Assembly (NCBI GenBank): GCA_021845925.1
Contig: JAJZUW010000011.1
Coordinates: 1 to 64,000 of the forward strand
DNA: 64,000 nucleotides
DNA from: Pseudomonadota bacterium
GTDB taxonomy: Bacteria > Pseudomonadota > Gammaproteobacteria > Burkholderiales > Sulfuriferulaceae
Direction of reading: 5' to 3'
Shown here in pieces: positions 1 through 64,000 of the stretch. The notes beneath the pieces were generated by a model. The model was given only the letters and a program-made list of their open reading frames with translations, ran no database searches and had not been told where the DNA came from. Positions within the stretch are counted from its first letter, which is position 1. Every line of letters starts with the position of its first letter. The position numbers and the translations under genes are program-made.

Positions 1-87
1 GCCTGGATGAAAGACACGCTGGAAAAACTACCCGCCTGGCCGAACAGTCGGCTGGATGAACTGCTGCCGCTCAAAGCAGAAGCATAA
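1..87 (+). CDS. IS66-family transposase, C-terminal fragment (5' end outside window)
   Basis: Twenty-eight codons and a TAA stop in frame 1. The visible peptide (AWMKDTLEKLPAWPNSRLDE then LLPLKAEA) matches the short C-terminal domain of IS66 TnpC-type transposases, where a (D/E)xLxxxP...RIDELLP pattern is typical. No catalytic residues are in view. Whether the full gene is intact cannot be judged from this window. Confidence 0.65.
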   Translation, partial: AWMKDTLEKLPAWPNSRLDELLPLKAEA

Positions 88-126
88 ATCAACGGCCGGT
101 CATAGATGGGAGGGCTGGCCGCTTAC
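1..126 (+). mobile_element. 3' end of an IS66-family element
   Basis: The window opens inside a coding frame ending at 87 whose last residues read LDELLPLKAEA, matching the usual IS66 transposase tail (R-I/L-DELLP). The frame stop is followed by 39 bases ending in GGCCGCTTAC at 117-126. This is the reverse complement of a GTAAGC-type tip, the standard terminal sequence of IS66 elements. What follows (GACGGCC...) resumes a reading frame similar to AlpA-type regulators, so the IS boundary is placed at 126. Family assignment is from recognised motifs; the rest of the IS lies outside the window. Confidence 0.7.
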
Positions 127-280
127 GACGGCCGAAGCAGCTCCCTTCATCAACCGCCGTCCGCAAACGCTGCGCAAATGGGCCTGCCTTGAAAATGGAC
201 CCATTCGCCCGATTCGCATCAATGGCCGTTTGGCGTGGCGGGTAGCCGACCTGGAAGCATTGCTGCGAGGTGAAAAATGA
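56..280 (+). pseudogene. AlpA-like helix-turn-helix regulator, 5' end replaced by the IS
   Basis: The recognisable part is LTTAEAAPFINRRPQTLRKW followed by RINGRLAWRVADLEALL. This is a MerR/AlpA-type DNA-binding fold of about 60 residues, common as an excisionase or regulator next to integrated replicons. The homologous frame starts only after the IS66 tip at 126. The upstream codons from the ATG at 56 (MNCCRSKQKH...) are IS sequence read in another frame. The gene has thus lost its own start and promoter, but the IS happens to supply an in-frame ATG, so a chimeric 74-residue product is conceivable. The stop overlaps the next gene (ATGA), implying an operon. DNA binding is inferred from the fold. 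Confidence 0.6.
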
Positions 281-618
281 TTGCGCCTGCTGACCGTGGG
301 GACGGGGAGAGCAGGCGCGAGAACAACACCAGCAATTCTAGCAGCAAATTTGCCGGAACAGATAACCCGCGACACCTTCGCGCAATTCAAGCTTTGCAGC
401 GCAGCCCGATGCCAAGGGAACATTTGGACAAAGCCGCCGGATGCTCGAACGGACCGGAACTGATTGCTGAACTTCGCCGCCGTGGCCTTGAGGTGCCATG
501 CGCCAGAATCCCGGACCTTGACCGCGACGGGCTGCCTATTCGCCGGGGCGTGTATTACTTCACCGACAGCGACCGTCTGAAAATCGCCCGTTGGCTTTCT
601 TCGAGGGGCCGCCAATGA
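277..618 (+). CDS. Small winged-helix-like protein of the integrated element
   Basis: This 113-residue protein overlaps its upstream neighbour by ATGA and the primase gene by ATGA. The N-terminal 40 residues are polar and low in complexity (SRRENNTSNSSSK). The C-terminal part (residues ~40-113) has the layout of a winged-helix domain that begins RSPMPREHLDKAAGCSNGPE and continues LIAELRRRGLEVPCARIPDLDRDG, ending with a wing-like YYFTDSDRLKIARWL. Such proteins sit beside primase genes in phage-like and satellite elements; a replication or regulatory role is inference. I do not recognise a named family. Confidence 0.65.
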   Translation: MIAPADRGDGESRRENNTSNSSSKFAGTDNPRHLRAIQALQRSPMPREHLDKAAGCSNGPELIAELRRRGLEVPCARIPDLDRDGLPIRRGVYYFTDSDRLKIARWLSSRGRQ

Positions 619-2591
619 AAGAGCGCGAATTTTCAGCATTGCAGTCGATTGACCCAGGTTGCGACCGCGAAACATGGGTTAGGGCAGGCATGGCCGCGAA
701 GTCTGCGGGCCTTTCCCTGGAGGACTTCACGGACTGGAGCCGGGGAGCGTCGAACTTCGCCGGGGAGCGTGACTGCGCCCAAGTCTGGCGCTCATTCACT
801 GATGGACCAGTGAAAGCCGGAACACTTTTCAGCATGGCCGCTGATGCCGGATGGCAAGACCCTGCAAAGGGCCGCCAGAACGCATCAGGACAGCGCCAGA
901 ACGTGAAGCCGAAGCAATCACCTGCCCGCATTCAACAAACGCCGCATAGGCCCATTAAAGAGGCCGCAAACGCCTTTGAGGTTTGGGAGCAGTGCATACC
1001 TGCGACACTGGCCGATGCGTACATTAACCGCAAGCAAGGGATGCCTGACGGATTGCGCGTATATCCAACGAGTGCGCCGCCGCTGACCATCAAAGGCCAG
1101 AGTATGGCGGGTTTTCTGGTGGTGCCGTGCTGGAATGGTGGCAAGCTGCAAACGCTGCAATTCATTCCGCCGGACACTGGCCCGAAATTGAACCTGCCGG
1201 GTGCATCGTTTGGTGATGGCTTTTTCGCAGTGGGAGACATTGCGAAATCAGGCAAGGTTTTCATCGTGGAGGGAATCGGCCAGGCATGGGCCTGCAATCG
1301 CGCTACAGGATGCGCCGCTGTGGTTTGCTTTGGGGCTGGACGCATGGCGACCGTTACCGAAACCCTGCGCCGTGAACATCCATCGAGCCGCTTTGTGCTG
1401 GTGCCAGACAAAGGGAAGGAAATTCAGGCCGCCGAAATCGCAAGGCGGCTCAAGGCGGAATGGGTGGAGATGCCACAGGACAAGCCGAGCAATTACGATG
1501 CAAACGACCTGATGCAGGAACAGGGATTCGAGGCGCTCCGCGACCTGCTGGACCAGAGCAAGAAACCGCCTATGCGTTACAGGCTGATGAAGGCCGCCGA
1601 GATTGTGGACAGGCCGCCGTTGCGCTGGATGGTGCGCGGTGTATTGCCTGCCGAGGGAATCGCCGCACTGTATGGACCGAGCGCCAGCGGAAAGAGCTTC
1701 CTGGCCTTGGACCTTGCCGCCGCGATTGCTGCCGGGGCTGAGTGGTTTGGCTGTCGAGTAAATCAGGCTGGCGTGGTGTATGCCGCCCTGGAAGGTGAAG
1801 CCGGATTTTCCCAGCGGGTAAAGGCATGGCAACTGCACCACGACCAGGACATACCGGACACGCTGCAATTCATCATGCAACCCCTGGACCTGCGCACTGA
1901 CGACACGCGAGAACTGGCCGAGGCTGTCAATGCGTCCGGTGGCGCTGGTGGCCTGCTGGTGATTGATACCCTGAACCGCGCCGCATCGGGAGCCGATGAG
2001 AACTCATCCCAGGACATGGGGCAACTGATTGACGCGGCAAAAGCCCTGCAATCGAAGTTAGGCGGATTGGTGATGCTGATTCACCATTCCGGCAAGGACG
2101 CGACCAAGGGACTGCGCGGGCATTCGAGCCTGTATGCCGCACTGGATGCAGCAATCGAGGTTAAACGCGATAACGACCGCCGCGAGTGGTGCATTTCCAA
2201 ATCCAAGGACGGGAACGACAGCGCCGCGCATCCGTTCAGGCTGGAGGTGGTGGAGATAGGCGAGCATGACGACGGGGAGCTGATTACTTCCTGCGCCGTG
2301 GTGCCAGAGGAAGCCGCCGCCATTGCCACAAAGCGAAAAATCCCAAAGGGAGGAAATCAGCGCATCGTTTGGGATGCCTTGGGCGACCTGCTGAGGAAAT
2401 CGCAAGACTTTGGAAAGGCTGGAGCGCCAGGGGGCAGGCCATGCGTTGAACTGGAGGCCGCCATTACCGCGATTGCACCAAGCCTGACATGCGAGGACAA
2501 GCGCAAGCCTGAACGTACCAGGCAGGCGATTACCGGACTTGTCGCAAGCAAGACAATCGAGCATCGGGAAGGCTGGTTATGGGTGCCGTGA
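615..2591 (+). CDS. Primase-helicase (PriCT-2 / Toprim / RepA-like AAA ATPase)
   Basis: The predicted product is 658 residues. The ATG at 615 is chosen because it overlaps the preceding stop as ATGA and gives a natural N-terminus (MKEREFSALQSIDPGCDRET). Residues ~1-80 look like a PriCT-2 domain (WVRAGMAAKSAG...WRSFTDGPVKAGTLFSMA). Residues ~200-290 form a Toprim-like primase segment (VFIVEGIGQAWACNRATG). From ~345 there is a RecA/AAA_25 ATPase with Walker A GPSASGKS and Walker B LLVIDT. This architecture is known from replication proteins of phages, plasmids and integrative elements, where it primes and unwinds DNA at the element's origin. No integrase is in view. Confidence 0.85.
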   Translation: MKEREFSALQSIDPGCDRETWVRAGMAAKSAGLSLEDFTDWSRGASNFAGERDCAQVWRSFTDGPVKAGTLFSMAADAGWQDPAKGRQNASGQRQNVKPKQSPARIQQTPHRPIKEAANAFEVWEQCIPATLADAYINRKQGMPDGLRVYPTSAPPLTIKGQSMAGFLVVPCWNGGKLQTLQFIPPDTGPKLNLPGASFGDGFFAVGDIAKSGKVFIVEGIGQAWACNRATGCAAVVCFGAGRMATVTETLRREHPSSRFVLVPDKGKEIQAAEIARRLKAEWVEMPQDKPSNYDANDLMQEQGFEALRDLLDQSKKPPMRYRLMKAAEIVDRPPLRWMVRGVLPAEGIAALYGPSASGKSFLALDLAAAIAAGAEWFGCRVNQAGVVYAALEGEAGFSQRVKAWQLHHDQDIPDTLQFIMQPLDLRTDDTRELAEAVNASGGAGGLLVIDTLNRAASGADENSSQDMGQLIDAAKALQSKLGGLVMLIHHSGKDATKGLRGHSSLYAALDAAIEVKRDNDRREWCISKSKDGNDSAAHPFRLEVVEIGEHDDGELITSCAVVPEEAAAIATKRKIPKGGNQRIVWDALGDLLRKSQDFGKAGAPGGRPCVELEAAITAIAPSLTCEDKRKPERTRQAITGLVASKTIEHREGWLWVP

Positions 2592-2720
2592 ATTTCCCGA
2601 ACTTCCCGAAACATCCCGAAACGGGAGCGCCGGTCTTTCCCGAACTTCCCGCCCCCCCTATATAGGGGCGGGAGAAACGGGAACGGGAATCGGGAACAGG
2701 TGACAGGCGGGAAATTCATT
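2592..2720 (+). other. Repeat-rich intergenic segment, possible replication origin of the element
   Basis: A 16-bp direct repeat TTTCCCGAACTTCCCG occurs at 2593-2608 and 2636-2651, with a further CCCGAAAC copy between. To the right the motif recurs inverted as CGGGAACGGGAATCGGGAA (2678-2696). The two halves flank a perfect palindrome CCCCTATATAGGGG at 2655-2668. Iterons around a hairpin between a primase and a single-strand-binding-like gene suggest an origin or a replication-control site. This is inference; no function is shown by sequence alone. Confidence 0.45.
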
Positions 2721-2767
2721 CCTGGAGCAATGAAGTTTTTTCACTGGAACAACGAAAGGGCAGAGCG

Positions 2768-3139
2768 ATGATTGACGGACTGTTAGGCGGCAAACTTTAC
2801 GGCAAGGCCGCGAAGCGTACAGGGCAAAGCGGCAAGGCATTCACCACAGCAAAGGTACGAACCCCGACCACTGACGGTGATTCCATTTTCGTGAACGTGA
2901 TTACCTTTTCGGAGAGCGTGGGGGCTGCACTGCTGGCGCTGGATGATGGGGACAGCATCAGCCTTTCTGGTGCGCTGGCGGTGAAGGTATGGACCGACAA
3001 GAACGGTGAAACGCGCCCTGCCGTGGACATGGTGGCTTATGCCGTGATGACTTCCTACCACGTCACCCGGAAGCGTCAGGCGATGGACAAGCAGGCTGCG
3101 CAATCACAAGAGCCTGATTTTGATGATGAAGCGTTTTAG
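2768..3139 (+). CDS. Single-stranded-DNA-binding-like (OB-fold) protein of the element
   Basis: A 123-residue acidic protein. Its beta-rich core (SIFVNVITFSESVGAALLAL, then DGDSISLSGALAVKVWTDKN and GETRPAVDMVAY) follows the strand pattern of SSB-type OB folds. The tail QSQEPDFDDEAF is acidic and ends in Phe, like the partner-binding tip of bacterial SSB proteins. It lies downstream of the primase-helicase, consistent with a DNA-replication role. Exact ssDNA binding is inferred from fold and context. The gene is preceded by the repeat-rich segment, which may also hold its promoter. Confidence 0.65.
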   Translation: MIDGLLGGKLYGKAAKRTGQSGKAFTTAKVRTPTTDGDSIFVNVITFSESVGAALLALDDGDSISLSGALAVKVWTDKNGETRPAVDMVAYAVMTSYHVTRKRQAMDKQAAQSQEPDFDDEAF

Positions 3140-3310
3140 AGGAAGGTTGCTAGCCTGGAGCAAATGCGCGGCAAGCGTTTGTCCAAAAAACCGAACATTT
3201 TGCGCAAAAAAGGTGAACAGTGAAAATCAGGCTGGATGCCGGTTTGTGCGTCATCGTGAGCAGGATAACGTCGCATCGTTGCGAATAACGAACTTTTGGG
3301 AGGCAATGGC

Positions 3311-3535
3311 ATGGCAAACGGCTGGACACCAGAACGACGAGCACGTCAGGCGGAACTGATACGGGGCTGGAAACCTTGGAATCACTCTACAGGCCCGCGG
3401 ACGGATGCGGGCAAGGCCATATCATCAGCGAACCGCGAGAAGAGCTTGCAGGCCGCATCCGAAGCCGTGGAGCAGGCGAGGCGCAATCTGGTGGCCGCAC
3501 GGGCAAGGCTGGAACGGATGAAAAATCGGTCTTAG
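3311..3535 (+). CDS. Small conserved element protein (MANGWTPERR type)
   Basis: A 74-residue protein. The ATG at 3311 is chosen because GGAGG at 3299-3303 lies 7 bases upstream, and because the product then starts MANGWTPERRARQAELIRGW. This opening is common in small proteins of proteobacterial prophages and integrated elements, and residues 19-32 (GWKPWNHSTGPRTD) continue the conserved pattern. The C-terminal half is a charged helix (EAVEQARRNLVAARARLERM), likely a coiled coil. Function unknown. The 165 bases upstream (3140-3310) hold no gene I can support. Confidence 0.7.
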   Translation: MANGWTPERRARQAELIRGWKPWNHSTGPRTDAGKAISSANREKSLQAASEAVEQARRNLVAARARLERMKNRS

Positions 3536-3555
3536 AAGAACTGAATTTGATGCAA

Positions 3556-3590
3556 ACATCGCGCGCGCGCGCGATGTGGTTTTAAAATAT
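3556..3590 (+). terminator. Strong (CG)-repeat hairpin, terminator-like
   Basis: A perfect 22-base palindrome, ACATCGCGCGC and its complement (3556-3577), is followed by GGTTTTAAAA. It lies 21 bases after the last element gene and could end its transcript. The alternating CG core is also a potential Z-DNA-forming tract. Confidence 0.55.
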
Positions 3591-3670
3591 CCGATAAACG
3601 GATTTTTTCGCCTATGAAAAGCGGGCATTCCCCTGCAAACCCTACACCACCCCTACATGACCACCAAACA

Positions 3671-3700
3671 GCAAAAAGCCCGGCTATCGAAACCGGGCTA
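3671..3700 (-). terminator. Rho-independent terminator of tRNA-Lys(CTT)
   Basis: On the minus strand AGCCCGG (loop TTTCGATAG) CCGGGCT is followed by a run of T, about 15 bases past the tRNA CCA end. The tRNA thus keeps its own terminator, which means the integrated element ends before ~3670 or reconstitutes this segment. Confidence 0.8.
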
Positions 3701-3715
3701 ATTGCTTGATTATAT

Positions 3716-3791
3716 TGGTGGGTTGTCACGGGTTCGAACCGTGGACCTACGGATTAAGAGTCCGCTGCTCTACCAGCTGAGCTAACAACCC
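3716..3791 (-). tRNA. tRNA-Lys, anticodon CTT
   Basis: A 76-base gene with encoded CCA at the 3' end (3716-3718 on the complement). The acceptor stem GGGTTGT pairs with ACAACCC. The D loop has AGCTCAGCTGGTAGAGC, the anticodon arm GCGGA-CTCTTAA-TCCGT reads CTT (lysine, AAG codons), and the T arm has GGTTCGAACC. The 3' end faces the integrated element at 1-3.6 kb, and tRNA 3' ends are common integration sites. Confidence 0.97.
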
Positions 3792-4125
3792 ATATCCAGG
3801 CTGCCGGAGTGTCGAGTTGTCGGAGGGAGATTCAAGAAAATGATCTGATCCCGGAACAACCGAAGTCAATCAGGCAAACACGAAAGACGTCGATTGTATC
3901 TGGTAATGGCCCTGTTTTCAAGTGACTTGTGATTTGATGTCGTGATGTGACGTTTCTGGATGTTGTTGCGCGTTGTTGATCGAATGTGCGGATTGGCGCA
4001 TCAGCCGGGCAGTCAGCCAGTTCTTCGCATGGCATGCTGGTTGTGCGATTTTGAACCAGATGCAATACTGTTCCAGACCCTGTTCCAGAAAAATGGATTG
4101 GTAAACATCAACGGAGACAATGGTA
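3792..4125. other. Gene-free stretch between tRNA-Lys and the EF-hand protein gene
   Basis: About 330 bases with no coding frame I can support; short frames here lack ribosome sites and family similarity. It should hold the promoter of the minus-strand tRNA gene and that of the plus-strand gene at 4126. I see no clear repeat or terminator. Confidence 0.6.
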
Positions 4126-5973
4126 ATGACCGGCAACGAACAGCATGTCTGGCGATTTTTTCGGGTGGGTGGGTTCGATCAGGTTCGTCTGGATACAGCG
4201 GAAGACCTGCTGGCCATCGGCAAGCTGGACCAGAAATTGTGGGTTGCCTTGTCCTGTCCGGTGCAGGGTATCGAGTTTGATGCACGGACCCTGTCATTTG
4301 TGGATACCGATGCGGATGGTTTCATCCGGGCTGGTGAACTGATCCAGGCCGTTGAATGGGCCGGATCGCGTCTGGCACGCACGGCCGTTCTGGCAGAAAA
4401 GCTTGCCGGTGTTCCGGTATCGGCAATCCGTGCCGATGATGAGGAGGGGGCGGCAATCATGGCCGCCGCCCGTGCATTGCTGGCCGATACCGGAGCGGGA
4501 GATCTGATTACGGCGGAAGCCGCCAGCGAGGCCCAGGCCCGCCAGGTGGCGCGTGCGGAAGCCGACTGGATGGCGGCAAAGGATGCAGCCAGTCCTCTGG
4601 GAGATGCCACAGAGGCGGCCCATGCTGCGTTTCTGGCAGTGGCCGACAAGATTGATGACTGGTTCGTGCGTGGTGAACTGGCTGCTTACGATACGCGGGC
4701 TACCGATTTGCTGAATGCCGCAGAGGCCACTCTGGCAGGACTTTCTGCGACAACGCTTACGACCGATGCCGCCGACATTGCTGCCTTGCCGCTGGCGAAA
4801 ATTGTGCCAGACGGTGACTTGCCTCTGGTCACCGGACTCAATCCGGCCTGGGTGGCCCGCATGACGGATTTTCGTGATCTGTTGGTGTTGCCGTTATTGG
4901 GCGAGCGCCAGTCCATCTCGGCAACCGACTGGGCCGTTATCCGTCAGAAGCTGGCACCGTATGCCGCCTGGCTGGCTGCCAGACCAGACCCTGAATCGGC
5001 AGCGCCTGGCGTGAAAGAGCTGGAACGCCTGGCGCATTATGTCCGTGACCTGATGCCTCTGGCCAATAATTTTGTGTCATTTCGCGATTTCTATACCGGG
5101 CATGGCAAGGCTTCGTTCCAGATTGGCACCTTGTATCTGGATGGTCGTGCCTGTGATCTTTGCGTCTCGGTGCGTGATGCCGGCCGGCATGCCAGTCTTG
5201 CCGGCCTCGCCAGCATATATCTGGTTTATTGCGACTGCGTGCGCGGCGCTGAAAAAATGAGCATCGCTGCAGCCATGACGGCAGGGGATGCCGATCAGTT
5301 GATGGTGGGGCGCAACGGGATATTCTATGACCGCAAGGGCCGTGACTGGAATGCCACCATTACCCGTATTGTGGATCATCCGATCAGTTTGAGGCAGGCG
5401 TTCTGGTCTCCTTACAAACGATTGGCGCGATTTGTGGCAGAGCAGATCCAGAAATTCGCAGCCAAAAAGGACGCCCAGGCCGATACCATGCTGAAATCCC
5501 TGTCCGGAAAACCGGCGCAGGCTGCCAGCCAGCCAGCTGCGGCACCAACAGCGTTTGATGTGGGCAAATTTGCGGGTATTTTTGCAGCCATCGGGCTTGC
5601 GCTGGGCGCGCTCGGTACGGCACTGGCTTCTGTCATGACTGGACTGTTTGCGTTGACCTGGTGGCAATGGCCGCTGGTGGCTGTCGGTGCAATGATGCTG
5701 GTGTCTGGTCCGGCGATGCTGATCGCCTGGTCCAAACTGGTTGGACGCAATCTTGGTCCGATCCTGGACGCCAATGGTTGGGCGGTGAATACACGTGCAC
5801 GCATCAATATTCCGTTTGGTACAACCCTGACTCAGGTGGCCAGCCTGCCGGAAGGCGCCGAACGCAGCCTGTCGGACCCTTATGCGGACAAACCACTGCA
5901 CTGGGGCTGGTACGCAGGTCTGGTCTGCCTGCTTGGTCTGCTGGCTTTCTGGTGGTTTGTGCGGTTGCGCTAA
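4126..5973 (+). CDS. EF-hand-containing membrane-anchored protein of unknown function
   Basis: The product is 615 residues from the ATG at 4126, preferred over the ATG at 4120 because the GGAG at 4113-4116 is 9 bases away rather than 3. Residues ~60-75 contain a canonical calcium-binding loop DTDADGFIRAGE, with Asp at 1, 3 and 5, Gly at 6, Ile at 8 and Glu at 12. The middle is Ala-rich and helical. The C-terminus has two or three hydrophobic segments (KFAGIFAAIGLALGALGTAL, WQWPLVAVGAMMLVSGPAML and WGWYAGLVCLLGLLAFWWFV), so it should sit in the inner membrane. I recognise no named family; calcium binding is inferred from the loop only. Confidence 0.8.
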   Translation: MTGNEQHVWRFFRVGGFDQVRLDTAEDLLAIGKLDQKLWVALSCPVQGIEFDARTLSFVDTDADGFIRAGELIQAVEWAGSRLARTAVLAEKLAGVPVSAIRADDEEGAAIMAAARALLADTGAGDLITAEAASEAQARQVARAEADWMAAKDAASPLGDATEAAHAAFLAVADKIDDWFVRGELAAYDTRATDLLNAAEATLAGLSATTLTTDAADIAALPLAKIVPDGDLPLVTGLNPAWVARMTDFRDLLVLPLLGERQSISATDWAVIRQKLAPYAAWLAARPDPESAAPGVKELERLAHYVRDLMPLANNFVSFRDFYTGHGKASFQIGTLYLDGRACDLCVSVRDAGRHASLAGLASIYLVYCDCVRGAEKMSIAAAMTAGDADQLMVGRNGIFYDRKGRDWNATITRIVDHPISLRQAFWSPYKRLARFVAEQIQKFAAKKDAQADTMLKSLSGKPAQAASQPAAAPTAFDVGKFAGIFAAIGLALGALGTALASVMTGLFALTWWQWPLVAVGAMMLVSGPAMLIAWSKLVGRNLGPILDANGWAVNTRARINIPFGTTLTQVASLPEGAERSLSDPYADKPLHWGWYAGLVCLLGLLAFWWFVRLR

Positions 5974-6252
5974 CTGTGTCAACCGGCGTGGCTCCGGCAT
6001 GCTGGGCCACGCGTATCCGGCATGTGGTGGATTTCTGCACGATTCGTTCGGTATCGGCAAAAATGTGAATATATTTGTTGCAATTGTGCAAAATAGGGCG
6101 CATAGTTCTGTTTGCGATTCTCAAGTTCAGTTATCAGTTGTTCGGTGCAGTTCCCGCCTTTGCGGTTTCCTTCCATTCTTCGTGTTGCCGTCTTGACCTT
6201 CGTATCCCGGGGAGCTTTATCCCCAATTCTTTGTTTTGATGGAGATTCAAAA

Positions 6253-6456
6253 ATGGCAACAGGTACAGTCAAATGGTTCAACGATTCGAAGGGCTTTGGT
6301 TTCATCACACCTGAAAATGGTGGCGATGACCTCTTTGCACACTTCTCGGCAATCCAGGAAAGCGGTTTCAAAACCCTGAAAGATGGTCAACGCGTTTCTT
6401 TCGATGTCACCACAGGCCCCAAGGGACTGCAGGCATCCAATATCCGTTACGCTTGA
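6253..6456 (+). CDS. cspA: Cold-shock protein (CspA family)
   Basis: A 67-residue single-domain cold-shock protein. The two RNA-binding motifs are intact: RNP1 as KGFGFI and RNP2 as DLFAHFSAI. It starts at the ATG at 6253, with GGAG at 6241-6244 eight bases upstream; longer frames upstream are in the untranslated leader. CspA-family proteins bind single-stranded RNA and DNA and melt secondary structure. The 279-base gap after the previous gene leaves room for the long 5' leader typical of cold-inducible csp genes. Ends just before a strong terminator. Confidence 0.95.
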
Positions 6457-6515
6457 TTGTTTGCATTCCTTCAGACGCTGTTCTGTGCTTGTGCGCAGAC
6501 AGCTTCTACCGGAAG

Positions 6516-6539
6516 AGCCCGGCATTTGCCGGGCTTTTT
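6516..6539 (+). terminator. Rho-independent terminator after cspA
   Basis: AGCCCGGC-ATTT-GCCGGGCT followed by five T, 60 bases past the cspA stop and 26 bases before the infA start. Confidence 0.9.
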
Positions 6540-6564
6540 CATTTTCATGCGTGGAGATTGCCGG

Positions 6565-6825
6565 ATGGCCAAAGAAGAACTGCTGGAAATGAATGGGGTG
6601 GTCAACGAAGTTCTGCCTGATTCACGTTTTCTGGTGATACTGGAAAACGGACACAAACTGATTGCCTATACCGCTGGAAAAATGCGCAAGCATCATATCC
6701 GCATCATCGCCGGTGACAAGGTATCCTTGGAGTTGTCACCCTATGACCTCAGCAAGGGGCGCATCATGTTCCGTCACCTTGAACGTCAGAATTTTGGCAC
6801 GCCTCAACACAAGCGAAAATTCTGA
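6565..6825 (+). CDS. infA: Translation initiation factor IF-1 (infA-like)
   Basis: An 86-residue S1/OB-fold protein starting [20 protein letters not shown]. It contains the IF-1 core [20 protein letters not shown] and a basic C-terminal extension ending QHKRKF. IF-1 binds the 30S A site with IF-2 and IF-3. Classical IF-1 is about 72 residues; a longer IF-1 like this one is common in betaproteobacteria as an additional copy next to a cold-shock gene. The cspA neighbour suggests a role in translation during cold or stress, which is inference. GGAG at 6553-6556 lies 8 bases upstream of the chosen start. Confidence 0.9.
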
Positions 6826-6913
6826 TCGACGCATTACATCCACCTGCTTGATAAGCTGAGCGGAAGACGAGAGTATTGGAGTGTGACTCAGTCTGTACGA
6901 CAAGGAAAATCTA

Positions 6914-8170
6914 GTGACACCTTCCACTATCGAGCAGGTCGGCGCAGTCTTGTTTGCTGTTGCCATCTTGCATACCTTTGCTACCAAGTTTTTTGAGCAC
7001 CTGGCGCATACCCGACCGGCACACGCTGGATTGTGGCACTTGTTGGGCGAAACGGAGGTTGTATTTGGCTTCTGGGCGATGGTTCTGGTCGTAGCCATGT
7101 TCGCCACCAATGGCTCGAAAACGGCAATAGAGTACATTGACTCACGCAACTTTAACGAACCGATGTTCGTCTTCGTGATCATGGTGATCGCTGGAACTCG
7201 CCCCATTTTGCAGACTGTTATGACCAGCGTTCGTTTAACCGCGCAAGCATTGCACTTGCCCGGGAGCATGGGAACTTACTTGGTCGTTATGGCCGTGGTT
7301 CCATTGTTGGGCTCTTTCATCACCGAACCTGCGGCCATGACGCTGGCCGCACTGATCTTAGCCGACAGCTTTTTTGGTAGAGATATCTCATCGCGTTTGA
7401 AGTACGCAACTCTGGGCGTTCTGTTTGTGAATATCTCTATCGGCGGCACGCTGACACCGTTTGCTGCGCCACCTGTTCTGATGGTGGCTAGGCAATGGAA
7501 CTGGGACATGTCCTCCATGCTATTGTTATTTGGTTGGAAAGCAGTTGTCGCAGTGATTGTGAATGCATTGAGTGCAACGTTGCTGTTTCGCCATGAATTG
7601 AGTCAATTGTCACCAGAAGACGGTAGCGGTAAACATCCGGTTCCCGGAGCATTGGTGCTTGTGCATCTGGCATTTCTTGTTGGTGTCGTGGTATTTGTCC
7701 ACCACCCAGCAGTGTTCATGGGGCTGTTCCTCCTTTTTCTTGGCGTTGCCCATGCTTATCGACACTACCAGGAACGCTTGATATTGCGCGAAGGTTTGCT
7801 TGTCGCTTTCTTTCTGGCCGGGTTGGTAGTACTCGGTGACCAGCAGCAATGGTGGCTTCAATCTGTATTAATGCGTATGAATAGTGCGCTGATATTCTCT
7901 GGATCGGTCATCTTGACGGCCTTCATTGACAACGCGGCATTGACCTACCTTGGTTCACTGGTGGAAGGATTGTCTGACGGTTTCAAGTATGCTCTTGTTG
8001 CCGGGGCAGTCACGGGTGGGGGATTAACCATCATTGCGAATGCGCCAAATCCGGCAGGCATCGCTATCCTGCGCGGTTATTTCGAGGATGGCGCCGTGAA
8101 TCCGATGGGATTGCTGGTCGCTGCCCTGGCTCCAACTATCGTTGCTGCGCTGGCATTCAAACTTCTTTAA
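6914..8170 (+). CDS. Putative Na+/H+ antiporter-family membrane protein
   Basis: A 418-residue polytopic membrane protein starting with GTG at 6914, with AAGGAAA just upstream. It has about ten or more hydrophobic segments. Conserved-looking polar stretches are GSFITEPAAMTLAALILADS, GGTLTPFAAPPVL and AFIDNAALTYLGSLVEGLSD, the last two with the Gly/Pro/Asp layout of ion-transporter family helices. I recognise it as the putative Na+/H+ antiporter family (DUF1504 type), so it likely exchanges Na+ for protons. Base composition is somewhat more AT-rich than the neighbours. The substrate is not shown by sequence. Confidence 0.75.
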   Translation: MTPSTIEQVGAVLFAVAILHTFATKFFEHLAHTRPAHAGLWHLLGETEVVFGFWAMVLVVAMFATNGSKTAIEYIDSRNFNEPMFVFVIMVIAGTRPILQTVMTSVRLTAQALHLPGSMGTYLVVMAVVPLLGSFITEPAAMTLAALILADSFFGRDISSRLKYATLGVLFVNISIGGTLTPFAAPPVLMVARQWNWDMSSMLLLFGWKAVVAVIVNALSATLLFRHELSQLSPEDGSGKHPVPGALVLVHLAFLVGVVVFVHHPAVFMGLFLLFLGVAHAYRHYQERLILREGLLVAFFLAGLVVLGDQQQWWLQSVLMRMNSALIFSGSVILTAFIDNAALTYLGSLVEGLSDGFKYALVAGAVTGGGLTIIANAPNPAGIAILRGYFEDGAVNPMGLLVAALAPTIVAALAFKLL

Positions 8171-8299
8171 AGACGCGGTGATCAAGTCTCACGATACACA
8201 GAGTAGGGAAAGCTGGTTCGAGAGCGGAATTGATGATTTCGCTTTGATAGTGGGGCAGGTGGAATTGCGCGTTTTTGCGTTGTTTCTGTAGAGGTATGG

Positions 8300-8331
8300 A
8301 TTCTGCGACTCCGCTACGCTCCGCGCAGAAT
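8300..8331. repeat. 32-bp palindromic repeat (seed of the 26-bp array)
   Basis: ATTCTGCG at 8300-8307 pairs with CGCAGAAT at 8324-8331 around a CG-rich spacer. The same 32-bp unit, with the same arms and spacer length, occurs at 44089-44120. The right arm is the part copied in the adjacent tandem array. Confidence 0.85.
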
Positions 8332-8747
8332 GACGATAAGGTGGCTTCGCGCAGAATGACGATAAGGTGGCTTCGCGCAGAATGACGATAAGGTGGCTTC
8401 GCGCAGAATGACGATAAGGTGGCTCCGCGCAGAATGACGATAAGGTGGCTCCGCGCAGAATGACGATAAGGTGGCTCCGCGCAGAATGACGATAAGGTGG
8501 CTCCGCGCAGAATGACGATAAGGTGGCTTCGCGCAGAATGACGATAAGGCGGCTCCGCGCAGAATGACGATAAGGTGGCTTCGCGCAGAATGACGATAAG
8601 GTGGCTTCGCGCAGAATGACGATAAGGTGGCTTCGCGCAGAATGACGATAAGGTGGCTTCGCGCAGAATGACGATAAGGTGGCTCCGCGCAGAATGATGA
8701 TAAGGTGGCTCCGCGCAGAATGACGATAAGGTGGCTCCGCGCAGAAT
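8322..8747. repeat. Tandem array, 26-bp unit, about 17 copies
   Basis: The unit GCGCAGAATGACGATAAGGT + GGCTYC repeats every 26 bases without spacers. Copies start near 8325 and every 26 bases to 8741; the last is partial. Variation is almost limited to one base (GGCTTC or GGCTCC), with single changes in copies 9 and 15, so the expansion is recent. Because 26 is not a multiple of 3, the minus strand reads as a 78-base periodic open frame that is not a gene. The surrounding 8171-8299 and 8790-8890 hold no gene. Confidence 0.95.
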
Positions 8748-8757
8748 CGATTACCAA

Positions 8758-8787
8758 CGTCATTCCGCGCGTAGTCGCGGAATCTAT
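8758..8787. repeat. Single copy of the second palindromic repeat family
   Basis: TCATTCCGCGCGTAGTCGCG followed by GAATCT matches the core of the 42-bp array at 44.2-44.6 kb (ATTCCGCG...CGCGGAAT). It sits directly after the 26-bp array, so both repeat types occur together at both loci. Confidence 0.8.
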
Positions 8788-8893
8788 CTATCCAACAATG
8801 CGCTTGTCATTACATGCGGGATCTACCATTCCGCAGTCCATCGCAGTAGTGCTGTTCTGCGAATCCTTCGGGACTTTAATCCGGGCTACAATC

Positions 8894-8920
8894 ATAAAAA
8901 AACCATCCACAAGGGATGGT
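8894..8920 (-). terminator. Rho-independent terminator of tRNA-Lys(TTT)
   Basis: On the minus strand ACCATCC-CTTGT-GGATGGT is followed by seven T, starting 13 bases past the tRNA CCA end. Confidence 0.9.
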
Positions 8921-8932
8921 GTTTTTATGGTT

Positions 8933-9008
8933 TGGTGGGTCGGCCGGGATTCGAACCCGGGACCAACGGATTAAAAGTCCGCTGCTCTACCGGCTGAGCT
9001 ACCGACCC
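8933..9008 (-). tRNA. tRNA-Lys, anticodon TTT
   Basis: A 76-base gene with encoded CCA. The acceptor stem GGGTCGG pairs with CCGACCC. The anticodon arm GCGGA-CTTTTAA-TCCGT reads TTT (lysine, AAA/AAG), and the T arm GGGTTCGAATCCC is intact. It complements the tRNA-Lys(CTT) five kilobases away, so the cell reads lysine codons with both anticodons. Confidence 0.97.
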
Positions 9009-9046
9009 GATCAAGCTGAAGAATTATACAGGGTTGAGGATTCGCG

Positions 9047-9325
9047 TCAAGCTGTGGGTGGACGTGCTTTCCAGTCGCTGATCAAAAGGAAATCCGGATG
9101 CAGCTGGCTGCCGTCGCTGGTGAGCACGGGAATGCTGACAGTCATGTCCTGCACGATACGGCGGGCACGGCCGTGGATGTCGGTCTGAATGTGCGGCTCA
9201 TGACGTTGCGCGATGATCTGCAATGGCGTGTTGAGAATTTCGATGGCCTGGTAGCGGTTACCTTTCCAGCTGAATTCACGACCAATCAGGGCGTGCAGTG
9301 CCTCGGGTTGCATGGGGGCTTTCAT
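9047..9325 (-). CDS. Small conserved protein of unknown function
   Basis: A 92-residue protein from the ATG at 9325, chosen because it overlaps the amidotransferase stop as ATGA. It begins MKAPMQPEALHALIGREFSW and continues KGNRYQAIEILNTPLQIIAQ, a short beta-barrel-like pattern, and ends ISDWKARPPTA. No signal peptide or membrane segment. It is probably cotranslated with the preceding amidotransferase; I recognise no family. Confidence 0.65.
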   Translation of the reverse strand: MKAPMQPEALHALIGREFSWKGNRYQAIEILNTPLQIIAQRHEPHIQTDIHGRARRIVQDMTVSIPVLTSDGSQLHPDFLLISDWKARPPTA

Positions 9326-10038
9326 GATGTCCGAAGTCCTTTGATCCACTGGTCGTACAGATGGTCGGCAATCCGGTGAAGTTCGGCCAGTCGGGCATCC
9401 ATGTCGCTTTGCATGTCGCTGGCGGATTGCACGGCCGGACTGTCATTGGCGCTGGCGAGTTCTTCTGCGCCTTCCTGGCACCAGCTCCGGATCATTTCGG
9501 CTGTCATTTCAACGTGGCATTGCAGGCCGAGGTGAATGTCGTCGAGCACAAATGCCTGATGGTTGCACCAGTGGCTTTTCAGCAGCAGTCCGGCGCCCGG
9601 CGGTATGGAAAATGTTTCGCCATGCCAGTGAAATCCGTTGAACTGGCGGATATCGCCGAGCCAGGCATCGCCGATATGGTTGCTGTCGCAGCGTTCGATC
9701 ATGCCCCAGCCAATTTCCTTGACCGGGTTGCGCGTGACTTGTCCGCCCATTGCCCTTGCGAGCAGCTGTCCACCCAGACAATGGCCAAGTACCGGGATTC
9801 GGAGGCTGACTGCCTGGCGGATCAGTGCAAGGGATTGCGATATCCATGGCAGGGGATCGTTGACGCTCATTGAGCCGCCCATGAATACCAGACCGGCATA
9901 TTCGCTGGCCTGGCGTGGAACCGGATCTCCCGCATCAATGCGGATCATGACGGTCGGAATCGCGTGTCGGCTGAAATGGTCGGCCAGATAGCCGGCGCCT
10001 TCGTGCGGCAGATGGCGAAAGATGGCGACCGGCTTCAT
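9322..10038 (-). CDS. Class I glutamine amidotransferase-like protein
   Basis: A 238-residue protein with the class I glutaminase fold. The nucleophile elbow reads PVLGHCLGGQLLARAMGG with Cys near residue 92, and a catalytic His lies in the QCHVEMT region (residues ~175-180). These proteins resemble the stand-alone GMP-synthase-like amidotransferases that release ammonia from glutamine or hydrolyse gamma-glutamyl bonds. The ammonia acceptor is unknown. It overlaps the small downstream gene, and folE2 ends two bases upstream of its start. Confidence 0.85.
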   Translation of the reverse strand: MKPVAIFRHLPHEGAGYLADHFSRHAIPTVMIRIDAGDPVPRQASEYAGLVFMGGSMSVNDPLPWISQSLALIRQAVSLRIPVLGHCLGGQLLARAMGGQVTRNPVKEIGWGMIERCDSNHIGDAWLGDIRQFNGFHWHGETFSIPPGAGLLLKSHWCNHQAFVLDDIHLGLQCHVEMTAEMIRSWCQEGAEELASANDSPAVQSASDMQSDMDARLAELHRIADHLYDQWIKGLRTS

Positions 10039-10040
10039 GG

Positions 10041-10850
10041 TTATGTGGCTTTGCGTTTGTCGCGTTCGATCAGTGCGTAGGCAGAGTGGTTGTGAATGGA
10101 CTCGAAGTTTTCACTTTCGACAATGTAGCTGTCTATGCGCGCATCGCGGTGCAGTACGGCTGCCACATCGCGCACCATGTCCTCGACAAATTTCGGATTG
10201 TCGTAGGCGCGTTCGGTCACGTATTTTTCGTCCGGACGTTTCAGCAGGCCATACAGTTCGCATGATGCCTGGCTTTCCGCCATGCCGACGATATCTTCGA
10301 TCCAGACGAAATCATTGGTTCTGGCGGTGATGGTGACGTGGGATCGTTGGTTGTGGGCACCATAGCTGGAGATTTTTTTGGAGCATGGACACAGGCTGGT
10401 CACTGGCACGACCACACGGGTGGTGTGCTGGTACTGGCCGTGTTCGTAGGCGCCAATGAATGTGACGTCATAATCCATCAGGCTTTGCACGCCGGATACC
10501 GGGGCCGCCTTGTTGATGAAGTAGGGGAAATTCATCTCGATGTAGCCTGAATCGGCTTCCAGACGTTCGCACATTTCCTTCAGGATGACGCCGAAGTTTT
10601 CGATCGAGATTTCGCGTTCGTGGTTGTTGAGGATTTCCACGAAGCGCGACATGTGTGTGCCCTTGAAATTGTGTGGCAGAAACACATACATGTTGAAAGT
10701 GGCGATGGTGTGCTGCACGCCCTGCGTTTTGTCAGCGATGCGCACCGGATGACGGATCGATTTGATGCCCACCTTGTCGATGGCGATCTCGCGGCTGTCG
10801 GTATCGCTTTGCACGTCAGGCATGACGGGGACGTCGCAACAATGGTTCAT
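10041..10850 (-). CDS. folE2: GTP cyclohydrolase FolE2
   Basis: A 269-residue protein of the FolE2 (type IB GTP cyclohydrolase) family. It opens the imidazole ring of GTP to give dihydroneopterin triphosphate, the first step of folate synthesis. Visible markers are the catalytic cysteine segment [11 protein letters not shown], the [19 protein letters not shown] stretch, and the C-terminal [10 protein letters not shown]. FolE2 enzymes use several metals and often replace zinc-dependent FolE when zinc is scarce. No zinc-responsive site is evident upstream. It lies downstream of dxs on the same strand. Confidence 0.95.
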
Positions 10851-10895
10851 GTGTCAGGATTCCTGTTGAAAGGCCAAGGGGTATTCTAGCGCATT

Positions 10896-10920
10896 TTATC
10901 CGACTAAACTAGTCGGATAA
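10896..10920. other. Perfect inverted repeat spanning the dxs stop codon
   Basis: TTATCCGACTA (10896-10906), loop AAC, TAGTCGGATAA (10910-10920): 11 paired bases. The dxs TAG stop lies inside the loop-side end. Neither side has a T run, so it is not a standard terminator. It could slow exonucleases or attenuate read-through into folE2. Confidence 0.6.
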
Positions 10921-12762
10921 TGCCTGGCGGACCTGACGGACGATGCCGTCACTGTCCAGACCGCATTCGCGCAGCAGAGTTCCGTGATCACCATGTTCGA
11001 TGAACAGATCCGGCAAGCCCAGTTGCAGCAGGCGAGTCGTGGAGCCGGATGCGTGTAGGCACTCCGCAACCGCGCTGCCTGCGCCGCCCATGATGACGTT
11101 TTCTTCCACCGTGACCAGCAGTTCGTGGCTCTCGGCCAGCTGGTGAACCAGCTGTTCATCCAGTGGCTTGACAAAGCGCATGTCGGCCAGGGTTGCGCCC
11201 AGTTGTCCAGCGGCCGCCAGTGCTGGAGCGGTCATGCTGCCAAAGGCAAGCAGGGCAATGCGGTTGCCTTCGGCAAGCAGGCGCCCGCGACCGAGCGGGA
11301 GCTCGTTCATGTCCTGCTGGATAACGGCGCCAGGACCGGTTCCGCGCGGATACCGCACTGCGCAGGTCAGGCCCGACCGGGTGGCGGTATACAGCATCTG
11401 CCGGCATTCGTTTTCGTCCGAAGGCGTCATGACCACCAGATTGGGAATGCAGCGCAGGTAACTCAGGTCGAAACTGCCGGCATGGGTCGGGCCGTCGGCG
11501 CCAACCAGGCCGGCGCGGTCGATCGCAAACACCACAGGAAGCTGCTGCAGGGCGATGTCGTGAATCAGCTGGTCGTAGGCACGTTGCAGAAAAGTCGAAT
11601 AGATGGCGACAACCGGCTTCATGCCGTCGGCAGCCAGACCACCGGCAAATGTCAGCGCATGCTGTTCGGCAATGCCGACATCGAAATACCGATCAGGATA
11701 GCGTTGGGAAAATGCCACCAGGCCAGAACCCTCGCGCATGGCGGGTGTAATGCCAACCAGCCTGGGTTCGATGTCTGCCATGTCGCATAGCCAGTCGCTG
11801 AACACCTGGGTGTAAGTCGGCCGGGTAGGGGTTTTGTCGGTAATGCCGTGTAAGGGGTCGAAACGGCTGACGCCGTGGTACAGGCAGGGGTTTTCTTCGG
11901 CGGCGCGGTAGCCTTTGCCCTTCTGTGTGACCACGTGCAGGAACTGCGGGCCTTCCAGCCGGCGAATGTTGCCCAGGGTATCGAGCAGTACATCCAGATC
12001 GTGTCCGTCGATCGGGCCGATATAGTTGAAGCCGAATTCTTCGAAAAGGGTGCCCGGCGTGACCATGCCTTTGACGTGCTCTTCGGCGCGTTTGGCCAGT
12101 TCCAGCACGGGTGGCACATGTGCCAGCACTTTTTCACTGGCTTTGCGCGCGGCGGCATAAAAGCGGCCCGACATCAGACGTGCCAGATAATTGTTGAGTG
12201 CGCCGACATTGGGCGAGATCGACATGTCGTTGTCATTCAGGATGACCAGCAGGTTGGCATCCATGTTGCCGGCATTGTTGAGTGCTTCAAAGGCCATGCC
12301 GGCGGTCATGGCGCCATCACCGATGATGGCAATGGCGCGACGGTCCAGACCGGACAGCCGGGCGGCGGTTGCCATGCCCAGCGCAGCCGAGATGGATGTG
12401 CTGGAATGTCCGGTACCGAAAGCATCGTATTCGCTTTCGCTGCGGCGCGGAAATCCGGCGATGCCACCTGCCTGACGCAATCCGGTCATGGCTTCTCGCC
12501 GGCCGGTGAGTATCTTGTGCGGATAGCTCTGGTGGCCGACGTCCCAGATGACCCGGTCATCCGGTGTGTTGAAAATGTAATGGATGGCGATCGCCAGTTC
12601 CACCGAACCGAAATTGGAAGAAAAATGCCCGCCCGTGCGCGAAATGCTGTCCAGCATGAATTCGCGCATTTGATTGGCGAGAATGGGGAGTTCTTCCCTG
12701 CGTAATTTGCGCAGATCAACCGGCGAATCAATGCTGGTCAGCAAGTCTGGATGATCGCTCAT
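10909..12762 (-). CDS. dxs: 1-deoxy-D-xylulose-5-phosphate synthase
   Basis: A 617-residue thiamine-diphosphate enzyme. It condenses pyruvate and glyceraldehyde 3-phosphate to DXP, the entry step of the MEP isoprenoid pathway and a precursor for thiamine and pyridoxal. The diphosphate-binding motif [19 protein letters not shown] is followed by [10 protein letters not shown] (residues ~148-185). The transketolase pyrimidine domain shows [18 protein letters not shown] (~420). The C-terminal domain ends QVRQALSD. Its start overlaps the ispA stop, forming xseB-ispA-dxs. The product feeds ispA's pathway and, through DXP, pdxJ. Confidence 0.97.
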
Positions 12763-13649
12763 GATTTTCTGTCCATGATCAGATCGGCCAGATCGGCCAG
12801 GTGCTGGCTGGCGGGCAATGGTGCAATGGCGGCCAGAGCCTGCTTGTGCAGATCGTCGGCCAGTTCGCGAGCGTGCCGGATGCCAAGCAAGGTGACATAA
12901 GTCGATTTGTTTTGCGCGGCATCCTTGCCGGCGGTCTTGCCGAGATCCTGCGTGCTGGTGGTGGCATCCAGGATGTCGTCAATCACCTGGAAAGCCAGAC
13001 CAACGGCATGCGCATAGCGGTTGAGCGCCTCGGTGGCGGCTGGATATGGTGCTTTGCCACACAGAGCGCCAAGCTGTATCGATGCCTTGATCAGTGCGCC
13101 GGTCTTGAGGATGTGCATCATCTCGAGTTCTGGCAGTTCAATCGATTTGCCGGTGCTGTCCAGATCGATGGCCTGGCCGCCTGCCATGCCGCGCGATCCG
13201 GATGCCTGGCTCAGCAGACGGATCATGTCGAGACGGGCCACAGCAGGAATGGCCAGACCTTCATGGGTCAGCAGTTCAAATGCCAGCGTTTGCAGGCTGT
13301 CGCCCGCCAGTAGGGCAGTGGCCTCGCCAAAGGCCACGTGGCAGGTTGGTTTGCCACGACGCAGCACATCGTTGTCCATGCAGGGCAGGTCGTCATGGAC
13401 CAGTGAGTAGGCGTGAACCAGTTCGACTGCACAGGCCGCCACTGTCACATGTTGTGTTGTTGCGCCAAACACTTCGCCGGCTGCATAGGCCAGCAGCGGA
13501 CGGATACGCTTGCCACCCGACAGAACAGCATGGCGCATGGCTTCGTGCAGGCGGGCGGGAGCCAGTTTCGGGTCGGGCAGGAATTCGTCGAGCGCATGCT
13601 CGATGCCCTGCTGGCGCTCGGTCATCCAGTCATTGAACTCAGTCTGCAT
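12759..13649 (-). CDS. ispA: Farnesyl/geranyl diphosphate synthase
   Basis: A 296-residue trans-isoprenyl diphosphate synthase. Two Asp-rich motifs hold the Mg-diphosphates: DDLPCMDND (residues ~86-94) and DDILD (~224). GGKRIRPLL near residue 46 binds the isopentenyl diphosphate. It makes geranyl and farnesyl diphosphate for quinones and undecaprenyl carriers. It overlaps xseB by 11 bases upstream and dxs downstream, the usual betaproteobacterial arrangement. Confidence 0.95.
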
Positions 13650-13878
13650 GCGATTGGCCCGGCTGGAAGAAGTTTTTCAGGACGCCATTTTCAAGCAGTT
13701 CGACCTGTTGTCGGGCATTGTCCAGAAACTGCTGGCAGGTTTGCAGCAGGGTCGCACCACGTTGATAGGCACTCAGGGATTCTTCCAGTGACAGTTGCCC
13801 GGATTCCATGGCTGCCACAATCGCTTCGAGTTCGGACATGGCCGCTTCGAAGGTGGGGGGTGTCGCGGGTTCGCTCAT
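13639..13878 (-). CDS. xseB: Exodeoxyribonuclease VII small subunit
   Basis: A 79-residue helical protein (MSEPATPPTFEAAMSELEAI, then VAAMESGQLSLEESLSAYQR and GATLLQTCQQFL). This is the XseB pattern, in which the central EAxxxLExIVxxLExGxLxLEexlxxyexG motif forms the coiled hairpin that binds the XseA large subunit. Start at 13878 chosen because upstream codons are not conserved in type. The enzyme degrades single-stranded DNA from both ends. The large subunit is not in this window. Confidence 0.9.
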   Translation of the reverse strand: MSEPATPPTFEAAMSELEAIVAAMESGQLSLEESLSAYQRGATLLQTCQQFLDNARQQVELLENGVLKNFFQPGQSHAD

Positions 13879-14140
13879 TGCTGTCTGCGGACGGTCAAAG
13901 GAGCAAATCTTACCGAATAATTGCATGAAATGCCAATATTGGGGATAATCCCAAGACGTCCCGGCGTGGCGCTGGATAAAGGAAGCACACGTTTTCATTC
14001 AGGCCATGCGGTTTTGCCGGCATCGTTATCGCAAAGAATCGCCTGGCATTTCATTTGCCATTTTCTATAAGGGGGTTAAGCGGCTGTTGTGCCGTTTAAT
14101 ATCGTTTTTTGGTCACTTCGCACGGGGTGTACTCGGAATT

Positions 14141-15244
14141 ATGTCTCATCTGGCTGTTTCAACACAGTTGTCCCGCACTTCTCCTCATTTGCCTCTCTCC
14201 TGGTACTTTGATCCTGATATTTACGCGCTGGAACAGAAACTTCTGTTTGCCAGCGGACCAGGTTATGTCGGTCACGAACTGATGGTGCCCAATCCGGGCG
14301 ATTATCATGTTCTCGAAACGACGGGACGTGCCGACATGCTGGTGCGAAGCGGGGAATCGGTGCAGATGCTGTCCAATATCTGCCGTCACCGGCAGGCCAC
14401 CATGTTTGATGGCAAGGGCAATGCCCGCCAGATTGTCTGTCCGCTGCATCGCTGGACTTATGACCTGCAAGGCGAACTCATGGGCGCGCCGCATTTTCCC
14501 GGCAAGCCCTGTCTCAATCTGAAACAGACGCCACTGCAACGCTGGAACGGGCTGCTGTTTGCCGGCCAGCGTGATGTTGCGGCCGATCTGGCCAACCTGG
14601 GTGTCCAGGGTGATCTTGATTTCAGTGGTTATATGCTCGACCGGGTGATGGTGGAAAATTACCCGTTCAACTGGAAGACCTTCATTGAAGTGTATCTGGA
14701 AGACTACCATGTCGAGCCGTTTCATCCGGGTCTGGGCAATTTTGTCACCTGTGACAATCTGCGCTGGGAGTTTGGTGCCTGGTACAGCGTCCAGTCGGTT
14801 GGCGTGTCACGAGGTCTGAGCCGGTCTGGCAGCGAGGTGTATGCCAACTGGCAGCAACGGCTGCTGCAGTATCGCGATGGTCAGCCCCCCCGGCAGGGTG
14901 CTATCTGGCTGACTTATTACCCGAATGTGATGGTGGAGTGGTATCCGCATGTTCTGGTGGTCAGCAGCATCATTCCGACCGGTGTGGAAAGCTGTCGCAA
15001 TGTGGTGGAATTCTATTATCCGGAAGACATTGCCCTGTTCGAGCGCGAGCTGGTTGAAGCCGAACAGGCTGCCTACGAAGAAACCGCTCTTGAAGATGAC
15101 GTAATCTGTCGTCGCATGCACGAAGGCCGACGCCTGTTGTACCAGCAGGGGCGTGAAGAATCCGGACCTTACCAGTCACCAATGGAAGATGGCATGGTAC
15201 ACTTTCACGAGTTCATGTGGCGGCAGTTGTCCGGGCAGGTTTGA
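14141..15244 (+). CDS. Rieske-type aromatic-ring-hydroxylating oxygenase alpha subunit
   Basis: A 367-residue protein starting MSHLAVSTQLSRTSPHLPLS. The N-terminal domain has the [2Fe-2S] Rieske motif CRHRQATM...VCPLHRW (C-x-H-x16-17-C-x2-H, residues ~84-107). The C-terminal catalytic domain has the mononuclear iron triad in EVYLEDYHVEPFHPGL (His 194/199 region). A reductase partner is not adjacent. Similar genes lie divergent to xseB-ispA-dxs in many betaproteobacteria, but the substrate is not established there to my knowledge. The 262-base gap before it holds no gene and should contain both divergent promoters. Confidence 0.85.
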   Translation: MSHLAVSTQLSRTSPHLPLSWYFDPDIYALEQKLLFASGPGYVGHELMVPNPGDYHVLETTGRADMLVRSGESVQMLSNICRHRQATMFDGKGNARQIVCPLHRWTYDLQGELMGAPHFPGKPCLNLKQTPLQRWNGLLFAGQRDVAADLANLGVQGDLDFSGYMLDRVMVENYPFNWKTFIEVYLEDYHVEPFHPGLGNFVTCDNLRWEFGAWYSVQSVGVSRGLSRSGSEVYANWQQRLLQYRDGQPPRQGAIWLTYYPNVMVEWYPHVLVVSSIIPTGVESCRNVVEFYYPEDIALFERELVEAEQAAYEETALEDDVICRRMHEGRRLLYQQGREESGPYQSPMEDGMVHFHEFMWRQLSGQV

Positions 15245-15436
15245 GGGCATTGCCCGGCTGGTTTCGCACAACCTTTGTCGCACCATCCGTCACATATTTC
15301 GATGACAGGCATCCGGATCGGGCGTTTGCTTGCTGAATTTCCAGGATAGTCCGGCTTTGTCTTCCAGGCCAGACTGCTGCCTGTGCCAGCAAAATCCGGA
15401 TGAAACGATATGCAGAGGGATTCGATGGAGGAAAAA

Positions 15437-17650
15437 ATGCAGCGGCGCAAGTACAGCCGCATGCAGGTGGTGCAGCCGGCTGTTCTGGGCAGCAAGCTGG
15501 TCAGGGAAGTGCCAGGCCAGATCCGCGACTTTTCGGCAGGTGGCGTGCTGTTTGTGTTTGACGACACCGCTCCGATGCTGCCACTGGCCAACCAGTTTGT
15601 GACGTTGAGCTTTGTTGCCGAGCAAGGTGGCACTCTCCAGATTGCCGGGCGTGTGGCCCATGTCAACGAACGCATGCTCGGTATCCAGATCACCGATTTT
15701 CCTCAGGCAGCCATGCGAGCGCTGGTTGCAGAAACCGAATTCGGCGAATTCGTCGTCGATGGTATCCAGGTCCATTATTCCGAAGCGCAGCGGCAGAAAG
15801 CCCTGCAGGATTGTTCCAGCGCCTTCGGGACGGTCATGCAGTCCGTCGTTCAGCGTTTTTATGAACTGTACGACGTCCGCCTAGAACGGGACAGCGAAGG
15901 TATGGGGGCAATCCTGCAGGAACAGCGCATGATGCGGCAGCTGCGTCCGATTCTCATGCACGAACGCAGGCGTATCGAAGCCATCTGGCAGGCTGGTTAC
16001 GAGCAACGGGTTTCACAGGCCGGACTGGGCGAGCGCGAACAGCGCAAGCCGGTTGAACTGGCGCTGGTCGAATACGACACCTTCGATGACTGGCTGGCCG
16101 TGACCCAGGCGGTGAACCGTCTGGAACAGGTTCACGCTGCCATCGTGGCTCGTCTGGAACTACGTTATTTCCGGCTGATGGACAATGGCCTCGAGCTGGT
16201 CAACCCCTATAGTCCGCATGCCATCCTGTGGATGCTGCATGATGCAATTGACCGGGACCTGCCTTCTCAGGCGCTCAAGCTTCTGGTTTACGATCTGTTT
16301 GCCATTGCACTCAATGAACGGCTGGAAGGTCTGTATGAATCCATGCTGAAGACACTGGCATTTGTCGATCCGGTGCGGCGCAAGGCCGTTGCGAAGCACA
16401 ATGTCAGTCCACCTGCCACGCCAGACAGACCGGTTGCTGAACCGGTGGTGCAACCAGTATCCCTGCCCGAACTGAGACAACTGTCCCATATTGAAGATTT
16501 TCTGTCCGGCCGTGCCCGCAACGCGGGGCTGGAGGAAGAAATGGACGTGCCAGACTGGCTGGCTGGCATGGGCGTGCCGGAAAACGTGCGGGCAGCGCTG
16601 GCGGTGCAGGATTTCGGTCTGACGCAATACCTGTGGCAGTTCAACTGGCTGAACAAGAATGCGCCCGATCATTCGGGCTTGCAGAAAATCGAGTCGCTGG
16701 CCGGATTGTCTTTGAAATCGGGTGTCGAAATCACGGGCGAAACCATGTGTGACGTGCTGTTGCTGGCTGACGAATCCGCACCGTTGCCGCCTGCGACCCA
16801 GCCGGTGCCATGTTCGACAGAACAGCTGCAATTGCTGGCTGATTCGGCGAACGAGCGCATGGCGGATCTGACACCGGCCCGACTGGATGCGGCGGCGCGC
16901 GAGCGGCTGCTGGAACAGCTGGGACGAGGTATCGAAAACCCAGTGTGTCATGCCGCCGTTCTGTCACGTTTTTTTGCCCTGGAAAAACTGTTCGATTATC
17001 TTGGTTCGGGCGAGGCGGCGGGCTCCCATCTGGCCACTTTGTTGCTGCGGTTGAAACCTTCGGTCGAGTTTGACTGTTTCCGAGCGCCTGCCGGGTTGTT
17101 TATGCGCGATTCCGCCACGCTGCGTCTGTTCCAGCTGCTCGAACGAATGATGCTGGTGGCGGATGACGAAGGCCATGTTCTGGACGAGCGTCTGCTCAGA
17201 TTGCTGGACCTGCTGGTTGGCACAGCCACTGAAAGCAATGGGCAGGCTTCGCACGATGCCTGCAACCGTCTGCTGGAAAACCTGCTGGCCGTGGTCGCAC
17301 AGTGGCGCAAGCTGCGCGGAGCCACTCTGACTGAAGTGGGCAGCCGTCTGCCTGAATCCGGTCAGGAGAATCTTGGCAGCATTTCTCCGGTGGTGCTCAA
17401 TGCCGTGGCGGCGGTTCACCGGGGTGACTGGCTGTCATTGCCGGTGCCGGGCGGACGTAGCCACTGGCAGGTACTTGTGGCCGGCAGTCCGGGACGTCCC
17501 TGGTTGCTGACCAACGTGTCGACCACCCGCGTGGTGGTGTTTTCCCATCTGCGTGTCTGCAGTCAGTGGGAGCTCGGGCAATTGCTGCCCGAGCCACGTT
17601 TCCGTGAGCCATTGCTGCGACGCTGGCTGGAGGTGCTTGCTTCGGCCTGA
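15437..17650 (+). CDS. PilZ-domain DUF1631 family protein
   Basis: The product is 737 residues from the ATG at 15437, which has GGAGG five bases upstream (15427-15431); earlier in-frame ATGs at 15410 and 15425 lack one. The first ~100 residues form a PilZ domain: RRKYSRM carries the RxxxR c-di-GMP contact, and DFSAGGVLF the second D/NxSxxG motif. The rest is a long helical domain of the DUF1631 family, once loosely labelled thymidine phosphorylase. It is expected to bind cyclic di-GMP in the cytoplasm; its output is unknown. An earlier start cannot be excluded. Confidence 0.8.
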   Translation: MQRRKYSRMQVVQPAVLGSKLVREVPGQIRDFSAGGVLFVFDDTAPMLPLANQFVTLSFVAEQGGTLQIAGRVAHVNERMLGIQITDFPQAAMRALVAETEFGEFVVDGIQVHYSEAQRQKALQDCSSAFGTVMQSVVQRFYELYDVRLERDSEGMGAILQEQRMMRQLRPILMHERRRIEAIWQAGYEQRVSQAGLGEREQRKPVELALVEYDTFDDWLAVTQAVNRLEQVHAAIVARLELRYFRLMDNGLELVNPYSPHAILWMLHDAIDRDLPSQALKLLVYDLFAIALNERLEGLYESMLKTLAFVDPVRRKAVAKHNVSPPATPDRPVAEPVVQPVSLPELRQLSHIEDFLSGRARNAGLEEEMDVPDWLAGMGVPENVRAALAVQDFGLTQYLWQFNWLNKNAPDHSGLQKIESLAGLSLKSGVEITGETMCDVLLLADESAPLPPATQPVPCSTEQLQLLADSANERMADLTPARLDAAARERLLEQLGRGIENPVCHAAVLSRFFALEKLFDYLGSGEAAGSHLATLLLRLKPSVEFDCFRAPAGLFMRDSATLRLFQLLERMMLVADDEGHVLDERLLRLLDLLVGTATESNGQASHDACNRLLENLLAVVAQWRKLRGATLTEVGSRLPESGQENLGSISPVVLNAVAAVHRGDWLSLPVPGGRSHWQVLVAGSPGRPWLLTNVSTTRVVVFSHLRVCSQWELGQLLPEPRFREPLLRRWLEVLASA

Positions 17651-17697
17651 AGCAGTGGTCGAAGCAGTCGGTGGAAAACCCGGCGCAGGGCAGCTGC

Positions 17698-18744
17698 TCA
17701 GGGTGCCGGGTTCATGAAGCACAGATGGGTGTGCTCGATCTCCCGCATCAAATCATCCGTCAGATGCGTATCCCAAGCCTTGAAGTTTTCTTCCAGTTGC
17801 TTGCGTGACGTGGCACCGATGATGGTGCTGGTCACAAACCAGCGATGCATGACAAAACTCAGCGCCATCCGTCCGGGTGGCAGATGGTACTTTTGCGCTA
17901 GTTCGGTGTAGGTGGCCACCGCTGGCAGCACATTCGGCTTGTCGTAGCGCTGACCAAAGCCTTCAAATTCCGTCATTCTTCCGGATGCCTTCGGATTGAT
18001 CAGGTATTTTCCGGTCAGCAGGCCAAAGGCAAGCGGGGAATATGCCATCAGGCTGACCTGCTCGCGCCAGGCGATTTCTGCCAGACTGAACTCAAAAGTG
18101 CGGTTGATCAGATTATAGGCATTCTGGATGGAGACGATGCGCGGCAGGTCGTATTCACGCGCCAGACGCAGAAATTCCATCACGCCCCAGGCGGTTTCAT
18201 TGGACAGTCCGACGTAGCGCACCTTGCCTTCCTTGACCAGTCCGGCGAGGGCTTCCAGTTGCGCATGTACGCTGACTGCCTGGGTTTCCTGGGCTGGATC
18301 AAACTGATACTGTCCGAACATGGGGACATTGCGTTCGGGCCAGTGCAGCTGGTACAAGTCCACATAATCCGTTTGCAGGCGTTTCAGGGATCCTTCGAGC
18401 GCTGCGCGCAGATTCTGTTCGTCAAGGGCAGGCGGCCCACCGCGAATCCAGCTGAGCGAACGGCGGGGACCCGCTGCCTTGGTCGCAATGACCCACTTTT
18501 CACGTGGCTGGTGACGCAACCAGTTGCCGAGAATGGTTTCGGTTCTGGTCCAGGTTTCTGCCCGCGGCGGTACCGGATACAGCTCGGCAGTATCGATGAA
18601 ATTGACGCCGCGTTCTGACGCCAGCGCCAGCTGGTCGTGTGCTTCGGTTTCGGTGTTCTGCTGACCCCAAGTCATGCTGCCAAGACAGATGGCAGACACC
18701 TTGAGATTGCTGTTGCCAAGATGTCGGTAGTCCATGTTGTTCAT
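17698..18744 (-). CDS. tas: Aldo/keto reductase, Tas-like
   Basis: A 348-residue NADP(H)-dependent aldo-keto reductase. The catalytic tetrad is readable: Asp and Tyr in FIDTAELYPV (residues ~50-56), Lys in IATKAAG (~88) and His in LYQLHWPER (~124). The insert VPPRAETWTRTETILGNWL and the PVxxRxxTxGRTE region mark the Tas/YajO subgroup of E. coli. Its physiological substrate is uncertain. Monocistronic on the minus strand, convergent with the DUF1631 gene. Confidence 0.88.
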   Translation of the reverse strand: MNNMDYRHLGNSNLKVSAICLGSMTWGQQNTETEAHDQLALASERGVNFIDTAELYPVPPRAETWTRTETILGNWLRHQPREKWVIATKAAGPRRSLSWIRGGPPALDEQNLRAALEGSLKRLQTDYVDLYQLHWPERNVPMFGQYQFDPAQETQAVSVHAQLEALAGLVKEGKVRYVGLSNETAWGVMEFLRLAREYDLPRIVSIQNAYNLINRTFEFSLAEIAWREQVSLMAYSPLAFGLLTGKYLINPKASGRMTEFEGFGQRYDKPNVLPAVATYTELAQKYHLPPGRMALSFVMHRWFVTSTIIGATSRKQLEENFKAWDTHLTDDLMREIEHTHLCFMNPAP

Positions 18745-18841
18745 GCCGTGATGATGGTTAGAGGATCATGCAGGCTGTTGCCTGCATGGCGATGATACTG
18801 ATCAGCCGATTGTCGCGGCTGATCTTGCAGCTGATGAAGAA

Positions 18842-19030
18842 TTATTTGGTCTTGCAGGTTTTGACACCCAAAGGCAGATAGGCCGGACACCAGCCAATGG
18901 CGCCGGTCAGCAGCGGGACGACACCAATCCAGCCCCATTTGCCGATGGTGCCGGTAAACGCCAGTCCGATCAGGACAAGACCTACGACGATGCGCAAAAC
19001 ACGATCAATTCCGCCAACGTTGCAAGACAT
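18842..19030 (-). CDS. Small inner-membrane protein, DUF2892 (YgaP-like tail)
   Basis: A 62-residue protein with two membrane helices (VLRIVVGLVLIGLAFTGTIG and WIGVVPLLTGAIGWCPAYLP). The N-terminal MSCNVGGIDR and Cys-Pro in GWCPAYLPLG mark the DUF2892 family, found alone or fused to rhodanese in YgaP. The upstream sequence on its own strand has GGAGAG at 19033-19038. A role in sulfur or redox handling is suggested by the YgaP link only. Confidence 0.85.
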   Translation of the reverse strand: MSCNVGGIDRVLRIVVGLVLIGLAFTGTIGKWGWIGVVPLLTGAIGWCPAYLPLGVKTCKTK

Positions 19031-19136
19031 GATGCTCTCCTTCTGACGATCGGGTCTCTATTGTAGGCGGGATTTGTGACGATTCACAAGACACTCGCGC
19101 AGCCGGTGTTTCCTTGTTGCATCAGCAAGGTGGAAT

Positions 19137-19850
19137 TCACCTGGCAGACAGCATGCACTGTTTCATTTCGCGCACAGCCTGTTCCCATCCGGTAAACAGG
19201 GCGCGCGCGACAATGGCATGGCCGATGTTGAGTTCGCGGATTTCCGCAATGCCGGCGATGGCCTGGACATTGTGGTAATGCAGACCGTGGCCGGCATTGA
19301 CCTGCAAGCCTAGTGCGCTGGCGCGCTGGCTGGCTTTGACAATGCGGTCCAGTTCAGCGCCCGGCGCATCGCTGTCGGCATAGGTGCCGGTATGCAGTTC
19401 GATGACCGGAGCCGCACACGCGCTGGCCGCATCGATCTGGTCGGGATCTGGATCGATGAACAGGGAAACCCGGATGCCGGCATCGGCCAGCCTGGCGCAG
19501 GCATCGCGGATGCGTGCCTGCTGTCCGGCGACATCGAGCCCGCCTTCGGTGGTCAGTTCCTGGCGGCGTTCGGGCACCAGACAGACATCGTGCGGACGAA
19601 CGCGGCAGGCGATGGAGAGCATTTCGTCGGTCACTGCCATTTCCAGATTCATCCGGCAACTGATGGCTGCGGCGATTTCGGTCACGTCGTGATCCTGGAT
19701 ATGGCGGCGGTCTTCGCGCAGGTGGAGTGTGATGGCGTCTGCGCCTGCCATTTCGGCGCTCAGCGCAGCTTGCAGGACATTCGGGTAGCGTGTTTTGCGG
19801 GCTTGTCGCAATGTGGCGACGTGATCAATGTTGACACCAAGCAGAATCAT
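19137..19850 (-). CDS. pdxJ: Pyridoxine 5'-phosphate synthase
   Basis: A 237-residue TIM-barrel enzyme that joins DXP and 3-amino-1-hydroxyacetone phosphate to pyridoxine 5'-phosphate. It starts [20 protein letters not shown], the PdxJ signature, with active-site Glu in HLREDRRHI and INLEMA-like [10 protein letters not shown]. The loop [11 protein letters not shown] binds phosphate. It overlaps recO by 4 bases, as usual in this cluster; its DXP substrate comes from dxs. Confidence 0.97.
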
Positions 19851-20575
19851 AACTGTTGCAGGTCCTTGAGCAGTTCACGGGCATGAAGGGTTTGTCCGCC
19901 CAGATGGTGGTTGATGATATGCCGCATCAGCAGCTTGCTCTGCTGCAGGCTGACCGGATCGCTGAAATCCTGTCTGGCAAGGTCGATGAGGGTTTTCCCG
20001 TACAGCAGGATACCGCCGGATGACGCTTGCCGGTCGACTGGCACTGCGCCGACTTCACACTGGTAATGATAGCTCAGATCGGGTCTGATCGGGTTACCGT
20101 GCAGGGCATCATGATCAAACGGTTGCGCATAGCCGAGTTCGGTCAGCAGATGCTGTTCGAAGCGGCGCAGACTGATCGCATGTTCTGTCGCATCACGTGC
20201 CGTGGCGAGTTGCTGCAGCGCCTGGACATACCATGGAAACAGTCCGGGATGCGGATCATCGCGCGCCAGCAGCTTGATCATCAGTTCATTCACGTAAAAA
20301 CCGCACAGCAGGCCAAGACCCTGGGGTGCCACCAGTCCTCCCAGCCATTCTGCCCGGATCAGGGTGCGCAGTTCATGTTTGCCGGACCAGCTGAACGCCA
20401 GTGGCAGAAAAGGCATCAGCCGGCTGCGCATCGCCGAGCCGGGACGGCGTGCACCGCGGGCAACCAGAGGAATCCGGCCATGGCTTTCGGTCCAGATTTC
20501 GACGATCAGGCTGGTTTCCCGGAACGGGTAACTGTGCAGGACGAATCCGGGTGTGTCGTCGATACGACTGGTCAT
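19847..20575 (-). CDS. recO: DNA repair protein RecO
   Basis: A 242-residue recombination mediator. The N-terminal OB fold ([20 protein letters not shown], then [16 protein letters not shown]) binds DNA and SSB. The helical C-terminal domain ([15 protein letters not shown]) has the RecO pattern LR-FE-xLLxxxG. RecO loads RecA onto SSB-coated gaps with RecR. Lies between era and pdxJ on the minus strand. No C4 zinc cluster is visible, as in other proteobacterial RecO. Confidence 0.95.
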
Positions 20576-20615
20576 GCCACGGCTCCACGCGCGTGCTGTC
20601 CGGCCGGGGAAGGCA

Positions 20616-21530
20616 TCATTCGTAACCGAGCTGTTTCAGCATGCGCTCGTTGTCAGCCCAGCCGTTTTTGACCTTGACCCAGAGTTCGAGATAGATCTTG
20701 CCGCCAAACAGCTGTTCCATGTCCTGGCGCGCGCTGGTGCCGATTTCGCGCAGGCGGACGCCATCCTTGCCGATGACAATGGCCTTGTGATTGTCGCGGT
20801 CAACCAGAATGGTGGCAAAAATGCGCCGCAGTTCGCCTTCCTGTTCGAACTTGTCGATCAGGACGCTGGTGGAATAGGGGATTTCTTCGCCGGAAAGACG
20901 GAATATTTTTTCGCGAATGATTTCGGCAGCCAGAAAACGCTCGCTTTTGTCGGTAATGTCGTCGGCATCGAACATCGGAGGCTGTTCGGGCAGAAAGTTG
21001 CGAATGGCCGCCAGCAGGTCGTCCAGCTGTCTGCCGTGCCGTGCCGACACCGGAACGATGGCTGCGAAAGGAAATTTTTCCTGCAGGCTGGCCATGGCGG
21101 GCAGCAGGCTGTTGCGATCCGTGACCAGGTCGCTTTTGTTGATGACCAGAATCACCGGCTGGTCTTTGGGCAACAGTTCCAGCACAGCTGCATCGCGTGT
21201 GTCAAAATGGGTGCCTTCGATCACGAACAGAATGACATCGGTCGAATGCAGGGCATCGACAACCGTCCGGTTCATGGTCCGGTTCAGCGCATTGTTGAAG
21301 CGTTTCTGGAATCCAGGGGTGTCGACGAAAATGTACTGGGTGTCGTCCGTGGTATGAATTCCGTGAATGCGGTGTCGGGTGGTCTGCGCCTTGCGCGAGG
21401 TAATGCTGACCTTGGCGCCGACCAGCCGGTTGGTGAGCGTGGATTTGCCCACGTTGGGCCGTCCGACGATGGCAATGAAGCCGGTGCGGAATGGGGTGGC
21501 TGTGGTATCGGAAACGGTTGTGTCGGTCAT
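20616..21530 (-). CDS. era: GTPase Era
   Basis: A 304-residue ribosome-assembly GTPase. The start at 21530 is chosen because its ATGA overlaps the rnc stop; a longer frame to 21563 exists. G1 is GRPNVGKST, G3 FVDTPG and G4 NKSDL. The C-terminal KH domain carries KDGVRLREIGTSARQDMEQL with the variant GKDG loop, which binds the 3' end of 16S rRNA. Coupled with rnc, which also acts on rRNA. Confidence 0.97.
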   Translation of the reverse strand: MTDTTVSDTTATPFRTGFIAIVGRPNVGKSTLTNRLVGAKVSITSRKAQTTRHRIHGIHTTDDTQYIFVDTPGFQKRFNNALNRTMNRTVVDALHSTDVILFVIEGTHFDTRDAAVLELLPKDQPVILVINKSDLVTDRNSLLPAMASLQEKFPFAAIVPVSARHGRQLDDLLAAIRNFLPEQPPMFDADDITDKSERFLAAEIIREKIFRLSGEEIPYSTSVLIDKFEQEGELRRIFATILVDRDNHKAIVIGKDGVRLREIGTSARQDMEQLFGGKIYLELWVKVKNGWADNERMLKQLGYE

Positions 21531-22216
21531 GTGTGGCGAGCCTCCTGTTCGATCTGCTGCCATGCCATGCGGGCGGCGGCCTGTTCGGCGACACGCCGGC
21601 TGTTGCCGGTGCCATGACTTTTGACTGCCAGTGCAGGAATCAGGCAGTCGACGTGGAAGATCTGTGCATGCGCCTGGCCGCTGGTGCTGACCAGATGGTA
21701 CTCGGGCAGGGGCAGGCGACGTCCCTGCAGGTATTCCTGCAGCAAGGTTTTGGCATCCTTGCCGGCGCTGAGCGGATCCATGCCGGCTATCAGTGGCTGG
21801 AATAACCGGCTGATCACCTGGTAGCAGCTGTCGAATCCGCTGTCCTGAAAAATGGCGCCAAATATCGATTCCAGTGCATCAGCAAGAATGGACGGGCGTT
21901 GCCGGCCGCCACTTTTGATCTCGCCTTCGCCGAGCAGCAGGTATGAGCCGATATCCAGGCGGGAGGCGATTTCGTGCAAGGTATCCTGGCAGACCAGGGT
22001 GGAACGCAGGCGTGACAACGTGCCTTCCGGCTTACTGGTGAAATGCTGGTACAGCAGACTGGCAACCACGCAATTGAGCAGGCTGTCGCCGAGAAATTCG
22101 AGTCGTTCGTTGTGCTGGGCGGAATAGCTGCGGTGAGTCAGTGCCAGTTTCAGCAGTGAAGGCTGTCTGAAAACGTAACAAATTGATTTTTCAAGTGAAG
22201 CAAAGCTGTTTGCCAT
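21527..22216 (-). CDS. rnc: Ribonuclease III
   Basis: A 229-residue double-strand-specific endoribonuclease that processes rRNA and regulates mRNA. The signature ERLEFLGDSLLNCVVASLLY carries the Mg-binding Glu/Asp residues, with the second set DALESIFGAIF. The C-terminal double-stranded-RNA-binding domain (GSGNSRRVAEQAAARMAWQQ-like) ends the protein. Overlaps era and follows the DUF4845 gene by 11 bases. Confidence 0.97.
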   Translation of the reverse strand: MANSFASLEKSICYVFRQPSLLKLALTHRSYSAQHNERLEFLGDSLLNCVVASLLYQHFTSKPEGTLSRLRSTLVCQDTLHEIASRLDIGSYLLLGEGEIKSGGRQRPSILADALESIFGAIFQDSGFDSCYQVISRLFQPLIAGMDPLSAGKDAKTLLQEYLQGRRLPLPEYHLVSTSGQAHAQIFHVDCLIPALAVKSHGTGNSRRVAEQAAARMAWQQIEQEARHT

Positions 22217-22227
22217 GGGATGGCTGA

Positions 22228-22587
22228 TCAGGGTTGTGAAGAAGGGTTGAAATCGAAATAGATTCCCATATTGCCAATGACGGGTTTCTGCACCTGATAG
22301 CTTGCGCTGAGATGCAACTGGCCACCCTGCTGGTCGATCTGGATGTCTGATCCCTTGATGCTGGTGATGTTGTCGATTTCGGCATGGTGCTGAAATGACG
22401 TGATGATGTCCGCACGCGAAGCATTGGCGAGTTGCGAATCCGAGGCGATGTCCTGAAATGCCCGTTTGATGGCATAGTACTCAAAATAGGACGGGACAAC
22501 CTTTGCCACGGTAATGAAGACAAACGCAGCAACCATCAGCCAGAAAATCAGGCTGATCAATCCGAGTCCTGCTTGATGGCTTCGCAT
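22228..22587 (-). CDS. DUF4845 family single-pass membrane protein
   Basis: A 119-residue protein with one N-terminal membrane helix (LGLISLIFWLMVAAFVFITV) and a small extracytoplasmic domain. This family sits between lepB and rnc in many beta- and gammaproteobacteria, and its position here is the main support. The function is unknown. LepB upstream ends 11 bases before it. Confidence 0.88.
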   Translation of the reverse strand: MRSHQAGLGLISLIFWLMVAAFVFITVAKVVPSYFEYYAIKRAFQDIASDSQLANASRADIITSFQHHAEIDNITSIKGSDIQIDQQGGQLHLSASYQVQKPVIGNMGIYFDFNPSSQP

Positions 22588-22598
22588 AATGAGACCCT

Positions 22599-23405
22599 TT
22601 ACCTGATCAGTTTGCCAATGCGCGACATGTCATCGAAATTCCACCAGATCAGCACGGCCTTGCCAACGATATTGCGGTCGGGTACGAATCCCCAGTAGCG
22701 GCTGTCGTTGCTGTTGTCACGGTTGTCGCCCATCATGAAATAATAGCCGGCGGGCACCTTGCAGCTGAAACCTTCGCTATCGTACGTGCAATTCTGGCGA
22801 TAAGGAAATTGACTGTCAACTTCTTCCACGAACACGGAAGGCATGCCGGGCAGATTGAGAATGTCATGGTCGTGCTTGCCAAGCTGTTCGCGCATCTGGT
22901 CGGCCGTGACGGAGTTGAGTCCGGCATTGACATAGGTATACTCGCCATCCGGAATCACTTTTTGCGGGATGCCATTGATAGTCAGCCGTTTGTGGCGATA
23001 GACAACAGTGTCACCGGGCAGGCCGACCACCCGTTTGATGAAATCCGAACTGGGGTCCTTTGGATAACGGAATACCATTACATCACCATGCTGCGGTGAA
23101 CCAATGTCGATCACCTTACGGTTGATCACTGGCAGGCGGATACCCCAGTCAAACTTGTTGACCAGGATGAAATCACCCACCACCAGTGTGGGCAGCATCG
23201 ATCCGGATGGAATCTTGAATGGCTCGAACAGGAAAGAACGCAGCAGGAAGACCACCAGAATCACCGGAAAGAAGCTTTCCGAATATTCGGCCAGCAAGGG
23301 AACCCGCGCATCGGCGGCTCGCCGCGGTTTGAACAGCAGGATGTCTGCCAGCCAGATGGCGCCGGTGACGAGCAGGGCGACAAACATGATCAGTTCAAAA
23401 TCCAT
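22599..23405 (-). CDS. lepB: Signal peptidase I
   Basis: A 268-residue membrane serine-lysine protease that removes signal peptides of exported proteins. Two N-terminal helices precede the periplasmic domain. The catalytic Ser lies in PSGSMLPTL (residue ~90) and the Lys in SSDFIKRVVGLPGD (~145). The box GDNRDNSNDSRYWG is the typical family end motif. Nineteen bases downstream of lepA on the minus strand. Confidence 0.97.
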   Translation of the reverse strand: MDFELIMFVALLVTGAIWLADILLFKPRRAADARVPLLAEYSESFFPVILVVFLLRSFLFEPFKIPSGSMLPTLVVGDFILVNKFDWGIRLPVINRKVIDIGSPQHGDVMVFRYPKDPSSDFIKRVVGLPGDTVVYRHKRLTINGIPQKVIPDGEYTYVNAGLNSVTADQMREQLGKHDHDILNLPGMPSVFVEEVDSQFPYRQNCTYDSEGFSCKVPAGYYFMMGDNRDNSNDSRYWGFVPDRNIVGKAVLIWWNFDDMSRIGKLIR

Positions 23406-23423
23406 GGGTATTGTTCTCCGGAG

Positions 23424-25217
23424 TTATTTGTCGCCAACCTGCAGGATGGCCAGGAAGGCTTCCTGCGGAATTTCCACATTACCGACCTGTTTCATGCGTT
23501 TTTTGCCGGCTTTCTGTTTTTCCAGCAGCTTGCGTTTGCGGGTGATGTCGCCGCCGTAGCATTTGGCCAGCACATTCTTGCGCAGTGCCTTCACGTTTTC
23601 GCGTGCAATGATCTGCGCGCCGATGGCTGCCTGAATGGCGACATCGAACATCTGTCGCGGAATCAGTTCGCGCATTTTGGCAGCCAGTTCGCGTCCGCGG
23701 TACTGGCTGGTGGCGCGGTGTACAATCAATGACAGGGCATCGACACGGTCACTGTTGACCAGAATGTCGAGCTTGACCAGATCGGCAGCACGGAATTCCT
23801 TGAATTCGTAATCCAGCGATGCATAACCTCTGGTGGCTGATTTGAGGCGGTCAAAGAAATCCATGACCACTTCGTTCATCGGCATGTCGTAATTCAGCAT
23901 GACCTGCCTGCCCATGTACTGCATGTTGGTTTGCACGCCACGTTTCTGGTTGCACAATGTCATCACGTTGCCAAGATAGGCTTCCGGAACCAGAATGGTG
24001 GTGCTGATGATGGGTTCGCGGATTTCCTCGATTTTGGACAGTTCCGGCAGGCGGGAGGGGTTTTCGATCTCGATCACTTCGCCATTGCGCAGGACGACCT
24101 GGTAGACCACGGTGGGAGCCGTGGTGATGAGATCCATGTCATATTCGCGTTCCAGGCGTTCCTGCACGATTTCCATGTGCAGCAGTCCCAGGAAACCACA
24201 GCGGAAGCCAAAACCCAGTGCCTGCGATACTTCGGGTTCGAACTGGAGCGAGGCGTCGTTCAGGCGCAATTTTTCCAGCGCATCGCGCAGGGCGTCGTAA
24301 TCGTGGGATTCCACCGGATAGAGGCCGGCAAACACCTGTGGTTTGATTTCCTTGAATCCGGGCAGTGGTTCGGCTGCCGGCTTGCTGTCCAGGGTGACGG
24401 TATCACCGACGCGGGCGTCTTTCAGTTCCTTGATGCCGGCAATGATGAAGCCGACTTCACCCGCAGAAATCTGTTCGGTTGCCACCGATTTCGGCGTGAA
24501 CTTGCCGACCTGTTCGGTCAGGTGCACAGCTCCGGTTGCCATCAGGCGGATCTTCTGTTTGGGCGACAGTGTGCCGTCGACCACCCGTACCAGCATGACC
24601 ACACCGACGTAATTGTCGAACCAGGAGTCGATCACCAGTGCTTTCAGCGGCGCATCCGGATCTCCCTTGGGCGGGGGAATGCGGGCAATCACGGTTTCCA
24701 GAATGTCGTCAACACCCAGGCCGGTCTTGGCGGAAGCGCGTACCGCATCGGTGGCTTCAATGCCGATGATGTCTTCGATTTCCTGAATTACCCGCTCCGG
24801 TTCGGCAGCCGGCAAATCGATCTTGTTGAGTACCGGTACCACTTCGACGCCAAGTTCGGTGGCTGTGTAGCAGTTGGCAACTGTTTGCGCCTCGACGCCC
24901 TGAGAAGCGTCCACCACCAGCAGGGCGCCTTCGCAGGCCGACAGCGAACGACTGACTTCATAGGAAAAATCGACGTGGCCAGGGGTATCGATCAGATTGA
25001 GCTGGTAGATTTCACCGTTGCGCGCCCGGTAGTGCAAGGCGGCAGTCTGTGCCTTGATGGTGATGCCACGCTCCTTTTCCAGATCCATTGAATCCAGTAC
25101 CTGGGCTTCCATCTCACGGTCGGACAACCCGCCGCACAACTGAATGATCCGGTCTGCCAGGGTGGATTTGCCATGGTCAATGTGGGCAATAATGGAAAAG
25201 TTGCGAATATGTCGCAT
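23424..25217 (-). CDS. lepA: Elongation factor 4 (LepA)
   Basis: A 597-residue translational GTPase from the ATG at 25217; a GTG six codons upstream is less likely because 597 residues is the usual length. G1 [10 protein letters not shown]3 DTPGHVDF and G4 NKIDLP are intact, and the C-terminal LepA-specific domain ends in [20 protein letters not shown]. It acts on stalled ribosomes, especially under ionic or cold stress. Operon-like with lepB. The 386-residue open frame on the opposite strand is a shadow. Confidence 0.97.
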
Positions 25218-25267
25218 TGAAGCAGTCTGGGTCACGGCACAGGTAGGGATTCTGGCAAACCGGCATT

Positions 25268-25567
25268 CTAGCGGATTTTGCTCAAATAAGCAGTAAGTGC
25301 GGGCGCATCAAGGAAATAGTGACAGATTTCGTGGTCGTCAGTGTCGGTCAGTACCGGAATCAGGCTGCCATAACGCTCCTCCAGCGTGGGATCCTGATCA
25401 ATGTCGATCAGCTCCAGTTCGAAACGCTGCCGTTCCGGCCAGGATTCCAGCTGGTTGACCAGATCGTGGCAAAGATGACAATACGGGCGCAAATAGATGC
25501 GCAAACGGAGTGGTTGCCTGATGTCTCCGTTCGCGCAGTTGTGGTTATTCGGTTTCGAGAGTGACAT
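25268..25567 (-). CDS. Glutaredoxin-family protein (DUF836-type)
   Basis: A 99-residue thioredoxin-fold protein. The active site reads CHLC in [18 protein letters not shown] (residues ~25-40). The cis-Pro segment SLIPVLTD is near residue 70. The start at 25567 overlaps the 3' end of mucD by 23 bases; it is the first ATG before the fold. Proteins of this type lie between mucD and lepA in many betaproteobacteria; they should act in thiol-disulfide exchange, but their partner is unknown. Confidence 0.85.
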
Positions 25568-26894
25568 AAATGGTTTCGTTGTCGCGGCGTACCAGCAGGG
25601 CAACGTAGTGCTGTTTGAGTGCAGCATCGACCTGTGCGCGGTATTCGGCAACGTTGCGTACCTTGTTGCCACCCACGGCCAGAATCACGTCGCCGGTCTG
25701 GATGCCGGTCTGGGCGGCAAATCCGCTGCTGCGGCGCACCACGACGCCGCCGGACGCGCCACGGTTGTCCGCTACTACCAGGCCCAGTTTGTCAGGATGG
25801 CCGGCCTTTTCGGTGGTGCTGGCAGGCAATGACCTTGGCGATTTCTTGTCGCTCATTTCGGCCAGTTTGGCTGAAACGGTCATCGAATTGCGATTGCGCC
25901 ACAATTCCAGCTGGACCAGGGTGCCGGGGCGGGTCTGGGCAACCATGCTGGGCAGATCGATGGAATGTTCGATCGGCTGACCGTTGAACTTCAGGATCAC
26001 GTCACCCGGCTTGATGCCGGCACGGGCAGCAGGGCCATCCGGATCCACCTGCGCCACCAGCGCACCGGTGGCCCGTGACAGGCCAAAGGCTGTCGCGGCA
26101 TGGGCGCTGACATCCTGGATCACAACACCGAGTTTGCCGCGATACACCTTGCCATACTGCTTGAGCTGGTTGGCGACCTGCATCGCCACGTCGATCGGAA
26201 TGGCAAACGACACACCCATGTAGCCGCCGGAGCGGGAAAAGATCTGTGAATTGATACCGACCACTTCACCTTTCATGTTGAACAGCGGGCCGCCCGAATT
26301 GCCAGGGTTGACTGCGGCATCGGTCTGGATGAAGGGGACATAGTTGTCGTCCGGCAGCGAACGGTCCTTGGCGCTGACGATACCGGCTGTGACCGAGTTT
26401 TCAAAACCGAATGGCGAACCAATGGCCAGTACCCATTCGCCGACCTGGAGCTGCTTCGGGTTGCCGATGGGCGCAACCGGCAAGCCGGTGGCCGGAATCT
26501 TGAGCAGGGCGATGTCCGAGCGTTTGTCGGCGCCGATGACTTTGGCCCTGAATTCGCGTTTGTCGGTCAGTTTGACATCGACTTCCTGCGCATCGTCCAC
26601 CACATGGGCATTGGTCAGGATGTAGCCGTCATTGCTGATGATGAAGCCGGAACCACCACTGTGGACTGGCATGTTGCTGTTGCCGTCCGATTGCGGCGGA
26701 CGCATGAATGGCGGCATCATGTCCAGCAGGGGATCATTCTGCATGCTGCTGGCATGCATGATTTCCGTGGTGGTGATATTGACCACAGCCGGACCATGAT
26801 CGCGGACAATCTGCGTAAAGTCAGGATAGGTGGCTGCAAAAGCGCTGGTATTGACTGCCAGCAGAAATACAATCAGGTAAAACCATTTTTTCAT
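25545..26894 (-). CDS. mucD: Periplasmic serine protease MucD/DegP family
   Basis: A 449-residue HtrA protease with an N-terminal signal peptide (KKWFYLIVFLLAVNTSAFA, cleavage near residue 20). The triad is His97 (TNAHVVDD), Asp127 (SDIALLK) and Ser200 (NPGNSGGPL), followed by two PDZ domains from ~260 and ~370. It degrades misfolded envelope proteins and works with RseB-RseA in sigma-E signalling. It lies downstream of rseC, overlapping by 4 bases. The C-terminal PDZ2 runs into the glutaredoxin-like gene. Confidence 0.95.
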   Translation of the reverse strand: MKKWFYLIVFLLAVNTSAFAATYPDFTQIVRDHGPAVVNITTTEIMHASSMQNDPLLDMMPPFMRPPQSDGNSNMPVHSGGSGFIISNDGYILTNAHVVDDAQEVDVKLTDKREFRAKVIGADKRSDIALLKIPATGLPVAPIGNPKQLQVGEWVLAIGSPFGFENSVTAGIVSAKDRSLPDDNYVPFIQTDAAVNPGNSGGPLFNMKGEVVGINSQIFSRSGGYMGVSFAIPIDVAMQVANQLKQYGKVYRGKLGVVIQDVSAHAATAFGLSRATGALVAQVDPDGPAARAGIKPGDVILKFNGQPIEHSIDLPSMVAQTRPGTLVQLELWRNRNSMTVSAKLAEMSDKKSPRSLPASTTEKAGHPDKLGLVVADNRGASGGVVVRRSSGFAAQTGIQTGDVILAVGGNKVRNVAEYRAQVDAALKQHYVALLVRRDNETIYVTLETE

Positions 26895-27376
26895 GATCGG
26901 ATTTCCTTCAGAACGACAAAACCATGATGAATCCTGCGCACAATGGCTGGCTGAAAGCGCGGGTCATGACTGGCGCGCCGGTTCAGAATACCGACTACCA
27001 GCGATGCCAGCACGAAACCGACGGAAGCGCCAAGAATGGCTGCTGTATCGGCCATGGCTGGCGAGGCCAGCCGGTGTGCAAGCAGCGCGCAGAAAAAAAC
27101 CAGCAGCAAGGGCAGCATGTAGACGATCACGGCACCGCGCAGCACCGAGCCGTCCGCGATGTTGATGATGACTTCATCTCCAGGTTTGCAGCCTACCTGG
27201 TCGATCACCCGGTAGCGCTGTTCCTGCTTCGGAGCAAACATGCGGCCGATGTTGCCGCTGCCACAGCTTCCCGAACCGCTGCCGCAACTGTGGCAGGATC
27301 CGCCTTCCGCAGTGGATTTGACCCATGCACTGCCATCTGGATTGACCTGGAGGACGCTGGCCTGGATTTCCATCAT
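26891..27376 (-). CDS. rseC: RseC family protein (SoxR-reducing system type)
   Basis: A 161-residue membrane protein. A cluster of Cys (CHSCGSGSGSCGSG, residues ~28-41) precedes two membrane helices (AVIVYMLPLLLVFFCALLAH and AAILGASVGFVLASLVVGIL). The family member in E. coli sits in the rpoE operon and is linked to SoxR reduction. Overlaps rseB at its 5' end and mucD at its 3' end by 4 bases each, so it is part of the sigma-E operon. Confidence 0.9.
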   Translation of the reverse strand: MMEIQASVLQVNPDGSAWVKSTAEGGSCHSCGSGSGSCGSGNIGRMFAPKQEQRYRVIDQVGCKPGDEVIINIADGSVLRGAVIVYMLPLLLVFFCALLAHRLASPAMADTAAILGASVGFVLASLVVGILNRRASHDPRFQPAIVRRIHHGFVVLKEIRS

Positions 27377-28332
27377 TTCTTCTCCGTGCTGGTGATGCTG
27401 TCGGCCATCATCATCAGCGTGGCGGGAGGCACTTCGCCAAGCGCGGTGATCTGGTAATTACCCAGAGGCCGGGTATACAGGTTCATCATGTTCTGGCCGA
27501 ACAGGCCGTTCTGGCGTGGCTGGTCTGGATTGCTGACCGGTTCGACAAACAGGGATGCAGTGGACAGGCCATCTGAATACACCAGATGGATCACCGGCTG
27601 CTGTTTGCCTGGCATGACCATCTGGCTAGCGCTGACCAGCTGGTAGCCGGCGGGCAGGTTTTGTACCAGCCAGGGGCTGTGGATCGGGGTTTCGGTTCTG
27701 ACCGCAGCAACCGGATGTCGGGTGATGAAGTTTTCGTGCAGTTTCTCGCGTGACGGTGCCGAACCAATGTGGATCTGGGTAAAGGAGAACTGTTCTTCCG
27801 GATGCTGGCGGGCATTGAGCCGGGTCAGGCGCAACAGGAGATGGCTGCTGGTGTCTGCCCAGAGCAGGTAGCCGTACCGATAGGCATCCTTGGGCAGCAG
27901 GGCTACACCGGTGGCTTCGTGGTCGGCAATGCGGGCATGCCCGATGGACTGCACGGTATAGACGTTGGTCAGGCTGGCTGTCTGGACCGGCAGTACGCCC
28001 GGAAAGAACGGGTGACGCAGGTGGTGTTCCGGGCTAACCTCATGTTTTTGCGGAACATAACAGAGGATGTGGCCGTTTTCGCTGAGCCATGAGCGGTCGG
28101 GACCTGAAAGGGTATCCATGCGTGCAATGTCGCCGGCAGAATCATGCCGGTGTGCAATGCGGGTGATCTGCATCTTGTCGTCGTGCTGGTAGACAACCAC
28201 GCCTTCGTAATCGAGCTGTCGTGCGGCCGCCGCAACCTGGTTCAGCCAGGTTGGGTCAATGTTCGTTGTTTCATCCGCAGGACTTGCAGAGATCAGGCCA
28301 GCCAGAATCAGGCCGGCAAGTACACGTCTCAT
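27373..28332 (-). CDS. rseB: Periplasmic sigma-E regulator RseB (MucB)
   Basis: A 319-residue exported protein with an N-terminal signal (RRVLAGLILAGLISASPADE). The body has the RseB pattern YEGVVVYQHDDKMQITRIAH and LSGPDRSWLSENGHILCYVP. RseB binds the anti-sigma factor RseA in the periplasm and shields it from proteolysis; LPS intermediates release it. Overlaps rseA by 4 bases. Confidence 0.95.
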   Translation of the reverse strand: MRRVLAGLILAGLISASPADETTNIDPTWLNQVAAAARQLDYEGVVVYQHDDKMQITRIAHRHDSAGDIARMDTLSGPDRSWLSENGHILCYVPQKHEVSPEHHLRHPFFPGVLPVQTASLTNVYTVQSIGHARIADHEATGVALLPKDAYRYGYLLWADTSSHLLLRLTRLNARQHPEEQFSFTQIHIGSAPSREKLHENFITRHPVAAVRTETPIHSPWLVQNLPAGYQLVSASQMVMPGKQQPVIHLVYSDGLSTASLFVEPVSNPDQPRQNGLFGQNMMNLYTRPLGNYQITALGEVPPATLMMMADSITSTEKK

Positions 28333-28907
28333 TGCGCCGGCTCCGATGAAGTCTGCCAGGATGCGTCCATGATCGGTGAATCGATGCCTGGTGTGTATTC
28401 GCGGTGCGCAGCCACATAGCTTGCCAGCCTGCTCTGGTCAAAATTGGCCTGCTGAACGGGGGCTGCCTGCTGCAGGGTGGCGGATTTCCGGGCTGCTGTC
28501 GGACGGGCCATGGCAACCGTCTGCACCGGGGTATTGCTGGCCAGATGGCTGACCGGGGCCGGACCGAGCCGGAGCACGCTGAGACTGACCACAGCCACTG
28601 CTGCCACCGATGCGGCAATGGGCATCAGGTATTTGCCGGCGGGTACCGGCAGACGCCGGCGCGGGGCCAGAATGGTGGGTTCTGCTTCGAGGCTTTCGGC
28701 GACCCGGCTGACCAGGTTGGTGCGAATGGTGTTTCGCCGGATGGCATCGCCAATGACGTGCCAGGTTTCCCAGTCTTCAAGGGTGTCGCTGGTATGGGCT
28801 TGCGCGATGAACTGTTGCAGCTCGTGGCCGGAAAGTTCTCCGTCCATCGCCGAGGAAATGCGTTCGGCCAGCGAACCGGCGCTTTTTTGTTGTACAGCCT
28901 CAAGCAT
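28329..28907 (-). CDS. rseA: Anti-sigma-E factor RseA
   Basis: A 192-residue single-pass protein starting MLEAVQQKSAGSLAERISSA. The N-terminal part carries the sigma-binding domain (SAMDGELSGHELQQFIAQ, then TLEDWETWHVIGDAIR). One membrane helix lies at residues ~92-110 (LMPIAASVAAVAVVSLSVLR); the tail is periplasmic. It sequesters RpoE until cleaved in response to envelope stress. The start at 28907 follows a 11-base gap after rpoE. Confidence 0.9.
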   Translation of the reverse strand: MLEAVQQKSAGSLAERISSAMDGELSGHELQQFIAQAHTSDTLEDWETWHVIGDAIRRNTIRTNLVSRVAESLEAEPTILAPRRRLPVPAGKYLMPIAASVAAVAVVSLSVLRLGPAPVSHLASNTPVQTVAMARPTAARKSATLQQAAPVQQANFDQSRLASYVAAHREYTPGIDSPIMDASWQTSSEPAQ

Positions 28908-28918
28908 GATGTTGCTCC

Positions 28919-29518
28919 TTACCAGCGTTTGTCCTGATTGGTGCCCAGCAGCGGGCGCAGTCGCGCTGCGATGGCTTCGCGCGCGCGAAAAATGCGTGAC
29001 CGGACAGTGCCGATCGGGCATCCCATGGTTGCCGCAATGTCTTCGTAACTCAGTCCCTCGATTTCGCGCAACTGGATTGCGGTGCGCAGTTCTTCGGGCA
29101 GTTCTGCCATGGCGTCATTGACGACTTCGGCAATCTGTCTCGACATGAGTTCATTTTCGGGCGTGTTGAGTTCCTGTAACCCGCTGGCGTCTTCAAAGCC
29201 TTCGGCTTCGTCCGCATCGAATTCAGTCGAGGTCGGCGCACGCCGGTTACGTGACATCAGGTAATTCTTGGCGGTATTCACACCTATCCGGTAGAGCCAA
29301 GTGTAGAAGGCCGACTCTCCGCGGAAAGTAGGCAACGCCCGGTATGCCTTGATGAATGTTTCCTGCGCCACGTCCTGCACCTCATGCGGATCACGGACCA
29401 GTCTGGATAACAGACGGACCAGTCTCCGCTCGTATTTTGCAACCAGCAGGTTGAATGCGCGCTTGTCGCCTCGCTGTACCTGTTCTACCAGTTGCTGATC
29501 GATATCACGATCATCCAT
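28919..29518 (-). CDS. rpoE: RNA polymerase sigma-E factor
   Basis: A 199-residue ECF sigma factor beginning MDDRDIDQQLVEQVQRGDKR. Region 2 is LVRDPHEVQDVAQETFIKAY and region 4 LREIEGLSYEDIAATMGCPI. The start at 29518 gives the usual family length; a longer frame to 29566 lacks family similarity. It drives envelope-stress genes, held in check by RseA. Upstream there is a candidate sigma-E promoter. Confidence 0.96.
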   Translation of the reverse strand: MDDRDIDQQLVEQVQRGDKRAFNLLVAKYERRLVRLLSRLVRDPHEVQDVAQETFIKAYRALPTFRGESAFYTWLYRIGVNTAKNYLMSRNRRAPTSTEFDADEAEGFEDASGLQELNTPENELMSRQIAEVVNDAMAELPEELRTAIQLREIEGLSYEDIAATMGCPIGTVRSRIFRAREAIAARLRPLLGTNQDKRW

Positions 29519-29591
29519 CGTGCCCAACCATCCCTGAGATATATACGGCCTGCCACCCGACATCACGCAGCAAGCATGTTGTTATTGCTGG

Positions 29592-29620
29592 TAATGACCA
29601 TTGCGCGTGGCGATAAGTTC
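29592..29620 (-). promoter_or_regulatory. Possible sigma-E autoregulatory promoter of rpoE
   Basis: On the minus strand GAACTT (complement of 29615-29620) is followed after 17 bases by TCATTA (29592-29597). The first element matches the GAACTT of sigma-E promoters; the second is only partial to TCTGA. The transcript would begin about 65 bases before rpoE. Confidence 0.35.
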
Positions 29621-29656
29621 ATTTGTGGCGCAAAAAGTTTGCCAGCCTGACTGGCA

Positions 29657-29683
29657 ACAAAAAAGCGGAGCATGGGCTCCGCT
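29657..29683 (-). terminator. Rho-independent terminator after the DsrE-like gene
   Basis: On the minus strand AGCGGAG-CCCATG-CTCCGCT is followed by TTTTTTG. It separates the DsrE gene from the sigma-E operon that continues downstream on the same strand. Confidence 0.88.
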
Positions 29684-29719
29684 CTTTGACTGGAATCCGG
29701 GAGGGTCTCTCCGCTGTTC

Positions 29720-30094
29720 TCAGTAGGTCAGGGTGACGACGTCTTCATCCATGGCTTGCTGGATGACGTAGGCACCACCGACGGTTTCCTCGATTTCGGG
29801 GATCAGGTCGTTGCCCCACAGTTCAAGGGTCGGGGTGCAAACCTTGAACTTGACGCCGGCTTCGTGGGCGTCCTTGATGAATTCGTAAACGCTCTTTGGC
29901 GAGCCTTCCTGCACAAACAGTTTTTCTGCCACGCCCTTGATGGCCAGTTCGCCGGAACGTGCGGTCAGGATGACTTCGACTTCATATTCCATCGCGGCTG
30001 CGACGGTTGCCTGGAAGAAAGGAGCACCCAGTTCGGAACCGTTGCTCGGGTCGGTGTTGACCATCATGATTAACAGCTTGTCAGCCACGTTCAT
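29720..30094 (-). CDS. DsrE family protein
   Basis: A 124-residue single-domain protein. The fold signature is DKLLIMMVNTDPSNGSELGA with KVCTPTLELWGNDL and GGAYVIQQAMDEDVVTLTY, typical of the DsrE/DsrF-like peroxiredoxin-related family. A Cys in VCTPTL (residue ~84) matches the position of the sulfur-carrying cysteine in TusD/DsrE, so sulfur relay is possible but not proven. It is a single-gene unit with its own promoter and terminator. Confidence 0.85.
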   Translation of the reverse strand: MNVADKLLIMMVNTDPSNGSELGAPFFQATVAAAMEYEVEVILTARSGELAIKGVAEKLFVQEGSPKSVYEFIKDAHEAGVKFKVCTPTLELWGNDLIPEIEETVGGAYVIQQAMDEDVVTLTY

Positions 30095-30132
30095 CTCCTG
30101 AAAGGTTGATTGCGTTGATTGAGTGTCAAAAG

Positions 30133-30170
30133 ACGTTCAATTATACCCCGAAGCGGGGGTGAATGGTGCA
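30133..30170 (-). promoter_or_regulatory. Possible sigma-70 promoter of the DsrE-like gene
   Basis: On the minus strand TATAAT (complement of 30140-30145) matches the -10 consensus exactly and lies about 45 bases before the DsrE start. The -35 is weak. Confidence 0.35.
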
Positions 30171-30176
30171 TTTCCG

Positions 30177-31610
30177 TTAGCGATTTGCATCGTTTGCAAG
30201 ATACCGGTCCAGCCGGCCGAGCACATGCTGCCGTCCCAGCAGATGCAGGGTGGCATCGATGGCCGGCGTATGCGCGGTTCCGGTGGTCATCAGGCGCAAG
30301 GGCATGGCAATTTTCGGCATCTTGAGGCCGGATTCGCTCACCGTGGCCTTGATCAGGTCATGGATGGCGGCACGTTCCCAGTCAATGTCCGCCAGTTTTT
30401 CCCGAAAAACACGCAGTGCCTGGATGGCTGCGTCATCCAGATGGACAGCCAGTTGTTCCGGTTCCGGATCGGCCTGACGGTAAAACAGACCGGCTGCAGC
30501 CGCCAGTTCGGGCAGGGTGGCTGCACGCTCCTTGAGCAGTCCGACGACCTGCGCCAGATCCGGCTGGTCAACGGCATGGCCGGTTGCGCTGGCTACCTGT
30601 TCGCGAATCAGGCCGGCCAGTCGCTGATTATCGGCAACCTTGATGTATTGCTGGTTGAGCCAGAGCAGTTTTTCCGGGTTGAACCGGGCGGGTGAACGGC
30701 TGATGGCTGCCAGGTCGAACCATTCGGTGAGCTGGTCAAGACTGAATATTTCAGCGTCGCCGTGTGCCCAGCCCAGACGGGCCAGATAGTTGAGCAGTGC
30801 CTCCGGCAGGTAGCCGTCTTCCTGGTATTGCAGCACGCTTACCGCACCGTGCCGCTTGGACAGGCGTTCGCCATCGTCGCCGAGGATCATCGGCACGTGC
30901 GCATACGCGGGCAATTGAGCGCCAAGGGCGCGGAGAATGTTGATCTGCCGCGGTGTGTTGTTGACGTGGTCGTCGCCACGGATCACATGGGTGATGCGCA
31001 TGTCCCAGTCATCGATCACCACGCAGAAATTGTAGGTCGGCGTGCCATCCGATCTGGCGATGATCAGGTCATCCAGTTCGGCATTGGCAAACGAAATAGG
31101 CCCCTTGACCAGGTCGTGCCAGCTGACCTCGCCATCTGTCGGGTTGCGGAAGCGGATCACCGGTTCGATCCCTTGCGGAACCGGCGGCAAGGTCTTGCCG
31201 GGTTCAGGACGCCAGCGACCGTCATAGCGCGGTTTTTCGCCGGCGGCACGTTGCGCTTCCCGCATGGCTTCGAGTTCTTCCCGACTGGCATAACAATAGT
31301 AGGCATCTCCGCTGGCCAGCATCTGCTGCAGGACTTCCCGGTAGCGGTCCATGCGCTGCATCTGGTAGAACGGACCTTCATCGTGCTGGAGGCCCAGCCA
31401 GGACATGCCGTCCAGAATGGCCTGAACCGATTCCGGGGTTGATCTCTCCAGGTCGGTATCTTCGATGCGCAGAATGAAGGTTCCCTGATGACGGCGTGCG
31501 TAAGCCCAGGAAAACAGGGCAGTGCGGGCACCACCAATGTGCAGGTAGCCGGTCGGGCTGGGGGCGAAGCGGGTACGAACCGCGTTGCTCGCCGGAGCGT
31601 GGTCTGTCAT
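30177..31610 (-). CDS. gltX: Glutamyl-tRNA synthetase
   Basis: A 477-residue class I aminoacyl-tRNA synthetase. The HIGH-type motif is GYLHIGGAR (residues ~20-28) and the KMSKS-type motif LSKRHG (~250). It starts [20 protein letters not shown] at 31610; further-upstream codons show no family pattern. The C-terminal all-helical anticodon-binding domain is complete. Loads glutamate on tRNA-Glu. Confidence 0.97.
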
Positions 31611-31629
31611 AAGCTTGTTCCGGTGAAAA

Positions 31630-33102
31630 TCAGTTGGCAGTACCGCCAACCGTGAGTCCATCAATACGCAGGGTTGGTTGACCTACACCCACGGGCACGC
31701 TCTGGCCTTCCTTGCCGCAGGTTCCCACGCCGGGATCGAGCGCCATGTCATTGCCGATCATGGAAACACGGGTCAGGACATCGGGGCCATTGCCGATCAG
31801 GGTTGCGCCCTTGACCGGCCGGCCGATCCTGCCGTTTTCAATCAGATAGGCTTCGGCGGCCGAAAAAACGAACTTGCCGCTGGTGATGTCGACTTGACCA
31901 CCGCCAAAATTGACTGCATACAAACCGTTTTTCACCGAGGCGATGATTTCCTGCGGATCCTTGTCGCCATTCAGCATGTAGGTGTTGGTCATGCGTGGCA
32001 TCGGGATGTGGGCGAACGATTCGCGCCGGGCATTGCCGGTTGGCGCGGCACCCATCAGACGCGCGTTGAGGCTGTCCTGCATGTAACCTTTCAGGATGCC
32101 GTTTTCGATCAAGGTGGTGCACTGGGTCGGGTTGCCTTCGTCGTCGACATTGAGTGAGCCGCGTCGCTGGCTGAGTGTACCGTCATCCACCACCGTGACG
32201 CCGGTTGCGGCCACTTTTTCGCCAATCCTGCCGCTGAATGCCGAGCTGCCCTTGCGGTTGAAATCGCCTTCCAGGCCATGGCCTATGGCCTCATGCAACA
32301 GGATTCCAGGCCAGCCGGCACCCAGAACCACGGTCATGGTGCCGGCCGGAGCCGGGCTGGCAGACAGGTTGACCAGTGCCTGGTGCACTGCCTGTTCTGC
32401 GTAAAGTCTCAGTCGGTCTTCGCTGAAGTATTCGTAGCCAAAGCGGCCGCCGCCGCCCGAGCTGCCCTGTTCACGACGACCGTCCTGTTCGGCAATCACC
32501 TGCAGCGACAGACGGACCAGCGGTCTGACATCTGCAGCATGGTGACCATCGGAACGGGCGATATAGACCACATCGTATTCGGCGCTGAGGCTGGCCATCA
32601 CCTGGGTGATGCGCGGGTCCATGGCGCGCGCGAGTCTTTCCAGCCGTTCCAGAAGGGCGACCTTGTCGGCATCGTTCAGCGAAACCAGGGGATCGAGTGG
32701 TTGGTACAGGTTGTGCCGCTTGCCGTGCGCGACGACATGCTGGCGATGGCTGGCGCCACTTGCGGCGATGGCGCGCGTGGCCTGGCTGGCGGCGAGCAGG
32801 GCCTGGTGGCTGATGTCGTCCGAATAGGCAAATGCTGTTTTTTCGCCAGATACGGCGCGCACGCCGACGCCCTGGTCAATGTTGAAACTGGCCGATTTGA
32901 CCTGGCCTTCTTCCAGGCTCCAGCTCTCCGAGCGGGTGTACTGAAAGTAAAGGTCGGCAAAATCCAGCTTGTGCGCCATCAGACGGCCAAATATGTCGTC
33001 CAGCTGGCGGATATCAAGCTGATTGGGGACAAACAGGGTGTTGCGGGCCGTTTCCAGCAACGTGTCATGGCCAGGAGTCAGGATGCCGGTCTGTGTGTTC
33101 AT
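31630..33102 (-). CDS. tldD: Metalloprotease TldD
   Basis: A 490-residue member of the TldD/PmbA family. The zinc-binding [11 protein letters not shown] motif (residue ~268) has the HExxxH arrangement. The start at 33102 follows the nitrilase stop by one base; a GTG five codons upstream would overlap it. TldD with TldE processes microcin B17 and CcdA in E. coli. A tldE partner is not in this window. Confidence 0.95.
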
Positions 33103-33103
33103 G

Positions 33104-33982
33104 TCAGGATCCGTCACGGTGAGAGAAGTTCAGTCGGCTGCAATCCAGCGTGCGGTGCTTGAGCGCGGGCAGGCTGGTGCGCAGATGGGTCTGGTAGGTC
33201 GGATTGATGGTAGCGACAACGATGCCGGAACCGCGCGGCAAATGGTCAAGGACCACTCCCCACGGATCGACTATCATGCTGTCACCATGCGTTTCACGAC
33301 CGGACAGGTGATAGCCGCCCTGGGCTGGTGCGATGACGTAGGCCAGATTTTCGATAGCGCGTGCGCGGACCAGGGTTTCAAAGTGGGCTTTGCCGGTCGT
33401 GGCGGTAAAGGCGGACGGAATGACGATGAGGTCGACACCCTGCATTGCCCGGTACAGTTCCGGAAAACGCAGGTCGTAGCAGATGGACAGGCCGATTCTG
33501 CCGAACGGACTGTCAATGACCACGATGCGGTCGCCAGCCTCGATGGTTTTTTCTTCCTGGTAGTGTTCGGTACCCAGGTTGAAACCGAACAGATGAATCT
33601 TGTCATAACGGGCGACCCGCTTGCCGTGATTGTCATACACCAGGCAGCTGTTGCGCACTTTGTCGGGGGTGTCGCAGGCCAGCGGAATCGAGCCACCCAC
33701 CAGCCAGATGTTGTGCCGGCGGGCCTGGCCGGCCAGAAATGTCTGGATCGGACCCTTGCCGTCCTTTTCCATGACAGCCAGCTTGTCGGTGTCCTTCATG
33801 CCCATGATGGCAAAATATTCCGGCAGGGCAACCAGTTTGGCACCCTGGCCGGCTGCCAGGGCAATCAGGCGTTCGGCTTCGGAAAGGTTGGCGGCCACAT
33901 TGGGCCCCGAAGCCATCTGGATGGCAGCGACACGGAATTTCCCATTGTCATTCTTGTTGGCGGGTGCGGTCGAGTCAGTCAT
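33104..33982 (-). CDS. Carbon-nitrogen hydrolase, Nit2-like
   Basis: A 292-residue nitrilase-superfamily protein. The catalytic triad is Glu in [10 protein letters not shown] (~47), Lys in YDKIHLFGF (~125) and Cys in [11 protein letters not shown] (~165). The [20 protein letters not shown] segment is typical of the Nit1/Nit2 group, which repairs deaminated glutathione or acts as an omega-amidase; the substrate is inferred. The start at 33982 overlaps the upstream small exported protein by 8 bases. Confidence 0.9.
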
Positions 33983-34340
33983 GTTGTAGTTCCAGTTGTA
34001 GATTCGGGTTGACAGAGCCAGTCTGGATCCGGACCCGGTTTGCCGGCAGTGCCAGCGCAAGCAGCCACTGGCGCAGTTCGTTTGCCTGAATGGAAGCATC
34101 ATCCGTGTCCGGAGCGGTGATCAGCAACAGCGAACCCGGGGTTTCGAGCAACGCGTTCACGCAGGGACGCAATGCCTGGTTGGCCAGTATGGCAGCACCG
34201 GATCTGGGTGTTTGCCAGAAACTGTTGTCAATGCTGCACACCGGAGTGTTGACCGGTGCTGCAGGGGGTGTCGTTTCGGTCGCGCCGGCTGACGCGATGA
34301 ACAACAGGCCGACCATGACGGCCAGGCGTTTATTTTTCAT
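33975..34340 (-). CDS. Small exported protein of unknown function
   Basis: A 121-residue protein with a signal peptide (MKNKRLAVMVGLLFIASAGA, cleavage near residue 20). The mature part holds two Cys (PVCSIDNSFW, RPCVNALLET) that could pair. Residues 60-120 (TDDASIQANELRQWLLALAL then PANRVRIQTGS) resemble the peptidoglycan-binding OmpA-type half-domain, but no clear motif is present. The start overlaps the end of the YhdP-type gene by 11 bases. Confidence 0.7.
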   Translation of the reverse strand: MKNKRLAVMVGLLFIASAGATETTPPAAPVNTPVCSIDNSFWQTPRSGAAILANQALRPCVNALLETPGSLLLITAPDTDDASIQANELRQWLLALALPANRVRIQTGSVNPNLQLELQHD

Positions 34341-37300
34341 TGGCATGATCCAGTTTTCTGATCTGCGGCGCTGTCCAGCTGCCATCAATCGCATAGGTGT
34401 ATTCAACCACGTGGCCCAGCGGATTGGACAGCAGCTTCTGTACGGCAAGCACGCCAAGTCCGACCACCGGTCCGCCCACCAGGGAGCTGGCCAGAGCTAC
34501 GCTTTCGCTCAGGTGTGGGCGAATGGTGGCTTCCAGCAGCTGGGTCTGGCTGTTCAGGTCGACCGTACCGCGAATCTCGACAGTGGCGGCCGGGCCCTGC
34601 ATGGCAAAATCACTACTGCGTATTATGCCGCGATTCAGCTGCAATGTTGCAGAAATGTCATCGAATGCAAAACCGGCACTGAACACATCGCGAAAATCCA
34701 GTGCAATGTGATGGGGCAGATCCTGCAGGCTGAGCACGCCCAGCAGTTTCGCAACGCCAGGGTCTGCCTTGAGAAACTGGCCGTTGCGCGCGGAAAGACT
34801 GAAATGGCCATTGAGCGATGAAATCGGCAGATCGACTGGCGCGCCATCCCAGGCAGCATCGCCATCCAGGTCGGCTTCGCCGCGCTGGATGGTGTCCGGT
34901 TCACCGAACCGGTTCATGAAACTGCCCAGATTGTTGACGTGCAGACGGATTGTGGCAGAGGTCTGCGGTGAGGCAGCGGGTTGCCACATGGCGGTCATGT
35001 CGAGCGTGCTGTCCGGATGCACCAGCCGGATATGATCGAACGCAACAGCGGCATTCTCGGGATGCGCCGCAATGTCCAGCTGCCCCATGGTGCGCTGGCC
35101 CAGCTGCAGGTCATCGACATGGATTGCCAGCACAGGCCAGTGACTGACATCCTGCGGACTGGCTGGTCTGGTCGGGGGCGGAGGCGGGCTGGCGCTCGGA
35201 CTGGTCAGTAGCAGATGACTGAAGTGGGCGGTCAGGTTGCCATGAGGCTGGCTGGTGCTGGCCGGACTCCAGGTCATGTTACCCTGGATGCCATTGCCGT
35301 TGATGCTGGTCAGCCACTGGCTGCCATGGCTCCAGGCATGCAGGCCGACGTGGCTGAAGTGGTGGTCGAGCAGATTGAAATCGCCTACTGTCAGATTGAC
35401 ATCTGCCTGCTGGAAGCCTTTGCTGCCGCCATCCACCAGACCGAGCCAGCTGCCGGTGTCCAGGCTGGCCAGTTGCCCACTGATCCACAGGCCGCTTGCA
35501 GATGGCAGACTGGCCTGTCCACCCAGACTGATGGCGCCACGGTCGAGACTGGTCTGCCCGTTGTGGCTGACAGTCAGCAGCTGGGCAGTGGCCAGGCCGT
35601 CATAGCTGGCAGCAATCTGGTTGCCACCATTGACCGGTGTCGATGTCATATGCAGCACATCGTGCTGCCTGGCAGGCTTGCCGAACGGGTCGGGCAGGTT
35701 GATGGCCATGCCCTGCAGATCGCTGGTGAAATCGATGGATGAAAACTGGCCATGCACCAGCTGGATGCGTGATGACCAGTTGGTTGTGCCGGAAAAACGG
35801 CTGGCAAGCGATTGCGGCAGCCATTGCGACAGGCTGGTCGCAGGCAGGGTGCCGCGCAGGCTGATCAGGGTGGCATCGGCCGTTGTCTGGCAGGCCAGCT
35901 GTGCTGGCTGGCCGAACAGGCGCAATGTGATGCCGCTGGCCGCCAGACTGGATTCGGTGAAATTCAGCGATCCGCTGATGTTGTCCATCGCCGGCAGCTT
36001 GTCGGTTGCCAGGGTGCGGTTGCCGAGAAAGAACAGTTTGCCGTTGATCAGCGGTTTGTTGATGTCGTGGAATGGCAGGATCAGCCCCAGATGCAGTTTC
36101 ATCTCACCAGAGGCCTGCAGATTGGCGGTGAGGTTGTCCAGCACCTTGTTGACCGGGCTGTGATTGACAAAGCGGACAAATGCATCAGCATTACCGCTGG
36201 CATCGCCATCGATCTGCAATTTTTCCTGATCGCCACCAAACAGGTTGGCAATATCGGCGTTGACATTGCTCAGTCTGGCGCTATACAGCTTTGCGCTGTT
36301 GGCGTGAATATGCATGCGGGTGCCGGTGAACTGCACCATGCCATCGATGTGATCGATGACCGGAAAGTCGGGGGTTGGCCGCAAACTGGCGTCAACGACC
36401 CGGATGCGCACATCCAGTTGCCCGGCGCTGTCATTGTGGAATGGATAATGTGCCAGATCCCCGGCCAGATGGAACTGGACATCGCGTGCCTTGCCGGATA
36501 ACAGGTTTTGCCGCAACCAGTCATAGGCAGGTTGCTGGACGGCCAGCGGTAGATAATGCGCAGTGGCGGCGCCATTGCCGTTGAGCAGCATGCCGCTCAG
36601 GTCGATGGTGCCGGGAATGCCTGGTTTCCAGATCCAGGTGCCAAACAGGGTTCCATTCAGGTCCGGGTTGGCGATGCTGGCCTGGGACAGGCGAAAATGG
36701 TACAGATCTGCTGATTTCTGCCACACGATGCTGGCGGTCATGACATCCAGACCGACATGCGGCTCAAACAGGATGCCCGGCAGGTCAAACGAAGCGTGCC
36801 GGCTGTTCAGCTGCAGATTGCCCGACACATCCGAGCCGTCAATGCTGCCGGAAATGCCCGAAAAACCGGGATGGTTGTCGACGGACAGCAGGCCAAGCCC
36901 GCTGAAGCGGCCCGCAAGGTGATAGTGCGCAGGCTGAGGAAAATCGCCTTGCCAGTCGGCTTTTACGTTGCGCAGCGTACCTCTTGGCTGGTAATGGGCC
37001 AACCAGTCACGTTGACTGGTGGTGAGCGGCAGGTATCCGGTGAGATGGGCCAGCGTTTGCAAATCCAGGTTGCTGGCGGTGAGCTCACCGGTGGCCGGGT
37101 TCTTTCCGTCAGCAGGCGCCAGTTTGATATAGAAATCCAGTGGCGGCACATAGGTCAGGTCCGACGAACGCAGGCTCAGTTGTTTCAGCTGCAGGGACTG
37201 GCCGCGGCGCAGACGCTTCCATTCCAGCAGTCCAGACAGCGACAGCAGGTCGATGCGTGGCTTGTCGGCCGAAGTCTGCAGCGAGAGCTGGCTCAGCAGC

Positions 37301-38130
37301 ACACTGGCCGTCACGCTGGTGAACTGGCTGTCAGCAAAGGCCAGACTGAGATCGACATTGCCATAGCCCTTGTTAATGCCGAGTGGCAAAGTGACCCACG
37401 GCAACCATTGGCTGATATCGGTGCCCTGGACGTTGACCCTGACCGTGCCGAGCCAGCTGGCCGGATTGGCCAGTCGTTGCGTTTTGATGTCGCCACTGAT
37501 GTCCAGCGGATGCGCCAGCAGGGTCGGTGGGGTGGCAGACAGGTGAAAATGATGACGCGAGCGGCGGTTGACTAGATCCAGATTCACTTCGTGCACGACC
37601 AGCTTTGGCGCTGGTCTGGTGTCGTCCTGCCAGGTTAGTATCGCATGGTTGAGCAAGATGCGATCCTGGCGGGCCAGCCAGTCGGCAAAATCGTTTTGGT
37701 TGCCTGGGTGGTTTAATGCAATGCCACCGAGCCAGATCAGCCCTTGCTTGTCGCGATGCAGTTCGATGAGCTGGTGGCCAAGTGCGAGTCGGGACAGCAC
37801 CGGACCGCCGGAAAGCAGGCTCGACCAGGCAAGGTCGGCCTGGATATCGCCCAGGACCAGCAATGGCCGGCCGAGCTTGTCGGTAACCGTGATCGACTGG
37901 ATGCGGGCAGACGGGTGCCAGCCGTTCCAGCCGGCCTGCAGGCGACCGAGTACAACGGTCTGCCCGGAAGCACGGCTGATCGAGGCAGACAGCGTGTCAC
38001 GCCACTGATCGATGTTCGGCAGCAGCCAGAATTGCAGCACGGACACCACCGCCGTGACGAGCAGCAGGATAACAGCCGCAAATACCGTTAACAGACGAGT
38101 GTAACGGAGAAATCGTGCAGGAATGCTCAC
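34330..38130 (-). CDS. yhdP: YhdP-family AsmA-like protein
   Basis: A 1266-residue protein with one N-terminal membrane helix (LLTVFAAVILLLVTAVVSVL) and a long beta-rich periplasmic body (repeat-like LDISGDI/LNGTL strands) of the AsmA/TIGR02099 group. The family's ends are the LQAGWNGWHPSARIQSITV region and the LVGGPVVGLGVLAVQKLLSN segment near the C-terminus. YhdP-type proteins form a bridge that carries phospholipids to the outer membrane. Start: GTG at 38130 directly after the acs stop; a GTG at 38145 is possible. Cotranscribed with acs and the downstream genes. Confidence 0.85.
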   Translation of the reverse strand: MSIPARFLRYTRLLTVFAAVILLLVTAVVSVLQFWLLPNIDQWRDTLSASISRASGQTVVLGRLQAGWNGWHPSARIQSITVTDKLGRPLLVLGDIQADLAWSSLLSGGPVLSRLALGHQLIELHRDKQGLIWLGGIALNHPGNQNDFADWLARQDRILLNHAILTWQDDTRPAPKLVVHEVNLDLVNRRSRHHFHLSATPPTLLAHPLDISGDIKTQRLANPASWLGTVRVNVQGTDISQWLPWVTLPLGINKGYGNVDLSLAFADSQFTSVTASVLLSQLSLQTSADKPRIDLLSLSGLLEWKRLRRGQSLQLKQLSLRSSDLTYVPPLDFYIKLAPADGKNPATGELTASNLDLQTLAHLTGYLPLTTSQRDWLAHYQPRGTLRNVKADWQGDFPQPAHYHLAGRFSGLGLLSVDNHPGFSGISGSIDGSDVSGNLQLNSRHASFDLPGILFEPHVGLDVMTASIVWQKSADLYHFRLSQASIANPDLNGTLFGTWIWKPGIPGTIDLSGMLLNGNGAATAHYLPLAVQQPAYDWLRQNLLSGKARDVQFHLAGDLAHYPFHNDSAGQLDVRIRVVDASLRPTPDFPVIDHIDGMVQFTGTRMHIHANSAKLYSARLSNVNADIANLFGGDQEKLQIDGDASGNADAFVRFVNHSPVNKVLDNLTANLQASGEMKLHLGLILPFHDINKPLINGKLFFLGNRTLATDKLPAMDNISGSLNFTESSLAASGITLRLFGQPAQLACQTTADATLISLRGTLPATSLSQWLPQSLASRFSGTTNWSSRIQLVHGQFSSIDFTSDLQGMAINLPDPFGKPARQHDVLHMTSTPVNGGNQIAASYDGLATAQLLTVSHNGQTSLDRGAISLGGQASLPSASGLWISGQLASLDTGSWLGLVDGGSKGFQQADVNLTVGDFNLLDHHFSHVGLHAWSHGSQWLTSINGNGIQGNMTWSPASTSQPHGNLTAHFSHLLLTSPSASPPPPPTRPASPQDVSHWPVLAIHVDDLQLGQRTMGQLDIAAHPENAAVAFDHIRLVHPDSTLDMTAMWQPAASPQTSATIRLHVNNLGSFMNRFGEPDTIQRGEADLDGDAAWDGAPVDLPISSLNGHFSLSARNGQFLKADPGVAKLLGVLSLQDLPHHIALDFRDVFSAGFAFDDISATLQLNRGIIRSSDFAMQGPAATVEIRGTVDLNSQTQLLEATIRPHLSESVALASSLVGGPVVGLGVLAVQKLLSNPLGHVVEYTYAIDGSWTAPQIRKLDHANEK

Positions 38131-38131
38131 A

Positions 38132-40099
38132 TTAGCCGGCCACACTCAGTTGCTGCAGTATGGCTGGGTTTTCCAGTGTGGAGACGTCCTGATCGATTTC
38201 ACCACCCTTGGCAAGGGTGCGCAACAGCCGGCGCATGATCTTGCCGGAACGGGTTTTGGGCAGATTGTCGCCAAAGCGGATTTCATCCGGCTTGGCAATC
38301 GCGCCGATTTCCTGGCCGACCCAGTTGCGCAGTTCGGCTGACAGTCTGGCGGCTTCTTCACCTTCCGGGCGCGGCCCTTTCAGGACCACAAAGGCGACGA
38401 TGGCTTCTCCTTTGACATCATGCGGCTTGCCAACTACCGCGGCTTCAGCGACAGCCGGATGGGAAACCAGCGCGGATTCGATTTCCATGGTGCCAAGACG
38501 GTGTCCCGATACGTTCAGCACATCATCGATGCGGCCCATGATCCAGAAATAGCCTTCCTGATCGCGATGCGCGGAATCGCCGGCCAGATAGGTCGTGCCA
38601 CCGAGTTCGGCAGGGAAATAAGTGGCCCGGAACCGTTCGGGATTGTTCCACAACGTGCGCAGCTGGGAGGGGAACGGACGGCGGATGACCAGATAACCTC
38701 CCTCGCCGTGCGGCAAACTGTTGCCCTGTTCGTCCACCACGTCGGCGTGGATGCCGGGCAGGGGGCGGGTGCACGAACCGGGCTTGGTGTGCAGTGCGCC
38801 GGGAACAGGTGCAATCATGTGGGAACCGGTTTCTGTTTGCCACCAGGTGTCCACGATCGGGCAGCGCGAGTGGCCGACTTCTTCGTGGAACCAGACCCAG
38901 GCTTCCGGGTTGATGGGTTCTCCGACAGTACCCAGCAAACGCAGGCTGGACAAATCATACTGGCGTGGCAGGTCTGCGCCGAGCTTGATCAGCGAGCGGA
39001 TTGCGGTCGGTGCCGTGTAAAACGTGGTGACTTTGTGGTCCTGTATCATGCGCCAGAACCGGCCGGCATCAGGCCAGGTCGGAATGCCTTCGAAAATCAC
39101 CTCGGTCATGCCAAGAGCCAGCGGACCATAAGCCACATAGCTGTGGCCGGTGATCCAGCCCACATCGGCGGTGCACCAGAACACATCGGATGCTGGCTTG
39201 GCATCGAATACCCAGTGCATGCTCATGATGGCGCCGAGCAGGTAGCCTCCGCTGCTGTGCTGGACACCCTTGGGCGTGCCGGTGGAACCAGAGGTATACA
39301 GGATGAACAGCGGGTCTTCGGCATTCATCCATTCGGGTTCGCAAACGGATGGCATGCCGGCGATGAAATCCTGCCACCAGATGTCGCGATTCTCGACCAT
39401 GTTTACTGGGTGTCTGGCGCGCTGGTAAACCACCACATGGCGCACACAATCCGTGGCTGGCATGTTCAGTGCTTCATCGACAACAGGTTTCAGAGCGATG
39501 GTTTTGCCGCCCCGGAAGCCGGCGTCAGCCGTGATGACCAGACATGCCTGGGCGTCGGCAATCCGTTCGCCCAGCGACTTGGCGGAAAAACCGCCGAATA
39601 CCACCGAATGAATGGCACCGATCCGGGCGCATGCCTGCATGGCCACGACAGCTTCCACGCTCATCGGCATGTAGATGATGACGCGGTCGCCCTTGCGCAC
39701 GCCCTGGCGACGCAGGGCATTGCCGAGCTGACTGACCTGGTCATGCAGCTGCTGGTAAGTGACCCGGTTGACAGTGCCGTCATCCGCTTCGAATATCAGT
39801 GCCGTACGGTTTGCATGCTGTGCCAGATGGCGGTCGATGCAATTGACCGATACGTTGAGTTCGCCATCATAGAACCAGCGGTAGAAGGGAGCCTGTGATT
39901 CATCGAGCACTTGTGTGAACGGTTTGTGCCAATCGATATGCTGGCGTGCCAGTTCCGCCCAGAAGCCGGTATGATCTGCTGCAGCCTGTTCAAGGAGGCT
40001 CTGGTGGTGTTCCGGACCGGCAACATTGGCGCTGGCCTGAAACTCCGGGTGCGGGTGGAAACTGCGGTTTTCGTGCAGGATGGATTCGATGTGCGACAT
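38132..40099 (-). CDS. acs: Acetyl-CoA synthetase
   Basis: A 655-residue AMP-forming acetate-CoA ligase. The ATP-binding loop [12 protein letters not shown] lies at ~265 and the adenylation motif [20 protein letters not shown] near 500. The acetylation-regulated Lys lies in [14 protein letters not shown] (~615). It makes acetyl-CoA from acetate in the cytoplasm. Length and motifs match the family. The opposite-strand 492-residue frame is a shadow. Confidence 0.97.
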
Positions 40100-40210
40100 G
40101 CTGACAACTCCGGTGCGGTGCTGGTGTTTCGTTGCCCGCCGGTTGACGGACGGGTTAAGCCGATATTCTAATCCAAATCAGGCAAGTCGTGACTGTGCAG
40201 AAAGGATTTC

Positions 40211-42889
40211 ATGAATCTGAATCAGCAGATTGATCAGGCCAGCCGGTTTTCGCGCTATTTCCAGCGACTGTGCGACGCCGATCCGGCATTTCGCGAAGCG
40301 CTCGCTGCGCGCCAGGGCGCGCTCTGGCAGGCGGAAGAAATGACGGACTGGCTTGCTGTACAGGACTGTTCGACACCGGAACAGTTGTCCCGTTCCCTGC
40401 GTGGTCTTCGTCATCAGGTGATGGCGCAGCTGATGATGCATGATCTTGCGCACGGTGGCGACCTGGCTTCGGTCATTGCCGGATGCACCACGCTGGCGGA
40501 GATCTGCATCCGGCATTCGCTGCAGGCCCATCACCAGTGGCTTGCCGAGATTCACGGCGCGCCACTCGACACTGCCGGACAACCGATCGAACTGGCGGTA
40601 ATTGGCATGGGCAAGCTGGGTGGTGGCGAGCTGAATGTATCGTCGGACATCGATCTGGTGTATCTGTATGCAGAAGAGGGCGAGACAAACGGACGTCGCC
40701 CGGTGACCCATCACCATTTTTTTGTCACGCTGGCGCAACGGTTGGCCCGTTCACTGGCCGAAGCCACTGCAAACGGTTTTGTGTTTCGTGTCGATGCCCG
40801 TCTGAGGCCATGGGGCGATTCGGGCCCGCTGGCCATCAGTTACGATGCCATCGAGGATTATCTGGTCAGCCATGGCCGGGAATGGGAACGCTATGCCTGG
40901 ATCAAGGGGCGCGCGATAACCGGTAGCCGGCCAGCAGAACTGGCGGCGATCATCCGGCCGTTTGTATTTCGCAAGTATCTGGATTTCGGCGCCATTTCGG
41001 CCCTGCGAGACCTTCATGCACAGATCCGGCGTGAAGTGGTGCGGCGCGACCGGGCCAGCAACATCAAACTGGGACCGGGTGGTATCCGGGAAATTGAATT
41101 CATTGCGCAGGTGTTCCAGCTGATTCGCGGTGGACAGGATACTGCCTTGCAGGCCCGGCCCACGCTGACCGTACTCGAATTGCTGGGCAGTCGAGGATTG
41201 CTGCAGGAAAATCAGGTGGTCCAGTTGCGTGAAGCCTATGTTTTTTTGCGCAATCTCGAACACCGGCTGCAATATCTGGATGACGCACAGACCCAGATGC
41301 TGCCTGCCACCGAAGAAGACCGGCAGCGGGTGGCCTTTGCCATGGGCTTCAGCAGTGAAGCGTCGTTCATGCAGGCACTGGAACAGCATCGCCAGCACGT
41401 CAGTGCATGTTTTGCCGCGGTATTTGCCGGACCGGACAACCAGTCGGACGTGGATGCCTGGCGCGCGCTGTGGATGGGGCTGCTGGAAGACCGGGATGCC
41501 ATTGCCCAGTTGAGTGCTGCCGGCTATGCCGATCCGGAAGCCGTGCTGCATCGGTTGACCGAAATGCGCAGGGCCGGGCGCTACACGACATTGCCCGAAC
41601 GCAGCCGTGATCGTTTTGATGCGCTGGCAGCTGCGTTGTTGCCGCTGGCCTGCCAGTTTGACCAGCCCGATCAAACGCTTGGCCGCGTACTGGACTTGCT
41701 CGAAGCGGTTGCCGGTCGAGCCGTTTATCTGGCTTTGCTCGAAGAATATCCGCTAACGCTGAAAAAGGTGGTCAGCCTGTGCTCTGCCAGCGCCTGGGCA
41801 GCCGCTTATCTGACCGCCAATCCGATATTGCTGGATGAACTGCTGGATGATGTCACTCTGGATGCCGAATTCGATCCGGAGGTGTTTGCCGCCAGTCTTG
41901 CACAGCAGCTGGAAGGCGCGGAAGGTGATGTCGAACGTCAGATGGATGTTCTGCGTCATTTCCGGCATCGGCAGGTATTCCGTTTTCTGGTGCTGGATCT
42001 CACCGGACATCTGGCCTTGTCTGCCCTGGCAAGTGGCCTGACCCGGCTGGCCGAAGTGATTTTGCAGGCCGTGCTGCCGCTGGCCTGGGCCCGTGTGCCA
42101 GGACGTCACCGGGAAGTCCCTCGGTTTGCCATCATTGGTTATGGCAAGCTGGGCGCGAGAGAACTGGGCTATGCGTCCGATCTGGACATGGTTTTCCTGT
42201 ACGAAGACGATGCGCCGGAATCCGGCAGCCTGTATGCCAGACTGGCCCAGCGGATTGTGGGCTGGCTGACGGCGTTCACCCCGGCCGGCATTCTGTACGA
42301 CACCGATTTGCGGCTGCGCCCTGATGGAGCAGCCGGACTGCTGGTCAGCAGCACCAGTGCATTTCGTGATTACCAGCGTTCGCAGGCGTGGACCTGGGAA
42401 CACCAGGCGATTACGCGGGCTCGTTTTGTTGCCGGAGATGTGACGATTGGAACACAGTTTGACGCCATCCGGCTGGAAATCCTGCAACATCCGGTCCGGA
42501 CGCCCGCCGCATTGCTGGCGGATATCCTGGACATGCGTCGTCGCGTGCACGAAGGTCACCGTAACGATTCTGGCCTGTTTGACCTGAAACACGATGCGGG
42601 CGGCATGGTGGATGTCGAATTCATGGTGCAGTATCTGGTCCTGCGCTGGGGAGGATCGCATCCGGAACTGACCGAAAACACCGGTTGCGTGGTTTTGCTG
42701 CAACGGGCGGCCGAGGCCGGACTGATTCCACAACAGGCAGCCAGCGAGGCAGGCGCAGCCTGGCAGGAATACTGGCGTCTTCAGCATACCCTGCGACTGA
42801 AGGGCATGGACAAGGCGCGTTTGCCGGTCAGCGAAGTTGGCGAAGCCGTGTCAGCCGTGACCCGGCTCTGGCAGGAACTCATGCACTGA
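40211..42889 (+). CDS. glnE: Bifunctional glutamine synthetase adenylyltransferase/deadenylase
   Basis: An 892-residue enzyme with two nucleotidyltransferase cores: IGMGKLGGGELNVSSDIDLV (~130) removes, and IIGYGKLGARELGYASDLDM (~640) adds, AMP on glutamine synthetase. Both GxGKxGxxELxxxSDxD motifs are intact. It adjusts nitrogen assimilation together with PII. Divergent from acs, with a 110-base gap for both promoters. Slightly shorter than the ~945-residue enterobacterial GlnE, as is normal in betaproteobacteria. Confidence 0.96.
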   Translation: MNLNQQIDQASRFSRYFQRLCDADPAFREALAARQGALWQAEEMTDWLAVQDCSTPEQLSRSLRGLRHQVMAQLMMHDLAHGGDLASVIAGCTTLAEICIRHSLQAHHQWLAEIHGAPLDTAGQPIELAVIGMGKLGGGELNVSSDIDLVYLYAEEGETNGRRPVTHHHFFVTLAQRLARSLAEATANGFVFRVDARLRPWGDSGPLAISYDAIEDYLVSHGREWERYAWIKGRAITGSRPAELAAIIRPFVFRKYLDFGAISALRDLHAQIRREVVRRDRASNIKLGPGGIREIEFIAQVFQLIRGGQDTALQARPTLTVLELLGSRGLLQENQVVQLREAYVFLRNLEHRLQYLDDAQTQMLPATEEDRQRVAFAMGFSSEASFMQALEQHRQHVSACFAAVFAGPDNQSDVDAWRALWMGLLEDRDAIAQLSAAGYADPEAVLHRLTEMRRAGRYTTLPERSRDRFDALAAALLPLACQFDQPDQTLGRVLDLLEAVAGRAVYLALLEEYPLTLKKVVSLCSASAWAAAYLTANPILLDELLDDVTLDAEFDPEVFAASLAQQLEGAEGDVERQMDVLRHFRHRQVFRFLVLDLTGHLALSALASGLTRLAEVILQAVLPLAWARVPGRHREVPRFAIIGYGKLGARELGYASDLDMVFLYEDDAPESGSLYARLAQRIVGWLTAFTPAGILYDTDLRLRPDGAAGLLVSSTSAFRDYQRSQAWTWEHQAITRARFVAGDVTIGTQFDAIRLEILQHPVRTPAALLADILDMRRRVHEGHRNDSGLFDLKHDAGGMVDVEFMVQYLVLRWGGSHPELTENTGCVVLLQRAAEAGLIPQQAASEAGAAWQEYWRLQHTLRLKGMDKARLPVSEVGEAVSAVTRLWQELMH

Positions 42890-42950
42890 CGAGGGACGCT
42901 GAATTGCGTTACAATGTTCGTTTTAGCGGTGATGGAAACGGAGTGAGATG

Positions 42951-43871
42951 ATGTCGATGGCTGATCGGGATGGTTTCATCTGGTACGATGGCGCCATGGT
43001 ACCCTGGCGGGAAGCAACCACGCATGTGCTGACGCATACCCTGCATTATGGCATGGGCGTATTCGAGGGTGTGCGGGCCTACAAGACAGAGCAGGGTACC
43101 GCGATTTTCCGCCTGCGCGAACATACCGATCGCCTGTTCCGTTCTGCCCATATCCTGGGCATGCGCCTGCCATATGACCGCGACACCCTGATGGCTGCCC
43201 AGCTGGCGGCGGTGCGCGACAACAATCTTGAATCGGCATACCTGCGTCCCATGGCGTTTTATGGTCCCGAGGCGATGGGGATTTCGGCCAAAACGCTGTC
43301 GGTGCACGTGATCGTGGCTGCCTGGACCTGGGGCGCCTACATGGGGTCCGAGGCCATCGAACGCGGTATTCGGGTCAAGACGTCGTCATTTGCCCGCCAC
43401 CATGTCAATATCACCATGTGCAAGGCCAAGGCAAATGGCAACTACATGAATTCGATCCTGGCCCATCAGGAAGCAGCACAGGATGGCTATCAGGAAGCCC
43501 TGCTGCTGGATGTGGACGGGTTTGTGGCTGAGGGTTCCGGTGAAAACATTTTCATCGTGCGCAATGGCAAACTGTATACGCCGGACCTCACTTCCGCCCT
43601 GGAAGGCATCACCCGCGACAGCATCATTACTCTGGCACAGGAACTCGGTCTGCCAGTGGTGGAAAAGCGGATTACCCGTGATGAAGTGTACAGCGCGGAC
43701 GAGGCGTTTTTCACTGGGACGGCTGCCGAAGTCACCCCGATACGTGAACTCGACAACCGCGCCATTGGCAGCGGCCAGCGTGGTCCGGTAACCGAACGTC
43801 TGCAGGCACTGTATTTTGATTGCGTGCATGGCCGGCATCCCGGCCATCAGGACTGGTTGACCCACATCTGA
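42951..43871 (+). CDS. ilvE: Branched-chain amino acid aminotransferase
   Basis: A 306-residue class IV PLP aminotransferase. The PLP-binding Lys lies in TMCKAKANGNYMNSILAHQE (~160), with the family motifs THTLHYGMGVFEGVRAYKT and VAEGSGENIFIV. It starts MSMADRDGFIWYDG, as in related betaproteobacterial IlvE; GGAG at 42940-42943 lies 7 bases before it. It makes Val, Leu and Ile from 2-oxo acids. The zinc-finger gene follows 10 bases after. Confidence 0.97.
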   Translation: MSMADRDGFIWYDGAMVPWREATTHVLTHTLHYGMGVFEGVRAYKTEQGTAIFRLREHTDRLFRSAHILGMRLPYDRDTLMAAQLAAVRDNNLESAYLRPMAFYGPEAMGISAKTLSVHVIVAAWTWGAYMGSEAIERGIRVKTSSFARHHVNITMCKAKANGNYMNSILAHQEAAQDGYQEALLLDVDGFVAEGSGENIFIVRNGKLYTPDLTSALEGITRDSIITLAQELGLPVVEKRITRDEVYSADEAFFTGTAAEVTPIRELDNRAIGSGQRGPVTERLQALYFDCVHGRHPGHQDWLTHI

Positions 43872-43881
43872 AGGTATCGTC

Positions 43882-44085
43882 ATGAACAACAATGCCAGTG
43901 CCGCTCAGGCACCTATCCAGGAAGTGACCGCAGCCGATCTGCCCCTGCATTGCCCCACACCGTCAATGCAGGCATGGAACTCGCATCCACGGGTATTCCT
44001 CGATATTACCCGGACAGGTGAGGCCAGTTGTCCTTATTGCGGCATGAAATACCGTTTCAAGGGTGAATTGCCAAAGGGGCATTGA
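43882..44085 (+). CDS. Zinc-finger domain protein (zf-CHCC type)
   Basis: A 67-residue protein with metal ligands LHCP, NSHPRVFL and SCPYCGMKYRF, that is Cys-x-His-Cys-x2-Cys. The order matches the zf-CHCC family, related to the NDUFS6 subunit of mitochondrial complex I. It is commonly placed directly after ilvE in betaproteobacteria. Its role there is unknown. Confidence 0.9.
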   Translation: MNNNASAAQAPIQEVTAADLPLHCPTPSMQAWNSHPRVFLDITRTGEASCPYCGMKYRFKGELPKGH

Positions 44086-44088
44086 GAG

Positions 44089-44120
44089 ATTCTGCGACTA
44101 CGCTCCGCTCCGCGCAGAAT
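44089..44120. repeat. 32-bp palindromic repeat, second copy
   Basis: ATTCTGCG at 44089-44096 pairs with CGCAGAAT at 44113-44120. It is the counterpart of the copy at 8300-8331, with a different spacer order (ACTACGCTCCGCTC), and begins four bases after the zinc-finger stop. Confidence 0.85.
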
Positions 44121-44171
44121 GACGTTGGTGGGGCACACAGAAATGCCAGGTAGACAGTCGTCGCATCCAAC

Positions 44172-44633
44172 CTGCACTTCGCTGTCATTCCGCGCGAAGT
44201 CGCGGAATCCACCTGGCACCTCGCTGTCATTCCGCGCGAAGTCGCGGAATCCACCTGGCACCTCGCTGTCATTCCGCGCGAAGTCGCGGAATCCACCTGG
44301 CACCTCGCTGTCATTCCGCGCGAAGTCGCGGAATCCACCTGGCACCTCGCTGTCATTCCGCGCGAAGTCACGGAATCCACCTGGCACCTCGCTGTCATTC
44401 CGCGCGAAGTCGCGGAATCCACCTGGCATCTCGCTGTCATTCCGCGCGCAGTCACGGAATCCACCTGGCACCTCGCTGTCATTCCGCACGCAGTCACGGA
44501 ATCCACCTGGCACTTCGCTGTCATTCCGCGCGAAGTCGCGGAATCCACCTGGCACTTCGCTGTCATTCCGCGCGAAGTCGCGGAATCCACCTGGCACCTC
44601 GCTGTCATTCCGCGCGCAGTCGCGGAATCCACC
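44172..44633. repeat. Tandem array, 42-bp unit with internal palindrome, 11 copies
   Basis: The unit is CACCTCGCTGTCATTCCGCG + CGAAGTCGCGGAATCCACCT + GG, repeated every 42 bases. Core copies start at 44185 and every 42 bases to 44605. Each core has an 8-base inverted repeat (ATTCCGCG / CGCGGAAT) around CGAAGT, and copies 7, 8 and 11 vary in the loop (GCAGT). Because 42 is divisible by 3, both strands read as open frames of repeated peptide (SFRAKSRNPPGTSL), which I judge not to be genes. The rest of 44121-44171 is unremarkable. Confidence 0.95.
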
Positions 44634-44656
44634 TAATCCCGGATGCTGATCGTAGC

Positions 44657-44688
44657 CAAAAAAAATGCCCCGGCATGTCGCCGGGGCA
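44657..44688 (-). terminator. Rho-independent terminator of the TonB receptor gene
   Basis: On the minus strand TGCCCCGGC-GACAT-GCCGGGGCA is followed by eight T, starting 45 bases past the receptor stop. Confidence 0.92.
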
Positions 44689-44732
44689 CTGGCATTTCGC
44701 TGAATGCGATTCTCGAGCGCGTTGAACAGTGA

Positions 44733-46985
44733 TCAGAAACGTGCGTTGACGCTCAGGTAAAACTCACGTGGCAGGCTCATTTCCTGCGTGCTGGCGTTGT
44801 AGTAGGAATCCACATACATGGTGTTGAACAGGTTGGTCACGTTCACCGCGACAGTGGCATCCTTGAATCCCAGCTGGCTGGACATGCCAGCATATTTGAA
44901 TGTATAGCTGGCGCTGGCGTTGACCACCGTGTATGACGGCAGTTGCAGCAGTGTATTGGTTGGATAATTGCCCACGCTGAAATAACTGCTGCCAACGTGC
45001 TGGCCTGACAGGGAAGCATTGAATGCCTCGGTGTGATAGATCACGCCCAGGGTTTCCGTATTGTTGGGTGCATACGGAAAATTCTGGTTGAACGTGTCGA
45101 AATAGGCATCCAGCCAGCCGATGTTGGCATACATTGACCAGTTGGGCGTGAACACGAAATTGTTCTGCCAGCTGATACCTTTGTTAGTGGCTGCGCCGGC
45201 ATTGGCCAGTTCGCTGATGGTGGATGTGCCGCTGGTGATGGTCGAGCTGACAATGTAGTTATTGAAGTTGAGCTGGAACGCATCGATGCTGGACGACCAG
45301 ATGCCGCTCTTCCAGGTGCCGCCAATGTCATAGGTATCCGCTTCTTCAGCTGCCAGGTTCGGGTTGTAGGTGCCGGTGTAAAACTGGTTATAGGCAGGCG
45401 GGTTGACGTTTTTGGTGTAGTTGGCGTACACCGAAGCGTTGGACGCCACCTTGTAGTTGACGCTGAACGATGGCAGGAAACCGGAATAGTTGCTGTCGAA
45501 CTGCGAGGTCTTGCCGGCAGCCTGGGCGACAGCGTCGAAGAAGGTGCGGTTCATCGACAGGTTCTTGCCACCCACATCGAAGGTCAGTGCCGGCGTTGCC
45601 TTCCAGGTAAAGTTGATATATGGCTCGGTGGTATCGGTATTCACCTGTTCCTGGTAGAGCGAGCCGACATACAGACCGGTCGAGCTGTTGATATAGCGAC
45701 CATCATGCATGCTGGCATTGTGGTTGTACCACAGACCGGCTTCGGTGGTGACATCACCGAAAGGCAGCAACAGCTTCAGGATGTTGCCATAGCGACGTGT
45801 GACGTTGTATGAGGGATTGATCAGCACGCCATTGGCCGATGGCGATACCAGCGCATAGGTACCACCAGGTGTCAGCAGATGCATGCTGCGGGTGGTGTCG
45901 CCTTCGCCGAAGCCATCACCGTGGTAAAAATAGGGCTGGTCGCTGATTTCGGCGCCATTGGCCAGCGGAAGAACCAGCTTGCCGTAAGCCATCGAATCCA
46001 GATACTTGTTGAAATTCCAGCCGGCGTAGTAGGTGTTGACGCTGCCATTGCTGTTGTACATGTTGCTGCCCAGCAGATTGCACTGGTCGCCCTGGGCGGC
46101 GATGCCGGCAGCCGTACAGCCATCATAGTAATTGAAGGTTTCGTCGTTGCGGGCGTAGTACAAGGTCAGTTTTGCGCGACCAAATGCGGTCACCGACTTG
46201 ATATTGTCCGTGGTCTGCTGGGCAGGCGTGTTGTTGAAATAACCATCCATTGCGATGTGGTTGTGCATCCAGTAGATGGTGGTGGGTGCGCCGGTATTGC
46301 CGCCAAGAATGCCGGTATTCAGCAGAACGCCGGCATTGTGCTTGCCGTACGATCCGACGCCGAACATCGGTTCGATGTACATGTCCGGACCCGGGTCCAT
46401 CGAATAGGTCTGTACCGAACCGGCAAATGCCGCCAGGCCAGGAATGGCCGCCGAACCGGCACCCGGATAATACTGGATGCTGCCGACCAGGTTGGTGGGA
46501 ATGAATTCGTTGGAGTAAAACGCATAGTTGTCGCTATCGTTCAGCGGAATGTCATCAACGGTAAAGTTGATCAACGTTTTGGGCAGACCGTTCACATACA
46601 CGTTGTCACCAGTCATCGAATCGCTGCCAGTCAACACCACGACATTGGGCAGAACCGCCAGCGCCTGGGTGAACGAAGCACCTGGCGGCAGGGTTGCCAT
46701 GCGTCCTGCGGTGATCGTCGTGACACCCTGGCTGGCATCCTGATCAAATGTCTGCACATTCTGGATCTGTTCTGCAGGTGTGCTTTCGACATTGGTCGGG
46801 GTTGGGGTGCCAAACATCTGCGCCGGTGCCTGGGTTTGGGCGCTGCCACTGACGGTGCCCAGATCGACGGTATCCGCAATGCCTGACTGCGCCATGCCAA
46901 ACAGCAGGCTGGCAACGGCCAGGCTGAGCGTGGTTCTTTTCAGTTGCGCGTGTGTATTGCGGTATGGCTGGTTGTGACTGTTCAT
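44733..46985 (-). CDS. TonB-dependent outer-membrane receptor
   Basis: A 750-residue outer-membrane protein. The start at 46985 has AGGGG six bases upstream, and codons before it are not conserved in type. A signal peptide (RTTLSLAVASLLFGMAQSGI) precedes the mature chain. The plug domain includes GDNVYVNGLPKTLINFTVDD and VGSIQYYPGAGSA, and the C-terminal strand ends REFYLSVNARF with the terminal Phe of beta-barrel porins. It should import an iron chelate or other TonB substrate; the ligand is unknown. No canonical TonB box is evident. A terminator follows. Confidence 0.88.
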   Translation of the reverse strand: MNSHNQPYRNTHAQLKRTTLSLAVASLLFGMAQSGIADTVDLGTVSGSAQTQAPAQMFGTPTPTNVESTPAEQIQNVQTFDQDASQGVTTITAGRMATLPPGASFTQALAVLPNVVVLTGSDSMTGDNVYVNGLPKTLINFTVDDIPLNDSDNYAFYSNEFIPTNLVGSIQYYPGAGSAAIPGLAAFAGSVQTYSMDPGPDMYIEPMFGVGSYGKHNAGVLLNTGILGGNTGAPTTIYWMHNHIAMDGYFNNTPAQQTTDNIKSVTAFGRAKLTLYYARNDETFNYYDGCTAAGIAAQGDQCNLLGSNMYNSNGSVNTYYAGWNFNKYLDSMAYGKLVLPLANGAEISDQPYFYHGDGFGEGDTTRSMHLLTPGGTYALVSPSANGVLINPSYNVTRRYGNILKLLLPFGDVTTEAGLWYNHNASMHDGRYINSSTGLYVGSLYQEQVNTDTTEPYINFTWKATPALTFDVGGKNLSMNRTFFDAVAQAAGKTSQFDSNYSGFLPSFSVNYKVASNASVYANYTKNVNPPAYNQFYTGTYNPNLAAEEADTYDIGGTWKSGIWSSSIDAFQLNFNNYIVSSTITSGTSTISELANAGAATNKGISWQNNFVFTPNWSMYANIGWLDAYFDTFNQNFPYAPNNTETLGVIYHTEAFNASLSGQHVGSSYFSVGNYPTNTLLQLPSYTVVNASASYTFKYAGMSSQLGFKDATVAVNVTNLFNTMYVDSYYNASTQEMSLPREFYLSVNARF

Positions 46986-47134
46986 GCGTTTCCCCTGTGC
47001 AAAACAATAAAAGCGCAAGCTTATGCACGGGGGATGAAACCCTGATGAACTAAATTTGTCAGAGTTGTGAATGGTGATGTCAGAAAACTGTCACTTGACG
47101 CCGCCACAAAAGCGGAACCAGAAGGAAACAGGTT

Positions 47135-47989
47135 TCAGTCAAACACCACTGTTTTGTTGGCGTACAGCAGCACGCGGTGTTCGATATGCAGGCGTACCGC
47201 GCGGGACAGCACGATTTTTTCCAGATCGCCGCCACGGCGTATCAGATCGTCCAGATCGTCGCGATGAGAGATCCGGACCACATCCTGTTCGATGATCGGA
47301 CCGTCATCCAGGACTTCGGTGACATAGTGACTGGTGGCACCGATCAGTTTGACGCCGCGCTCATAGGCACGGTGATAGGGCCTGGCGCCATGAAATGCGG
47401 GAAGAAAAGAATGGTGGATATTGATGATCCGATTGGGGTAATGACGGATGAAATCGGCCGACAAAACCTGCATGTAGCGGGCAAGCACGATGAAATCGAC
47501 ATGGTGGCGGCGCAGGATGGCCAGCTGTGTGGCTTCGGCTTCCTGTTTGCTGTCCCGGTGCACCGGAATGTGCTGGAACGGAATCCGGTAGGCTTCGGCC
47601 AGCCAACGCGTGTCGGCATGATTGCTGATGATGATGGGAATTTCGCAGTGCAGTTCGCCAGCCTGGTAGCGATACAGCAGGTCGGCCAGGCAATGGTCAT
47701 AGCGGGACACGAAGATGGCCATGCGCGGCTTGATGCCTGAATGGGACAGTTTCCAGCTCATGTTGAATTCGCTGGCAACCGGTGTGAAGGCGGCTTCGAA
47801 CGCTTCCGGAGGCAGGTCGAATTGGCTGCCATCCCACTCCACGCGCATCAGGAATGTCCCAGTTTCGGCATCCTGATGCTGGTCGGCGTGCAGGATATTG
47901 GCATTGTAGCTCAGCAGAAAGTTGGCGATGGCAGCGACCAGACCCTTGCGGTCCGGGCAACTGACGAGCAGGATGGATGTGGAACTCAT
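47135..47989 (-). CDS. purU: Formyltetrahydrofolate deformylase
   Basis: A 284-residue enzyme that cleaves 10-formyl-THF to formate and THF, giving formate for purine synthesis and balancing folate pools. The N-terminal ACT domain (LVSCPDRKGLVAAIANFLLS) is followed by the formyltransferase-like catalytic domain with NIHHSFLPAFHGARPYHRAY (His in NIHHSFLP). The start at 47989 is chosen because the six codons upstream lack family similarity. Confidence 0.95.
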   Translation of the reverse strand: MSSTSILLVSCPDRKGLVAAIANFLLSYNANILHADQHQDAETGTFLMRVEWDGSQFDLPPEAFEAAFTPVASEFNMSWKLSHSGIKPRMAIFVSRYDHCLADLLYRYQAGELHCEIPIIISNHADTRWLAEAYRIPFQHIPVHRDSKQEAEATQLAILRRHHVDFIVLARYMQVLSADFIRHYPNRIINIHHSFLPAFHGARPYHRAYERGVKLIGATSHYVTEVLDDGPIIEQDVVRISHRDDLDDLIRRGGDLEKIVLSRAVRLHIEHRVLLYANKTVVFD

Positions 47990-48305
47990 GGCAAGAAACC
48001 GGTGCAATCTGTCAGCTCGATATCATACCTGCTGCAGAATCATATCGCTACGTCAGGGGCGGAAATTATCCTGCAAAAAGTGCTTGGCGATGGCGGATGT
48101 ATATCCTAGAATAGCCAAATCTTGTATTCCGGCTGCATAAGAAATACAAGATATTGTGCGCAAGTCTTGCGGAAGTTGTGCAAGGGCTGTGCAGATCCTG
48201 TGCAAAACTTTCTGCGCAAGCTGACGTGGACAGGGCGCCCCGGATCCTGAAAACCGTAAAAAACACTGTAAAAATCCGATACAGCCGTCTCAAGGAGAGG
48301 AGACT
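47990..48305. promoter_or_regulatory. purU-nrdA intergenic region with inverted and TGTGCAA-type repeats
   Basis: A 316-base gap. A perfect 10-base inverted repeat ATCTTGTATT (48119-48128) / AATACAAGAT (48143-48152) lies about 160 bases before nrdA. The right arm overlaps ACAAGATATTGT, which resembles the ACAnTATATTGT half of NrdR boxes. Downstream (48155-48225) TGTGCA or TGCGCA recurs five times (TTGTGCGCAAG, GTTGTGCAAGG, CTGTGCAGATC, CCTGTGCAAAA, CTGCGCAAG). This should be the nrdAB control region; binding by NrdR is inference. Confidence 0.5.
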
Positions 48306-51182
<2,877 letters not shown>

Positions 51183-51296
51183 ACAGGAAGATGTGGCGGG
51201 CAGGTTTGTGACACGTCCGCCATTTGCCGGAAAATCCGGTTATCAGTGTATCCGGCTGTCGTCGCGCGATGACAGCTGGCATGAGGAGTCAACGAC

Positions 51297-52421
51297 ATGA
51301 TGCTTAGCTTTGAAGACACCCCGTTCAGCCCGGCACCGAAACGTGCCGATATTGTTCAGCAGCCCGCGACAACCGGAGAACCGGTAGCCGCATCTGCTAG
51401 CCTGCAGCGCGTTCGTGCCGAGGACAAGCGCGTCATCAATGGTCTGGCTGACGTCAACCAGTTGGTGCCGTTCAAATACAAATGGGCTTGGGAAAAGTAC
51501 CTCGCCGGCTGCGCCAATCACTGGATGCCGCAGGAAATCAACATGAGCCGCGACATCGCCCAGTGGAAGGATCCAACCGCACTGACCGAAGACGAGCGCC
51601 GCATCGTCCGTCGCAACCTGGGATTTTTTACCACTGCCGACAGTCTGGCTGCCAACAACATCGTGCTGGGCACCTATCGCCATATCACGGCGCCTGAATG
51701 TCGCCAGTATCTGTTGCGCCAGGCTTTTGAAGAAGCGATTCATACGCACGCCTATCAGTACATTGTCGAAAGTCTGGGTCTGGATGAAGGCGAAGTGTTC
51801 AACGCCTACCATGAAGTGTCCAGCATTCGCGAGAAAGACGAATTCCTAATTCCGTTCATTGAAACGCTCACCGATCCGGCATTTCGCACCGGCACGCACG
51901 AAAATGACCAGAAGCTGCTCAAATCGCTGATCGTGTTTGCCTGCATCATGGAAGGCCTGTTCTTCTACGTGGGTTTTGTGCAGATACTGGCGCTTGGTCG
52001 TCAGAACAAGATGACTGGCGCTGCCGAACAGTACCAGTACATCTTGCGTGACGAGTCCATGCACTGCAATTTTGGCATCGACCTGATCAACACCATCAAG
52101 CTGGAAAATCCCCAGCTGTGGACCCAGGAATTCCGCGAAGACATTCGCGCCCTGATGCGCAAGGGTGTTGAACTGGAATACCGTTACGCCGAAGACACCA
52201 TGCCACGTGGGGTGCTTGGGCTGAATGCCGCCATGTTCAAGGAATACCTGCGCTTTGTGGCCAACCGTCGCTGCCAGCAGATCGGCCTGGACGAACTGTA
52301 TGAAAACGCAGGCAATCCTTTCCCGTGGATGAGCGAAATGATCGATCTCAAAAAGGAAAAGAACTTTTTCGAGACCCGTGTCACCGAATACCAGACCGGT
52401 GGTGCACTCAGCTGGGATTGA
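51297..52421 (+). CDS. nrdB: Ribonucleoside-diphosphate reductase, beta subunit
   Basis: A 374-residue radical-bearing subunit. The diiron-site helices are read in [18 protein letters not shown] (Glu-x-x-His with the radical Tyr four residues after His, as in class Ia) and [16 protein letters not shown] (Glu-x-x-His). The protein ends [12 protein letters not shown], the C-terminal tail that docks into NrdA. A 114-base gap after nrdA has no gene. The Tn7-like element starts within ~20 bases of its stop. Confidence 0.97.
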
Positions 52422-52438
52422 GGGCCGTTTTCGTCAAA

Positions 52439-52497
52439 TCTCATTAAACATGACACGAATCTCATTAAAGATGACATTCGTCTCATTAAAGATGACA
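52439..52497 (+). repeat. Three 21-bp-spaced repeats, putative TnsB-binding sites
   Basis: TCTCATTAAACATGACA, TCTCATTAAAGATGACA and TCTCATTAAAGATGACA begin at 52439, 52460 and 52481. The 21-base period is two helical turns and matches the close spacing of TnsB sites in the right end of Tn7. The core CATTAAAGATGACA reads in the same inward direction as the transposase sites of related Tn7-like elements. The function is inferred. Confidence 0.7.
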
Positions 52498-52500
52498 ATC

Positions 52501-52525
52501 ATGCCCCGATCCAGGGGCATTTTTG
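52501..52525 (+). terminator. Terminator between TnsB sites and tnsA promoter
   Basis: ATGCCCC-GATCCA-GGGGCAT followed by TTTTG. It blocks reading from nrdB into the transposition genes, or may be the original nrdB terminator if the element begins after it; the repeats upstream argue for the first view. Confidence 0.85.
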
Positions 52526-52587
52526 TTGCAATTTATTAGGAAAGGGCTATACTTTTCATATTGTGAGATGACATTGTCATATCATCT
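52526..52587 (+). promoter_or_regulatory. tnsA promoter with overlapping dyad (possible TnsB autoregulation)
   Basis: TTGCAA (52526-52531), 16 bases, TATACT (52548-52553) form a sigma-70-like promoter. Just downstream lies ATGACATTGTCAT (52568-52580), a near-perfect dyad whose GATGACATT half equals the 3' part of the 21-bp repeats. A TnsB-type protein could thus bind here and repress its own operon; this is inference. Confidence 0.5.
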
Positions 52588-53238
52588 ATGGAAAATAAAG
52601 CATACAGCCCTCCGCAGTCGAACTTGGCCAGGCAAATAAAACGTGGCCGGGTTGGCGTGCATATCGTTGACTTCCCGTCCATAAAGAATTCCAGGGTGAT
52701 TGTCTGCGAATCCAAGCTGGAAGCAGATTTCTGTCAGTTACTGGAATTTGACCCTGAAGTTGTCTCCTATACACCTCAGCCCCAAACCATTACGCTTTAC
52801 GTGAACGGCGTGCTGACCAATTACACGCCAGATTTCCAGGTCGCTTATCAATTCAGGCCAGATGGCTTTTTTGAAATCAAGCCCGACGAGGTTACGTCCT
52901 GGGATGAATATCAAGCCCTAATGGCAGCGGCTGCCCAGTATTTTCCAGAGATGGGATATTCGTTCAGATTGATGCTTGGATCCGAGATTCGGCAGGAGCC
53001 GATGTTGAGTAACCTGAGATACTTTTATTCGAAGCTGCATGTCGTGTCCGAGCACGAATACAAATATCTTCTGGAGCATCTGAAGCGTTCAGGAGGAAAA
53101 GCCAATTACGCCGAATTGCTGGAAATGCCGGTGCCACCGAGTATTGGTGCCATCGCCAAAGGAATTTATAGCCAGACGATTGATGTTGATCTGAATTTGA
53201 GTCTGGGAAGAGACACTGTGCTGCGTTTGAGGGGCTGA
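52588..53238 (+). CDS. tnsA: TnsA-type transposase endonuclease subunit
   Basis: A 216-residue restriction-endonuclease-fold protein. It cuts the 5' ends of a Tn7-like element, so that with TnsB it moves by cut-and-paste. Catalytic residues are likely Glu45 (ESKLEADF), Asp82 (NYTPDF) and the Glu96-x-Lys98 pair (FFEIKPDEV). Residues ~110-216 form the TnsC-contacting C-terminal helical domain. It is the first gene of a tight operon (2 bases before tnsB). Confidence 0.9.
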   Translation: MENKAYSPPQSNLARQIKRGRVGVHIVDFPSIKNSRVIVCESKLEADFCQLLEFDPEVVSYTPQPQTITLYVNGVLTNYTPDFQVAYQFRPDGFFEIKPDEVTSWDEYQALMAAAAQYFPEMGYSFRLMLGSEIRQEPMLSNLRYFYSKLHVVSEHEYKYLLEHLKRSGGKANYAELLEMPVPPSIGAIAKGIYSQTIDVDLNLSLGRDTVLRLRG

Positions 53239-53240
53239 CG

Positions 53241-55142
53241 ATGAGCCAAGCGCATAGCCCTAAAATCGGGGCAAGGTATTTTCTGAATGGCAGCCAGTAT
53301 GAGGTTGCTGGGGTGGATGCTGAATATGTCACCCTGCGTGGGATCAATACCAAAACGAATCGATATATCCAGGTTGCGAAATTCGGCGATAGCCTGAACT
53401 CCGGAGTGCTCAAGCTTTCATTGTCGGCACCAGCCGAAGGTTCGGAGGTTCCTCAAATTCTTGGTCTGAGTGATAAGCAAAGAAAACTTTATGAACGAAA
53501 GGTAGCCTATGTCCTGAAACTCGGAAAGTTGGCGCAAAATTCGATTGGGAAGCATGCACTTGTAGATCAGATCATTGAGTTTGCAAAGTCGATTCAGGAT
53601 CCGGTTCCGCCCAGTTATGAAACATTCATGCGTTGGATGAGGGAGTATTACCGAGCAGGTGCCAATCCGTTGAAACTTACCGATAAGCGTAAGGGAACTG
53701 GCAGGCATAAGCGTCTCGATTCTGAATCGATCGAGATCATGAACGATTACATCAAGACTGAATTTCTGAAAGATACTCGTCCGTCGGTGCAGCTTGTATA
53801 TGATCTTGTGAGTGCACAGATTGCCGTCAACAATCAGAAGCGGCCCGTTGATCGGCAGATTGCAATTCCGTCCAGGGCGACTTTTTATCGGGTGGTCGCC
53901 GCGCTCGCTCCGTATTATGTGGATAAAAAACGTGAAGGCAAGTACGCCGCCAATAAAAACCATAAGTACGGCAAAGAAATTCACAAGACTTCGCGCCTGT
54001 GCGAACGGGTCGAAGTAGACTCACATTTGATGGATGTCCTGATCGTCACGGACGACAGAAAATCCGTAGTCGGTCGTCCCTGGCTTTGTGCCATGATCGA
54101 CGTGGACAGTCGCTGCATCATTGGCTGGGAACTGTCATTTGCCCCTCCATCGGCAGCAAAAGTGCTGCGTGCTCTCCGGTTTGCCATGGCCTCTGAAACT
54201 GACTGGGAGACAGCCGGGGCTCCAGAAGAACTCGTTCTGGATAATGGTACCGAGTTCAGGAACTACGTGCTGCAATTGGTCGCCGGCACCTATGGGGTTC
54301 AGCTTCGCTATGTCTCCCCGCGTTCTCCGGATCAAAAGCCGCACATTGAACGGTTTTTTGGCACGCTCAATACGCAATTTGTGCATTTGATGCCTGGAAC
54401 TGTCAGATCCAGTCCGTCTGATCGCGGGGACTATGATTCGAAGTTCAACGCCACCTTCACCCTGACTGAGTTAAGGGAAAAGTTTTCTTTCTGGGTCAGG
54501 GAGATTTATCATGAGACCAAACACCAATCACTTGGCATTGCTCCGATCGATGTCTGGCGCAGAAAATTCAAATACTACCCGCCCAACCGATATCCCAAGG
54601 TCGATCTTGATCTGACCTGCCGCCCGTTTGTATATCGAACCGTTTCAGGCGGTCGAGTCAGTTTCGAGCGGCTGCAATGGAGCAGCCCGTCCCTTTCATC
54701 CATGGCTGCTCGCGCGCAGCAGATGGGGGCAGGGGACAAGGTAAAGGTTTATTACGATGAAACGGATCTTGGATTCGTGCTGGTGGAAGATCCGACAGAC
54801 CGCAGCAGCCTGATTCGAGCGGATGCCGTGAGTCCAGCTTATCAGGAAGGATTGTCTCTTTACGAACACAAGCTGATCATGCGTAAAAAGAAACTGGATT
54901 ACCGGAATTTGCCCGATGTCGGGTTCAGTCAGGTGCGGCTGGACTTTTATCGTGAACTCTCAAAATTGGCCTCGTCCGCAAATGTTCGGAAGGTGATTGC
55001 CAGATTGCAGAAGGCAATTCCGGAACTGGATGAGCAGTCCGAACCGCTGTTTATACCGGAAACGCCCGCAGACAAACACAGCGTTCCATCAGCACAAAAC
55101 AATGAAGATGACGAAGGGGATTATGTGGGGTACCTGGTATGA
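53241..55142 (+). CDS. tnsB: TnsB-type DDE transposase
   Basis: A 633-residue DDE transposase that binds the ends and joins the 3' strands to the target. The triad is Asp260 (VEVDSHLMDV), Asp334 (LVLDNGTEF) and Glu370 (KPHIERFFGTL). N-terminal helix-turn-helix segments read ATFYRVVAALAPYYV (~213). The C-terminal Mu-type beta barrel and tail contact TnsC. ATGA overlap with tnsC. Confidence 0.95.
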   Translation: MSQAHSPKIGARYFLNGSQYEVAGVDAEYVTLRGINTKTNRYIQVAKFGDSLNSGVLKLSLSAPAEGSEVPQILGLSDKQRKLYERKVAYVLKLGKLAQNSIGKHALVDQIIEFAKSIQDPVPPSYETFMRWMREYYRAGANPLKLTDKRKGTGRHKRLDSESIEIMNDYIKTEFLKDTRPSVQLVYDLVSAQIAVNNQKRPVDRQIAIPSRATFYRVVAALAPYYVDKKREGKYAANKNHKYGKEIHKTSRLCERVEVDSHLMDVLIVTDDRKSVVGRPWLCAMIDVDSRCIIGWELSFAPPSAAKVLRALRFAMASETDWETAGAPEELVLDNGTEFRNYVLQLVAGTYGVQLRYVSPRSPDQKPHIERFFGTLNTQFVHLMPGTVRSSPSDRGDYDSKFNATFTLTELREKFSFWVREIYHETKHQSLGIAPIDVWRRKFKYYPPNRYPKVDLDLTCRPFVYRTVSGGRVSFERLQWSSPSLSSMAARAQQMGAGDKVKVYYDETDLGFVLVEDPTDRSSLIRADAVSPAYQEGLSLYEHKLIMRKKKLDYRNLPDVGFSQVRLDFYRELSKLASSANVRKVIARLQKAIPELDEQSEPLFIPETPADKHSVPSAQNNEDDEGDYVGYLV

Positions 55143-56194
55143 AGCTGAAACTTTGGTTAAGGGACGGGGCCGGTGCCGCGGCCGGGTCAGACGAGCATGA
55201 AGAAATGCATCGGCGAGTAGAAAAACAGCGGGAGTACGCGCGCTATACCATTCCCCACAAGCTGTTTGCCGATGCTCTGGAAAAGGTCGAAGACTGCCTG
55301 GCATCAACCCAAGTTGCGGTGGATACGAATGCCTGCCTGATCACCGGGCTCCCTGGAACCGGGAAATCGACTCTTTCCAACAAGCTGATCAAGGATATCG
55401 AAGAGCAGATTCCACCGAGGACTGTTCTGACAGAAGATTCGATCAAGAAGATCATTCCTGTCTTTTACACCAAACTGGACAGTGATGTCACCACGAAACG
55501 TTTGGCAAAGAGCATGCTGATCGCGCTTGGTGAAGAAAATGTTTCCGGGGACGGCACCGATCTGACCATGCGCCTTGTGCGTTTGTTGAAGACCTGCGAC
55601 ACCCGGCTCATCATCCTGGATGAGTTTCATCACTTGCTGTTAAGGGGTGCGGAAAAGTCTCGAGAGGCCGTATGCAACTGGGTCAAGTTCCTGCTCGACA
55701 GCTCCGGCGTGCCAATGGTCATTCTCGGTACGCCAGACTGTGAAACAATTATCGACGACAATAGGCAGCTCAGCCGTCGGGTGTGCTTTCGCAGCCAACT
55801 GGAACCTTTCGAATTCTCCCTGGCATCGAAATCTGAGTATATCAGGGTCATCCGAGCGCTGAACAGTGCCTTTGAAACTCTGGGGCAGGTCCAGATCAGT
55901 CCGATGCTAACGGACGATCGCATGGCACAGGCGCTCTATGTTGCAACCGGCGGGTTGATGGATTCGATCAGGAAGCTGCTGGCCTATGTGCTGGCGGCTG
56001 CGCACAACGCCAACAGCCCGGTTGTCGGATTTCCGGAGTTTCAAACTGCGTATTCCCGTCTCACGCTGGAAGGCGCAATTCTCGAACAGACCAGCAACAA
56101 GAAAAGTGACCCCAATCCTTTCGCGATGACGACAGCCGATCTGATTGGCATATTGTCGAAAGCCTCTGATCGTTCGAGAAAGAAAACGCGGTGA
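55139..56194 (+). CDS. tnsC: TnsC-type AAA ATPase
   Basis: A 351-residue AAA+ regulator that forms filaments on target DNA and links TniQ to TnsB. Walker A is GLPGTGKST (residues 70-78), Walker B LIILDEFHHLL (~161-171), and the sensor region ILGTPDC (~202). The start overlaps tnsB (ATGA) and the stop overlaps tniQ (GTGA). Confidence 0.95.
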   Translation: MKLKLWLRDGAGAAAGSDEHEEMHRRVEKQREYARYTIPHKLFADALEKVEDCLASTQVAVDTNACLITGLPGTGKSTLSNKLIKDIEEQIPPRTVLTEDSIKKIIPVFYTKLDSDVTTKRLAKSMLIALGEENVSGDGTDLTMRLVRLLKTCDTRLIILDEFHHLLLRGAEKSREAVCNWVKFLLDSSGVPMVILGTPDCETIIDDNRQLSRRVCFRSQLEPFEFSLASKSEYIRVIRALNSAFETLGQVQISPMLTDDRMAQALYVATGGLMDSIRKLLAYVLAAAHNANSPVVGFPEFQTAYSRLTLEGAILEQTSNKKSDPNPFAMTTADLIGILSKASDRSRKKTR

Positions 56195-58341
56195 TCGAGC
56201 GCTTGCATTATCTGGCTTTGCCGAAGGATGAAGAAAGTCCGCGAAGTGTCCTGATGCGTACCGCGATGCACAATGGGTATCCCAGTGTAACGCAGCTCGG
56301 CTCGCGGTTCGGGCTTCAGGTGACACAGCCCCTTTCCTTGCAAATTGGGGATGCACCCTTAATCGGCGAGCTTCTCAAGGAAGCGGGGGAACACAAGGAG
56401 CGATTTGGCCGGATTTTTTACACCCAGGCAAAAGGGGTTACGAAAGCGACACCTGTGGCGATCATGGGAACGTTGACCCCGCTCTCCGCCTTCGGGAAAT
56501 CTCACCACAAAGTCTGTCCAGCCTGCCTTGAAGAAGGGTATCTGAAATCCATCCAGGATGTAGACTGGGTGAATGTGTGCCCCTATCATGGCATATGCTA
56601 CCTCACTGAATGTCCTGGGTGTGGCAAGCCATTTAGCTGGATTTTCATGCAGATTTCGACATGCAGGTGCGGATGCCACCTGGATCCACATCGGCTTCCC
56701 CGTATCGAAGCCGATGCAGAGGGCGCCAGACTGCTGCTCGAATATCTGAGAAAAGGAGATGCGACCAGTGTTCAGCGGCTGAATCGAATTCTTGCTGCAT
56801 TGAAATTTGAGCAGGCCGACGATATCGATGCGAGAATCCAGCTCTTCAATCAGGCTGCTTCGATTTCGTCAGAGCCCGAGCGAGGGCTGAAAATCTGGCT
56901 GTCGAAAATGCGGGAAAAATGCTCTGGTCTGCCCGCCAGAGTCCTGCTGGCGCCATTTCTTGCCATGCGGGATGACGAGGTAACTAGCAAGGCGCAACAG
57001 CTGCTGGATACGTGTTCCCCTGATTTTGTCGAGGAATGCCGGGAGTGCTATTGCAGGGAGGGCAGCCTGACAGAGCCGCAAACCTGTCTCGCGTTGGGTA
57101 TCAGTTCCCAGACGCTCGCAAGCCTGGTAACGCATGGATTTCTCGAAAAGCGGCTGGTTGGGAAAAGGGGGGTTGAATTCCCCTATCAATCCCTGTGCAA
57201 GTTCTACGGGTTGTTCAAACCGGTGAAGATTAGGCCAGGAATCATGCTGGAGGCGTTGTGTCCGCCTAATTCGTTTGCGGCCTCATTGAGCAGGAAGCTT
57301 GAGCTGTTGCAAGCGAACAGCTTGGTTCTGGCTGAGGCGGATGCACGTCAGCCACTCAGCCGGTTTCTGATCGCACCGATACTGGATGAGGAACCTTCGC
57401 TGAAAAGCAGCACGGTCATTCCCGAAGGTCATATCAGTGTTCGCTCAGTGGCTGAGCGTCTTGGTGTCTACCCGGATGCTGTCAGACGGGCTTTGCAGGC
57501 AGGCTTCATTTCCAAAGCGGTCCTGATTGGCAAGGCCAACACGGTATTCGTGCCAGAAACGGACGTGGCTGAATTCGAGCGGACGCATGTGTTTATCGGG
57601 CCGTTGGCAAGGCAATGTGGCGCGAAGGCCACAGCATTTTCCGCGCAACTCGCTACAGCAGGCATCCTGCCGGTATCCGGGCCAAGGATTGATCAAGGGC
57701 TGGTGGCGCTGTACCGGGCAGAAGACCTTGCTGGTCATGATTTGAAGAAAATCGCAGCCATGCCAAAGTTTCAGACCAGGGCAGGGCGCAAGAAGGGTGA
57801 TCCAATAAAATATTCCGGACAGGAATGGCTCCGGGCAGCGGACGTTGGCGGCCTGCTGAAAATGTCAGTCCAGTATTTTAGTGCATTGGTGGATTATGGC
57901 TTGCTTGTAGAAGGCGTGCCGCCAGGGCGTGAAGCAGACAACACACGATTCTTCGGGGCCGAATCGGTAGGTGTTACGCAGCAATGGCTGGATTCGGCCA
58001 AAACGCCGGAGGAAATTGCCAAGAGGGAAGGGAGCACAAAAGCCCAGATATTGAAGCGATTTGTAGCAAGTGGCAACATCAAACCGCTTTACCTAGGCAA
58101 GAAAACCCTGATTTCAGGGGAAGATGTGCAGCGGATACATGAGCATCGCAAGCTATACTGTACATGCCCTGAGGCCGCGGCACACATTGGCGCGCAACAG
58201 CGACACTTCCACAACATGATCAAACTGGGCAAAATTAGCCCAGTACCGGAAGAAGAAACGGGTGTGGGTACGGTGATTTTGTTGAGGTGGGGGGATGTGC
58301 GTGGCCCAAATAAAGCGCGTGCTCAAGCAGCAGTTGTATGA
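56191..58341 (+). CDS. tniQ: TniQ/TnsD-type target-site selector with HTH-rich C-terminus
   Basis: A 716-residue protein with GTG start overlapping tnsC. The N-terminal TniQ domain reads LPKDEESPRSVLMRTAMHNG. Zinc ligands are CPACLEEG (~109), CPYHGICYLTECPGCGKPF and TCRCGCHLD. The C-terminal ~400 residues hold several helix-turn-helix/wing modules: QTCLALGISSQTLASLVTHG, SVAERLGVYPDAVRRALQAG, ADVGGLLKMSVQYFSALVDY, EEIAKREGSTKAQILKRF and EAAAHIGAQQRHFHNMIKLG. It is longer than Tn7 TnsD (~508) and should read a specific site, here presumably the end of nrdB. The last codons overlap IS-derived sequence, so the native C-terminus may be lost. Confidence 0.88.
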   Translation: MIERLHYLALPKDEESPRSVLMRTAMHNGYPSVTQLGSRFGLQVTQPLSLQIGDAPLIGELLKEAGEHKERFGRIFYTQAKGVTKATPVAIMGTLTPLSAFGKSHHKVCPACLEEGYLKSIQDVDWVNVCPYHGICYLTECPGCGKPFSWIFMQISTCRCGCHLDPHRLPRIEADAEGARLLLEYLRKGDATSVQRLNRILAALKFEQADDIDARIQLFNQAASISSEPERGLKIWLSKMREKCSGLPARVLLAPFLAMRDDEVTSKAQQLLDTCSPDFVEECRECYCREGSLTEPQTCLALGISSQTLASLVTHGFLEKRLVGKRGVEFPYQSLCKFYGLFKPVKIRPGIMLEALCPPNSFAASLSRKLELLQANSLVLAEADARQPLSRFLIAPILDEEPSLKSSTVIPEGHISVRSVAERLGVYPDAVRRALQAGFISKAVLIGKANTVFVPETDVAEFERTHVFIGPLARQCGAKATAFSAQLATAGILPVSGPRIDQGLVALYRAEDLAGHDLKKIAAMPKFQTRAGRKKGDPIKYSGQEWLRAADVGGLLKMSVQYFSALVDYGLLVEGVPPGREADNTRFFGAESVGVTQQWLDSAKTPEEIAKREGSTKAQILKRFVASGNIKPLYLGKKTLISGEDVQRIHEHRKLYCTCPEAAAHIGAQQRHFHNMIKLGKISPVPEEETGVGTVILLRWGDVRGPNKARAQAAVV

Positions 58342-58453
58342 TTACAGCCACGCCCGCCCACACGTGGCCTTGGGCGGGGTAACACCGAAACAGCGGCTGG
58401 CCATGGCCACATAACTCTACTTTTGCCCCCAACCAAAAATGGGGGGATTACCG
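58301..58453 (+). pseudogene. 3' remnant of an IS3/IS481-type transposase with its terminal repeat
   Basis: In a frame different from tniQ, codons from ~58301 to the TAA at 58414 read KRVLKQQLYDYSHARPHVAL followed by GGVTPKQRLAMAT. This is the end of a DDE insertion-sequence transposase (the YNxxRPHxALGGxTP motif). It is followed by CAAAAATGGGGGGATTACC (58434-58452), a typical IS3-like end. The rest of the IS is missing, so a deletion joined the tniQ gene to it. Confidence 0.7.
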
Positions 58454-58514
58454 TTCAGGGTCGACTAAAGCGGATATGCGATGTTCATGAATTAGGAATT
58501 CAAGGAAAGTCGGC

Positions 58515-60449
58515 ATGGAGAATGATATTCAACAGATGATCAACGTGGCTAGTACGCCACCGAACGGTGAAGTAGAGCTAGGAGCCCCACCGGCCAGCGC
58601 CTGGGTCAGGTTTCTACGTAGCTACGGACCCACGCCGAACAACCTGACGATGTTCGACGAATATGTGTCTGGCGCTCTGGGCAGGGCGAAGGTTCAGCCG
58701 ATCAGTCTGTCGACGCCGCTGCTTGACTCGATGGTTCAGTACGTAGAATCCAAGGCACCGGGGTCGCTCTTAATCGCTGGCACGGCGGGCGATGGCAAGA
58801 CCTACCACTGCCGGGCCCTTTGGACTCGCATCGGGGGAGATCCCAAGGTCTGGGCGGGCAAGGGCAATGTGAAGGAGTACCGCCTGACTGATGGCCGGTT
58901 GGCGGTCTTCATCAAGGATCTGTCCGAGTTCAATGGCGAAGAGAGTGATCTTCCACTGCAGCGGCTCGAAAAGTCGGTCCTAGGTGGAGACGACTCCGAA
59001 ATCGTGATCCTGGCGGCCAACCATGGCCAGCTTCTCGACCGCCTGCGCGACCTCGGAAAGCGCCAGGGCCGCGTCCATCCGCTCCGCAAGCCCCTGCAGG
59101 AGCGTTTCCTGCAAGCCGGCCCCGCGCCGGACAGATTGGCTGTCTTCGACCTCAGCCGCTCGACTAGCCGGAAGACGCTCGACGAGGTCGCCAATGCGGT
59201 GGCCGGACATCCCGAATGGGCCAACTGCGCGCGTTGCTCTTTGAAGGCCGGTGGGAGGGTTTGTCCGATCGATGAGAACCGTCGCCGCTTGCTCGGCGAG
59301 TCTGATGGCGGGCAGCTCGCGCGCCGCCTAGGCGATTTGGTCGAGATCGCCCGACTCAATGGACTACATCTCCCGGTGCGTGATCTGCTCGCCCTGTGCT
59401 CGAACATGGTTCTCGGCTACGCTGACGCCAAGGGGGCCAAAGAAAATTTGATGACCTGCGCGGACGTGCCCAACATCCAAGAGAGCGGGCACATCGGCAA
59501 GGCCAGCATCTACACCAACGTCTTTGGAGGCAACTTGCCCAAACGCAGGGCCGCCGATCGGCCCGTCTTCAAGGCTATGGCCAGTTTCGGCGTAGGCGAG
59601 GAGACTACCAACGCGGCCGATGGCCTGCTGGTTTATGGCAAGGACGATTCGAGGCTCCAAGCCGATTTCGATCGCCTGGTGGGCTGTGACCTCTTCTACG
59701 GCGCGACAGCGGAATTCCGCGCGGCCCAAGACGCCTACTTGGAAGGCTATGAGGGCGCGCGCTTGGAAGGCGGCTCATCTGAGTTTATGGAGATGCTCGA
59801 AGCCCAGCGTCGCCGGTTCTATTTCACCTTACCCGAGGCCGAGGCAGACCATCCCCGCTGGTCAATGACGGCCTTCCGCTTCGCGGGCGACTACCTGGGT
59901 ATCATCGAATCGCTCAAGGCAAAGAAGCCCGTCAGCGAGATCGTTCGCGGGCGCATCGCCAAGGGGCTCAACCGTGTCATGACCGGACTACTTTTGGAGA
60001 ACGTCGATCGCATTTTCATCGCTAGCTCCGGCGGCTTCACGCAAAGCCGCGTGAGCGTGCTCTGCAACCATGAGACGCCCTCGCGCCGGCAAGGCGGGGT
60101 CGGCATGGCCATCAAACTCGATGAGGAGACGGAGCGTCCCCAGATCGACGTGTCGCTGTCTCCTGGCCCCGGCAACTCGGTCGCCTTCGACCTCACGCCC
60201 ATCCGGCATGAGTTCCTCTCGCGCGTCGCGGACGGCGCATTGCCAGCGAGCTTCTCCAACGAGTGCCTCGAGGATCTGTTGGCCTTCAAGGCCAAGCTGC
60301 TGCGCAAAGCCGAGATCGTTCGCAAGACCGGATTTGCCGGCGACGACGAGGCCGGCGGCGAAGCCTCCGCGCTGACGTTGAATTTCATCGACATCGAACC
60401 GGGAGGACGCGGCTTTGCTCGTCCTGTGACTGTAAGGACCCCGGCATGA
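58515..60449 (+). CDS. P-loop ATPase of a three-gene defence-like operon (DptF-like)
   Basis: A 644-residue protein starting at the ATG at 58515 (AAGGAAAG upstream, 58502-58509). Walker A is GTAGDGKT (residues 89-96). A probable zinc knuckle CARCSLKAGGRVCPI (~238-252) and long helical regions follow. No helicase or nuclease motif is clear. The three-gene order ATPase, mid-sized protein, very large protein matches the DptF-DptG-DptH restriction module of DNA phosphorothioation systems; I give this as the closest known layout, not a proven identity. GC is clearly higher than in the tns genes. It overlaps the next gene (ATGA). Confidence 0.6.
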   Translation: MENDIQQMINVASTPPNGEVELGAPPASAWVRFLRSYGPTPNNLTMFDEYVSGALGRAKVQPISLSTPLLDSMVQYVESKAPGSLLIAGTAGDGKTYHCRALWTRIGGDPKVWAGKGNVKEYRLTDGRLAVFIKDLSEFNGEESDLPLQRLEKSVLGGDDSEIVILAANHGQLLDRLRDLGKRQGRVHPLRKPLQERFLQAGPAPDRLAVFDLSRSTSRKTLDEVANAVAGHPEWANCARCSLKAGGRVCPIDENRRRLLGESDGGQLARRLGDLVEIARLNGLHLPVRDLLALCSNMVLGYADAKGAKENLMTCADVPNIQESGHIGKASIYTNVFGGNLPKRRAADRPVFKAMASFGVGEETTNAADGLLVYGKDDSRLQADFDRLVGCDLFYGATAEFRAAQDAYLEGYEGARLEGGSSEFMEMLEAQRRRFYFTLPEAEADHPRWSMTAFRFAGDYLGIIESLKAKKPVSEIVRGRIAKGLNRVMTGLLLENVDRIFIASSGGFTQSRVSVLCNHETPSRRQGGVGMAIKLDEETERPQIDVSLSPGPGNSVAFDLTPIRHEFLSRVADGALPASFSNECLEDLLAFKAKLLRKAEIVRKTGFAGDDEAGGEASALTLNFIDIEPGGRGFARPVTVRTPA

Positions 60450-61999
60450 GCGAAATCATCAAGCGCCCGGAGATCAAGAGCGTCGACTTTTGCGTCGACG
60501 AGAACATTTGGGGACACCGCCTCTACGACGAGCAGCTTCCGCACTTGACGGTGTTGGAATTCTTGGGTGTGCTCGGCTCGAACCTTGACAAGCCGCTGTG
60601 CCCTCACGAGGGGTCGGGCGGGTCGGTCAAATTTCAGCCGCAGCGGCAAATCCGCCTGCGCGGTCTGCTGTTTAACAACCCCTACGTTGAGTCCATTGCC
60701 GAAAGTGCGCTGCCCGATGAGGAGAAGTGGCGGCAGTGGTTCGAGAAGTTCGACCAGGGCAAAACCGGCAACGGCGACGACGACATGGCCTACCTGCGCC
60801 AATCGTTCGCGAGCTTCGACGACTTTGCTAAGGCCGTCGAGCTCTTGCGCTCCTCCTCGTTCGAGTCACGCAGCAACAAGCGTTGGAGCTCGAAGTTCGT
60901 CTTCCCATTCGGTCCCGACGCCCTCTATGAGGACTTGGAGATCGACTCGCGCGGCAAGATGAGCAACGACCGGCGCTTTTTCGCGCGCACGGGTGAGCTT
61001 CTCTATCTCATGCTCACGCGTGCTAAGAGGGGCGCGGAGCTCGGCGACATCCTGGCCAAGCGCCTGTTCGATCGAGAGGTTCCGATGAACAGGCTCGCCC
61101 GCGCACTGCAAGGCCCGCCGCAGATCGCCGACGATCCGCGACCCTCCGGCTACCTGCCTGAAACCGCCCACGCGCGCTTTGATCAAATCTGCGAGGACTG
61201 GCTGTCAATCTTGGCCAAGGACATGCCGATCTACGACGCTTTGGAGCATCTGATAGCCATCTCCAGCTTAAACATGCTCCTCTACTTTCTCGAGCGGGCC
61301 AAGCGGATCGCGGGCGACGATGATCCGGTAGAGATCGTCTGCGAAATCGTCTCCAGGGAGCGCACGAAGGTGCGTGCGCTTTCGGGTGACAGCTACCAGT
61401 TTAACCAAGGGCTTTCCGCCAAGGCAGTGCGCACCCACGTCGAGGCGATTCGGCAAGAGGACCAGTGGGGCAAAGCCGTTGCGAGCGAATTCCCCGAGGC
61501 TGAGCGCGTGAAGCTCATGCGCGAGCGCTTCCAGTGGCCCACGGCCGACGAGGGTGATGACGAGGATTACTCCGGAAAGAGCCCAGACGAGCTGGTCTCC
61601 GATTTGGCCGAGCTCGCGCTAGCACGCCACGAGCAACACGTTGGCAAGATCCACGCGTCCTGGTCGCGCGCGATCGGTCTCAGCTCCCGCCGACTTTCGC
61701 GACGCACACGCTATGCCCCCAACGATCGCCTGCTTAAGTCGATTGTTGTGGTCATCGTGGACGACCGCATGCAGTTCGACGAATTCCTGGCCGAGGCCAA
61801 ACGGCGCTATGGCCTAGTGCTCGGCGACGCCGAGGGAGCGCACCTGGTCGAGGCCAAGCTGATCGACCAAGAAGAGCTCAGCGAAAACCGTGGCAACCTT
61901 GAGGCCCGACTCATTGGCCTGGGTCTGGTTCGCAGACTCTCCGATTCCTGCTCATTTGTAGAAAATCCGTTCGCGTTCAAGGGAGAGGCTGCATGCTGA
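60446..61999 (+). CDS. Second protein of the defence-like operon (DptG-like position)
   Basis: A 517-residue protein from the ATG at 60446, which overlaps the preceding stop as ATGA. An N-terminal MSEIIKRPEIKSVDFCVDEN is followed by an alpha-rich body with FPFGPDALYEDLEIDSRGKM and RRFFARTGELLYLMLTRAKR, and an acidic linker ADEGDDEDYSGK (~367-378). No catalytic motif or membrane helix is recognised. Its position between an ATPase and a very large protein suggests a DptG-type adaptor. It overlaps the third gene (ATG at 61993, stop at 61997-61999). Confidence 0.55.
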   Translation: MSEIIKRPEIKSVDFCVDENIWGHRLYDEQLPHLTVLEFLGVLGSNLDKPLCPHEGSGGSVKFQPQRQIRLRGLLFNNPYVESIAESALPDEEKWRQWFEKFDQGKTGNGDDDMAYLRQSFASFDDFAKAVELLRSSSFESRSNKRWSSKFVFPFGPDALYEDLEIDSRGKMSNDRRFFARTGELLYLMLTRAKRGAELGDILAKRLFDREVPMNRLARALQGPPQIADDPRPSGYLPETAHARFDQICEDWLSILAKDMPIYDALEHLIAISSLNMLLYFLERAKRIAGDDDPVEIVCEIVSRERTKVRALSGDSYQFNQGLSAKAVRTHVEAIRQEDQWGKAVASEFPEAERVKLMRERFQWPTADEGDDEDYSGKSPDELVSDLAELALARHEQHVGKIHASWSRAIGLSSRRLSRRTRYAPNDRLLKSIVVVIVDDRMQFDEFLAEAKRRYGLVLGDAEGAHLVEAKLIDQEELSENRGNLEARLIGLGLVRRLSDSCSFVENPFAFKGEAAC

Positions 62000-64000
62000 C
62001 CGATCGCATCATCGGGCGCGTCGGCGCAGACATCCTCGCCAAGCGCATTTCCAGTCCCGACCAGCCGGGCGATTCGGCGGCGCTCTTCCGCCTTGACAAA
62101 CTCTCGGCCAGTCAGATCGCGGCCGTCGCGCGGGCAATTCTTGCGAATCCCGATTTGCTCGCCCGTGTAGATCTGATGATCCCTGAGGCTCTGGTCGAAG
62201 GTCAAAGCCTGCCTTCGGAGACCTTAATCTCCCACAACGCTGGCTACGTCCGAAACAACGCCGAGACCGCCAAGGCGTCGATCCTGACGGCCAACGGCAA
62301 TGAGCACAACCTGGCTGACACGCTGGGGCACGTCATGGCCATCGGCGCCAAGGAGATGCGCGCCGATCCCGAGCTGTGGGTCGAGGCCACCTTGCACGCG
62401 GGCGGGCTCTCGCCGGTGCCGGACGATCGCGTCGTGTTCCATGCGGCCCTCGGTGGATTGCTTGCCTCCTCCGAGCTTTCGCTGATCCAGCTCGGCGAGT
62501 TTTGCTCCGACATCGTCGAAGCAATCTCCACCCGCGGGCTTCCTATCCGCTATGCAGTCGGCTTCGCGATGCCGCGAGCCGGGCTTCCCAGGGACAGTTC
62601 CTTCTTTTCCAATGCCAAAACCTTCACGGCTACGCGCAAGCCTTGGCAGAAGGCTTTCGCCAAGCTCTTCGCTCAACGTGCTCCGCTGCTCAAGAAGCTT
62701 CGGCAGAACGGCCAGCCGCTCGACGTCGAAGAGCTCGCCGAGCGCATCGAGGCCAATTCCGCGGACATCGCCGAAGGCGCACGCCAAGCCCTTGAGGCAT
62801 TTGCCGCCGCTCCGGTGGGCGACCAAGAGGCGGCCTCGGCCCTTGCGCAGTTCGAGTGGGAAGGCGATGGCGTCTACCTGGCCTTCGACAAGCCCAAAGA
62901 GAAGCAGCTCGGCTTGGCCGACTCGACGATTCGCTTCTTTGACCATGACTGCGAACAGGAGAGCTCGCTGGACGTAGATGCCCGAAAGCTCTTGGAGGAC
63001 TTGAAGTCGCGCGAACGTCGCTCCGACTTCACCGAGGACGACGAAGAGTTCTTTGTGAAGCATCGCCGGCTGCTCGAGCAAGACGCCAAGCTCTGCGCGC
63101 GCTGGGAGAAGGCCCTCTATGGCAAACCCATCGAGTGCAACGACTTTTTCGACGGCTTCGCCCGTGTGGTGAACAGCCTTCATGCCGGCCTGCGCGACGT
63201 CGAGGGCGAGCGCATCCTACGCTTCACCGTGACCAAGGGCCGCAAGGAGTGGCGCGAGCGCTTCAACTACGACGCCGGCAGCTACTTCTCGGCGATGTAT
63301 CGCGGATTGAAGGAACTCATGGGCTCCAAGGCCGATTGGAAGATCGAGCGGCTGGGCAATACCAGCCTGCCCGATCCGCTGTTCGACTACGAGGCCTTCT
63401 TCGCCAAAGAGAAGGAGCTTCGCAACGACAACAAGAACAAGGTCCGACCGAGTTCGTCGCTCTCGCGAGTGGCCTTGCAGATCAAGTTCGACGTGGCCCT
63501 GATCCAGATCTCCAAGGGTAAGGAGACGGTACTGGCCAAGACCCAGCTCCTGTGGAGCTACAAGCCCACCGCGATCGGCCTGTCGATGGTCGCTGACATG
63601 CGTCGCCTGTTGGAGAAGGGCGCAGTTGGCTGCACGGAAGTCCCACGCCGGATGGTGAGCAAGAAGGGCGGGGTGCAAAACGTGTCGCTCCTCGACACTG
63701 GCACGTTGGAGGCGACCTATTCGACTGACGCAGGCTCCCTGGTCCCGGCGGCCAACAAGCTTCGCAGCCTGCGATACGAGATCAAGGGCCGGATCCAGGA
63801 TCTCACGGAAGGCGGTTATCTGACTCTGTCGCAGCGCGACGAGATCAAGGCATCCTGGGACAAGTTCGAGGAGGACTACATCAAAGCAATGGGGGATTTC
63901 GTCTCCACTGGCTTGCATGGCGAGGCTGTCATGCGCCAGGCGGAATCATTTGGCGCGCTGATGACAACCCTCCTGTCCCAAGCCCGAGGCGACGTGTGCC
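61993..64000 (+). CDS. Large third protein of the defence-like operon, 3' end outside window
   Basis: Open from the ATG at 61993 to the window end (at least 669 residues), with no stop. It begins MLTDRIIGRVGADILAKRIS. Visible blocks include SLIQLGEFCSDIVEAISTRG, FFDHDCEQESSLDVDARKLL, RRMVSKKGGVQNVSLLDTGT and LEATYSTDAGSLVPAANKLR. No Walker motif is seen so far; in DptH the HerA/FtsK-like ATPase lies far C-terminal, which would fit. Overlap with the preceding gene is 7 bases. Identity is unproven. Confidence 0.55.
   Translation, partial: MLTDRIIGRVGADILAKRISSPDQPGDSAALFRLDKLSASQIAAVARAILANPDLLARVDLMIPEALVEGQSLPSETLISHNAGYVRNNAETAKASILTANGNEHNLADTLGHVMAIGAKEMRADPELWVEATLHAGGLSPVPDDRVVFHAALGGLLASSELSLIQLGEFCSDIVEAISTRGLPIRYAVGFAMPRAGLPRDSSFFSNAKTFTATRKPWQKAFAKLFAQRAPLLKKLRQNGQPLDVEELAERIEANSADIAEGARQALEAFAAAPVGDQEAASALAQFEWEGDGVYLAFDKPKEKQLGLADSTIRFFDHDCEQESSLDVDARKLLEDLKSRERRSDFTEDDEEFFVKHRRLLEQDAKLCARWEKALYGKPIECNDFFDGFARVVNSLHAGLRDVEGERILRFTVTKGRKEWRERFNYDAGSYFSAMYRGLKELMGSKADWKIERLGNTSLPDPLFDYEAFFAKEKELRNDNKNKVRPSSSLSRVALQIKFDVALIQISKGKETVLAKTQLLWSYKPTAIGLSMVADMRRLLEKGAVGCTEVPRRMVSKKGGVQNVSLLDTGTLEATYSTDAGSLVPAANKLRSLRYEIKGRIQDLTEGGYLTLSQRDEIKASWDKFEEDYIKAMGDFVSTGLHGEAVMRQAESFGALMTTLLSQARGDVC

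Follow-up and report, generated by a model that had tools for sequence, protein, structure and literature searches.

The three-gene operon that opens at position 58515 of the window (the whole stretch of 64,000 nucleotides analysed here, which is positions 1–64000 of contig C14, 67,617 bases, in a 2.34 Mb genome of 15 contigs) is very probably the SspFGH restriction module of a single-stranded phosphorothioate (PT) defence system that rides on a Tn7-like transposon as cargo; in this system, IscS and SspBCD would mark self DNA and SspFGH would damage DNA that lacks the mark. The locus is an ordinary member of the known SspBCD-SspFGH system; its unusual points are the Tn7-like carrier, an sspE gene apparently split by an insertion sequence (IS), the co-occurrence with sspB, and the resemblance of SspG to DndG. 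It would provide an example of an entire PT defence system between Tn7-like ends, together with a natural disruption of sspE beside intact sspFGH.

The SspFGH operon

The operon comprises three + strand open reading frames, as a first-pass annotation of the window had proposed: sspF (58515–60449; 644 amino acids), sspG (60446–61999; 517 amino acids counted from ATG), and sspH, of which 669 codons lie in the window (61993–64000). The third protein was rightly expected to exceed 669 residues; read past the window end, sspH stops at contig position 67404 and encodes 1803 amino acids. All junctions had been described as ATGA-type overlaps, which holds for sspF/sspG (ATGA, 60446–60449), whereas sspG and sspH share the seven bases ATGCTGA (61993–61999).

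All three proteins match one named family strongly and over its full length, the outcome that the first-pass annotation had set as counting against its own reading: SspF matches the PADLOC SspF profile at 5.9e-256 (positions 1–600 of 600), SspG its counterpart at 1.7e-227 (full length), and SspH its own at an E value of 0 (1–1766 of 1766). sspF, sspG, and sspH are therefore present together at full length, as expected of an SspBCD-SspFGH system. With full-length matches to defence-protein models and 65 related sspF loci in other genomes, the operon is far beyond chance.

SspF is an AAA+-type P-loop protein whose structure model bears likeness to AAA+/STAND/ORC proteins. It has both of the features first noticed, the P-loop GTAGDGKT and the Cys-rich knuckle. 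Of 53 complete relatives, 52 carry GTAGDGKT as Walker A motif and one carries GAAGDGKT, and the pattern C-x2-C-x(5-12)-C (window copy CARCSLKAGGRVC) is found in every one. SspH is an FtsK-like translocase subunit with a C-terminal FtsK/SpoIIIE domain (Pfam PF01580, 2.1e-33); its motif GATGSGKS is exact in 46 of the 53.

Probable carriage by a Tn7-like element

The Tn7-like setting suggested at the outset is borne out by tns genes upstream and paired inverted ends around the locus. One element end (52432–52497, + strand) adjoins nrdB, whose stop is at 52421, and consists of a CGTCAAATCTCATT terminus with three tandem TCTCATTAAANATGACA copies at 21-base spacing, which are probably TnsB sites. 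Directly upstream of sspF, the + strand genes between 52588 and 58341 encode a TnsA-like endonuclease subunit (52588–53238; PF08722, 1.1e-7; NF033179, 1.5e-12, below its cut-off), a TnsB-like DDE transposase (53241–55142; PF00665, 1.2e-8; PADLOC TnsB, 2.6e-22), a TnsC/TniB-like AAA+ regulator (55139–56194; PF05621 TniB, 1.8e-25), and a TniQ/TnsD-like target selector of 716 amino acids with an internal HTH (56191–58341; PF06527, 4.4e-6; PF12728, 2.1e-7). With up to 3 mismatches allowed, the terminus occurs at two places only in the genome, C14:52432 (+) and C11:7893 (−), and the reversed terminus, taken as a control, has no match in the genome. The second place (C11:7872–7893, − strand) is the other element end. 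TnsA, TnsB, TnsC, and TniQ/TnsD proteins are accompanied by paired inverted ends with repeats. Between these ends lie the tns genes, sspFGH, sspE, and sspDCB, in approximately 15.1 kb of C14, 7.8 kb of C11, and an IS.

Insertion of Tn7-like elements duplicates 5 bases of the target on either side. Visual inspection revealed no such duplication beside C14:52432 and C11:7893, the exact termini being unfixed. On C11, the element ends where an hlyD-type gene has its 3′ end; in one relative (L116, 57% identity) this gene stops at the element boundary, and in another (L117, 56% identity) it runs on. At 19 nrdB loci from relatives (14 of the same genus and 5 of the same order; fetched flanks of 148–1500 bases), there was no hlyD match, and an undisturbed insertion site was not identified. 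TniQ matches occur in 22 of 300 genomes, one being the present genome itself, with the best of the others at 5.3e-25 and 26% identity. A scan of plasmids gave 2 weak matches for TniQ, and SspF in 37 records.

Modification genes and an apparently interrupted sspE

The modification genes, none of which is in view in the window, lie on contig C11, apparently past an IS gap and within the same transposon ends. There, the − strand carries sspB (7505–6582; PADLOC SspB, 4.7e-116), sspC (6589–3254; PADLOC SspC, E value 0), and sspD (3261–2419; PADLOC SspD, 1.3e-136), and the genome's one match to DUF4007 (SspB) falls at C11:6588–7460 on the same strand. An iscS gene at C5:108776–109981 scores above the curated cut-off for IscS. 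PF01507 (PAPS-reductase-like) is found at two places in the genome, namely SspD and one on C7, and SspD also has a weak match to DndC (TIGR03183, 1.1e-4, far below the cut-off). The genes sspF, sspG, sspH, sspB, sspC, and sspD are open over nearly their whole profiles, and SspC contains the motif GPFGGGKS.

Between sspFGH and sspDCB lies sspE, which is most simply read as one + strand gene split by an IS66-type element at an assembly break. A GTG-started frame of 24 codons (C14:67420–67491) opens just past sspH and meets the opposite IS end at 67492, while the larger part (C11:135–2417) matches PADLOC SspE at an E value of 0 (profile 18–776 of 776) and is of GmrSD type (PF03235). An IS end forms the first bases of C11 (1–126). 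The IS ends on the two contigs are imperfect inverted repeats of each other, and the eight bases GCTTCTAT stand immediately outside the IS end on C14 and C11 alike. The 126-base repeat end has six matches in the genome: four are identical, every one at contig ends, and the remaining two share 83%–85% identity, with one also at a contig start. The presence of four identical IS repeat ends at contig ends accounts for the assembly break between C14 and C11. The coding end of the repeat, at window positions 1–87, encodes an IS66 C-terminal domain (PF13817, 2e-7). Members of the IS66 family have GTAA-type inverted ends and generate an 8-base target duplication, and the transposase domain at 1–87, the inverted ends, and the GCTTCTAT repeat are in keeping with this family, the IS between C14 and C11 being itself unassembled. 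The split sspE, a second effector gene, is probably inactive. The genes sspB, sspC, and sspD share a genome with sspFGH. The GCTTCTAT repeat and the paired element ends point to linkage over the gap, and we infer that the IS connects C14 to C11, although its repeat could in principle link other contigs.

Relatives of the locus and co-occurrence with SspB

A scan of a genome collection with SspF yielded 65 loci at 54%–89% identity over the best segment. Their stored flanks contain sspG in 61 cases, sspH in 58, sspD in 22, sspC in 15, sspB in 3, and sspE of the present type in 2 (26% and 32% identity), the last four genes being under-counted because the flanks extend only about 3 kb beyond sspH. 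All 22 sspD-bearing loci have complete sspFGH; in 20 of them sspD is oriented towards sspFGH, and in the other 2 it is upstream and has the same orientation. Only one locus, L066 (1/65; tblastn with Tns queries from the window and L066), showed a complete tnsA-tnsB-tniB-tniQ set immediately before sspF. At L055 and L047 the TnsB-like matches were short or weak; 11 of the 65 loci have less than 4 kb of sequence on the upstream side of sspF, and Tns proteins of greater divergence would have escaped this search. With only L066 bearing such a set, Tn7-like carriage of the module looks unusual. The Tns proteins of L066 are distant from those of the window (TnsA 35%, TnsB 30%, and TnsC 25% identity, over part of their length), which suggests that a Tn7-like element has captured the module a second time. 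In a literature search for Ssp on Tn7-like elements, none of the 20 papers listed of 2,106 contains sspBCD, which does not show that such a case is unpublished.

SspB (PF13182) is encoded in the genomes of 57 of the 65 loci (37/40 in a first set and 20/25 in a second). Complete loci, defined by at least 95% coverage of F, G, and H (a threshold set after the pattern had been seen), number 53 of 65, and SspB accompanies all 53. Four of the 12 incomplete loci are broken well inside a contig, and all four lack SspB: the sspH match ends at residue 460 in L041 and at 760, beside an rve-type transposase, in L053; L067 is without sspG or sspH; and the sspG match of L076 ends at 245. The other eight reach a contig end within 130 bases, and SspB occurs with four of them; L084, one of the eight, also lacks the first part of the sspF match, which begins at residue 186, within the contig. 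The pattern was first noticed in 40 loci (37/37 complete, 0/3 broken) and then tested on the other 25, where SspB was present with 16/16 complete loci and 0/1 broken. The exact chance of 53/53 against 0/4 is 1 in 395,010, albeit for loci that are related, with three of the four broken ones coming from metagenome bins, and in a scan that reached only fairly close relatives. In-frame stops in 16 sspG translations and one sspF translation fall solely at the outermost match ends (sspG query 517 of 518; sspF 8), and a stop in sspH is placed likewise. Each of the 53 complete loci has sspF, sspG, and sspH open over at least 95%. In the genomes examined, intact SspFGH was seen only where SspB is also encoded, which differs from the decoupling reported for DndFGH (PMC10853773). 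This co-occurrence agrees with the published finding that SspFGH harms PT-free cells (PMC8092258).

Proposed mechanism and alternative readings

By analogy with the published system of Vibrio anguillarum FF-93, IscS, encoded elsewhere in the genome, would supply sulfur, and SspB, SspC, and SspD would mark the DNA of the host cell with PT. An assembly of SspF, SspG, and SspH would engage and damage unmarked DNA, and phage replication would be stopped. Power for this assembly may come from ATP hydrolysis by SspF and from SspH as an FtsK-like motor. SspG probably reads the DNA and acts as a scaffold, a role proposed for DndG. In the FF-93 system, which gives d(C-PS-C), defence depends on each of sspF, sspG, and sspH; expressed without the other genes, sspFGH is harmful to PT-free Escherichia coli and yields TUNEL-positive cells, and the growth defect is relieved by iscS-sspBCD (PMC8092258). 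DndFGH is described as a 2:2:1 complex that couples translocation to nicking and whose ATP hydrolysis is repressed by PT (PMC11662687).

A more speculative proposal, which we regard as rather doubtful, is that marking and attack together serve in part to secure the transposon that carries them, by addiction as in restriction-modification, with SspFGH, unlike DndFGH as described, strictly tied to the mark. Loss of the element would abolish marking while SspFGH activity lingered, and the cell would be damaged; loss of sspBCD would thus be survivable only after sspFGH breaks. This expectation is the pattern observed, in which SspB accompanies 53/53 complete and 0/4 broken loci.

The same pattern weighs against a marker-independent module that reads another cue for invading DNA and leaves PT marks unneeded. 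Rakesh and colleagues propose marker independence for many DndFGH systems and note that DndFGH is often decoupled from DndABCDE (PMC10853773), and SspG probably has the DndG fold; however, one pair of element ends encloses sspBCD together with sspFGH, and the FF-93 homologue is harmful to PT-free cells (PMC8092258). Such independence, one of two options raised in the first-pass annotation, is very unlikely here, and the other, an undescribed system, finds no support in proteins that match the described SspFGH at full length. The comparison with DptF-DptG-DptH made at the same time stands in part: a PT restriction module, the gene layout, and probably the fold of the middle subunit are common to both, but the full-length PADLOC matches place F, G, and H all in Ssp. 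A classical Dnd/Dpt module is thus very unlikely, given also that F, G, and H have no dnd-associated NCBIfam match at E values up to 1 (in a release whose coverage of TIGR03236–TIGR03238 is unconfirmed) and that the genome's two PAPS-reductase-like places comprise SspD, with its weak DndC match, and the one on C7. General decay of an inactive locus, with the IS66-type insertion as one step, would agree with the split sspE and with copies of the IS end at several contig ends. This too is unlikely, as the six remaining ssp genes are open over nearly full profiles and the motifs GTAGDGKT (SspF), GATGSGKS (SspH), and GPFGGGKS (SspC) are all present.

Comparison with known systems

With SspABCD-SspE, the locus has in common sspBCD and a GmrSD-type SspE (PF03235); unlike in that system, sspE is here IS66-split and the intact effector is SspFGH. 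Likeness to MADS is limited to a region of approximately 90 residues at the SspG C terminus that weakly resembles MAD7 (5.7e-7; PADLOC mad7 matches in 22 of 26 SspG members) and to the SspH ATPase domain, a generic one, which matches mad8 (1.7e-21).

DndABCDE-DndFGH (DptFGH) shares the three-gene restriction plan and a translocase-type third subunit, and differs in that the modification genes here are SspBCD and in that F, G, and H gave no match to a dnd-associated NCBIfam model at E values up to 1. The SspG model matches the solved DndG structure 7exx, and SspG probably shares the DndG fold, although the 2021 paper reports no significant sequence identity between the Ssp and Dnd FGH complexes (PMC8092258). 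No paper joining SspG with DndG, or SspG with MAD7, was found in the literature text searched. A review terms sspFGH homologs of dndFGH (PMC12707154), and DndG-related wHTH proteins are described from other HerA/FtsK systems in another study (PMC10853773); the SspG–DndG link is therefore at most partly new.

Tn7-like transposons with defence cargo (PMC8649781) have in common with the present element tnsA-tnsB-tnsC-tniQ at one end, paired inverted ends, and tandem repeats. The table of that survey has a DND row with a count of 14, and its main text contains no word starting with "Ssp". SspABCD-SspFGH of V. anguillarum FF-93 (PMC8092258) likewise has an sspFGH operon, the Walker A motif of SspF, an FtsK-like SspH C terminus, sspBCD nearby, and IscS as desulfurase; no sspE was found in FF-93. 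Unlike in that strain, the carrier here is Tn7-like, sspDCB face sspFGH, and an interrupted sspE lies in between.

Tn7-like carriers of the Ssp module

Across positions 52000-64000 of the window, G+C content is 0.48-0.55 in the tns part, 0.59-0.62 in the ssp part, and 0.56-0.60 in the host flank; the tns part thus lies below both the ssp part and the host flank, as if carrier (tns) and cargo (ssp) had separate histories. The two transposon ends, at C14:52432 (+) on the window's own contig and C11:7893 (-) on another contig of the same genome, are inverted and unique within the genome. No matching target duplication was seen between these two ends, and a rearrangement after insertion is possible there.

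In another proteobacterial metagenome bin, a related locus (L066) carries TnsA, TnsB, TniB, and TniQ genes directly upstream of sspF (L066:5210-11851). Because this second Tn7-like set is distant from that of the window, it suggests that Tn7-like elements have captured Ssp more than once.

Flanking mobile elements and related loci

The IS66-type repeat end that forms both ends of contig C14 (window 1-126 and C14:67492-67617) is found again on contigs C3 and C10, at one end of each; this assembly is broken by IS copies. Close to the IS with which the contig begins, window 591-2591 encodes a PriCT_2 primase/AAA_25 protein, a hint that a further mobile element lies at the window's left edge.

In Stutzerimonas kunmingensis 7850S (L053:13425-16584), the sspH frame stops after 771 codons and adjoins an rve-type transposase; a search of this genome for a DUF4007 sspB found none, and the ssp locus is likely a remnant.

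MAD7, a protein of the methylation-associated defence system (MADS), weakly matches the SspG C terminus (residues about 415-503; gene at window 60446-61999), and the PADLOC mad7 model was matched by 22 of the 26 SspG sequences scanned (best 9.6e-6).
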